DNA of 64,000 bases from Apostichopus japonicus (taxonomy: Eukaryota > Echinodermata > Holothuroidea > Aspidochirotida > Stichopodidae): NCBI RefSeq assembly GCF_037975245.1, contig NC_092576.1, positions 29,242,611 through 29,306,610 of the forward strand. The letters run 5' to 3'. This document shows, piece by piece, positions 1-64,000 of this stretch. The notes under the pieces were generated by a model. The model searched no databases and had not been told where the DNA came from. It worked only from the letters and a program-made list of their open reading frames with translations. A program made the position numbers and the translations under genes. Within the stretch, counting starts at the first letter, position 1, and each line of letters begins with the position of its first letter.

Positions 1-983
1 AGCTAAAGCTAATAAACTAGAGTCGCTTTGTGTAGGATCTTCCGAAGTTTCATCGGTACCACTGGTTCGCAACTTAGGAGTATATTTCGATCAATCTGGC
101 CTCATGGACGAGAACATCAATCAAATATGCAAATCAACTTCATTCGGATTATGAAAGATTGGTCGAATTCGTCGTCTTTTTAACCGTACCCTCACAGAAA
201 GCCTAGTACATGCTTTTATTACATCCCGTCTTGACTATTTTAATGCTCTTCTGAACGGTCTTTGTAAAACTGCACTTCATCCTCTACAGACTATCCAAAA
301 CGCAACCGCTCGCATGATCACTCGTTCAAGACGTCACGAACACATAACTCCTATCCTCTACGTTCTACATTAGCTACCTATACACCAACGCATAACATTC
401 AAAATTTTCATTACTGCATTTAAATGCATACACGGAATGGCACCGTCTTACCTGTCTGAGTTGATCACACCTCGGGTACCCAAACGCGCCCTTCGCTCTA
501 AGCCATTCACTCTCGTTCCTCGCAACACCAATAACAAGAAGCACTATGGTCCTACAGCATTCTCGGTCGCCGTACCTGATCTTTGGAACAAGCTGCCTCC
601 CGGAATTCGTATGAGCACGGACTTCACCTCCTTCAAGTCACACCTGAAAACTCATCTCTTTCGAAAGCACTACAAAGATGGTTTCTAAGATTTTTTTGAT
701 TTTTTGTTGTTCTGTCGTGTTGGTTTTTATGTTCTAGCTTCAATTCGAATTTTCACTTTTTAGCATTCAAATTGTACATTTTGTAGTAATTCTGTTTAAT
801 CGCTTTACGCTTAACCAGTGCTTTTAATAGTTTTTCGATCTCATATTCCTGTATTTATCTGAAGATGGTTTATGTATTTACTGTTTTTTCTATTTATTGT
901 TTTATGTCATTGTATTTTCTAGATTGTTTGTAAAGCGCACAGATGCATGGCGCCTAGTGTGCTATATAAGATTTTATTGACAT
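1..983 (+). mobile_element. Decayed CR1/L2-type LINE fragment (reverse transcriptase C-terminus and 3' tail)
   Basis: The forward reading frames carry the typical end of a CR1/L2-like reverse transcriptase: a segment like 'LVHAFITSRLDYFNALL', then 'HITPILYVLH', then an open stretch at 437-688 with 'GMAPSYLSELI' and 'YGPTAFSVAVPDLWNKLP'. The frame is broken by stops, including a TAG where this family normally has the Trp of 'LHWLP', so the copy is dead. It continues off the left edge. The 3' end reads into a CA/TA microsatellite, as is common for this clade. The clade call rests on motif memory; a RepeatMasker search would settle it. Confidence 0.85.
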
Positions 984-985
984 TT

Positions 986-1053
<68 letters not shown>

Positions 1054-1082
1054 ACATATATATATATATATAATAACATATA
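984..1082. repeat. (CA)n(TA)n microsatellite
   Basis: A short CA run passes into a long TA run interrupted by two 'ataacatata' units. It directly follows the LINE tail and probably grew from it. Confidence 0.9.
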
Positions 1083-1337
1083 TTTACTTGAATATTTCTT
1101 GCATGAATACTTCAATATAACAGGAAAAGGACTAAGATTTATTTCCCCTTAAAATTACCGAATGACTATTCGTTAGAGATAATTTTGATTAAAGTTTATT
1201 TGACAAATGTTTACGTATTATAGTCCCTTTTTGACATGCATAACAGAATGTAGTAATATTTAAAGAATTTAATGGCGGTATGACCCACCATCTGAGGGAG
1301 GGGAGGCGGGAATGATTTTTATTCAAAGTAGTGAATA

Positions 1338-1600
1338 GGTTGTTACCACAGACACATAGGTATGGGAGTTCCATTTTGTTTCAGCTCGTTTATACAAAGG
1401 TTAGCATGGACAGACACTATATTATTGAGTGGAGATCCACATGAAAACTTAGTCAGCAAAATCAAAATTGGCACTGATCATTGCAATGGTGACCATGTGA
1501 AGTTATCACATAGGCTACGATTTTTGAAGGAATTTGATAATAAAGGTCCAACCCATATCTACAACTGACAATATAGTCAATTTTCACGCAAGTAGTAGCT
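1338..1600 (+). pseudogene. Possible decayed Ig-like exon upstream of R1
   Basis: An open frame at 1362-1568 contains a Trp in 'RLAWTDTILL' and ends with 'EFDNKGPTHIYN' followed by TGA. This resembles the end of an Ig domain (D-x-G-x-x-x-Y-x-C) in which the Cys codon has become a stop. It lies about 200 bp before the transmembrane exon of R1, where an Ig exon is expected. The resemblance is weak and could be chance. Confidence 0.25.
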
Positions 1601-1788
1601 GGTTGATGTTTGTACATCATATAATGACATAGCCTGAACAATTCAGGTTTTAAGTGAAGGAGCCGTATGTGTGTAATGGGTAAAATTTACATGTAAAGTC
1701 ATCACCACGTTCATATTATGTAGTCATGGACGGAAGTCTGATCCCTTGCATCTCAAAGACGAACACTCTCTTTGCTTATTTCTTACAG

Positions 1789-4700
1789 CAACTGTACAGA
1801 CAACAGGAGAAAGCGCTTTAGAAAACATTTGGGTGATTGTGGCTGTTTTCGGGTCCATTTCCAGTTGCCTGTTAGTTTGTACTTGTTTCACAGTCAGGAA
1901 ATTTAGATGTAGGTATAAGCATTCTACCCACAGTTAAACTTGAATATGATTGAGACTGTGAAAACAGTTTAATTAAACATTTTGTTTGATAAAATCCTCA
2001 GGTTTTACCAGTTTACGAAAGTGAAGATAATTGAACAAATGTTAGGAAACATTATCCTAATATGGACATATGGATAATAGTTTGGATTACTTTGGTACAT
2101 ATTTTATTTGGTTAGGTATCTTGCATAAAAAACAACTTAGTATAAGAAACTGAAAGTTCATGCAGTGACATTAGATAGAACGAAAGTTTTAAGATGTCAC
2201 ACTCATATGATGATATAGATCATATAGTCAGTTTGTTCAATGACCGCGACACTGAAGCATGGTAACAATGCATAAGCTTGACCTCTGAGTTAGTGAGTTA
2301 TTAAGTCTGATCAAGTGATCTATAATCAGATTTAACCCAGAATAACTATTCTTCCTTTCTTTGCTTAAATCTTCAGTGTCAAGAAACCGAGGAGGGTGAG
2401 TCTTGAGAAAACAGTCATGTTCTACTAATCTGTACTTGGGACCAGCTCAACTCACTCCCCCACCCCCCCCCCCTCCTTCCTCACATACCCCGTCTTTCCT
2501 TAACTCAGTCCTTCGTTCGTTACTAAAAGTATGGTTAGTGAATCTCGTACTTAAAACCGCCAATAGAGTTGTTAACATAATAATACATGAAAATACAAAT
2601 AACATTATTTTTATGTTTCCTTCAATTTGGATTTAGTGATCAACATATCGTACCAAGTCATCAAATGAACGTACTTGACAAAGGACCCTTAGATATCGAT
2701 CAATCAAGTAAGGGATCTTTTGATATCAAGTCATAATTTAAATAAAAGTGATGACATAATACCCTTTATAGGATCCATATTGAATAACATGATAATGATT
2801 TGAACTAGTTCAAATACATTGTAATATGAAATCTTCTAGCTACAACACTATGTAAGTCACGTTAATAAAATTAGCCTTGCAGTAGAAGTTTTATTACTTA
2901 TCAATGTTGATTATAACAACATGAAAATGTTCCGCATGTCAATGGTGTTATTTCATGTTGCTGCAATTCCTACTTAAAACTCACTGTATTCAAACCTTAA
3001 TAGAATACTTGTTCTCTAAATAATGTATTTACTACCCTGCAATACTTGAATAAAGACGGAAATAATGAAAGAAGAATTAATTTAACAAAATATTTACTTC
3101 ATTTACAGTCAATAAAAATGGAGGAAGGTAAGCTTCATGTATCAATTTACTCTAGCTTGTAATTGATTGTATATTTAAATGCTTAAGTTATTTGATTTCG
3201 AAACTGGCAGATAACTTGCATCATATAAGTAATAACAAGGTGTGTAATGTTGCTAATACTCTCTTGGTGTGAATTATCATGGAATGTCCGAGTTCTTCGT
3301 GGTTTATTTCTGTAGAAAGAAAGAATTACCAGAGATAACTATTGACGAGGACAACTCGCAGAACTCGCACCATTCTGAAGGAAGTGACCTTAGTAAGTTA
3401 CTCAATATAAATATCATTTTAAAGGTATGATTCAATGAAGGCATATACGAAACTCCAACATAGAAAAAACAATAGCAATAATCATTTTAGACAGCTATTT
3501 GTTTTAAATGTTGACTTAGAACAGAGGTTTTGGTCTAAATTACTAATGGTAACGGTTTGTATTCTTGATGTATATTTCGTTTACGAATCCTTTTTCTTTG
3601 GCAGATTACTATTATACATCAGATGCGATTGCAGGAAAAGATCCCCGGATGTTAAGTGAGAAAGATATTTCCATCATCATAAATATCAAAATGTGAAAAA
3701 TCTACAAAAGATGGATGGGATCTGTCAATCTTGCTGAAGAGACCAATAAGTGTGTTGTAGTAACAACATTGACAGGTCAGTGATAACAAAAATCAGAGTT
3801 GTAATAACAACACTGACAAGTTGGTGATAACAAATATCAATAATCCAAGGTTGATGTTAGCGTCGTCATTTTCATTTATTGATACAGTCAATTAAAACTT
3901 ACAGGTGTTTTCATTGCTCTGTTGTATTTGACAACTGGGAAGCTTGTATGCAAATATCATGTTATATTTGATTTCATTTAAATATTAAAACGATATTAAG
4001 TGTCCTTGTGCAACACTTTCATTTACATATCGTATGTCCTATTTCAGAAAAGCTTATTAGAAAGAAGGAAATTCATTGGGAAGCTTTCATCAAGAAATGT
4101 CTCGAATTGCCAGCATCGAACCATCTAGCGAAGATTTAAGCAATTTCTATCCAAAGCAGTGAATTGCTAATTGTACTTCTTATGGTGTAAAAATGTATTT
4201 GAGGAAAGATAAATGGTACTGTTTTTACTAAAACTCACATCGTTGGGCCCAATGAATAAATAATAAGAAAATGTTAAAAAAATTATCTTGCACTATATGG
4301 AGTCGACAAGATCTTCTAAGTGAGTCTAGAATCATTATATATTGTCCGATCAAGGAGTTAATCATCCTCGGAAGAATTTATTAATAGAGATAATAATTCA
4401 AATTAATACTTAAGCTAACCAGATTTTCCTTACGATTAGATAATAAAGTTTCAATATGTATAGAGATATTAAAACCAAATTCTTTGTTGAAATCTGTGAT
4501 TTCTTCTATTGTTTTAGGTAAACTGTTTCTTATTAGTGAGCATCTCAATTGGGAAAATCTGCAGAGCGTCTTTTCACGTGATACTAAAGATAAAGGGGAC
4601 TACTATTGTTGTAGTTCATTGTCAGTGCCCGACGTCATCAAACACGTAGTTGGAGTTTTGGAAAGAATGGAGATCCTTACGACATTCGGGGTAAGAAATT

Positions 4701-7050
4701 AAAAAGTTGCCTTAACTATTACCTAATTATTGTAGTTTAGTTAACTGTCTGTTGGTATCTTTATCATCAACATCATCAATCTTTATTGTAAAGTTGCCAT
4801 TCGTATCTTACTTTTCTTTAAAAAAAAAAACAAGCTTTCTGCCAACCATGAAGGCGTACGTGAAACCACTTGTCTCTGAACAATCTAATTAATAACTAAT
4901 AAATTTTCATATTCTGTCAGTTCCTTCACCCTGGCTTAACAACCAAAAAGGTTTTACTAACCAAGGAAGGGAAGGTCAAATTATTTGACTTCTGTCTGGC
5001 CGGCGATGCACAAAAGGTAGCTGCTCTAAAAAAATCACAGGTAAATTACTCAATTATTGATCAACGTGGTATTGCTCGCTAAGAATTCCATTTGTTTGCT
5101 TTTACTTGATTCTTCAGGATCAGTATAAGTGTTTTTTTGTTTAAAGCTAACGAAGTCTAAGGTGTGAAACTATATTGAGATCAAGCCGAAACAGACTACT
5201 CTAGATGAATTGCTTGTTCTCTTTGGAGTTTTGGCATATTTTATGGATTTCATTAGACATGTTCATTACTATTATTAGATTGGAAAGCTGAAAAACCTTC
5301 AATATCATGCATGGATTTCTAGCTATCGTTTTTTAATTAAGGCAATTAAAAGTCTTCTGCAATTGAAATCACCGTTTAATCTATGTTTACAGAAGTGTAC
5401 AATGTACAACTAAGTTAATTGTGGATAAGTATTACCTGAAGTAATCTGAAGTATTCAGATATTAATAGAAATACCGTGATTCATGAAAAATTACCTTTTC
5501 TTTATATCAGATTCCTACAGTTACTTTGAACCATTTTCCACCTGAAATGTTACTGTTGAGTCAGTATACAGAATCCAGTGACGTGTGGTCTACAGCAGTG
5601 GTAATATGGGAGATTATGGCAGCTGGTAAAGAAATGTAATAATAATCAAATAATGGTAGCAAACAATAAAATATCTAATAAAAAAATCGTGCTTATTGTA
5701 ACAGACAACTACAGTTATTACACAAACAATGATACATGTTTCAATTTCACATTCATAATTAAATTGAATTTGATTGACTACATTTATCCCCGGTTAATAT
5801 AAATACATGAAATATAACTCAAGGTTCTGAATTTCAGTTAATTCTAACTCACGTAGATTACAGTTATTCTGATCAGGAAAAGCATGTAAATAATCTACAA
5901 AGAAAATTAACTTATAATAATTTAAGAGAAACCTAGATATAGTGTACATGCCATATCATCGATTGCAGTCCAGCACCAAATTGTAAAATCACAAATTTTC
6001 GTTTTTGTTTTGATGACAGAAAGCTATATTACTGCTTTTATCTATATTTAAAGTTAGTTTAATAGAAAAAGAGACTTAACTGTCTGAAATTAATTACAGC
6101 ATCTTTATCAATTGGTAACATCGTGTATAAATAGACTGAATGCAAAAAGGCAAGTTTGACAACATTCATGACAGACTACTTTTAAAGTTTCTACACTCCC
6201 GGATTTCTTAGGAAACCCACCATTTCCTGTAGAAAACAAAGTAAGATTTGACGAAGAAGCCTGGCCAGAGAAGTACTTACAGATAAAGTAAGAAGTCAGT
6301 CTTTAAGGTACCATCTTATTCTATAAGTTCCGAAGTAATCACATTCCCGACTAGTTGAAGTCGGTTTGAAATTGGTTCTGTATTTGTTTTCTATTTAGCA
6401 GTAATTGTAGGTTGTACAACCATCGCAGACTGCATCCGAGTTTTGTAGTTAGATTTACGAAGGTTAATATGATAGCGCTTGTATAGTTCTTTTTTATATG
6501 TAAGTTTACGTAGGTTATTATAAATGAAAGTATTGTATTATTTCAAGGGGCGCTTGCCTGTTAGTTAAAGAGTATTTTCAGCCAAATGAGTGTTTCTTTG
6601 TTAACTTAATTAGAGTTATTTAATACTGATTGATATGTGCAAAGTTGAAAGTGTCCTTTATTAAACCAAAGAATAGCTTCACGAATTCTAGTGTGAAATC
6701 TTACAAGACACTATGATTATGAAAGTTTAACTTACTGAATTTGTTAATACTTCTTGTATTTCATATTTCCATTTCAACATTTAAAATAGTACGCTAAATA
6801 TGTTGATTTACTATTTGAATTGGATTTCTCAAAAATTTGCAGAGATCAAATCTTGTTCGATTGTTGGAATCATAATCCTTCTCTTCGACCTTCCATTCAT
6901 CATTTGAGGGGTACATTCGTAGCTGTAAGTAATGTATTACTCATCATTAGAAGATAGTTTATAAACTAACTTATTTTATAATTTGCTTGGGTGTGTCCTT
7001 TGTTCTAGGGAATTGTCGAAGTCAAGTTGTACTATGATAACGCACAGTAG
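1789..7050 (+). pseudogene. R1: receptor-type pseudokinase gene, 3' exons, probably decayed
   Basis: Exons read by eye: 1789-1908 (transmembrane, 'IWVIVAVFGSISSCLLVC'), 3109-3127, 3316-3392, 3605-3655, 4048-about 4165 (alpha-C), 4518-4690 (hinge, 'LFLISEHLNWENLQSV'), 4921-5040 (catalytic loop), 5511-5625 (P+1 and alpha-F), 6212-6287, 6843-6924 ('CWNHNPSLRPS'), 7009-7050 (C-terminus, TAG). It is a receptor tyrosine kinase-like fold with dead motifs: HRD reads HPG, DFG reads DFC, APE reads PPE, and I find no glycine loop. The alpha-C exon has an in-frame TAA at about 4135 and no GT donor where its R3 homologue splices. The flanking exons are phase 1-1, so skipping it would keep the frame. No convincing ectodomain is present. 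I infer a pseudogene; a transcript lacking alpha-C is an alternative. Confidence 0.7.
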
Positions 7051-8654
7051 TAAAATTACTTGAATTTATTAAAGTTTTTAATATAGCTGTACTTTCGGTA
7101 CGTCTTAACATTTTTTATTGTGTTTTTGTTAATCACATCTGCTGTCTTACTGCAATTCTATAGTGGCAAAATCGAAGGGGGCAATACAAAAGGGAAATAT
7201 CGCGCAAGTTATGAATAACAACTAAGATCTTACATAGCTATGGTATTGCCAAGCTATTGTTTTATGCCACCTTTTGTTGCTTCAGATTCTTTCGTAATAG
7301 TTTTAGTGTTGTGAAACGCGAACAATCCTGTAGTACTCCTTGCATATGAATGTTAACTGATGTATATCTACTGTCCACTCAAAGTTTGTGAGATGTGACA
7401 AGTGCCTTTCTACTTTTGAGACTTGCTTCGATGCTCATATTAGATAACATGTATAAACCAATAAGTTGGTTTTATTGTTTTCCTTGTGTCTTGTTTCCTT
7501 TTAATTGAAAGTTGGTAGTAGGATCCATTCACGCAAAGATATTTAAGTATCAAGTATGTACAGCATATTTCATAGTGTTCTATGTAACATGTATCTGCTG
7601 TTAGTATAGCGTAACAAGTCCCCGCATTATCCCAACAGGTATTTGAAAAATTAATCACGGACAGTTCTTACGAGATACCGATACCGACGACGTATTTACC
7701 TATGAGAGCCTCTTAAACCACTCAACCTACCTATGCAGAACATATCTACCATGCTGGAGTGTGAACTGGATGTGACTAGCTTCTAATATTGGCGATTGGT
7801 GTTGGTAATTACTACGATAACTGAAAGGCCCCGGAAACTGTTAGAGCATAACACATCGACCATGCTAATAACTAGAGGTGGATGATGTGTATGTACTAGT
7901 TGATGGTTAATTGTGGTCGGCCCTTCCAGAGGGCCCACGATACGTTATCCACTGGTGTAATACTTAACCATTATCATGTTGATTCGTAAAACTTTAAGAA
8001 CTTTTTAATGAGAATAATTGCCAATTGCTACCGGCTCAGCAATCCAATCGATGGTGCTTCAGACCTTAACAAAAAGCATTACATTTGAAGTTTCGGACGA
8101 AAAATACAATTTGATGACAGTGGGGAAATTGATCATTTATGCGACGCCCTCGGCTCATGTGATTCAGTGGTGCACGGTTTCGGCGGTAATCAGTCCGCCC
8201 TGCTACTAACAGCCAACTCGAAATGACATATCACACATTTATAGCTATTTTAATTTTTCAGATATTTTTTTTCCATTTCTTTGCATAGATCCATGTTAAT
8301 ATATCACAGTTAACAATGTACGATTCACTCCCTACTCCTCATGCACAGCTTGTTTTGATCGTTGTAAGGAATTATGCATGTTTTATTTTGGCTTTTAATG
8401 ACTCAATAAAATCTTTTTACATAATACTTTTGAAGTTTTTCAGCCAATTTAAATTTCTCATTCCCTTTGCATACACATCTCCAAACGTGCAAGTGTAATG
8501 CAGAATTAGTATGATTCCCTATTCTAATATTTTGAATGAGCAATATTGTAGTTGTCTTTATGATAAATTATATTACATTCAAGGTAAGGTATAGTTAGCC
8601 AGTCGAATAAGGCAAAAGTTTCACACGTTCTCCTAGTTTAACTTTTTCAGTGGT
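7051..8654. other. Intergenic, no gene seen
   Basis: After the R1 stop there is an ATTAAA-like polyadenylation signal near 7069. Short open frames at 7440-7658 (minus) and 8018-8498 (plus) show no recognisable domain, splice context or low-complexity pattern. I see nothing else supportable. Confidence 0.5.
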
Positions 8655-9385
8655 TGTCACGGATTCTTTTCAAGAGAGCAGTCGACAACGGTGTAAAGAC
8701 GGACAGAGAGAGTATATGAGTTTCACAAGTTCAATATAATTGTTAACAACAACAATAAAATTAATATTGGTTACATAGAACAAAATAAATCATCATTTTC
8801 TATACATATCCTTTTAAACTTCCACTTCTATACTTCATATGGCTTTCTTTCTTATGGTCCTAGTTTTGTTCGTTGAGGGTTCTGTCAACGTTTATGGTTA
8901 CTACACAAATGAATGTTCTTTCTTTCTATATACGAGCGTCGGCCTTTTCCTTTTCGTAGTTTCACGTTCCATTTCTTTCCTCGTTCAAGCTTTAATTTAG
9001 TTTCTTCCCTGCCTCTTTTGCCATCTATAAAAGTACAATAAACACCGAATTTAATTCGTAAAGCAATGAGTCCATGTTATCTCAATGAAGGTGGAAATTG
9101 GTTTCTTTTGAACTAAAATTCTGAGCTAACATGTTATAATTAAACAAGAGCAACTTACGGTTTTGCTTTCGGTTCAAGACCGAGATTGAAAAGAGAGAGC
9201 ACGTGGTTTTACTGTTCTATTTATACCCAATGCCGACGGAATTCCGATACTCGTTAACAAAAAGCTGATTACGTAATGCTCAAGGATGCACAAAACCATG
9301 GCTAAATAATTAGCATCCAATTAACTAAACACGTAAAGTAATCAATAAAATACTTGAGGGGGTTATCCCGGAACGGGTTGTGACA
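8655..9385. mobile_element. Solo LTR, about 731 bp
   Basis: The element starts TGTCAC and ends GTGACA. It is flanked on both sides by the 5-bp sequence GTGGT (8650-8654 and 9386-9390), the target duplication expected of an LTR retrotransposon. No internal pol sequence is visible, so it is a solo LTR left by recombination between two LTRs. The orientation was not determined. Confidence 0.75.
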
Positions 9386-9698
9386 GTGGTTAATTTTTTA
9401 TGTCATTTTCTCAGCACGACTTCTGTCCCATGCAAACTTAAATGTCATTTTACATAAAAGTAAAAAGTTTTCATAAATTAACCTCGAATTCTTTAACTAA
9501 TGTTTTATATGTTTTCCTGCTTCTTCGTGTATCTTTCTGTACTGTGTGGTTGTATATATTGCACAATGCGTTTAAATGAAGGTGAGATAAGAAAATCGTT
9601 TATTGTATGAATTGGTTATTTTTGAATTACATCTAACAGTGTAGGCCTTATTTTCATGAAAATCAGGGAGAGGAAGGCTATGGGTAAGGTTGGATCAG

Positions 9699-10045
9699 TT
9701 TGAGGAGAGGGGAGGTTGGGGGTAGGATTGGATCAGTAAAGAGGTATCAAGCATCCCTGATATTTTATTGTATCTAGAGATGAATTAGGCTAGGCTTCAT
9801 GAAGAGAAAGAAGTTTGAGGAGAGGGAAGGTTGGGGATAGGATTGGATCAGTAAAGAGGCTTCAAACATCCCTGATATATCATCGTTTCTAGGGATGGAT
9901 TAGGCGAGGCTTCATGAAGAGAAAGAAGTTTGACGAGAGGGAAGGTTGGGGATTGGACTGGATCAGTAAAAAGGCATCAAGCATCCTTGGTATATCATCG
10001 TTTCTAGAGATTGATTAGGCGAGGCTACATGAAGGAAGGTGTCGT
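9699..10045. repeat. 115-bp minisatellite, about three copies
   Basis: The motif 'tttgaggagaggg' recurs at 9699, 9814 and 9929, giving a period of 115 bp. Each unit also carries 'ggattggatcagtaaa', 'catccctgatat' and 'ttaggcgaggcttcatgaag'. A decayed G-rich partial unit appears near 10140-10200. Confidence 0.85.
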
Positions 10046-11599
10046 GAGATGTGATACTCTAAACTCGTCTAGCATAAGATTCATAAACCACATATTACAA
10101 ATACTTGCATCACATATATTTCATGAGGCAGGTAGACTGGAGGGTATTGAGGTAGGAGTGATTGGGTTGGAGGGGGGAGGTTGGGTGCAATAGATAAGGA
10201 AAGATCAGACGGTACCCATGGCTTGACTTATCTTTATTGTGGTTCTATGTTAACTGTGCTTACTGCATTCATTTATAATATAGAATATTACACACTACTA
10301 GTTGTACTACATACTCTCATGGTGCATTGTAAAGGAAAAATTTCACTGTTAAGTTTGTATGGCACATACTTCCTTATCAAAGATACAACTTGGCAAATAA
10401 TGAAAGTGAAAGATAATGTATTTCTAACAGCTGAACAGAGAGCCACGTGATCATATTATGTTTTACTTTCTGTATTACTTATTGTTGGTTAAGGTCGCGA
10501 TGAAAAGGCTATATTCTTTTTACACATATATAAAGTACATATAATGAAATTCATATTCATTACTTCATTCAACTCATGTTCTCTCAGACTTCCTTCTCTT
10601 ACCTTTGCTTCACCATACTCTTTAGATATTTGTCAGCAAAGATACCAATATAATCTGTCAGGAATATACATAAAGGAACGAATCCTCAACTCTAAATTCA
10701 ATATATACACATCACATCTATGAAATATGCACTGAAGAATAAGTAGGCTCCCTGTAAGACTGTACATAATATGGTTTTGGGACATTGTTATACATGATAT
10801 CTATGAATTATGGACTGAAGAATAAGTTAGCTTACTGCAGGACTGTACATATTATGGTCTTTGTAACATAGTAACCTCTTTTGTTACCGTTGGTTTTATC
10901 CATTTCAGGGCTCAAAGGCATAAGGTTCTTCAATCTGCAAAGAAATAAAAAGAAAACGATGTTTTAAGATCGTAACCGACATGGTTCTCACTTTTAAAGG
11001 GGTTATGTATTTGCTTAAGCATCAGTCCTGGAAAACGAGAGAATTTATGAATAAGAAAATATGATATTTTTCCACTAGTTTCTTCGGCATTACATCGAAC
11101 GCCGATTATTCTTATGACTACGAGGCGATGTGAAGTCATTTTACTTGCTAAATTCATCACATTGTTTGGTTGATTTTCTTGTCCATCAACTTTCAGCCAA
11201 TTCTTCCCTGTCTCTTATTACTTGAACCAAGTGAATGGTGAATAAGAATGAACCATGTTGCAAAGATCGCAGCATATAAATACATTAATACAATAGTCAA
11301 GGTATACACTCGCCAAGACCAAATTTAGCAGAGGGTATACAACTCGTGTGGGCAATCAGTCTATGTACAAACGTTTAAGTATTCCAATCATATACAACCA
11401 AAATATGCAATTTATTTTGGATTATTCAAAACCACAAATGCTATAAGAATAAACACTCATATTATAGTATATAAATTTAGAAGTTCAGCAATAATATCTA
11501 TTACAAAATTCTTAACAAAATCCACTTCCTCTCTTAGAAAATGAGTTAATAGTAGTGTTTGTTATATATTGTTGCTTGTGACCTAAGTGCAATTCCAAT
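10046..11599. other. Gene-poor stretch with a short degenerate direct repeat
   Basis: Between about 10718 and 10875 a roughly 80-bp unit containing 'gactgaagaataagt' and 'gactgtacat.atatgg' occurs twice with divergence. The open frames at 10011-10193, 10181-10450 and 10930-11160 have no recognisable domain. I see nothing else. Confidence 0.4.
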
Positions 11600-12869
11600 T
11601 TGGTATCACAAATAATCACAAATGAAGATAAAAATCTGTTGAACAGTTCCAGGAGTTATTTTTCACTCTTAATAAAAAATAAAATAATTGGAACAAACAT
11701 ATGTTGTATACAGAAAATTTCAGAAAATATTTTTAACATGTCGAATTTTGTATTGGATCGATTATCACAGACATCACCCTACTGTAGATTAAATATCTTC
11801 AACTATGAGGTGTCAGGTCGTTACAGTCAATGTTGACATTCTACCAACGTCACATGTAATTCATTCCCAGAGCAAGAAACCGAATGAGGTAGAAAACTTT
11901 AACTTCATATAACATTTACTTCACTATCATCTCCAACAGATTTTGGCAACTGTTGTGTCAGATAATAGTAAATAGCAATAAAATAGTAAGAAGTGTTTCA
12001 GCAAAATTTATGTGGTTGCAAATGTAGTTATTATTTTTGTTCCATTCGATGCTTAGCATTTTGTCTGTATTATCGAGGGTAAACGATTTAAGATAAATTT
12101 GGCTCGCACTTTTATATCATATTACTAATGTCTCTCCAAATCTATTCCATAAAACATAGACAAAGAATAGCTTATTCAAATATGTCATGGTTTTCAAGTA
12201 GACTCGTCATTACCAGGATAAGAGAGAACCAGTCAATTAAAAAAATCGTTGTAACCATCAATCACTTTAACATTGTATAATATGCTTCACCGTCATACTA
12301 TCTTACATTATGTTATGTATTATTTGATTGTTCGTCACTTAAGGATTTACGGAAACGTTACTTTCAGTGGAGAGCATTGCATCTGTTTATATACTTAGTA
12401 TTCATCGACTGTTCTTGTAACTTCCTCATCAATTTCGTAATAGAAACATTGATATTGTCACCATTGAACAAAGTTTGGACTTTTCTTTGCGTTGCAAACA
12501 TGGTATAGTGTCATAGGAGGTTACTGCTCATCTTCATTGAACTCTCCCACAATGTCTTTAACGCGATGATCCCATCTACTTTATATATTGAATAACACGT
12601 CATTTTATAAATAGGTATATACAACAAAGTGTATTATCTGAAACGTCTACCTCAAACCAAGCAACTACCAACATATTTTATACAATATACAATGAGGAAA
12701 TCTTTTCATTTTGTATTGGATACTAAACATTGCTGTTCTTTTTTATATTCCTCATGCCTTAATTTGCCCTTTGATTTACAATTCATTCCTATATCTACAA
12801 TGACTACTGTAAGGCACGCACCCTTGTTGGTTGTTTAACTTTGAATTACACATTTTAATGCGTCGTAAC
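11600..12869 (+). pseudogene. Decayed copy of an R3 kinase intron/exon segment
   Basis: This stretch aligns by eye with 48700-49920 and, more distantly, with 54440-55700 of R3, which carries the alpha-C exon. Shared landmarks in order are 'ttcattcccag.gcaagaaaccgaatgag', 'taaacgattt.agat', 'cttcctcatca.tttcgtaata', 'cacaatgtcttt' and 'cattttaatgcgtcgtaac'. No intact exon survives; at 12370 only the end of the alpha-C exon is recognisable. It is cut at 12869 by an LTR element. Confidence 0.6.
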
Positions 12870-13285
12870 TGTCATGTCCGGTGACGGTGGCCGAAATCCG
12901 GTCATGATAATAAATAAACGTGAGACAAAATGGTTGCCATTTAAAAGTCTGTTTATTCTACAATATAGGCGGCGCTATCGCAATATGGGAATTCTGCGGA
13001 ACATGGAATAGGTGGCACTGTATGACAATATAGTACACTCCTTCCCCTTGTCATCAATACAAATTATTATGTCCTTTAATGTTTTTTGTTTTTGTTTTGA
13101 AGTAACAACCTGTAATAAACATTATTTACAAATCAAGAATCTTCTTTGGTTTCCTCATTCTGTTTGACCTTCTGAGTAAAATTTGACTATCAAGTGACTG
13201 TCTTGGAGAATCAGGTTTATCAGATTCCAACAAATGTGGTGAGTTCTCATAACCTGACTTTCTGATGTGTAAGACTCATGATCTT
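12870..13285 (-). mobile_element. 3' end of an LTR retrotransposon (probably Ty3/gypsy): pol C-terminus, polypurine tract, LTR
   Basis: On the minus strand the reading frame ends 'LLRRSNRMRKPKKILDL' then a stop near 13130, a tail typical of gypsy integrases. A polypurine tract (complement of 'ctccttcccc', 13037-13047) is followed by an LTR of about 168 bp (12870-13037) that begins TG, ends CA and contains AATAAA. The 5' part of the element is missing and is replaced by a LINE. The LTR edge falls inside a sequence that continues uninterrupted at 49920, which confirms it as an insertion point. Confidence 0.7.
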
Positions 13286-13289
13286 CATC

Positions 13290-14890
13290 GGGCAACAACA
13301 GTCTGTCAAACATTCCTTCCAAGAGGCTTGTGGTGCCAGACTCAACAAGTCCAAGAACAAAGGGCTGCGTTTAGGAGGTTGGCGCGGCGAATCCCTCCCG
13401 TTCGATGCTACTTAGTCAGATGTCATGATCAAGGTAAATGGCATCTGGCAGTTATGGTGCCCCGGAGGCCACCACTTGGGCCGAGAAGGCTGATCAGGTG
13501 GAGGCAAGGCTCGACACATTCAGTCACAGGTGGCTCTCCCTCCCTGGGAAGGTTACAGTCGTTAATAATTTTATTGTTCCTCTCCTTTTGTATCCTGGTA
13601 CGGTGATCGCCGCACCGGATCATGCCTTGGTGCGATTGGAGAGGATCATTTTTTATTTCATTTGGGGAAAGCGCAATCCAAACCCTGTCAAAAGGACCGT
13701 TCTGTATAAGACCCCCTTGAGCGATGGGCTTGGTTTGTTCCACCTACCATCTAACATGCGCTTTCTCCTCTTGAAAGGTGTTTTTGTTGCTTTTGAGAAT
13801 CCTTCGTTTCCCTTTGCTTTTTTTGTTAGGTTCTGGGTGGGTTTCTTTGTCGCCACCACTGGTTCGGATCCTTTTCCAATAACCGGCCAAAGGCGACACG
13901 CCCTTCTGGGGTCTATACTCAGATTAGTGACTCACTTCGTAGAATCAAAGAGGAGGGTGGGCCACATGTTCTGCTGCACGTGGCCCCCTCTGTGTTATAC
14001 CCACCATTGTTTCGGTCAATGCTAGCGCCGGTGTGCCCGTCGGCTTGCCAAACCGTCATCTCTCCAGATGTGTGGCGGTCTGTGTGTTGTAAGTCACAAG
14101 ATAGCCGTCTCCGGGACTTGGCGTGGAGGATTGCACATTGGGTCCTCATCACTAACCATTTTCGCCTAGTCAGGTGGCGATTAGGTGATGGGATTTGTCC
14201 CCGTGTGGGCTGTTAAGCCATCGAGACTACTCAACACCTTTTGCTGGAGTGTCCCTTTGTCCGGTTGGAGTGGGAATTGTTTCACGCCTTCGTTATTGGT
14301 GTTATTGGTCGCACACAGTAGGCCATTAGTAGTGATTTCGTTTTGTATGGTTTGTTGCCCCTGTGTGCCCAACCTGGGTTAGGGATCTGCTGTTGTTGTT
14401 AGCCGCTGTCATCAGGAGACACATCTGGAACAGCAGATGCCGCCTAGTTTTCGATGGTGACGTCTGGAGGGCAGAGGATGTTGTCCCCCTCGTGCAAAGT
14501 GACATTAGGCTGCGCATGGAGGCGGACCATGACACTGCCTTTCGTAGACGCTGGCGCAAGCCTGTCATCTACTATCGGGACGGCGTTCCCCGGATGAAAT
14601 TTGGAGTGAGTTAGTTGGTAGGTGTGGGGGTTGTGTGGTCGTTACATAATATAGGTTGGTTTTTATTTTTTCTGTTTGTGGTTTGGGGTTGGCTTTTTGG
14701 GGCTGGTTTGTAGTGTTTTATTTGTTTAGCTTCTGTTGGCGTTTGGGTCCGTGTCCTTTTCGCGTCACGTTAAACGCTGCGTTAGTGAGAAATTTGTGTT
14801 TGTGGGTTTCAGTTGTTGTTTTACAGACTGGGATTGTTTTTTGCTCTGTTGACCTTTGGTCCGTGTCCGTTTTCTTAGCACGTACAAAAC
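13290..14890 (+). mobile_element. Truncated L1/Tx1-like LINE with zf-RVT-type C-terminus, frame-broken
   Basis: The forward frames contain in order 'EACGARLNKSK' and 'GLRLGGWRG' (RT palm), then at 13438 onward 'RWLSLPGKVTVVNNFI' and 'RLERIIFYFIWGKRNP', then 'LAWRIAHWVLITNHFR', 'RLGDGICPR' and 'ETTQHLLLECPF' (the Cys/His pattern of the zf-RVT domain), and 'RRHIWNSRCRLVFDG' near the end. At least two frameshifts and a TAA after the zinc-finger Cys show it is dead. The 5' part is missing. There is no clear poly(A); it ends where a dispersed repeat begins. Confidence 0.75.
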
Positions 14891-15070
14891 ACTTATACAT
14901 TAAAATATAACTAAAAACAGTTTTTTTAGTTTATATGAACATTAAAAGAAATTATATTAAGCGAAATATTACATTCCGCCTTGACATGTCGTTGGCTGCA
15001 GGAAATTGTTTGAAATTCTAATGAAATATTCTCTTTTTTTCTACATAACGATAGGGAATTCCCTATACAG
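14888..15070 (+). repeat. Dispersed ~180-bp repeat, copy 1, ending in a 16-bp palindrome
   Basis: This is homologous to 19640-19820 and, more weakly, to 20100-20310. All share 'gcaggaaattgtttgaa' and end with the perfect palindrome ATAGGGAATTCCCTAT. The conserved edge suggests an element terminus or a protein-binding site. Confidence 0.75.
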
Positions 15071-15459
15071 TCGGAGATCTGACCTCAATAAAAAACCGTT
15101 ATTGCGCAATTATTAGCCACGAGAAGCTTAACCGGAAGTAGTGAAAACTACTCTCTTCCGGATGGCGAAGTAGCGCGAATCCAATCGGCACCACATACGG
15201 AAATTGTCGAAATTATGCATATTCATATATTTGAAAAGCATTAACTTTCTTGATGTGTGACGTGACAAATTCCTTTACCCGAGAATATCCGAGTTTTGAC
15301 GAACCTAAGCTGCTGGGACACGGTTGACGACGAATTAATGAACGTTACTTGCGAGAAATAGTGAGGTGAGTACCTAAATTTTAGCTCCGATTTTATCTGT
15401 GACATTGCCGTCTTAGGTCACCAGTCGTACCAACGAGTGTATTTTCATGTAAAATTTCT

Positions 15460-15870
15460 TTGTGTCGACTGTGTCCCATTGCAGATGGTAATACTTACTA
15501 AAGTGAATTTAATGATGAAATCAAGTCAATCAGCTGTTGACATTTTATCACTCGCACTGGGAAACTACGGTCAGGAAGCACTTATTGATGGTTCCTAGAA
15601 AGATAAAACAGGGTGAATTTGAGAACGAAAAAATTACGGACACAAACTTTTCCCGCTTCTATGGTCATTTCGATGAGTGTTTTGACAATCGTTTCCTTGA
15701 CTGTTGTGAAATCAATTACAAACGGAGTTGAGCCATTTGACTTGTCCATGATATCTATATACATATGGGTACTCCTTCAGCAATATTTGGCGGTGGAATT
15801 GGAAGCAGGAAATATGACACAAAGAAAGTGTGACGTTTTGTTGTGTAAACTGTGCGAGATGCTCCTAAAG
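15460..15870 (+). pseudogene. Relic of a receptor transmembrane exon (R3-like)
   Basis: The segment is homologous to 47280-47720 and to 52330-52860 of R3. Shared flanks include 'aagataaaacagggtgaattt', 'aatcaattacaaacg.ag' and 'gacttgtccatgatatc'. In the frame starting at 15613, 'ASMVISMSVLTIVSLTVV' lies where R3 has its transmembrane helix. No clean splice acceptor precedes it. It is therefore a decayed, or at best cryptic, transmembrane exon. Confidence 0.6.
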
Positions 15871-15952
15871 TTTAACTAATCAACCTCGTGTTGTCACAAA
15901 TGTAAATACTAACACAACCAGAAACCAACAGGTTACGGCCTACTACTGACAG

Positions 15953-16031
15953 TGTATATATATTATATATAATATATATAATATATATATATCTATAAAT
16001 ATATCTATATATATTATATATATATAATATA

Positions 16032-16079
<48 letters not shown>

Positions 16080-16192
16080 CACATATATATATATACATAT
16101 ATATATATCCTGACAGCATTAAACAAGTCCAAAATTCTGCTACTTTTAAGGAGCAATTAAAACACTACTTATTTGTTTATATATATATATAT
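15953..16192. repeat. Long (TA)n-rich microsatellite
   Basis: TA and TATC-type repeats run up to the 5' edge of the Penelope-like element. The homologous site near 47820-47880 is also TA-rich, so part of this tract predates the insertion. Confidence 0.85.
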
Positions 16193-17680
16193 ACAAACAC
16201 TACCTCCAAATTCATGGCACCGCAATGGGTACCAAAATGGCACCGTCTTTTGCCAACATCTTTATGGGAAACCTCGAGAAAGAATTTTTATCTCGACAAA
16301 ACTTGAAACCACACACGTGGTTACGTTACATTGACGATATCTTTATGATATGGACCCATGGTGAGGCAAATCTAAAACTCTTGATTGATGACATAAACTC
16401 GTTTCATCACACTATCAAATTCACTGCTGATTTTTCTGGACATGGCGTTCACTTTCTGGACACCACCGTGACCCTACAAAATGGCTCACTCAAAACAGAC
16501 TTGTTCAATAAAACCCACGAACAAGCACAACTACCTCTTACCAAGCAGTTGCCATCCACGTCACTGTACCAGAAATATTCCGTACAGTCAAGTGTTGCGC
16601 ATTCGACGCATTTGCTCCTCTGAAGTCGATTTTGATTCACGCACTAAAGAACTGTCACAAAACCTCCTAAACAGACAGTATTTTCGGGGTACTATTGAAA
16701 ATGCCATCAAAAAGGCTAAAAGCAAACCCCGTACCGAAACATTGACGTACAAAACTCGTCAAACCAGTTCCAAAAGGGTACCATTGGTTACTGAATTCCA
16801 CCCTGGTCTCCCACCACTGGCTAATATAATTCAGAAGAATTTTCACCTACTTCAAGGCACCGAACGCCTGAAATCAGTATTCCCAGAATTACCTGTCATC
16901 GCTTTTAAAAGATCCAGCAACCTACGGGATATCTTAGTTCTGGCATCCTTTCGGGATGACACCCCATTAGGGGAAAGCAAAACAGAAACTACAGGATCAT
17001 CGCCCTGTACACAAAATTGCAAAACGTGCTTACTTGTCGATTCGACCGGGGCCTTTCAGAGCAACCAAACCAAACGCACGTTCCAAATTCGGCACAAAAT
17101 TAACTGCCTATCCAAAAATGTCATTTACCTCATCTACTGCAATATTTGTAACTTACAATACATTGGAGAGTCAAAAAATACTCTTAGAATGAGAATGACA
17201 CAACATAGATCGGCGATCAAAACAAAAAAGATCTACCAACCTGTTGCAAATCACTTCAATCTCCAAAATCGTTCAATTGAGAATTTGCGTGTTATTGCCA
17301 TTGACCAGAACGATTCTTGGACAGATAAATCTAGGAAAGCGAAAGAAAATTTCTGGGAACTAAACCAAAAGACCACGGCACCATTCGGTTTAAACATCAG
17401 AAACGATTTGCCGTCCCAGATAAACCAAAACAACTCCTTTACAATTACGACGGAATCGGATTAAAATAATCCGACGCGGATTAAAATAATCCGAATTTCT
17501 AAAACTTCTGCTCAATTCAGCAGAAATCAGTAAGTCGCTTTGCCTTTACAACCATGCCGACATCTCTCAAAACAGTTTCAATTCCTGCTACTCCTTGTCA
17601 CTTTCGGTGATCATGCACTGAAGAAGAGCTAGTTTTGCTCGAAAGCTCTGCAAAAACCAAACATTGGCTGTTTTACTTCC
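16193..17680 (+). mobile_element. Penelope-like element: reverse transcriptase end plus GIY-YIG endonuclease, one frameshift
   Basis: Frame 1 (16225-16515) has RT motifs 'MGTKMAPSFANIFMG', the catalytic 'YIDDIF' and 'GVHFLDTTV'. The protein continues in another frame (up to 17464) from about 16515: 'NKHNYLLPSSCHP', then 'IYLIYCNICNLQYIGES' followed by 'RMRMTQHRSAI', the GIY-YIG core. RT joined to GIY-YIG is diagnostic of Penelope-like elements. The 5' part of the RT is missing. The 3' tail contains 'ctgaagaagagct.g' and 'ctcgaaagctctg', typical of this group. The single frameshift suggests a fairly recent death. Confidence 0.9.
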
Positions 17681-17770
17681 AATCACTTACCTAATTCAAT
17701 TATTGTATCTCACTCGAGATCCAGCCTTTCTCTAAATGCAGCATAGTTGTTTAACAGTTTTTCCGTTATT

Positions 17771-17816
<46 letters not shown>

Positions 17817-17834
17817 TATACATATATATATATG
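17771..17834. repeat. (TA)n microsatellite 3' of the Penelope-like element
   Basis: A TA run with 'catatata' units. With the tract at 15953-16192 it brackets the Penelope element, suggesting insertion into TA-rich DNA. Confidence 0.85.
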
Positions 17835-18155
17835 TACAAGAGGTAACAGAATATACTTGGTACAAATTATCACTATTAATGACGACCGTTCTGATTACTG
17901 GTACAGCCAAAGTGGTTCTACTGGCATAAATACGTATATATGTCAACGAGAGCGTATTACGTACGTGTTACGATTGTACAGAGTGCAACTTTGGTGGCCG
18001 ACAACAAACGCACGGTTGTCTCTGGGCTTATTTTCTTTTATTTCGGATTCTGATGATGTTTTTGAAGCTTTTTTAGTTCAACCTTGACTGATGCTCACAA
18101 CCAACACTGCCGTTCACCTACCCTCCCACTCGTATTTTTAATGTGCGTATTACAG

Positions 18156-18328
18156 GTACTTCCTTGCGTTACATGCGTTACATGGCTTCACTCCGCATTA
18201 ACTTAGTCGATAATAGAGAATATTTGCCAGTCCGTGATCAGGGAGAAGGAAATTATGAGATATCATCCTGGCTCGTAGATGATGCCCAGTTCATGTTTGC
18301 GTTTTCTCTGGAATATTTAAGTGGTTAG
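18156..18328 (+). CDS. Possible terminal exon of unknown function
   Basis: A clean acceptor ('gcgtattacag', AG at 18154-18155) opens a 57-codon frame ending in TAG. Its phase-1 entry matches the other receptor exons in this window. The peptide holds several tyrosines ('YMRYM', 'REYLPVRDQGEGNYEI'), as a receptor tail might. I recognise no domain and see no clear upstream partner exon, so it may be chance or a relic. Confidence 0.25.
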
Positions 18329-19639
18329 ATAATGTTTTAATTCACCGGCACCATAATGGATTAAACGATGGGACATTCACGACGAAATTTGGGCACCATT
18401 TCAAGAAATCATTTAATCATTTCTATGTAATGGTCGATAGGGGTCAGAATCATGACGTTCATTGGCAAAGGCTCACGGTCTGGTTGGAGAAAATATACCG
18501 TACGAAAAGTTTGAGTAGTCGTAACATGTGAACCAAGAACCATCAAGGCTGTAATGATATTTAATGGCGATACACAACCATTTGAGGGGATGTCAGACAC
18601 CCACTCCCCAGTCGCCATACCTAATTGACACCCCTATCACGATCTTAATATTTAACACACACGCAAATTACCGCCTAATTTAAAACTTTGATTGGAAATA
18701 TTTAGCTGTGAACCTCCAAACGCTAAACCACTTTTCGATAACTGACGCTGAGTGTGGATTCTGCCATAGTTAAGCCGACCGCTTAAAGTGAAGCTGAATG
18801 AGTCGTAGTCGCAGGCACACTGTCAGACTGAATATTGTAAAAGTACTTCAAATAACTGCAATGCCATATGCTTCTCTTATCCTCGTGTCTAGTTTTGTAA
18901 ACATTAAAATATAATATGAAATTGAGGCAGATTGTTACAACAACTGCACCAGTACACTTTCGTAATTTGATAAGATCTGATATGGAGTAATTAAACTTGT
19001 AAATCAACACTAAATGAATATGATCTGAACAGGATTGACTTTGGAATCAATTCTGTAACACGTAGCTTTACGACACGCAGAGTCAATAAAACATTGTTAC
19101 GGTAACTCATCAGAATTCAGAAAGATATCAATAACATTCCAAAGTTACAAAATTATACTTATTGTGAACTTTGATCAGTAGATGCGAAACCTCAGCAATA
19201 AATCTTTCAATCAATGATACCATAACATTGGTGTAACACATTTTCTAGAAGTATTATGTGGAAACCAGTTGCATTTTGAAGAGTAAGCTATATTGGAATT
19301 TCACACGATAGTAGCCGTAAAACAAATCGTCCGACAAAACTTGACATCAAAAGACTTCGCAAAAACATCCGTCAACAATAGCAAATGTATTTTTGCGATA
19401 TTTTTTATCCACCTTAGGAATTACACCGTGCTAAAATTATATCATTACAATATAATACGGGATATCATACATGTAATGCGAGTTAAATTAAGCCTCCGCC
19501 GCACTTACCCTTGATTCATGATAATCCAGTTAATGCCCGGCAGAGCTAAAATATATCATACGTTCAATGAAAGTTGCAATAAAACGACCGCGCAAATCAC
19601 CTTTTGAATGATGGTAACTCCTAAATTACACAACGAACT
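18329..19639. other. Intergenic, nothing recognised
   Basis: AT-rich sequence with only short frames. No domain, splice pair or repeat could be supported. Confidence 0.5.
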
Positions 19640-19820
19640 TTCACTTATACATTAAAACATAACGAGAAGCAGGTTCTTGTAGTTCATATTAACATTTCAG
19701 AAATTATTTGAAGTGAAATATTACATTCCGCCTTTACAGGCCGTTGGTTGCAGGAAATTGTTTGAATTTCTAATGAAATATTCTCCTTTTTCTACATAAA
19801 GATAGGGAATTCCCTATAAG
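19640..19820 (+). repeat. Dispersed ~180-bp repeat, copy 2, ending in the palindrome
   Basis: Closely related to 14888-15070, from 'cttatacattaaaa.ataac' through 'gaaatattacattccgcctt' to the terminal ATAGGGAATTCCCTAT. Confidence 0.8.
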
Positions 19821-20099
19821 GTAATGTGAGAAAATGACGATTGGGAGTAAAATATAAACTTCGTAACATAGAAGGTTAGCTTACTTTTGAAGAGAAATAA
19901 AACAATATATTTTTAACGTAGTAAGTATGCCATGTCAGAATCCTACATTGTCTCCAAAGGATCATTGTTGATATGTGGCAAATATAATGCGAGTTAAGTT
20001 ATACCTCCACCGAACTGCATTAACTTCCCTGTCGAGTCCGTCAGTTCAGCTAATGTCTGGCAATCGAGCTTTGAAATCCATGACTTAGTTTTACATGAA

Positions 20100-20310
20100 A
20101 ATATAAAAAGATGCAAGTTTTTATATTTAATGTCAATATTTAACGAGAGTTATGTAAAGTGAAATATAATGGTTTACATGCTACTCTATGTGAATAATGT
20201 AAAAATTATCCACAAACACTTCGATTTAGACAATTGCAGGAAATTGTTTGAATTTATTACCAATAATTCTCGCCTTTGCCACAGTATCGATAGGGAATTC
20301 CCTATAAAGT
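20100..20310 (+). repeat. Dispersed repeat, copy 3, more diverged, ending in the palindrome
   Basis: It shares 'gtaaagtgaaatata', 'caggaaattgtttgaatt' and the exact terminal palindrome at 20290-20307. The middle carries an extra segment relative to copies 1 and 2. Confidence 0.65.
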
Positions 20311-20632
20311 ATTTGTGATAAATCAAAATTTGAAGTAAAATGTAAACGTGGTAATATTCTTCACATCTACATTATCGAGATATGGATTGTATATGTCTCA
20401 AAACGAAGCACGTGTACATAGTATAAATTTATTCACTTTACTCTGCAAAGAGCTGACATTTTCTAAAGTACGTTACCTGGTATCAATCAATTCAAATGAT
20501 GGTCTATACACTTAATGAAACTGAGCCAGTACGGCTTAGGTAGAATATGTTATACACTTAAGTAGAACTGTGAGGAAAATGTCAAAACAGCTTGTCATAA
20601 AAGCCGCTTTACCATTTACCATCTAATTGTGC

Positions 20633-20832
20633 TCAAGTGGAATGCATTCTACTTACGTGAAATTCAATAATACGTTTGTGAAGTTGTATTTCACTTAAGT
20701 ATAAAAGCATTTCACTTAAGTAAAATGCCATTTCACTTAAGTGGGTTTCTTTTTTACTGAAATGAAGTTTGTCAATATTGGCCTCTATGTTGCTTAAGTA
20801 GAATACAATTCGATTTAAGTAATATTCGATCA
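20633..20832. repeat. Degenerate short tandem repeat built on CTTAAGT
   Basis: Units resembling 'atttcacttaagtaaaatg' recur about every 18-25 bp. The palindromic core CTTAAG is kept in several of them. The minus-strand frame over it reads as repeated 'FYLSEM' and is a by-product of the repeat. Confidence 0.7.
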
Positions 20833-22451
20833 TATTGGTAAATGTTAAAACAGCTTGCCATACAGCCGCATCTTATCAGACTGAAGTCTACAGATCCTTC
20901 AAGCAGGATTATGCACATTATTTATTCTCATTCTTAAGAAGGCTCCCGATAGACTGAAACCTCGCGTAACGTAACATCAGTTCATTTTTACCATACTAAA
21001 TAGGGGTATTTCATCAACAATGTTGTGCGCACCCTCTCCTCGGCGAAGCAGATGTTCTTATGTTAGCAAAATTAGTTGATAACTGCAAAACTAGGTTAAA
21101 ATGTAAGAAGAATCAACTTTTCCAAACCTTAAAAATATATGAAAGAGACTTTATGTAAAAGGTTGTATTTTTAGGTCTGTTTAATTGGGACATAACTGGT
21201 AAAATCCATCCTGTACATTTTTAAAACTATTGCAGTTTGGTCATGTCACTCCAAATGGAGTCGAAAATGCTAAATCAGTGGCGTAGGAAGTTATGAAAGG
21301 TAAGTGCGCAGAACTAACGGTGAAATTTGGGACATTACACAGATACTTTTTACTTTACGATGTCCTAAGTGGGTCATTGGAAATCTTAACATTTATTCTA
21401 CAAATTGTCATCTTCGAAATCTAATATTCTCAAACCTGTGGCTATTTTCTTTGAGATTTCATATCCAAATGTTTACTGCTTATCTGAAAATGTTGACATA
21501 TTTTAACTGAGATTTTCTGTTACCCTCTGCACTCAATTGCCTCCCAATATAGCTAAACCTACGAAGGTCTTCTTCATATCGTGCGCTTGCCCACACTAAG
21601 CCCCAAGGCCAGACCAGAAAGCTCTAAAGCTGCTGCTGGGTCCTTAATTTATACAGAGCAATGTGAACAGGCGTATGAAAAGGAGTATAAAAAGCTATAC
21701 CGATTGTGTACGATCATGTGCCAAACGAAGACTAAGCTATGCTAAAGATAGAAGACAAGACGCATGTATGACTGTACATTTACAACACAATACAACACAA
21801 CACAAAGCAAGTGACAGACAAGATCAAAGTTCAATAACGCACACTAGTAACTTATCCTAATTGTAACAAGCGACAACGCTCTCAGCATTTGAAAGTGTAT
21901 CATATTAAAATTAACGCGTCCTTGTCAATACCCATAGATGGTACTAATCATATTTAAAAGTAAGGCATTTACTTAATAAAACGTCATATGCATGTTTGGA
22001 CTCACGATTTCCTGTCCTCATAGTTCACTTGTTAGTCTGACACGAAACTCAGTCCGTGTCGAAGTTGACGTCAGTCGAATCCAGGTTTGTTCACCGAGTC
22101 CTTGTTCTTCTGCTGGCTTTTCAATAATTCTACATCTCCAACTCATTCAAGAAGTCATTCCATATTCTGTAGAGGATTTTCACAGGTAAGACATTTGTAT
22201 TACATTTTTCGTTTCAAATAATTTCAAATACGGTTATATGGGGAAACGTTTCCCATCAAAATACTGTATTCTATATTCTTTCCTATCTATACAGCAGGAC
22301 CATATTAATATATTGTATCTTAAATTCACAAGTAGACCTACATTATGTAGGCTAGAATCTACAAATAAGGGATAAGCATACTAAAACACCAAAGGCAGTG
22401 GGTAAGGTAGGAAGCTATCAAATATGAGGGTAAGGGAAGAAATCCCTGGGC
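20833..22451. other. Intergenic region before the tandem duplication
   Basis: Short frames only (for example 21992-22189, which ends at a good donor 'cacaggtaag' but has no recognisable domain). The left edge of the duplicated unit lies at about 22452. Confidence 0.4.
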
Positions 22452-23972
22452 CAATTTGAGTAGCTATACCAGACGAATTTACATTTCTTGATGCTGAAGA
22501 GGAATGAGTCTCTACGCTCATTCTCCATTATAGTGTTTGTTAATCGTTGTCTCAGTATCTTGGTTAAATTCAACACGAACCAACACGAACCAGCACGGTA
22601 CATCAGTAACTGCGCGAGTACCAACCATCAACTGTAGGCTACGTGGCGTATACGAGGCGTATATATGAAAATAAGCAACAACTAGTACATCCTTAGTTCG
22701 TTGTATATAATTATAAATAGAGCGGAAGCTTAACTAGAGACTATTGTCTTGAAAAAAGTTCTTTGTGTGCACTAGAAATGAATGCCGTGCATATTGCAGT
22801 GTAACTGTAGATAGATAAATGTGGTTTCCAATGAATGCCGTTCTCTACTTTGCTATTCCCGATAGAAGAAGACCTGCATTAACTACATAGTGAACGATGA
22901 CGGAAAACATCTGATAAGACGATGAATAGTTAAAGTCCGAAAATGAAGTGTAATCGCACGAACTAACATGATACTGACAAACATCGCTGTAATACCGATA
23001 TTTTTCCTTTTCTTTTCTTAAGTAATCCCTCTGCTAGATTTCAAGTTTTACAAAAATATATTTCGACAGGTACAGCTGAAAACTTCAACTATAATTTCAG
23101 GCTTACGTGTTTATTTTGGAAATATCGACTAAAAGTACAACTTTAAACGGTTCAATGTTTGATGTTTTAGCAAAATGTCCTCTTTTTGTAGAAGTATTGG
23201 AGAGAAAGGCTATAAAACATGGATGAAGTTAGTGTACCCGAGATTCATCATGTGACAGTTAAATGTATATGTATTTACTATGAGTTCATCAAGTGCAACT
23301 GTATCTTCATATATTTCTGGTAGAATAATAACATGTATATGAACAGTAGAAAACTGCCTAGAAAATGATAGCAAAATGGGAAAGTTTTAAGCAATTTCTA
23401 TCTCAACCCTGGCTACAGGGAATTTGCCGCAAAATATTCGCTAGATTGATCAGTTTGTATAGCGCAGTGATTGTAATCTTGGGGTCACTGGGTCAGATCT
23501 CGTCCTTTCCAAAACTTCATTTGTACTTTTTCAGCATCACTAACATATGAATTCTGCAGTTAAGATTATTTTATATACTGACAAAGTCCATGTCCTATCA
23601 TCTCCGTTATTTAATTAACATAAAATATATATCTACATTCGTGCCTGCTTGCGTGACTCGTCTGTTTGAGTTGACAATATCAATACTCACCCTCGTTCCA
23701 AAGTTCAAGCACCAATAAAAACCGCCATAGGCCTACATGCAATAAACATGCAGTCTAACAGTAACATACTAAGTTCATGCCTATCGTTATTATTAAGTTG
23801 TCACTGATACAGACTGATTATACTTGTTCTGTTTCTACTGATGTTCACACCATAGGATATTCAATACCTTATATAGTAGTAAAACAAAATAATAGTAAAA
23901 CATATGATATCAAGAATAAAATGAAATATCCTTTCCATTTTCATACCTCAGAACCAAAACATTATTTGCAAG

Positions 23973-26900
23973 ATGGGTCATGCATGTATGTTCTTACTTC
24001 TTTCATCGATCCTATTGCCAATTGGTAAGTTGCGCTAACAATACCAGATCAAATTCATTTTATTTTACCTGCAAAATGTGTATAGGTTACTAAGGTTGGC
24101 ACTGTTTATAAGAATAAACTAAACTGCATAATAACCTACTGTTTTTATGATTCCTTCAAGTTTTTGTTTTGCATAGTGGGTTCGCTCAGAAATATATAGA
24201 TATGAGGATGAAGATGTCTCATTTACCACGTTTTTCACGTAACATGCACAGGATACAGCGGTGAAAAATTCTGTCGTCCGCAACAAACCCTTGAATTTGG
24301 AAAAAGTGGTGCTCTCGACTGTTCATTTCCAAAAGAATATTTTGGTATTTACTGGTATGATTCTGTGGATGTTACCAAGCAACCACTCTTGTATATCCAG
24401 GAGGGGCAGAAACGTGGCCATGGGTACGAATCTGGGGAGTATGATATACACCCGGATGGTTCCTTGCTGATCTATCGTGTTACCATTGAACACGAAAGGA
24501 GTTTTACAGCCGTTCTCTTTGAAACCAGCATCAGCAACCTGGAACCAAATGAAGTTGTTGTCAATGTATTCGGTAAATCGATCAAGTAATTTTGTTTTGT
24601 TTTCTTCGTTTTTTATCGTTGGTTAAATTAAACTAAAACTTCGTCCAATGCTATGACATATGGATTCTCTTTTGACTTATATTATAGTTCACGACACTTG
24701 ACCAGAACATGAACAAATTGTTTTTTATCTCTAAGTGCCCCATTTTTATTAGTTATATGCTCAATAGATGTAATCAGTCTCTGTTTAAAAGAAAAATTGT
24801 TGAATGGTGCACATTTTATCGCATATGTTAGGCTTATATTTTACAACACACTGATATGCTGTTCACATTTCCTATCTTTCAGCACGCCCTCGAATAACAT
24901 TCCCAGTTATTGACAAATGTATCAATAAACAATATTGTTATCAGCAAATAGAGTGGAACGATACAATAGAATGTACTGTGACTGATGCCCGACCACCTCT
25001 TCAATTATCATGGGTCAAAAGGACGTCTGGTGGTGACTTTGACGAAACTTTTCAGCTTACATATTTCCCCAAAGGCGGATTGAATACAACTATTGCTACC
25101 CTGAAGTTTCAAACGCATTCAAGTGTGCAATTTTATTTCTTTGTGTGTAAAGCTGAGAGCGCAATATCTATCATAGGTAATTCAGATTCGTTCCTGATAG
25201 TCGAGGTAAATATTACACCTATGAAAGAACAAGAAAACATACTCTACCAAGAAGCGAAAAACGGGAGTGTGATGACACTACCATGTGATGTACAAGACGA
25301 CACGATCTTCATTGTATGGAAGAAAAAAATAAATGGAACACGTTACGATGTAAAAGCTTATGGCTACATTAAAACAGGGACGTTCTTTCCAGAGAAACCG
25401 TACAGACTCAACCATGTTGGTGCACTAGTGATTCCTCAGATTAACCACAGTCAAGAGAACGTGTATGTCTGTTACGTAAGTAACGGGATTGAGGAACACG
25501 TCAAAAGTTACAATATAACAATCGGTAAGCTGAGATAAATTTTATATAACTCTTCACAAGATGTAGCTTTGCTAAATAATCTACCACTTGTTTCTATCGC
25601 TTGCTGTATATACCATTGGCATTCATAGGCAAAACTGTTGCAAATATACTCTAACGTGACAAAGGCAATACAATATGTATTCCATGTAAGGTTGAAATGT
25701 ACGTTGTCAATTAGATATTTAGCTGACTTACTTCTATTTATGTTAACATTTTCCACTCATGAAACTTTCTGCATTTCCCTCAGAACCGAGTGCTTCTCAC
25801 TATGACATAACCGTAATATTTAAACTTGCAATTACTTTCTATCACAGAGAACGTCATTGAAGAATTGGATCAGAACAACAAATCATCTGGTGCGATAGTC
25901 ATAACAATATGCCTTGTCTTGCTATGTGTTATAGTAGGAATGGTCTTCGTTTTTATAGGTATTGTATTTGATTTATCATTCCAACTGGGTGTAATAAATA
26001 CATATGTCTCGTTAAGTGAAACTTGCATAGGCGTCACATCAATGTAATCTTCATTGTATTCAAGTAAGATATTTATGTAATTTCGTCACAGAATGCTCAA
26101 TTAGTTTTGAATCGTTTCTTGCATGATACCGCTTTGTACAGATTTTCTACTGATTTTGGCAGCAAACAACACAAGTCTTACTTTTACTTGAATTCTTTTT
26201 TCTCTGTTATAGTGCTTCGAAAGAGGAGGAATAGAACTGAAAGCGAAGACCAAACAGGTAAGGGGATTATAATGATCTAATTCAATAATAAGACTATATA
26301 AATAATATGTATTAAATATTAGACAATTGAGTGACTGTATAATAATTATGAAAACTAATGCTGTAACCTTCCATCGTTGACACAAATGAAATAAGTACCA
26401 TTTTTGTATTAAATGCAATTAATCTGTCCTTACGTTTCGACTGTGGTATATGTAAAGTGACAGATGTTTTGTAGTTGGGGGGGGGGGGGTGTTACATGTT
26501 CAGTGATCAATTCAACCATCTTTTGAATAGCAAACTGTCGTGAACAAATTGGTAACACTATTCGATAACAATTGTACTACTCGTTATTTTTTGCATAATA
26601 CATTAATTTTTACTCCTTTCAGAAAATGTATTGCCGCCTAATGCCTTGGGGTGCTCTGTTATTAAATAATGAACAACAAACAAAGAGGAAACTCCAGACA
26701 TATATATAATTGTAGAGTATTAGCTTTATTGCTGGAGTGTATCTCAAGTACACTCTCTGAAGTCTGGAATCTTAGTCTTCTACATATTAAAAAACTACAG
26801 TATTTAAGTCATTACAACTTCCTGTGAGGGGGCGATAACCTCTCTGTGACATAAACTCTTGGTCTTACTTATAATTACTAAGGCACATAGGAGAGTGCTA

Positions 26901-29900
26901 TGACTAACCTCATTCGTAATACACATGAAATGCAACAGGTTGTCATCTGTGATTCAGCATGAATAGTTCATGGAATTAAGACAAAGGGGGCTTCTACGAA
27001 TATGATGTGGGTGTAGGGTGAATAAGTCATGAACAGGAAGTAAGCAGTTACTCTTAAGACAAAGAGGCATGGAAGCAAATGTTTAAAGTAATATGATGTG
27101 GATATAACTACATACTACATTACAATAATAAGAGGGGGGACTGGAATATGTATTCGGTTACATATATTCTTATGTTTATAGTTTACTTTTCAGAAAAGTG
27201 ATGCAACACATATGATGTACTGATGATTTAATCATTTTGAAAAGTACACAATTGTCAGTAAAAATTCTACAAGTAGCTGACCTCCGTAAAGTAGATTGCT
27301 TCATAGTGCCTTATAAGGATAAATTGGAATATAAATAAGTCGTTTGCTTGCCGTGATAAGCCTTTTGTTCAATACCTTTATGGTAAGTTAACATAACATT
27401 CTCTGTTTGTGAAGTCGAGCTTCAAAAATGATGCAAATTCATAACTATTTTTGCGTGGATGAGACTGATGATTAAAGACAGGTGTGTCAGCAATCCTACG
27501 TTAAATATTACTATCATTTCTATATATTAGTATATAGCTGTCTACGTTGGAAGTCTATTGAACATTTGTACTTCTATTCAAAGAGAAAAGTCAGTTTACG
27601 TTTCAGACGACCTTTGGACACTGACCGTTCCTTTTCAAAGTCTCCATGGAATTATCCTTTATCATGAGTAACATTCCTTGAAAACCTCAAGAACAAATCT
27701 TCGAGAAACGTTAGAGCAATGTTCACACGCTAGTTTGTTTCAACATTAAATGTATACGAATGTGATAAACACATGCTGGCCTCTTCCTCTTTTTGTTTAA
27801 TTTGAACTCTGTCATTTTATTTGACGGTGTGTTCGATGAAAGTTTCCATCGTGGGGTACCACTAAATGTTGATAAACGCTACCCACCCTTGTAGGATGAG
27901 TTTAAAAACAAAATTGTACTATTAAATTACATTTCAGCCTTTCAAACTGGCACCTTTCACTTTAGTTACCATGGAAACACAGTTTTAATAGACTTACCTT
28001 ATATTATTAGATATTGCATGTTAAATAAATATTGCCCCTTGGGATTATAGAAAGATCAAAACTTACACCTATTTGACCTCTGATATTTGAGATTTGTTTC
28101 TGAGGGTCATGTCTTGGGCCAAGTCAGTAACAAGTTTGAAAAAAATCAGTGTAGCTGTTAAGGAGTTTTTTGACAATCTTGCAAACTGTAATCGACACAT
28201 ACAGACTGATGACTCTAATATATGGACTTTCATCTATGGCTATGGTAATGGTTTCTTAACTTAAAGACCGAGCTTACATTCTTGCTTGATTTCAGAAAAG
28301 GGTACCCCCTCTGAAGAGGAACCACTCCGTGATATCAAACAAGAGCTTCAAACTGTATCAGGTATGGCAATTTTACAGTTTTGTCCCATCCGATATTTTC
28401 TCTGCTGGACTATAAAATTCTGATAATCGGCTAATGATCTTTCGTTTAGTATTTTATTTTACATCTAGATTCTTTCAGGAAGGAGTATTGTTGCTAAAGG
28501 TAACTTTGAAGCATGAAATTCGTAAGCCAACATTCGTTGAAATTGAAACGGTTGGGAAGATGTTCTTCAATAGGACTAAACGTTCTTACAAATAATGAGG
28601 TTTTCAGTTTTGAAGAATAGTATGGAAATTTCTAGTACATGACAAAATTCGGAGATAAAGCGTTCAAAATGATGAGATTAATATATGGAAGCCAAATAGT
28701 TTTCCTCTTTCTTTAAGCACGATCTTACATTCCTGTTTGATTGCAGAAACTTGTACCTCATTTGAAAAGGATCCTAAAATCCCGCAGAATCAAACTGAAT
28801 TAGGTATGACAATTTTACAGTTTTCTTCCATCCGATGTTTGCTCTGCTGGAAGATAACGTTCTGGTCACCAGCTCATGATATTTCGTTTAATATTTTATT
28901 TGTCATCTAAATTCTGCAAGGAAGGAATATTGTTGCTGAAGTTAAGCGTGGGGAATTAAACTCGTTAGCCAACATTTTGTTTTATATTGAAATGGTTTCG
29001 AAGAGTTTCTCCAATAAGACTATACGTTCTTACAAATAACAATGGTTTTAGTTAAGAGATAAGGCTTTCAACATTTTAAGAAGAATGAATGAATGAATGA
29101 ATGACTAAATGAATGAATGAAGGAAAGTTTATGCACAACCACTACCTTGCAACACAAGATTTGCACGGTCGTGCTGAAACCAAAATACAAAACTGGAGAA
29201 ATTTAACAATTACAAATAACATTACTTAGCATTTGAATTATTGAAATAAGTATAATGATTAACAAAAAGATAATGTGTGGGAAGTTTATTGAAACAGTTG
29301 ATAGAAAGAATACTCCGAAGATGAACGTATGAATTCAAATGCATTTCTTTCTTCTTTAAGCACGAGCTTTCATTCTTGTTTGATTTCAGAAACTTGTACC
29401 TCCCCTGGAAAGGAACCCCTCGATGATAGAAACCCACAGACTCAAACTGAATCAGGTACGACAATTTAAAAACAATTTTAGATTTAAGCTGTATTCAAGA
29501 GGTTCTTCAATAAGACCACAAGTAGTGAGGTTTCAGTTTCGAGATCCATTATGAGTTAACGACATCATTCAGAGATAATACGTCACGAAATTGAAAGCTG
29601 AAACAGAAAAGATCAAAAGTTCAATCTAAACGTAAATACCCTGGCTATGACTGAAAATATGTTGGGCAAAATAAGATCAGTTACAGATAAAATGTCAATT
29701 TCAAGACATAAAACATCAGAAGTTCCAGATAAACCTTGATTGTTTAACGGAATACTCAAGCAAAGGTCAAAATTCAACATGAAAAAGTTGGATGTCCTCC
29801 CCAACACCAGCTCTGATTGGTACTTTATCGAAAGTGTTTATATCAAGAGAACCAGCCAATTCACACGGAGATTACAGTAACTATTGTAAAGTTTTGGACC

Positions 29901-32088
29901 ACAGTAAAAACTGGATCGTGCTGACAAATCTGATAAATCGGTAGCATGTGCTATATGGATTACAGTAAGAACAGGATATGTTTAATCCCAAAAAATCCCC
30001 AAAACTTGATTTGTTGGAATTACACATATCCTCAGTTCTAACTGTAATCATAATAACACATGCTACCGATTTATAGCACGATCCAGTTTTTACTGTGGCA
30101 CAAAACTTTAAAACTTACAGTAGTAACTGTGTTCTTTTTGTCTGTCGGGTGAGAGAACAGAACAATTGCGCTAGTACTTATTGCTTGAATTTCACTGCGT
30201 ACGAATCTTAACACGACCAGTCGATTTCTCAAGCCCAACCCAACCAACTGAAAATATATAATTAAACAAGATTTTTCTCTGATCGGACTGAAAATTATTT
30301 ATAGCATAGTATACCGTACATTCGTCACATGGCTAAGTCTAAAAATTTCTCTCAATTACATTTAACAAGGATTTGTGAGTCTTCAGGGCGGGGAGCAGAT
30401 TTTTGTTTACTTAGGCTGCATCTTGTCTTTAAGTGTTAATATCAATGCCCATTAAATTTACTAACCAGTAACAATAGCCACCTCCCCCCCCCCCTCCCTT
30501 CCACTACCAAACCACACACACGCACACACACACATTTTTAAGCTGATGATTGCCACGCAAGTGTAACCCATTTATTGTAAGTTTGGATGAACCCAAGATA
30601 TCACATTTGTATAATAAAGTGCATCTTCTCTCGATAGGTAACCTAAACCATCAAGATGAAAACCAGTCGAAAAAACAACATGAGAATCCAGAGCATGGCA
30701 AAATCCAGGTTCATCAAAGCAACATCCAAATAAAGAAATATGTTGTTGGCAGTGAAAAACTTGATCGTGAAGAAAAAATTATCTTCTTAATTGATGGCAG
30801 TAATGTTGATATAGATGCAATTGCGTTCATTTTGTTAAAATATGTTACAGGAGTCAAGAATAAGGATCATTTCAGCTGTGACGTCAAATGTCTGGATAAC
30901 AATCAAACACTGCAAAGTTGTGGAATTGAAATGCAGATATGTACCATCAAAGATAAGTTGTCGTCAGAATTGCCATTTGATATTACCTTCGTAATTATAC
31001 CTGTGTCAATGAGTGATTCGGGAGGAACAAGGAGTACAGCATTTGCAACCGATACGACAAGCATCGGGGACACAAAAGATCCGAACGATACATCTAAAAC
31101 AAGTTCGAGTGACGCAACCATGCAAGAGAAGATAACGTTCGCAACAGATTCAGCAAGCGCAATTGACTTTCAAGAAATAACAGAACAACTTCACACACTT
31201 ACAACATGTGAAGACATGTACAAATTGGAATACGTTAATGCGGTAGTAATATTACAAGAAAGCACTCAAGAGCAGTCATTCTCTTTAGGGGACTGTTTGC
31301 ATAATACTGTATGCAGAATACTTGGCCAAAATTTGCGCGAAAAGTTATTCGCCATGACAGCGTGTAATACGAAAGAGGAATTTGACGCTTTCAAAACGAA
31401 AGGAAGTATCGAATGTCCCACCCACATTTACTTTGCATTAAAACATAGATCATTTCAAAGAAAATCGAGTAAAGTAGTTTTTTATGGAGAACAAAGTAAG
31501 AGCAACTTTAAGAACTTCATAGAAAAGTTTAAAAATGAATCACACGTTAGTCTTGACCAAAGCATGCAGGTTTTAGGTAAACGTAAAGATCTAGTAGTTG
31601 CTATTTCAACAATTGAAGAAAGCATGGCAGCAAGAAGAGAAATATGTAACGAGACGACAGAAGGAAAACATCTGATTAATACCACTGGGATCAAAGTTTC
31701 CATTGAACATGGAGGAAAGGCTTTAAACTGTATGAAATGTAAAAATACCTGTACCTATCCTGTTGCTTCCAAAACATGGTCCTACTTCTCAGATAGTTGT
31801 AATGTTTGTAAATGTGACACTCGCCATCATCACGAGTGCTCATATAGGTTCAAAACTGAAGACGAAATCGAAAAAGAAATGTGTGACAAAGAATTGTCCT
31901 TACAACTTCAGGTCCGTACAAAGGCTGAGGAAATCGACAGTTATCTGGACTTTCTTAACAAATTTGCGTTGAAACCAACTGTTTTGTCTGTTGATGGAAA
32001 TGCTCAGAATATAACAATAACAGAAAATGCAAGTGAAGGAAGCGAGTCGAACGATTTTCTAACCAATTTCAATGATATATTTCAGTAA
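23973..32088 (+). CDS. R2A: three-Ig transmembrane receptor with a degenerate P-loop NTPase-like cytoplasmic tail (936 aa)
   Basis: Exons: 23973-24024 (signal peptide 'MGHACMFLLLSSILLPIG'), 24252-24572 (Ig1), 24883-25524 (Ig2 and Ig3), 25848-25958 (transmembrane, 'IVITICLVLLCVIVGMVFVF'), 26213-26257 (basic 'LRKRRNRTES'), 28296-28361, 28747-28803, 29390-29455, 30638-32088 (tail, TAA). All junctions are phase 1, and the exons sum to 2811 nt with no stop. Ig1 has its first Cys and Trp ('YWYDS') but no second Cys ('ERSFTAVLF'). The tail resembles a P-loop NTPase family of aquatic animals that ends in a Cys-rich module. Here the Walker A position reads 'LIDGSNVDIDA' and the DTPG position 'VIIPVS', so nucleotide binding is unlikely. 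The Cys/His module ('NCMKCKNTCTYP', then 'SCNVCKCD') is kept. Predicted at the cell surface; ligand unknown. The domain homology of the tail is inference. Confidence 0.8.
26623..26690 (+). other. Possible alternative terminal exon of R2A
   Basis: After the acceptor 'actcctttcag' a phase-1 frame reads 'ENVLPPNALGCSVIK' then TAA. Copy B has the same acceptor and 'ENALPPN' at 37642. Use of this exon would give a membrane receptor with a short tail and no NTPase-like domain. In copy A the sequence after 'LPPN' comes from an insertion. Confidence 0.3.
26643..27124. mobile_element. ~480-bp insertion in copy A, unclassified
   Basis: Copy B reads straight through 'gccgcctaatataatgag', whereas copy A is interrupted after 'gccgcctaat' and resumes at 'taataagag'. 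A short TAAT flank is shared. No coding sequence is visible. It could be a short non-autonomous element or an LTR fragment. Confidence 0.55.
28296..29455 (+). repeat. Three homologous phase-1 mini-exons in the R2A cytoplasmic linker
   Basis: Exons of 66, 57 and 66 nt encode related peptides (first 'EKGTPSEEEPL', second 'ETCTSFEKDPK', third 'ETCTSPGKEPLDD'). Their surrounding introns are also similar, for example 'agcacgagctttcattcttgtttgatttcag' variants and 'ttctgc.aggaaggaatattgttgct'. This is an internal exon-plus-intron triplication, present in both gene copies. Confidence 0.75.
29863..30132. mobile_element. Foldback (MITE-like) element in the last intron, copy A
   Basis: The left arm contains 'ccacagtaaaaactgg', 'aaatcggtagcatgtg' and 'cagtaagaacaggatatg'. 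The right arm contains the inverted complements ('catatcctcagttc', 'cacatgctaccgattt', 'ccagtttttactgtgg'). The arms nearly fill the element, as in foldback MITEs. It is also present in copy B, so it predates the duplication. Confidence 0.7.
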
Positions 32089-32211
32089 GAGTTTCATATT
32101 TGATAGAATGTGACTATTGAAAGATCTTTGGATGGGATAACAGCAACACGAATTTTAGACACTGATGTTAATTGCACCCTGTATCGACAATTTGAAGATA
32201 CCTCACATTCG

Positions 32212-33475
32212 AACTTACAAACCGATGCCTCAAATTTTGGAATTGGGGCTGTTCTCAGTCAAACAGGTAAGGATGGGAAAGAACATCCCGTTGCTTACAT
32301 AAGTCGTAAATTGTCAGAGAGAGAACAAAGATTTAGCGTACCCGAAAAAGAAGCCCTGGCAATCATTTGGGCTGTCGCTAAACTGAAGTATTTTCTGATT
32401 GGTGTCAGGTTCAAAACTTTCACAGACCACCAAGCTCTAAAATGGCTGGAAAAAACCAAAGGCTCAAATAATAGGCTGTTGAGATGGTTATTGGCTTTAC
32501 AGCAATTCAGTTTTGATGTGCAGTACAGGAGGGGAAGCTCAAATGGCAATGCTGATGGTCTCAGCAGAATGTAAAGTCTATTACCTTTCGAGTGTATTGA
32601 GTGTGTATAACTTCACATACTGTGTATATATTGTGTAAATTGTGTACTTTGTCAATGATTTCAAATTATTTCAGTTATTTCAGATTAACTCCAAGGCTAT
32701 ATACCTTTCGAGTGTATTGAGTGTGTATAACTTCACATACTGTGTATATATTGTGTAAATTGTGTACTTGTCAGTAATTACAAATTATTTCAGTTATTTC
32801 AGATTAACTCCAAGGCTATATACCTTTCGAGTGTATTGAGTGTGTATAACTTCACATACTTTGTATATATTGTGTAAATTGTGTACTTTGTCAGTAAATT
32901 CAATTGTATTTGTAGTAGAGGTTGTTGTTGAGTGGATTAACTCTCACTCTTGTAAAAAGTGTATGTAAATGATGGTACAGGGTTTGGTTGGATTTGTTTT
33001 GTGTACATAGGGTTCGTAAGGATTAAGTTTTAAGGTAAAAGAAGACTGACACAGTCTTTCGGGGAGGAGGGGCATGTTGTGAAGTCTATAAGTAAGGATA
33101 GGAAAGCTGCTTATGTCCTAGGGATAGCTTAAGGGGATTACAAGGCTGGGATTACTTTGTACGTAAAGACTTGCTAATAGGATTAAAGGATAGAGCTAGA
33201 GATGAGGAGAGGGCTTACGGGCAGTTGGACTGTGGCTTTTGTGAGGTGAGGAGCCAAGGTATTAGGAGACGAGAAAAGGAGAGAAGCGTAAGGGAGTGTG
33301 GGAAGATAGCGAGGATAGTGTTGCAAGGAAGCAGAGGTTGTTTAAGGAAAATTGATGTGAAGGAATTGTGAAAGGAAGCAGTGGAATTATGTGGAGCTAT
33401 GTGGAGTTTGAAAAATAAAGGAAGAAAAGCAACGAATGACACTTTCTTGAACTTATTACCCCACACTACGTAACA
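32212..33475 (+). mobile_element. 5'-truncated Ty3/gypsy element: RNase H, tandem repeats, polypurine tract, 3' LTR
   Basis: A frame to 32574 encodes gypsy RNase H with all acidic landmarks: 'LQTDASNFGIGAVLSQ', 'VPEKEALAIIWAV', 'FTDHQALKWLE' and 'NADGLSRM' then a stop. There is no integrase after it. Then come three ~120-bp repeats, a polypurine tract 'ggggaggagggg', and a 401-bp LTR (33075-33475) starting TG and ending CA. The element starts exactly where copy A homology ends and stops where copy B begins. Confidence 0.9.
32582..32900. repeat. ~120-bp tandem repeat, 2.7 copies, inside the gypsy fragment
   Basis: 'tacctttcgagtgtattgag' recurs at 32582, 32702 and 32821. The copies are nearly identical, so the array is young. 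Confidence 0.9.
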
Positions 33476-35035
33476 GTCAATTTGAGTATCGATACCAGAC
33501 GAATTTACATTTCTTGATGCTAAAGAGAAATGAGTCTCTAAGCTCATTCCCAACGATAGTGTTTGTTAAACATTGTCTCAGTATCTTGGTTAAATTCAAC
33601 ACGAACCAGTTAGTGTCTATGGAGAGAACACGAAAAGGCTAGGGAGCACGGTACTTCAGTAACTGCGCGAGTACCAACCATCAACTGTAGGCTATGTGGC
33701 GTATACGAGGCGTGTATATGAAAACAAGCACAAACTAGTTCATCCGTAGTACGCTGTATATAATTATAAATAGAGCGGAAGCTTAACTGGAGACTATTGT
33801 CTTGAAAAAGTTCTTTGTGTCCACTAGAAATGAATGCCGTGCATATTGCAGTGTAACTGTAGATACATATATGTTGTTTCCAATAAATGCCGTTTTCTAA
33901 TTTGCTATTACCGATAGAAGTAGACCTGCATTAACTACATAGTGAACGATGACGGAAAACATCTGATGACACGATGAATAGTTAAAGTCCGAAAATGAAG
34001 TGTAATCGCACGAACTAACATAATACTGACAAACATCGCTGTAATACCGATATTTTTCCTTTTCTTTTCTTAAGTAATCCCTCTGCTAGATTTCAAGTTT
34101 TACAAAAAAATATATTTCGACAGGTACAGCTGAAATCTTCAACTATAATTTCAGGCTTACGTGTTTATTTTGGAAATATCGACTAAAAGTCAAACTTTAA
34201 ACGGTTCAAAGTTTGATGTTTTAGCAAAATGTCCTCTTTTTGTAGAAGTATTGGAGAGAAAGGCGATAAAACATGGATGAAGTTAGTGTACCCGAGATTC
34301 ATCATGTGACAGTTAAATGTATATGTATTTACTATGAGTTCATCAAGTGCAATTGTATCTTCATATATTTCTGGTAGAATAATAACATGTATATGAACAG
34401 TAGAAAACTGCCTAGAAAATGATAGCAAAATGGGAAAGTTTTAAGCAATTTCTATCTCAACCCTGGCTACAGGGAATTTGCCACAAAATATTCGCTAGAT
34501 TGATCAGTTTGTATAGCGCAGTGATTGTAATCTTGGGGTCAATGGGTCAGATCTCGTCCTTTCCAAAAGTTCATTTGTACTTTTCAGCATCACTAACATA
34601 TGAATTCTGCAGTTAAGATTATTTTATATACTGACAAAGTCCATGTCCTATCATCTCCGTTATTTAATTAACATAAAATATATATCTACATTCGTGCCTG
34701 CTTGCGTGACTCGTCTGTTTGAGTTGACAATATCAATACTCACCCTCGTTCCAAAGTTCAAGCACCAATAAAAACCGCCATAGGCCTACATGCAATAAAC
34801 ATGCAGTCTAACAGTAACATACTTAGTTCATGCCTATCGTTATTATTAAGTTGTCACTGATACAGACTGATTATACTTGTTCTGTTTCTACTAATGTTCA
34901 CACCGTACAACATTCAATACCTAGTAATATAGTTCTTAGTAGTAATACAGAATAATAGTAAAAAATATGATATCAAAAATAAAATAAAATATCCTTTCCA
35001 TTTTCATACCTCAGAACCAAAACATTATTTGCAAG

Positions 35036-38000
35036 GTGGGTCCTGCATGTATGTTCTTACTTCTTTCATCGATCCTATTGCCAATTGGTAAGTTGCGCTA
35101 ACAATACCAGATCAAATTCCTCTTATTTTACCTGCAAAATGTGTATAGGTTACTAAGGTTGGCACTGTTTGTAAGAATAAACTAAACTGCATAATAACCT
35201 ACTGTTTTTTATGATTCCTTCAAGTTTTTGTTTTGCATAGTGGTTTCGCTCAGAAATATATAGATATGAGGATGAAGATGTCACATTAACAACGTTTTCA
35301 CATAACATGCACAGGATACAACGCTGAACAATTCTGTCGTCCGCAACAAACCCTTGAATTTGGATAAAGTGGTGTTCTCGACTGTTTATTTCCAAAAGAA
35401 TATTTTGGTGTTTACTGGTATGACTCTGTGGATGTTACCAAGCAACCACTCTTGTATATCCAGGAGGGGCAGAAACGTGGCCATGGATACGAATCTGGGG
35501 GGTATGATACACACCCGGATGGTTCCTTGCTGATCAATCGTGTTACCATTGAACACGAAAGGAGTTTCGCAGCCGTTCTCTTTATAACCAGAATCAGCAA
35601 CCTGGAACCAAATGAAGTTGTTGTCAATGTATTCGGTAAATCAATCAAGTCGTTTTGTTATATATCGTAGTTTATCGTTGGTTAAATTAAACTAAAACTC
35701 TGTCCAATGCAATGACATATGGATTCTCTTTTGACTTATATTATTGTTCTCGACACTTGACCAGAACATGAACAATTGTCAACCAATCATCAACTACTTA
35801 TGAAAGAAACAATAGGTGTAGGGAATTGTTTTTTATCTCTTAGTGCTCCATTATATTAGTTATATGCTCAAAAGATGTAATCAGTCTCTATTAAAAAGAA
35901 AACTTGTTGAATGGTGCACATTTTATCGCACATGGTTGGCTTATTGTTTACAACACACTGAACTATATGCTGTTCACATTTCCTTTCTTTCAGAACGCCC
36001 ACGAATAACATTCCCGGTTATTGACAAATGTATCAATAAACAAAATTGTTATCAGCAAATAGAGTGTAACGATACAATGGAATATACTGTGACTAATGCC
36101 CGACCACCTCCTCAATTATCATGGGTCAAAAGGACGTCTGGTGGTGACTTTGACGAAACTTTTAAGCTTACATTTTCCCCTAAGGGCGGATTTTATACAA
36201 CTACTGCTACCCTGAAGTTTCAAAAGCATTCAATTTTGCAATTTTATTTCTTTGTGTGTAAAGCTGAGAGCGCAATATCTATCATAGGTAATTCAGATTC
36301 GTTCCTGATAGTTGAGGTAAATATTACACCTATGAAAGAACAAGGAAACATACTCTTTCAAGAAGCGAAAACGGGAGTGTGATAACACTACCATGTGATG
36401 TACAAGACGACACGATCTTCATTGTGTGGAAGAAAAAAGTAAATGGAACACGTTACGATGTAATAGCTTATGGCTACATCAAAACAGGGACGTTCTTTCC
36501 AGAGAACCCGTACAGACTCAACCATAATGGTGCACTGGTGATTCCTCAGATTAACCAGAGTCAAAACAACGTGTATGTCTGTTACGTGAGTAACGGGATC
36601 GAGGAACACGTCAAAGGTTACAATTTAACAATCGGTAAGCTGAGATAACTTTTATATAACTCTTCACAAGATTTAGCTTTGCTATTTAATCTACCACTTG
36701 TTTCTATCGCTTGCTGTGTATACCATTGGCATTCATAGGCAAAACTATTGCAAACATGCTCTAACGTGACAAAGGCAATACAAAGTGTATTCCAAGTAAG
36801 GTTGAAATGTACGTTGTCAAGTAGATATTTAGCTGACTTAATTATAATTCTGTTAACATTTTCCACTCGTGAATCTTCCTGCATTTCCATCAGAACCGAG
36901 TGCTTCTCACTATGACATAACCGTAATATTGAACCTTGCAATTACTTTCTATCACAGAGAACGTCATTGAAGAATTCGATCAGAACAACAAATCATCTGG
37001 TGCGATAGTCATAACGATATGCCTTGTCTTACTATGTGTTATAGTAGGAATGGTCTTGGTTTTTATAGGTATAGTATTTGATTTATCATTCCAAATGGGT
37101 GTAATAAATACATATGTCTCGTTAAGTGAAACTTGCATAGGCGTCACATCAATGTAATTTTAATTGTATTCAAGTAAGATTTTTATGTAATTTCGTCAGA
37201 GAATGCTCAATTAGTTTTGAATCGTGTCTTGCATAGTACCGCTTTGTACAGATTTTCTACTGATTTTGGCAGCAAACTCTAACACAAGTCTTACTTTAAC
37301 TTGAATTCTTTTTCTCTGTTCAAGTATTTCGAGAGAGGAGAAATATAACAAAAAGCAATGACCAAACAGGTAAGGGGATTTCATTGATCTAATTCAATAA
37401 AAAGACTATAGAAATAATACGTAACAAATATTAAACAAATGCTGTAACCTTCCTTCCTTGACACAAATGAAATAAGTACCATTTTTGTATGAAATGCAAT
37501 TAATCTGTCCTTACGTTTCGACTGTGGCATATGAATAGCAATATGAATAGCAAACGGTTGTGAACAAATTGGTAACACTATTCGATTACAATTGTACTAT
37601 ACGTTATTTTGTCATCATACATTAAGTTTTACTCCTTTCAGAAAATGCATTGCCGCCTAATATAATGAGAAAAAATACTAGAATATGTAAACGGTTACAT
37701 ATATTCTTATGTTTATAGTTTACTTTTCAGAAAAGTGATGCAACACATATGATGTTCTGATGATTTAATATTTTGCAAAGTACATTATCGTCAGTAAAAA
37801 GTCTAAAAATAGCTGACCTCCGTTAATTACATTGCTTCATACTGCCTAATTAGGATAAATTGAAATATAAATGAGTCGTTTGTTTGCTGTGGTATGCTTT
37901 TTGTTTCAAAACCTTTATTGGAAAGTTAACATAACCTTCTTTATTTGTGAAGTCGAGCTTATAAAAAATGATGCAAATTCGTACAATTTTTGCGTGGATG

Positions 38001-41000
38001 AGACTGACGATTAAAGACAAGTGTCAGCAATCCTACGTTAAATATTACAATCCTTTCTATATATTAGTATAAAGCTGTCTACGTTGGAAGTCTATTGAAC
38101 AATTGTACTTCTATTCAAAGAGAAAAGTCATTTTGCGTTTCAGACGACCTTTGGACACTGACCGTTCCTTTTTAAAGCAATTTTCACACGCTAGTTTGTT
38201 TCAACATGTATACGAATGTGATAAACACATGCTAGCCTATTCCTCTTTTTGTTTAATTTGAACTTTGTCATTTTATTTGACGATGTGTTCGATGAAAGTT
38301 TCCATCGTAGGATACCACGAAATGTTGAAAAACGCGACCCACCCGTGTAGGATGAGTTTAAAAACAAAATTACCCTATTACATTACAGCCTTTCAAACCG
38401 GCACCTTTCAATTTAGTTACCTTGGAAACACAGATTGTGGAAACACATATTTAATAGACATACATTCCACTAATTATATTATTAGATACTGCATGTTACT
38501 TAAATATTGCCCTTAGAGTTATAGCAGGATCAAAACTTACACTTATTTGACCTCTGATATTTGAGATTTGTTTCTGAGGGTCATGTCTTGGGCCAACTCA
38601 GTACCAAGTTTGAAGAAAATCAGTGTAGCTGTTAAGGAGTCTCTTGACAATCTTGCAAACTGTAATAGACACAAACAGACGGATGACTCTAATATATGGA
38701 CTTTCGTCTATGGCTATGGTTTCTTACCTTAAAGACCGAGCTTACATTATTGCTTGATATCAGAAATGGGTACCCCCTCTGAAAAGGAACAACTCAGGGG
38801 TAGCAAACAAGAGCTTCAAACTGAATCAGGTATGGCAATTTTACAAATTTGTCCCATCCGATATTTTCTCTGCTGGACTATGAAATTCTGATAATCGGCT
38901 CATGATCTTTCGTTTAGTATTTTATTTTACATCTAGATTCTGTCAGGAAATAGTATTGTTGCTAAAGGTAACCTTGAGGCATGAAATTCGTAAGCCAACA
39001 TTCGTAGAAATTGAAACGGTTGGGAAGATGTTCTTCAATAAGACTTAACGTTCTTACAAATAATGAGGTTTTGAGTTTTGAAGAATAGTATGGAAATTTC
39101 TAGTAGATGACAACATTTGGAGATAAAGCGTTCACAAGGATGAGATTAATATATGGTAGCCAAATATTTTTCCTCCTTCTTTATGCACGATCTAACATTC
39201 CTGTTTGATTTCAGAAACTTGTACCTCCTTTGAAAAGGATCCTAAAATCCCTCAGAATGAAACTGAATTAGGTAAGACAATTTTACAGTTCTGCTCTGCT
39301 GGAAGATAAAGTTCATCAGCTCATGATCTTTCGTTTAGTATTTTATTTGTCATCTAAATTCTGCGAGGAAGGAATATTGTTGCTAAAGTTAAACGTGGGG
39401 AATTAAATTCGTAAGCCAACATTTGTTTACAATTGAAATGGTTTCGAAGAGGTTCTCCAATAAGACTATACGTTCTTACAAATAACAATGGTTTTAGTTA
39501 AGATATAAGGCGTTCAAAAGTTTAAGATGAATCAATGAATGAATGAATGAAAAGTTTATGCACAGCCACTACCTTGCAACACAAGATTTGCACGGTCGTG
39601 CTTTTGCACGGTCGTGCTGAAACCAAAATACAAAACTGGAGAAATTTAACAACTACAAAATGACATTACTTAGCATTCAACTTATTGAAATAAGTATCAT
39701 GATTAACAACAAAAAATAATGTTTGGGAAGTTTATTAAAACGGTTGATAGAAAGAATACTGCGAAGATGAATGTATGAATTCAAATATATGTATTTCTTC
39801 TTTAAGCACAAGCGTTCATTCTTGTTTGATTTCAGAAACTTGTACCTCCCCTGGAAAGGAACCCCTCGATGATAGAAACCCACAGACTCAATCTGAATCA
39901 GGTATGACAATTTAAAAACAATTTTATCCGAGAGTTTGCTTTGCGCGAGCAATGCAAATATAGTCATCAGCTCAGAATCTCTAAATTTTGTGTTTTATTG
40001 AATGCTGAAAGAGAAAAGATCAAAAGTTAAATATAAACGTAAATGTGCTGGCTATGAGTGGAAATATGTTGGGCAAAATAAGATCAGTGAAAGATCAAAT
40101 GTCAAATTCAGGACATAAAACATCAGAACTTCCAAATAAACCTTGATTGTTTAACGGAATACTCAAGCAAAGGTCAAAATTCAACCTGAAAATGTTGGAT
40201 GTCCTCCCCAACACCAGCTCTGATTAGTACTTTATCGAAAGTGTTTATATCAAGAGAACCAGCCGATTCACACGGGGATTACAGTAACTACCGTAAAGTT
40301 GTGGACCACAGGAAAACTGGATTGTGCTGACAAATCTGATAAATCGGTAGCATGTTCTTTATGGATTATAGTAAGAACTGAGGATATGTGTAATCCCCTC
40401 TCCCCCCCCCCCAAAAAAAACATTGATTTGTTGGAATTAAACATATCCTCAGTTCCTATTGCAATCATAATAGCACATGCTACCGATTTATAGCACGATC
40501 CAGTTTTTACTGTGGCACAAAACTTTAAAACTTACAGTAGTAACTGTGCTCTCTTTGTCTATCTGGTGAGTGAACAGAACAATTGCGCTAGTACTTATTG
40601 CTTAACTTTCACTGCGTACGAATCTTAACACGACCAGTCGATTTCTCAAGCCCAACCCAACCAACTGAAAATGTATAATTAAACAAGATTTTTTCTCTGG
40701 CCGGACTGGAAATTATTTAAAGTATAGTATACCGTACATTCGTAGCATGGCTAGGTCTAAACATTTCTCTTAATTACATTTAACAAGGATTTGTGAGTCT
40801 TCAGGGCGGGGAGCAGATTTTTGTTTACATCGGCTGCATCTTGTCTTTAAGTGCTAAGATCCATGCCCATTAAATGTGCTTACCGGTAACAATAGCCCCC
40901 CCCCCTCCCACTACCAAACCACACACACACACACACATTTTTAAGATGATTTCCACGCAAGTATAACCCGTTTATTGTAAGTTTCGATTAACACAAGATA

Positions 41001-42476
41001 TCACATTTGTATAATAAAGTGCATCTTCTCTCGATAGATAACCAAAATCATCAAGATGAAAACCAGTCGAATAAACAACATGAGCATGGCGAAATCCAGG
41101 ATCATCAAAACAACATCCAAATAAAAAAATATGTTGTTGACAGTGAAAAACCTGATCGTAAAGAAAAAGTTATCTTCTTAATTCATGGCAGTAATATTGA
41201 AATAGATGCAACTGCGTTCGTTTTGTTAAAATATGTTACAGGAGTCAAGAATAAGGATCATTTCAGCTGTGACGTCAAATGTCTGGATAACAATCAAACA
41301 CTGCAAAATTGTGGAATTGAAATGCAGATATGTACCCTCAAAGATAAGTTGTCGTCACAATTGCCGTTTGATATTACTTTCGTAATTATACCTGTATCAA
41401 TGAATGGTTCAGTTGGAACAAGGAGTACAGCATTTACAACCGATACTACAAGCATGGAGGACATAAAAGATTCGAACGATACACCAGTCACGGTTGCTAA
41501 AACAGGTTCGAGTGACGCAATCATGCAAGGGAAGATAACGCATGCAACAGATGCAGCAAGCGCATTGGACTTTAAAGAAATAACAGAACAACTTCACACA
41601 CTTACTACATGTGAAGACACGTACAAGTTGGAATACGTTAATGCAGTAGTGATACTACGAGATATCACTCAAGAACTGTCATTCCCTTTGGAGGCTTGTT
41701 TATATCATCCTGTATTTAAAATACTTGGCAAGAATTTGCGAGATAAAGTAATCGCCATGATAGCCTGTAACACAAATGGAGAATTTGACGATTTCAAAAC
41801 AAAAGGAAGTATTGAGTATCCTTCCCATGTATTCTTTTCATTGAAAAATAGTTCATTTAGTTTTTATGGAAAACAAAGTGAGAGAAATTTTAAAAACTTC
41901 AAAGTAAAGGTAAAAAATGAATCACCCGTTAGTCTTGAACATAGCATGCAGGTTTTAAGAAAACGAAAAGATCTAGTAGCTGCTATTTCAACAATTCAAG
42001 AAAGCATTGCAGCAGAAAGAAAAATTAGTAACGAGGCTACAGAAAACTACAAACAACACCTGGTTAATACTAGGGGTATCAAAGTTTCTATTGGAACTGA
42101 AAAATTGGCTTTAAACTGTATCAAATGCAAACATACTTGTATCTATATTGTTGCTTCCAAGATATCGTCCGTCTTGTCATATAGTTGTAATGTTTGTAAA
42201 TGTGACACTTGCAATCATCAAGAGTGCTCGTATAGGTTCAAAACTGAAGAGGAAATCGAAAAAGAAATGCGTGACAAAGAATTGACCTTACAACTTCAGG
42301 TCCGTACAAAGGCTGAGGAAATCGACAGTTATCTGGACTTTCTGAACGAATATGCGTTGAAACCAACTGTTTTGTCTGTTGATGGAAATGCTCAGAATAT
42401 AACAATCACAGAAAATACAAGTGAAGGAAGCGAGTCGAAAAATTTTCTAACCATTTTCAATGAGAAATTTGTGTAA
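35036..42476 (+). pseudogene. R2B: second copy of the Ig receptor, ectodomain broken, tail exon intact
   Basis: Exons equivalent to R2A: 35036-35087, 35315-35635, 35994-36634, 36958-37068, 37325-37369, 38764-38829, 39215-39271, 39836-39901, 41038-42476. The first ATG is GTG (35036); an in-frame ATG at 35051 could still give a shorter leader. Ig1 has TAA at 35365-35367 where copy A has a Lys codon. The Ig2/Ig3 exon is 641 rather than 642 nt, because one A is lost near 36370, which shifts the frame and hits TGA. The transmembrane, linker and 479-codon tail exons remain open, with the Cys/His module kept and the Walker A position equally lost ('LIHGSNIEIDA'). Full-length receptor cannot be made; a tail-only product would need another promoter or start. 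Confidence 0.8.
40272..40551. mobile_element. Foldback (MITE-like) element, copy B
   Basis: Orthologous to 29863-30132, with the same inverted arms. The loop has gained a C/A homopolymer run. Confidence 0.7.
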
Positions 42477-42606
42477 GAGTTTCATATTTGATAGAAAGTG
42501 ACTAATGAAATATTTTTTGATGGGATATCAGCAACAAGAAATCCAAACACTGACGTTAATTGTACCCTGTATCGACAATTTCAAGATACCTCACTTCAAA
42601 CTTAGT

Positions 42607-45600
42607 GTTTGTTTAAATAGTTACTTTGACTGAGTGAAACAAACTTTAAGAAATATTAAATGAATATTTTACTTTATAAAAATGCTTTTCGCAATAATAG
42701 TTATGATTTTGGCTCTCTGTTGACGCTGAAGATATTCAACCAAGAGTGACAGGAAACTTCTATGTGAGAGGTGATTAAAATCAACAATTAGACACCACTC
42801 CGCATTTCGATGACATGAGTAAGTATTGGAAATGTTAGCACTATTTTTCACCGAAAGCACTTTTTACTTGTACACCTTATTTTGCATTTGCCAATGTAAT
42901 ACAACTTTCTGTGACAAACTGTGTAATTCCATGATGGAAACTCTCCTATGAATTATTGATATATTTCTGAATGAAATTACTCATTCGCATAGTTTTCACA
43001 ATTGACGGTTGATTCGTGTTATGAATGGTTGCAATTTATATGGAATGTCTTAATGATAATTATATTAACTTGATATTGTTGGCTAGTGTAAGAATACATA
43101 AAAAATTGTATCAATGTGCATTTGCATGTATTTAATTTATCGTGTAACTACTTTTTGTGATTAGGTTCAAGTAACGGTATAACTTATCTAAGTAATCCGT
43201 GTTTTCGTAATATATATGTTGTACTTCTTCGGTATGTTTATATCTCGTCTTGCTTGAATTCATTCTTGTCATTTGCATTTCCGACACACCTGCGATGCGT
43301 GCACAGCGGACCCCAAAACGTCAAAACGTCATGGACATAAAGGTACTTAATACAAAACCCTACCTTCACAGAAACTAAACAATACTATCAGCTACAAATA
43401 ACCCACAACGGCAACTCGTTAACACTCCAACCCCCTTACCAAACCAAACATGAAACCTCTACAGGCGTACAAACGGTCGACTTGCCCGCAGGTCCACCAG
43501 TCCCCCCCCCCCCCCCCCGACGCCATAAACTGGAAGACGCCGGCCTCAAAAAGCGCTGAAAATCAGCCTCAATATGAATACACTTTGCACCGTTGCAAGA
43601 ACCAGCTCTCACGGATCAACCCTCCCACGAAAAATAATAGTACACATATTACGTCATACATGTTTCGTAATAAAGAGCATATCTGTGGTGCGTACCAAGT
43701 ATCAGTTAACGATAGATTGAAGAATAACTTTGCAACTATTAGTAATTGTTTCCCTATCGAAGTTGCTTTGCATAAGGATACGATTTTTAGACTTTCACAT
43801 TTAACCAATATATGGATTCCATTTAGTGTTGGTGTGATGGTAATGTTTATGGTGGTTACGTGGTGTTGAATAAACATACAAAACATACAAATCGGTGTAT
43901 GTTAAATTAATCCCACTCGAACCAGTTTGAAAGCGATTTATATTTGTGTCGATTAAAATTGGTCTATACCAATTTAAACCGGTAAATGTCAATTCCCGTG
44001 ATCCGATACTGATGGCCAACCGTAGGCTCTATTATTTACTGATATATACTCTGTATATACACAGTACTATACATAGGTGAAACTGTTACGTGTGGTTGAG
44101 TTATGCATTGTTTGTATTGTAAGAGAAGAAAGATCAAAGTCTGATAAGTCGATGTCAAACAATGACCCATACACTTAGTTGTGAGAAACATGGAAATAAA
44201 AAGTACAATCTCAATGCCTATTTTAACAAACATGTATTGTCTCTGCGAGAAATTATGAAACATTTTTAATAAACGTGGTTGTTGTACATCATTCATTGTT
44301 ATGACTAAAGTATCGTCATGTGAAGAGCGGCTCGTTTGTATTTTTGAAGGCTTTGGTGTTTGGGGAAGGGGTAGTTGGGCGTGGGAGTGGGGAGTTTTCG
44401 TTGCTGAGAAGTTCGGCTGGTTTTACTGCCGTTTAAGCCGCGACGTTTTGGGATACACTGGGCTGTAAAAAGAACAGTATAGTGACAAACCAGGTACTGT
44501 AACACCGCCTGGTAATGATGAACTATCATACCCTCCTACTGCAATAAAGGAGGTCACGTGACTTCCCTTTAGCAAATTTCATCGTTCCTTCATACCTAAC
44601 TCTCATTGAGAACCACAATTTTATGAAATAATTTTCCTACCTCCGCTGTGATATCATAAAATAATGAGGAATCTTTTTAAACTGTGTCAACGAATTCATA
44701 CTGCGTGAAGAGTGCCTGTGGTCACTTTCTCTCGCAAAAATAGAAGTTTCAAATACAAAAATAACTATGTTGAGCAAAAATTGTCTGAAAGGCTAACAGA
44801 AATTCAAATTTAACCATTAAAATACAAATAAATTTACGCAGATTTTATATCATGAACTTAATAAGTTTACAACTGTCCAATTCTAATTGTAGTAAGTAGA
44901 GAAGTAGATAACCATATCAAAGAAAATTCTAACACAATTTTCAAAAGGAACTAAAGATGAAAAAGGTCAAGCTGCTAACTCAATCCTTAATATAACTGTT
45001 TAATGAAACTGATGCTATTAAATAGATTAATGTATATCAAGTAGCGTTAAACCATACATTGCTTGGTCTGAGCTATAAAAGGAAACATAACGCATTCGAT
45101 CCATGTAGTAAATGACCCATTATAATGAAAATATTCCCGTACACTTTACGTTTTCTTGCTTAAATAATAGCGGGAAAATGTCTGGTATGTAGAACAGGCA
45201 CATAATATGACCACAATAATAGAAAACACAGGTCTCAAATTACAATTAAACACCGCTCAAGTCCCGGTGCCAATGTCAACGGAGTTGGTGTTACATTCCT
45301 ATTATTTGACTTGTTTGGAAAATAAATAATTATCCTTCGAGGGTTGTGATTGAACAAGCTTTGCCTAGGGATAGATATCCTAATCAAAGGTGCACTTCAC
45401 CGAATAGTGTGGTAGTTCACTAGGGTTTTTGGAATTTCTGTCAATATTATTACGGTGCCAAATGCTATGCACTCATATTCCTCTCAGTAATATACCCCCT
45501 CTAATTTCTACGCACTTCAAACTTAACTAACCTTACCACATACTATATGCAGAACACTTAAATACAGTTCTTACCAATGTGATCCTTTTTTTCCTTATAA

Positions 45601-45923
45601 TTATTGTAAAGGTGAAGGATCATATTTTTCACCGTATCGACTTTTCTCTTCTTTTGACCGCGTTCCTGTTTCCTTTACCTCAGCAACATTTCGTTTCTAG
45701 TAAAAAACATTCCATCTGATCACAATGTTTTTAAAGCTCATATGAAGGAATTCTATTTACCGCCATCGTAAACTTTAAAATATGTCGTTATTGTGTCAAT
45801 AAATAAGGTCGTTTGTTGTAAGCTTTGGCAGTTAAGTTTAACAACCATTCATAAATGACAAGCTGCTCATTGTTTTCCCAAACTAAGCACGCGTAAATTC
45901 TTTGGTGTTAAGAAGTCGTGAAA
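42607..45923. other. Long intergenic stretch before R3
   Basis: A 139-codon frame at 43450-43869 spans a poly(C) tract and ends with a hydrophobic stretch ('VGVMVMFMVV') close to AATAAA, but it has no domain, signal peptide or splice context I can defend. A C-run lies at 43502-43518. Otherwise nothing is recognised. The R3 promoter should lie in the last few hundred bases; I see no convincing TATA element there. Confidence 0.4.
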
Positions 45924-59340
<13,417 letters not shown>

Positions 59341-60865
59341 ATGGTCTTGTCTTCGTTGAATCTGATAATATGGAGGTCATGGTTCGATACCTATGTTGCT
59401 TTGTAAATTATATCTCTCATCTCATTATTGCTAAATTTATGCATGTGCTTGTAATTATGTTAGTGCCAGTTATACCGACATTAAGACAAACTGACATATA
59501 TATCTATCGTTTCCGTGTTTATACATGCTCTTTTCCATTGAACATTTGTAATATTAAATACAATGTTTCAATGTGATATATAATTATGATTTAAAATTAA
59601 CTTCTGAAGTATGACTGATTAACCACACGAGATAAGGAAAGTATTTTTAATACTTCAAACACAATAGATTGCCTGACATTCTGAAGTGGTGATAAGGACG
59701 TCATGAAAAGATGATTATTTCCTTTCGTTACCTTCATTTAAGCTTATGACTTGTATATCTTTATATACAAAACCCGTATTGGTAATTCCTTACAGAGATG
59801 TACAAAAACACTTAATTATATAGTTCCATAGACTTATGGACAGTAATCATCGGCGTCTTTTGGCGTTCTTCTTATGAAGTATTTTTTGTTTATTTTTATA
59901 TTAAATTTCTATTATTCGATTCAAAGCAGCGGTATGTACATTTCAACTTTAACGTTTTCTTCTTTCAACATCATCAGTAATCTTTTTTTCAGAAGGTAAT
60001 GAATGACAACTTCAATACAACAGCTCTTATAATAACAAAATGGTAATAAGCACCTTATCATAATGAAGCACGTAGTTACAACTAAACATACCAGACGAGA
60101 CGGGTGTTACCAGAATACCTTTTCAGTATAAAACATGTATCATGTAATACATAATTGATAACATAGCCTATAAGGAAAACGACAAATTGTGATTGCCTTA
60201 CATCTATTAGAAACGGATTTCGTTTAATCCAACAGCTTGTCATTACTAGTAGTACATTGTGGTCTTCAAGTGTCACATTAAATATTTTTTTAAAACGCGA
60301 CAATTCGTATTTGACTATTGGTTACAAAAACACAAAGTGGATTAACAATTTAGGGATCGTTCTCCTCACTGGCAACCATGAACTATAATTTATATAAACA
60401 ACTCGTGTTACAAAACTGCAGTAACTTGGAAAGTACAGCTTACAGTAGTGATTTGTGGTAGTTAGAAATAATATTCAAGTCTAATGTTGTAGTAGAAACA
60501 AACTGCATTAACAATTTCTTAGGAGTGGTCTGCCTTCCAAACCATAGCTAGTAAAAAGTTATACTTTAGGATTTAGGTTTCATTTTGTTAAGGTTTAGTT
60601 TAGGGAGGTTGTTTTCACATTACATAAAGAAGAGCCTACATCAGTTAAGTACACCGAATTAAAGGTAAAATATTAGGCATAAGTATACTGCGGCATAAAA
60701 CAACTAACTTTGAAGGAGCTTTCATAGGTTTGACTCGACAAGACATTCCGGACCCAGATTTGTATCCCTTGAACGGATGACGGTGTTCGGAATTTGTATA
60801 ACGGACTTATAACGAGCATTAATTCTACAGAGAACATAATGTGTGATAATCGCTTAAAACACTCT
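59341..60865. other. Convergent intergenic region between R3 and the DED-VLIG gene
   Basis: This holds the 3' UTR of R3 (ATTAAA near 59553 could be its polyadenylation signal) and that of the minus-strand gene. Only short frames are present and nothing else is recognised. Confidence 0.5.
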
Positions 60866-63784
60866 TCATTGTACAAACATTTCTGAAATTGTCCTGAATT
60901 TGAGCGAATTACCGAGAGATATACCTTCTTCCGCGATCGTGTTCCTTTTCATGCCGTCCTCACTTTGTAACACCTGCCGTAATAATTTACAAACCTCTTC
61001 CGCAATTCGAAGTTCGCTGCAACCTTGGCATTCCAAAATACTTAGACGACCATTCGTTCTTATTGTTGGGAGACTTGGATATCGTTCACTAGACGTTACA
61101 ACTACAATAACATTAGTGTTTTTGCAGAGTTCCACTATATTTGGTAAAAACATCTGCCGATTATCATTTTCAATGAATGCAATCAGCACAGTCGCATATT
61201 TGCAGACAAATTGTCTTTGGGTGGCTGAAGAGTCCCGATTACAGCATCCTCGTAGGTTCATTACACACATTGCTTTGTTCAGTGTAGTGTCCGATTGGTA
61301 TGTGTCTTCTACTGGCAGATACCATGCGGCCTCTAGCATCCCTCTCGAGTAGACTGATAAAAAATTGTCTTCGTTAGGGATAAGGAAAAAGTCATGTCCC
61401 ACGCAACTTTGGACCTTACCGAACATCGTATTAATCACACTCGACTTTGAAAGTTTACTTTCACCAAACTTAACAGCTGCAACTGTTGGAAACGGATAAT
61501 GAGTGGCACTACCTTCTTTCAGCCTCCCCCTTTCAAACCAAGTGAAGTTCAAATGGTAAAGTTCCATAAAAGTCATCATGATTGTTTCACTGCTGTCTCC
61601 CGGATATGGCAAGAGTATCGGAACAGCAAACTGACATGCAGCCATTTTAAGGATCAACATCAACCTTACGTTGAAATCGGACGAAAGAAATATGGCGTAC
61701 AGTGCGTCGCGACAACTGATGCCGCTGTTTGTATTTGTATAACTAGTAAGATCGGTGAACCAATTCACTGCACTTTGGCTTTCGTATTTTTTAAAGAAAG
61801 TCCTGAACACAGAGAAAGCTCGGAGGTCATTGGATAATATCCGAGCGAAGAAAATTGTTACAAGGTTATCGATATTTAAATCTCTCGTTGCATATGTTGA
61901 GTTCGTAGCATTCGATACGTCCTCTAGACATAACAGACCATATGTTAACATTCGATCGAGACCAATCTTCCTCCTTATCTCAGTCAGTATGTTTCGATTA
62001 AACCGATCCATACAGTAAAGTTGTGAACCTGAAAAGTAAAAACAAGCACATCCAAATACAGCAGAATACAAATAGTTCAAGAGAATATTACGGTATATAT
62101 TTAGTCATTTGCAACTACTATGGTAACGCATCTCAACTTTGTTAATCATTTGCATAATAGTCACTTTGGGTTTGGTGTAGGAGCTTCCACTTATATGAAG
62201 AACGCATGGCTTATTTACTTTAATAAACGAGACTATTATAACTTCATTTACTTCAAAAGTCAGTGGATTCGAATAAACATTTAGAGAAATGACTACATTG
62301 TTCGCCAATTGTACAGAAGAAATAATGAGTGATAAAGCAATGAACTAAAAGAGTACCGGAATAGTGTTAATATCCAATTCGGCACTCTTCTTCGGTAAAA
62401 TTATAGCTGAAGTCAGTCGAGGAAGTATTTCCATACTTGAACTCAAGGCTTTGCATCAACAAATTACTCTATCCAATGAGATTTTCCAGTGTTCATTCTC
62501 GTATTAGAGATTTTACTCATATTCATCCGGATATATGGTCTCGATAAAATGCTGGACCTTCAAGCCTAAAAACGCAAAGACGTTAAATCTAACTTACCCT
62601 GTACAGAGTGCGCTATTTCATGTTGATATTGTTTCACGTACTGTGAAGCAATGTTCAGCCCTGAACTGCTTAGAATAGCCTCCAAGTATGATACGTTGTT
62701 CCGTGAGATTTTATGTACTTTTTCGAGATACTTTACAAATTCTATAATGGGACTCTTTGATTGTATAATATTTAGTTTAGGATCACTAGGCGTGGCTTCA
62801 TTTGCTATCATGATTTCCACTGTTTCTTTGGAAATACACCGGCTGAGATTGTAAAGTAAAAAGCTGTACGGACTTATTTCAACGTCTATGTGTAATCCAA
62901 TTGGAGACATCAGAAATTTTCCTGAAACATAAATTGGATTGTTTTAATTGTAAAAGAAGGTAAAAAGTTATCTTTAAAACATCTTTATGAGATAAAACAT
63001 AAATTATATATTATTTAATTATGTATACCTGGCTGTAACAAATATGCGTTAAGTTTTGGCCAGGCTTCCAGTTCCTCTTATGCTAGTCAGAAGCTTACAG
63101 TTGAATGCACGTCAATGATAATCTTTCAAAATGACAATTGTCTTTTTTCAACTTTACAAACATAGACAAATAAACTATTCATAACTATGACTTCTCACTT
63201 ACAAACTATAAAAAAAAGGCCAGGTTTCAGGGGGAAAACTCTGAATGAAACACAAAGGTAACTCGCACCGAGAGTGAAACACCTAGGGAAACACGCGTAA
63301 TTCTATTCCCAGTATATTTTAAACATAGCCCTTTATTTCTTCATGTTGACATTCGTTCACCTAATAATCTTCTTCTTTGTTGATGGTTGCTTTTTTTTGG
63401 TCGTTAATATGTACACCGGCAACTAAAAGTTAAACGAAAAGCATGGATGCATTATGAATCCAAACTTACCTTCGTGTAATTTACTCTTTTGTATTTCTGT
63501 TTCGTATTGATTTAGGTAGACCAACGCAACTAATAAATCCTTGAATAAAGTTTTCAAGAGCGATACGTCTCGTCTGGTGATTCGTCTGCGTGTCTCTAAA
63601 TGTTTGATAAACTCAATGGTTGGGTTTCGTGAATGCATTACATGATCCATTTTACTCTGTGTAATCCATAACTCTATATGCTGTCTCGTCATGATTTCAT
63701 GTATGACTTGCTTTGGGACGCACCGACTCAAGTTATACAGTAGAAATGTAAACGGTTGTATTTCTGGTAATTCGTTGATGGTAT
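60866..63784 (-). CDS. Two death-effector-like domains plus VLIG/URGCP-like GTPase region (3' exons, 5' end beyond window)
   Basis: Exons in transcription order: 63784-63470, 62921-62598, 62028-60866 (TGA). All junctions are phase 1. Exons 1 and 2 encode related death-effector-like folds ('PFTFLLYNLSRCVPKQVI' and 'PYSFLLYNLSRCISKETV'; 'FIKHLETRRRITRRDVSLL' and 'FVKYLEKVHKISRNNVSYL'). Exon 3 matches the URGCP/VLIG family: 'LMLILKMAACQFAVPILLP', 'FPTVAAVKFGESKLSKSSV', 'HDFFL', 'AAWYLPVE', 'MNLRG', then 'VLIAFIENDN' and 'NVIVVVTSSERYP' as later strands of the G-like fold. The P-loop-like site reads GESKLSKS, lacking the GKS glycine. The protein stops soon after this domain, much shorter than vertebrate VLIGs. 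Probably cytosolic, linking a death-fold adaptor to a GTPase-like module. The 5' exons lie right of the window. Confidence 0.8.
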
Positions 63785-63887
63785 CTGTAACAGAAAAGGT
63801 ACATATTCTAGCTTTAAGCAGCAAGTAGTCTTCACGGATAACATATCTTTTAAAGTATTACACGGGGAGGGAATGTGTTTTTACTAA

Positions 63888-63953
63888 GCGGGTCACGCAA
63901 ACATATAGATTACAAAGGGAACTCATTAAATATTGTGCTTTTTACGTGACCCG
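63888..63953. promoter_or_regulatory. Inverted repeat with GGGTCA/TGACCC half-sites
   Basis: 'gcgggtcacg' and its exact complement 'cgtgacccgc' lie about 45 bp apart, just upstream (minus-strand sense) of the first visible DED exon. GGGTCA is the classic nuclear-receptor half-site, but the spacing is too long for one dimer. It is probably intronic. Function unproven. Confidence 0.25.
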
Positions 63954-64000
63954 CCATGCGGGATACAAAACGTCACGGCCAAACGGCACTACCGAACCAT

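What the first reader, a model, noticed from the sequence alone, without database searches (positions are those of the whole stretch)
23973..32088. Ig-domain membrane receptor whose cytoplasmic tail is a dead P-loop NTPase with an intact cysteine module
Seen: a continuous 936-aa, nine-exon model with leader, Ig domains, transmembrane helix and a 483-codon tail. Known: a P-loop family in aquatic animals has Walker A, DTPG, a 'VL.eR..L' helix and a C-terminal 'C..C...C.YP ... C.VC' module. Inferred: the tail is a member that lost Walker A ('GSNVDIDA') and DTPG ('IPVS') but kept the Cys module and helical part. A transmembrane Ig receptor fused to such a pseudo-NTPase is an architecture I do not know as described.
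Basis: partly seen in the sequence, partly recalled or inferred. Interest (0 to 1): 0.87.

Follow-up and report, generated by a model that had tools for sequence, protein, structure and literature searches.

The report
Immune receptor with dead GTPase tail
An echinoderm gene appears to encode a cell-surface antibody-like receptor whose inner part descends from a GTP-using switch protein but has lost the GTP-binding motifs; sister genes carry working-looking versions or other NTPase modules in the same place, so these receptors seem to swap their inner signalling parts.

Summary
A nine-exon, 936-aa reading frame (leader, V-set, two more Ig domains, transmembrane helix, short linkers, 483-codon tail) is in the window, with GT-AG sites and only phase-1 introns. 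The Ig-TM-tail order recurs at six loci in one chromosome region. The tail descends from a septin/AIG1-like P-loop GTPase family: two of six loci keep Walker A and DTPG, one is intermediate, three (this gene, a window duplicate, a third copy) lost both. The cysteine module is reduced (6 of 8 family cysteines), not intact. The fold could not be tested (AlphaFold pLDDT 31).

The kind has a precedent: sea-cucumber AjNLRC4 is a published Ig-TM-NACHT receptor, and here 42 of 150 related Ig exons are followed by a NACHT exon. Two more Ig-TM loci end in a URGCP exon. Each of 13 tail exons inspected offers a phase-1 acceptor. Best reading: Ig-TM receptors with exchangeable NTPase tail exons; this subfamily took a septin/AIG1-like tail, which then lost its nucleotide site. 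Transcripts, localisation and function are untested. New variant of a known kind.

The parts
23973..24024 (+). exon 1, leader peptide (MGHACMFLLLSSILLPI...)
   Evidence: ATG, hydrophobic stretch, GT donor, phase 1; signal peptide by eye, no predictor run
24252..24572 (+). exon 2, V-set-like Ig domain
   Evidence: Pfam V-set E 0.001, under cut-off; splice sites phase 1
24883..25524 (+). exon 3, two Ig domains
   Evidence: Pfam C2-set_2 1.8e-5 and Ig_3 6.8e-6; 150 scored related places in the genome
25848..25958 (+). exon 4, transmembrane helix
   Evidence: 19-residue hydropathy 3.3; phase 1; 96% and 93% identical DNA in copies B and C
26213..26257 (+). exon 5, basic juxtamembrane linker
   Evidence: counterpart in B and C
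28296..28361 (+). exon 6, cytoplasmic linker
   Evidence: counterpart in B and C
28747..28803 (+). exon 7, cytoplasmic linker
   Evidence: counterpart in B and C
29390..29455 (+). exon 8, cytoplasmic linker
   Evidence: counterpart in B and C
30638..32088 (+). exon 9, 483-codon tail: septin/AIG1-like GTPase homolog without Walker A and DTPG, reduced Cys/His module
   Evidence: hhalign 98.6%, E 7e-16 against intact paralogs; motif alignment
34965..42476 (+). tandem copy B: leader start codon lost, stop in V-set exon, frame shift in 2-Ig exon; tail frame 40992-42476 open

Best explanation
The gene most likely encodes a type I cell-surface receptor of the echinoderm Ig-TM-NTPase kind. Shown by sequence: a leader, V-set plus two Ig domains, one TM helix and a tail that descends from a septin/AIG1-like P-loop GTPase with a C-terminal Cys/His module; the Ig-TM-tail order at six loci; nucleotide motifs kept in two paralogs, part-kept in one, lost in three; related Ig exons followed by NACHT exons at many loci and by URGCP exons at two. 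Inferred: the ectodomain binds a microbial or cell-surface ligand on coelomocytes, as published for AjNLRC4; the terminal exon is an exchangeable signalling module; the dead tail works without GTP hydrolysis, as a scaffold that pairs through its G-domain-like surface or Cys module with intact paralogs or downstream proteins and modulates them.
For: Gene model and phases; six-fold recurrence; homology and motif loss; septin/AIG1 class of the intact paralogs (Septin cut-off passed by 4 of 4, AIG1 by 2 of 4; PDB septins); six C16 tails one clade, 99/98; open frames against expectation; 42 of 150 Ig exons with NACHT downstream, controls 0/0/0, shifted mean 0.69; URGCP tails; published function of AjNLRC4 (PMC8699970, PMC11932488, passages read).
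Against: No transcript. The tail finds no Pfam or PDB family by itself and gave no fold. Tail DNA is no more conserved between copies (0.86, 0.89) than aligned introns (0.90, 0.90); omega 0.62-0.77 with p 0.013, 0.05 and 0.26 for the three dead-tail pairs, so constraint is weak. Copy B's ectodomain is broken and copy C's leader was not found, so only gene A of the three looks whole. The partner/scaffold step has no evidence of its own.
Confidence: 0.6

Rival explanations
1. Two adjacent genes: an Ig-TM gene that ends in a short tail and a separate downstream pseudo-GTPase gene, duplicated together.
For: No transcript joins them here; an alternative terminal exon (from 26623) could end the Ig-TM gene early.
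Against: The tail frame of gene A has no Met before residue 98, behind the pseudo-P-loop, and L005 and L006 have none before their Walker A (L007 has three); each tail offers a phase-1 acceptor; three in-frame linker exons between TM and tail recur in A, B and C; the same order recurs at 6 of 6 C16 places. The alternative exon is cut by an A-only stretch and only its first 20 of 48 bases align in B and C.
Confidence: 0.15
2. A decaying gene: the tail is a relic drifting to pseudogene, without function in the receptor.
For: Motifs lost, Cys module reduced, copy B's ectodomain broken; tail DNA changes as fast as introns; omega of B-C not different from 1.
Against: All three frames open where 6-8 stops would be expected by random placement; omega below 1 for A-B (p 0.013) and borderline for A-C (p 0.05).
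Confidence: 0.2
3. The tail is unrelated to P-loop GTPases; the resemblance is confined to cysteines and helices.
For: Direct Pfam and PDB searches find nothing; no fold from AF2.
Against: Profile comparison covers residues 29-465, G1 region included; L004 matches both sides (4e-16 to the tail, 1.3e-25 to an intact paralog).
Confidence: 0.05

Closest known systems
AjNLRC4 and AjNLR-new of the sea cucumber Apostichopus japonicus (PMC8699970, PMC11932488, PMC13133943; passages read)
   Same: Ig-like plus Ig domains, transmembrane segment and a P-loop NTPase domain in one echinoderm protein; AjNLRC4 has its NACHT inside the cell. Related Ig exons in this genome are followed by NACHT exons.
   Different: NACHT (STAND class) instead of a septin/AIG1-like domain; AjNLRC4 is reported with two TM segments; its NACHT is not reported dead. 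Its sequence is not held, so direct relation was not tested. AjNLR-new is reported with the NACHT outside the cell.
Chiridota heheva NLRs with V-set domain (PMC8913654, passages read)
   Same: V-set with NACHT in a holothuroid; [quoted passage not shown]
   Different: NACHT, not septin/AIG1-like; among 6 NLRs 'with other domains'.
AIG1/GIMAP and septin GTPases; snail AIG genes with TM (PMC7053062, passages read)
   Same: The intact paralogs pass Pfam cut-offs for Septin (4 of 4) and AIG1 (2 of 4).
   Different: The window tail passes none and lacks G1 and G3. The snail paper reports no signal peptide on any AIG gene and the word immunoglobulin does not occur in it.
C8/C20 members of the same P-loop family in this genome
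   Same: Same G domain and Cys module, motifs intact.
   Different: No listed Ig exon within 15 kb upstream (0 of 8); L010 has fn3 and a stonustoxin-type helical domain in front.

Membership tests
septin/AIG1-like P-loop family with Cys module (as aligned here) | homology over most of the domain | tested here: met
   hhalign 98.6%, E 7e-16, residues 29-465
septin/AIG1-like P-loop family with Cys module (as aligned here) | Walker A (G1) GxxGxGKT | tested here: not met
   GSNVDIDA in A, GSNIEIDA in B and C; GETGAGKT in L006 and L007
septin/AIG1-like P-loop family with Cys module (as aligned here) | DTPG (G3) | tested here: not met
   IPVS, or DTTS if the gap is placed as; neither is DTPG
septin/AIG1-like P-loop family with Cys module (as aligned here) | eight Cys plus His module | tested here: not met
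   6 of 8 Cys and the His kept
septin/AIG1-like P-loop family with Cys module (as aligned here) | C-terminal GWxDR motif | tested here: not met
   present in L006, L007 and the C8/C20 rows, absent in A, B, C and L005
septin/AIG1-like P-loop family with Cys module (as aligned here) | P-loop fold | tested here: inconclusive
   AF2 pLDDT 30.9, two-row alignment; no fold search made
AjNLRC4-type Ig-TM-NACHT receptors | Ig ectodomain related to those of NACHT-tailed genes | tested here: met
   2-Ig exon finds exons that precede NACHT exons, e.g. C12:25015594 E 2.5e-20
AjNLRC4-type Ig-TM-NACHT receptors | transmembrane segment between Ig domains and tail | tested here: met
AjNLRC4-type Ig-TM-NACHT receptors | NACHT domain | tested here: not met
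   no NACHT hit in the tail at E up to 1
AjNLRC4-type Ig-TM-NACHT receptors | direct sequence relation to AjNLRC4 | not testable with these tools
   its sequence is not held

The most novel reading that the evidence does not exclude
Echinoderm Ig-TM receptors are a modular system: one ectodomain and membrane cassette takes, through a phase-1 intron, a single terminal exon from at least three NTPase classes (NACHT, septin/AIG1-like, URGCP/VLIG-like), and nucleotide-dead tails such as this one act as regulatory partners of active ones.
Probability: 0.4. Interest if true: 0.8.

Novelty: new variant of a known kind. Interest (0 to 1): 0.6.

Why it matters
If true, surface Ig receptors of an echinoderm change their intracellular NTPase class by exchanging one exon, which would tie the separate histories of NLRs, septin/GIMAP-like GTPases and VLIG-type proteins to one receptor family. 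The graded series (two intact, one intermediate, three dead paralogs in one chromosome region) makes the role of nucleotide binding in such receptors directly testable.

Tried and rejected
Direct Pfam and PDB searches with the tail gave no family. AF2 of the tail with the two window copies gave pLDDT 30.9; I made no fold search with it, and I did not hand in paralogs from the genome search because the tool's description names only window proteins and loci of other tools. The 18S search to place the organism failed by machine error; mitochondrial COX1 read with table 9 was used instead, which fits an echinoderm and names no class. A Death-domain search was run for context and not used. Paper searches: DUF8206 (a recalled name, none); Ig with GTPase/AIG1/GIMAP, Ig or NACHT in sea cucumber, VLIG/URGCP, stonustoxin with septin: they led to the AjNLRC4 papers and to nothing on a septin/AIG1-like or URGCP tail. 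I rejected 'unrelated tail' and 'intact Cys module'. Copy B was left out of the Ig tree (its exon is broken). Of the 15 tree rows labelled 'other', three proved to have NACHT exons downstream and two URGCP exons, two showed neither in about 7 kb, and 8 were not inspected; that label therefore does not mean 'no NTPase'.
Full report
WHAT IS THERE. The nine-exon, 936-aa model is in the sequence at the given coordinates; all introns are GT-AG and phase 1. Pfam sees V-set (E 0.001, under cut-off) and Ig_3/C2-set_2 domains, and exon 4 encodes a strongly hydrophobic segment. The window holds a second copy B at about 34.97-42.48 kb. Its tail frame is open, but its ectodomain is broken: changed leader start codon, a stop in the V-set exon and a frame shift in the 2-Ig exon. 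A third copy C lies at C16:29202300-29211300; all exons but the leader were found there, short linkers weakly.

THE GENOME. The window is G000:C16:29242611-29306610 in a 671.6-Mb assembly of 35 contigs. A mitochondrial COX1 reads sensibly with the echinoderm code (AAA=Asn, AGA=Ser; judged by eye against conserved COX1 positions that I recall). Holothuroid is my guess from the published occurrence of V-set/NACHT proteins, not a test.

WHAT THE TAIL IS. Searched alone, the tail finds no Pfam family over a cut-off (best E 0.096) and one PDB chain at E 0.89. In its own genome it finds two close copies (81% and 76%) and L004 (32%, E 4e-16). L004 in turn finds loci with full GETGAGKT and IDTPG (L006 1.3e-25, L007 6.3e-25) and members on C20 and C8. 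Of four such intact members, 4 pass the Pfam cut-off for Septin and 2 that for AIG1, and a profile of the four finds septins and Toc34 in the PDB (best E 6.7e-5). Profile against profile, the three dead-tail copies align with the four intact members over residues 29-465 with probability 98.6 and E 7e-16. In a 10-row alignment the Walker A place reads GSNVDIDA in A, GSNIEIDA in B and C, SESGAGKP in C16_5 (L005), GETGAGKT in C16_6 and C16_7. DTPG is lost in A, B and C whichever way the gap is placed (IPVS or DTTS) and is DLPE in C16_5. The Cys module keeps 6 of 8 family Cys and the His, with a shorter loop; a C-terminal GWxDR motif is gone in A, B, C and C16_5. The six C16 tails form one clade against C8/C20 (99/98) and the dead three a clade inside it (100/100); the program warns that long branches meet in that tree.

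IS IT ONE GENE? All 6 of 6 septin/AIG1-like places on C16 have a same-strand Ig exon 2.8-7.9 kb upstream; none of the 8 places on C8 and C20 has one of the 150 listed Ig exons within 15 kb (14 places in all). The six are related by duplication, so they are not six independent events; the chance figures are rough and treat them as independent. Besides the A-B-C group, the three other C16 loci have V-set, 2-Ig, TM and tail exons in order. The tail frame of gene A has no Met before residue 98 of the exon, behind the pseudo-P-loop; L005 and L006 have none before Walker A, L007 has three. A phase-1 acceptor lies near the 5' end of 13 of 13 tail exons inspected: 6 septin/AIG1-like, 2 URGCP, 5 NACHT; 5 of the 13 also show a candidate in another phase, so single cases are weak evidence. 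Transcripts could not be examined.

THE LARGER FAMILY. The 2-Ig exon has 150 scored matches of 270 candidates, 112 of them on C16 (copy B counts twice). NACHT gave 106 scored of 488 candidates. Of the 150 Ig places, 42 have a scored NACHT exon within 15 kb downstream on the same strand (39 distinct of 106; median distance 3.4 kb). The three other geometries gave 0, 0 and 0, and 1000 random shifts gave a mean of 0.69 and a maximum of 6 (lengths of contigs other than C16 were taken as 30 Mb). The list is incomplete: of five unpaired Ig loci whose downstream 7 kb I fetched (L062-L066), three have a NACHT frame of 524-559 aa (Pfam 8e-12 or better) and two show none. 101 of 150 Ig places had neither partner in the lists; apart from those named here I do not know their tails. 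Two further Ig-TM loci end in a URGCP exon: C16:29080910/29088114 (URGCP 1.3e-20; TM exon; its 2-Ig exon only C2-set_2 E 0.001) and C16:29320198/29316566 on the minus strand (URGCP 1.1e-36, V-set 1.5e-7, Ig_3 6.8e-7; TM exon). Inspected NACHT tails keep a Walker A, e.g. GEPGYGKST in L059.

HISTORY. In a tree of 40 Ig exons (5 of 6 septin/AIG1-tailed, copy B left out; 20 of 42 NACHT-paired; 15 of 101 unpaired) the five group with the URGCP-tailed C16:29080910 exon at 98/94, and that exon sits inside the group (99/93). Holding the five alone together is not rejected (AU p = 0.094). One fusion followed by a change to URGCP is possible but not shown. For the intact pair C16_6/C16_7 the tails differ little (dS 0.21) while the Ig exons differ much (dS 1.68, near saturation): tail conversion or fast ectodomain change.

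SELECTION. Pairwise ML omega of the tail: A-B 0.62 (p 0.013), A-C 0.66 (p 0.05), B-C 0.77 (p 0.26), L6-L7 0.73 (p 0.077); 2-Ig exon A-C 0.72 (p 0.26). The tail is no more conserved in DNA (0.86, 0.89) than the aligned introns (0.90, 0.90). The frames nevertheless stay open where 6-8 stops would be expected by random placement. I read this as a coding exon that changes fast under weak constraint; relaxed decay is not excluded.

MECHANISM. Shown by sequence: anatomy, homology, loss of nucleotide motifs, recurrence. Inferred by analogy: AjNLRC4 is reported to bind microbes through extracellular Ig domains, dimerise, be internalised and contact actin through its NACHT domain (PMC8699970, passages read), and to bind caspase-1 through its Ig domains (PMC11932488, passages read). 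The present receptor would keep the recognition part and carry a G-domain-like scaffold in place of NACHT. Septins and GIMAPs pair through G domains and include members with weak or no hydrolysis (recalled, no call), so a dead tail that pairs with intact paralogs is the mechanism I consider most likely, at about 0.3-0.4 for that last step alone.

NOVELTY. The kind Ig-TM-NTPase is published for sea cucumber, so 'not described' fails for the kind. For the septin/AIG1-like tail, its dead form and tail exchange I found no paper in the searches; the library lacks most subscription journals.

Noticed in passing
C16:29080910-29088767 (L061) and C16:29316566-29322700 (L067/L068, minus strand): Two Ig-TM loci whose terminal exon is a URGCP (VLIG-type) domain instead of NACHT or a septin/AIG1-like domain.
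   Followed up: partly
window 60866-63857 (-): A URGCP exon (E 1.2e-35) with a DED-like exon at 62566-62943 (E 2.6e-4, under cut-off); a listed Ig exon lies 15.9 kb upstream, with the URGCP exon at C16:29316566 in between.
   Followed up: partly
window 45912-47220 (+): Another Ig gene (Ig_3 1.1e-4 under cut-off; C2-set_2 1.3e-4 over cut-off), not in the list of 150; its tail was not sought.
   Followed up: no
window 26643-27124: A stretch of about 480 bases in gene A without counterpart in copies B and C; it cuts the possible alternative terminal exon that starts at 26623.
   Followed up: no
window 32107-32574: Open frame of 155 aa just behind the tail stop that looks by eye like the RNase H part of a retroelement polyprotein (no family search made).
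   Followed up: no
L010 (C8:15206412 region): Members of the P-loop family on C8 lie in long frames with fn3 and a stonustoxin-type helical domain in front of the GTPase part.
   Followed up: partly
C7:3.1-12.3 Mb: A group of NACHT exons, most with frames of 510-512 aa, that are not paired with the listed Ig exons.
   Followed up: no
C16:28541584 and C16:28612699 (L017, L018): The two loci with intact P-loop tails have near-alike tails (dS 0.21) but very different Ig exons (dS 1.68).
   Followed up: no
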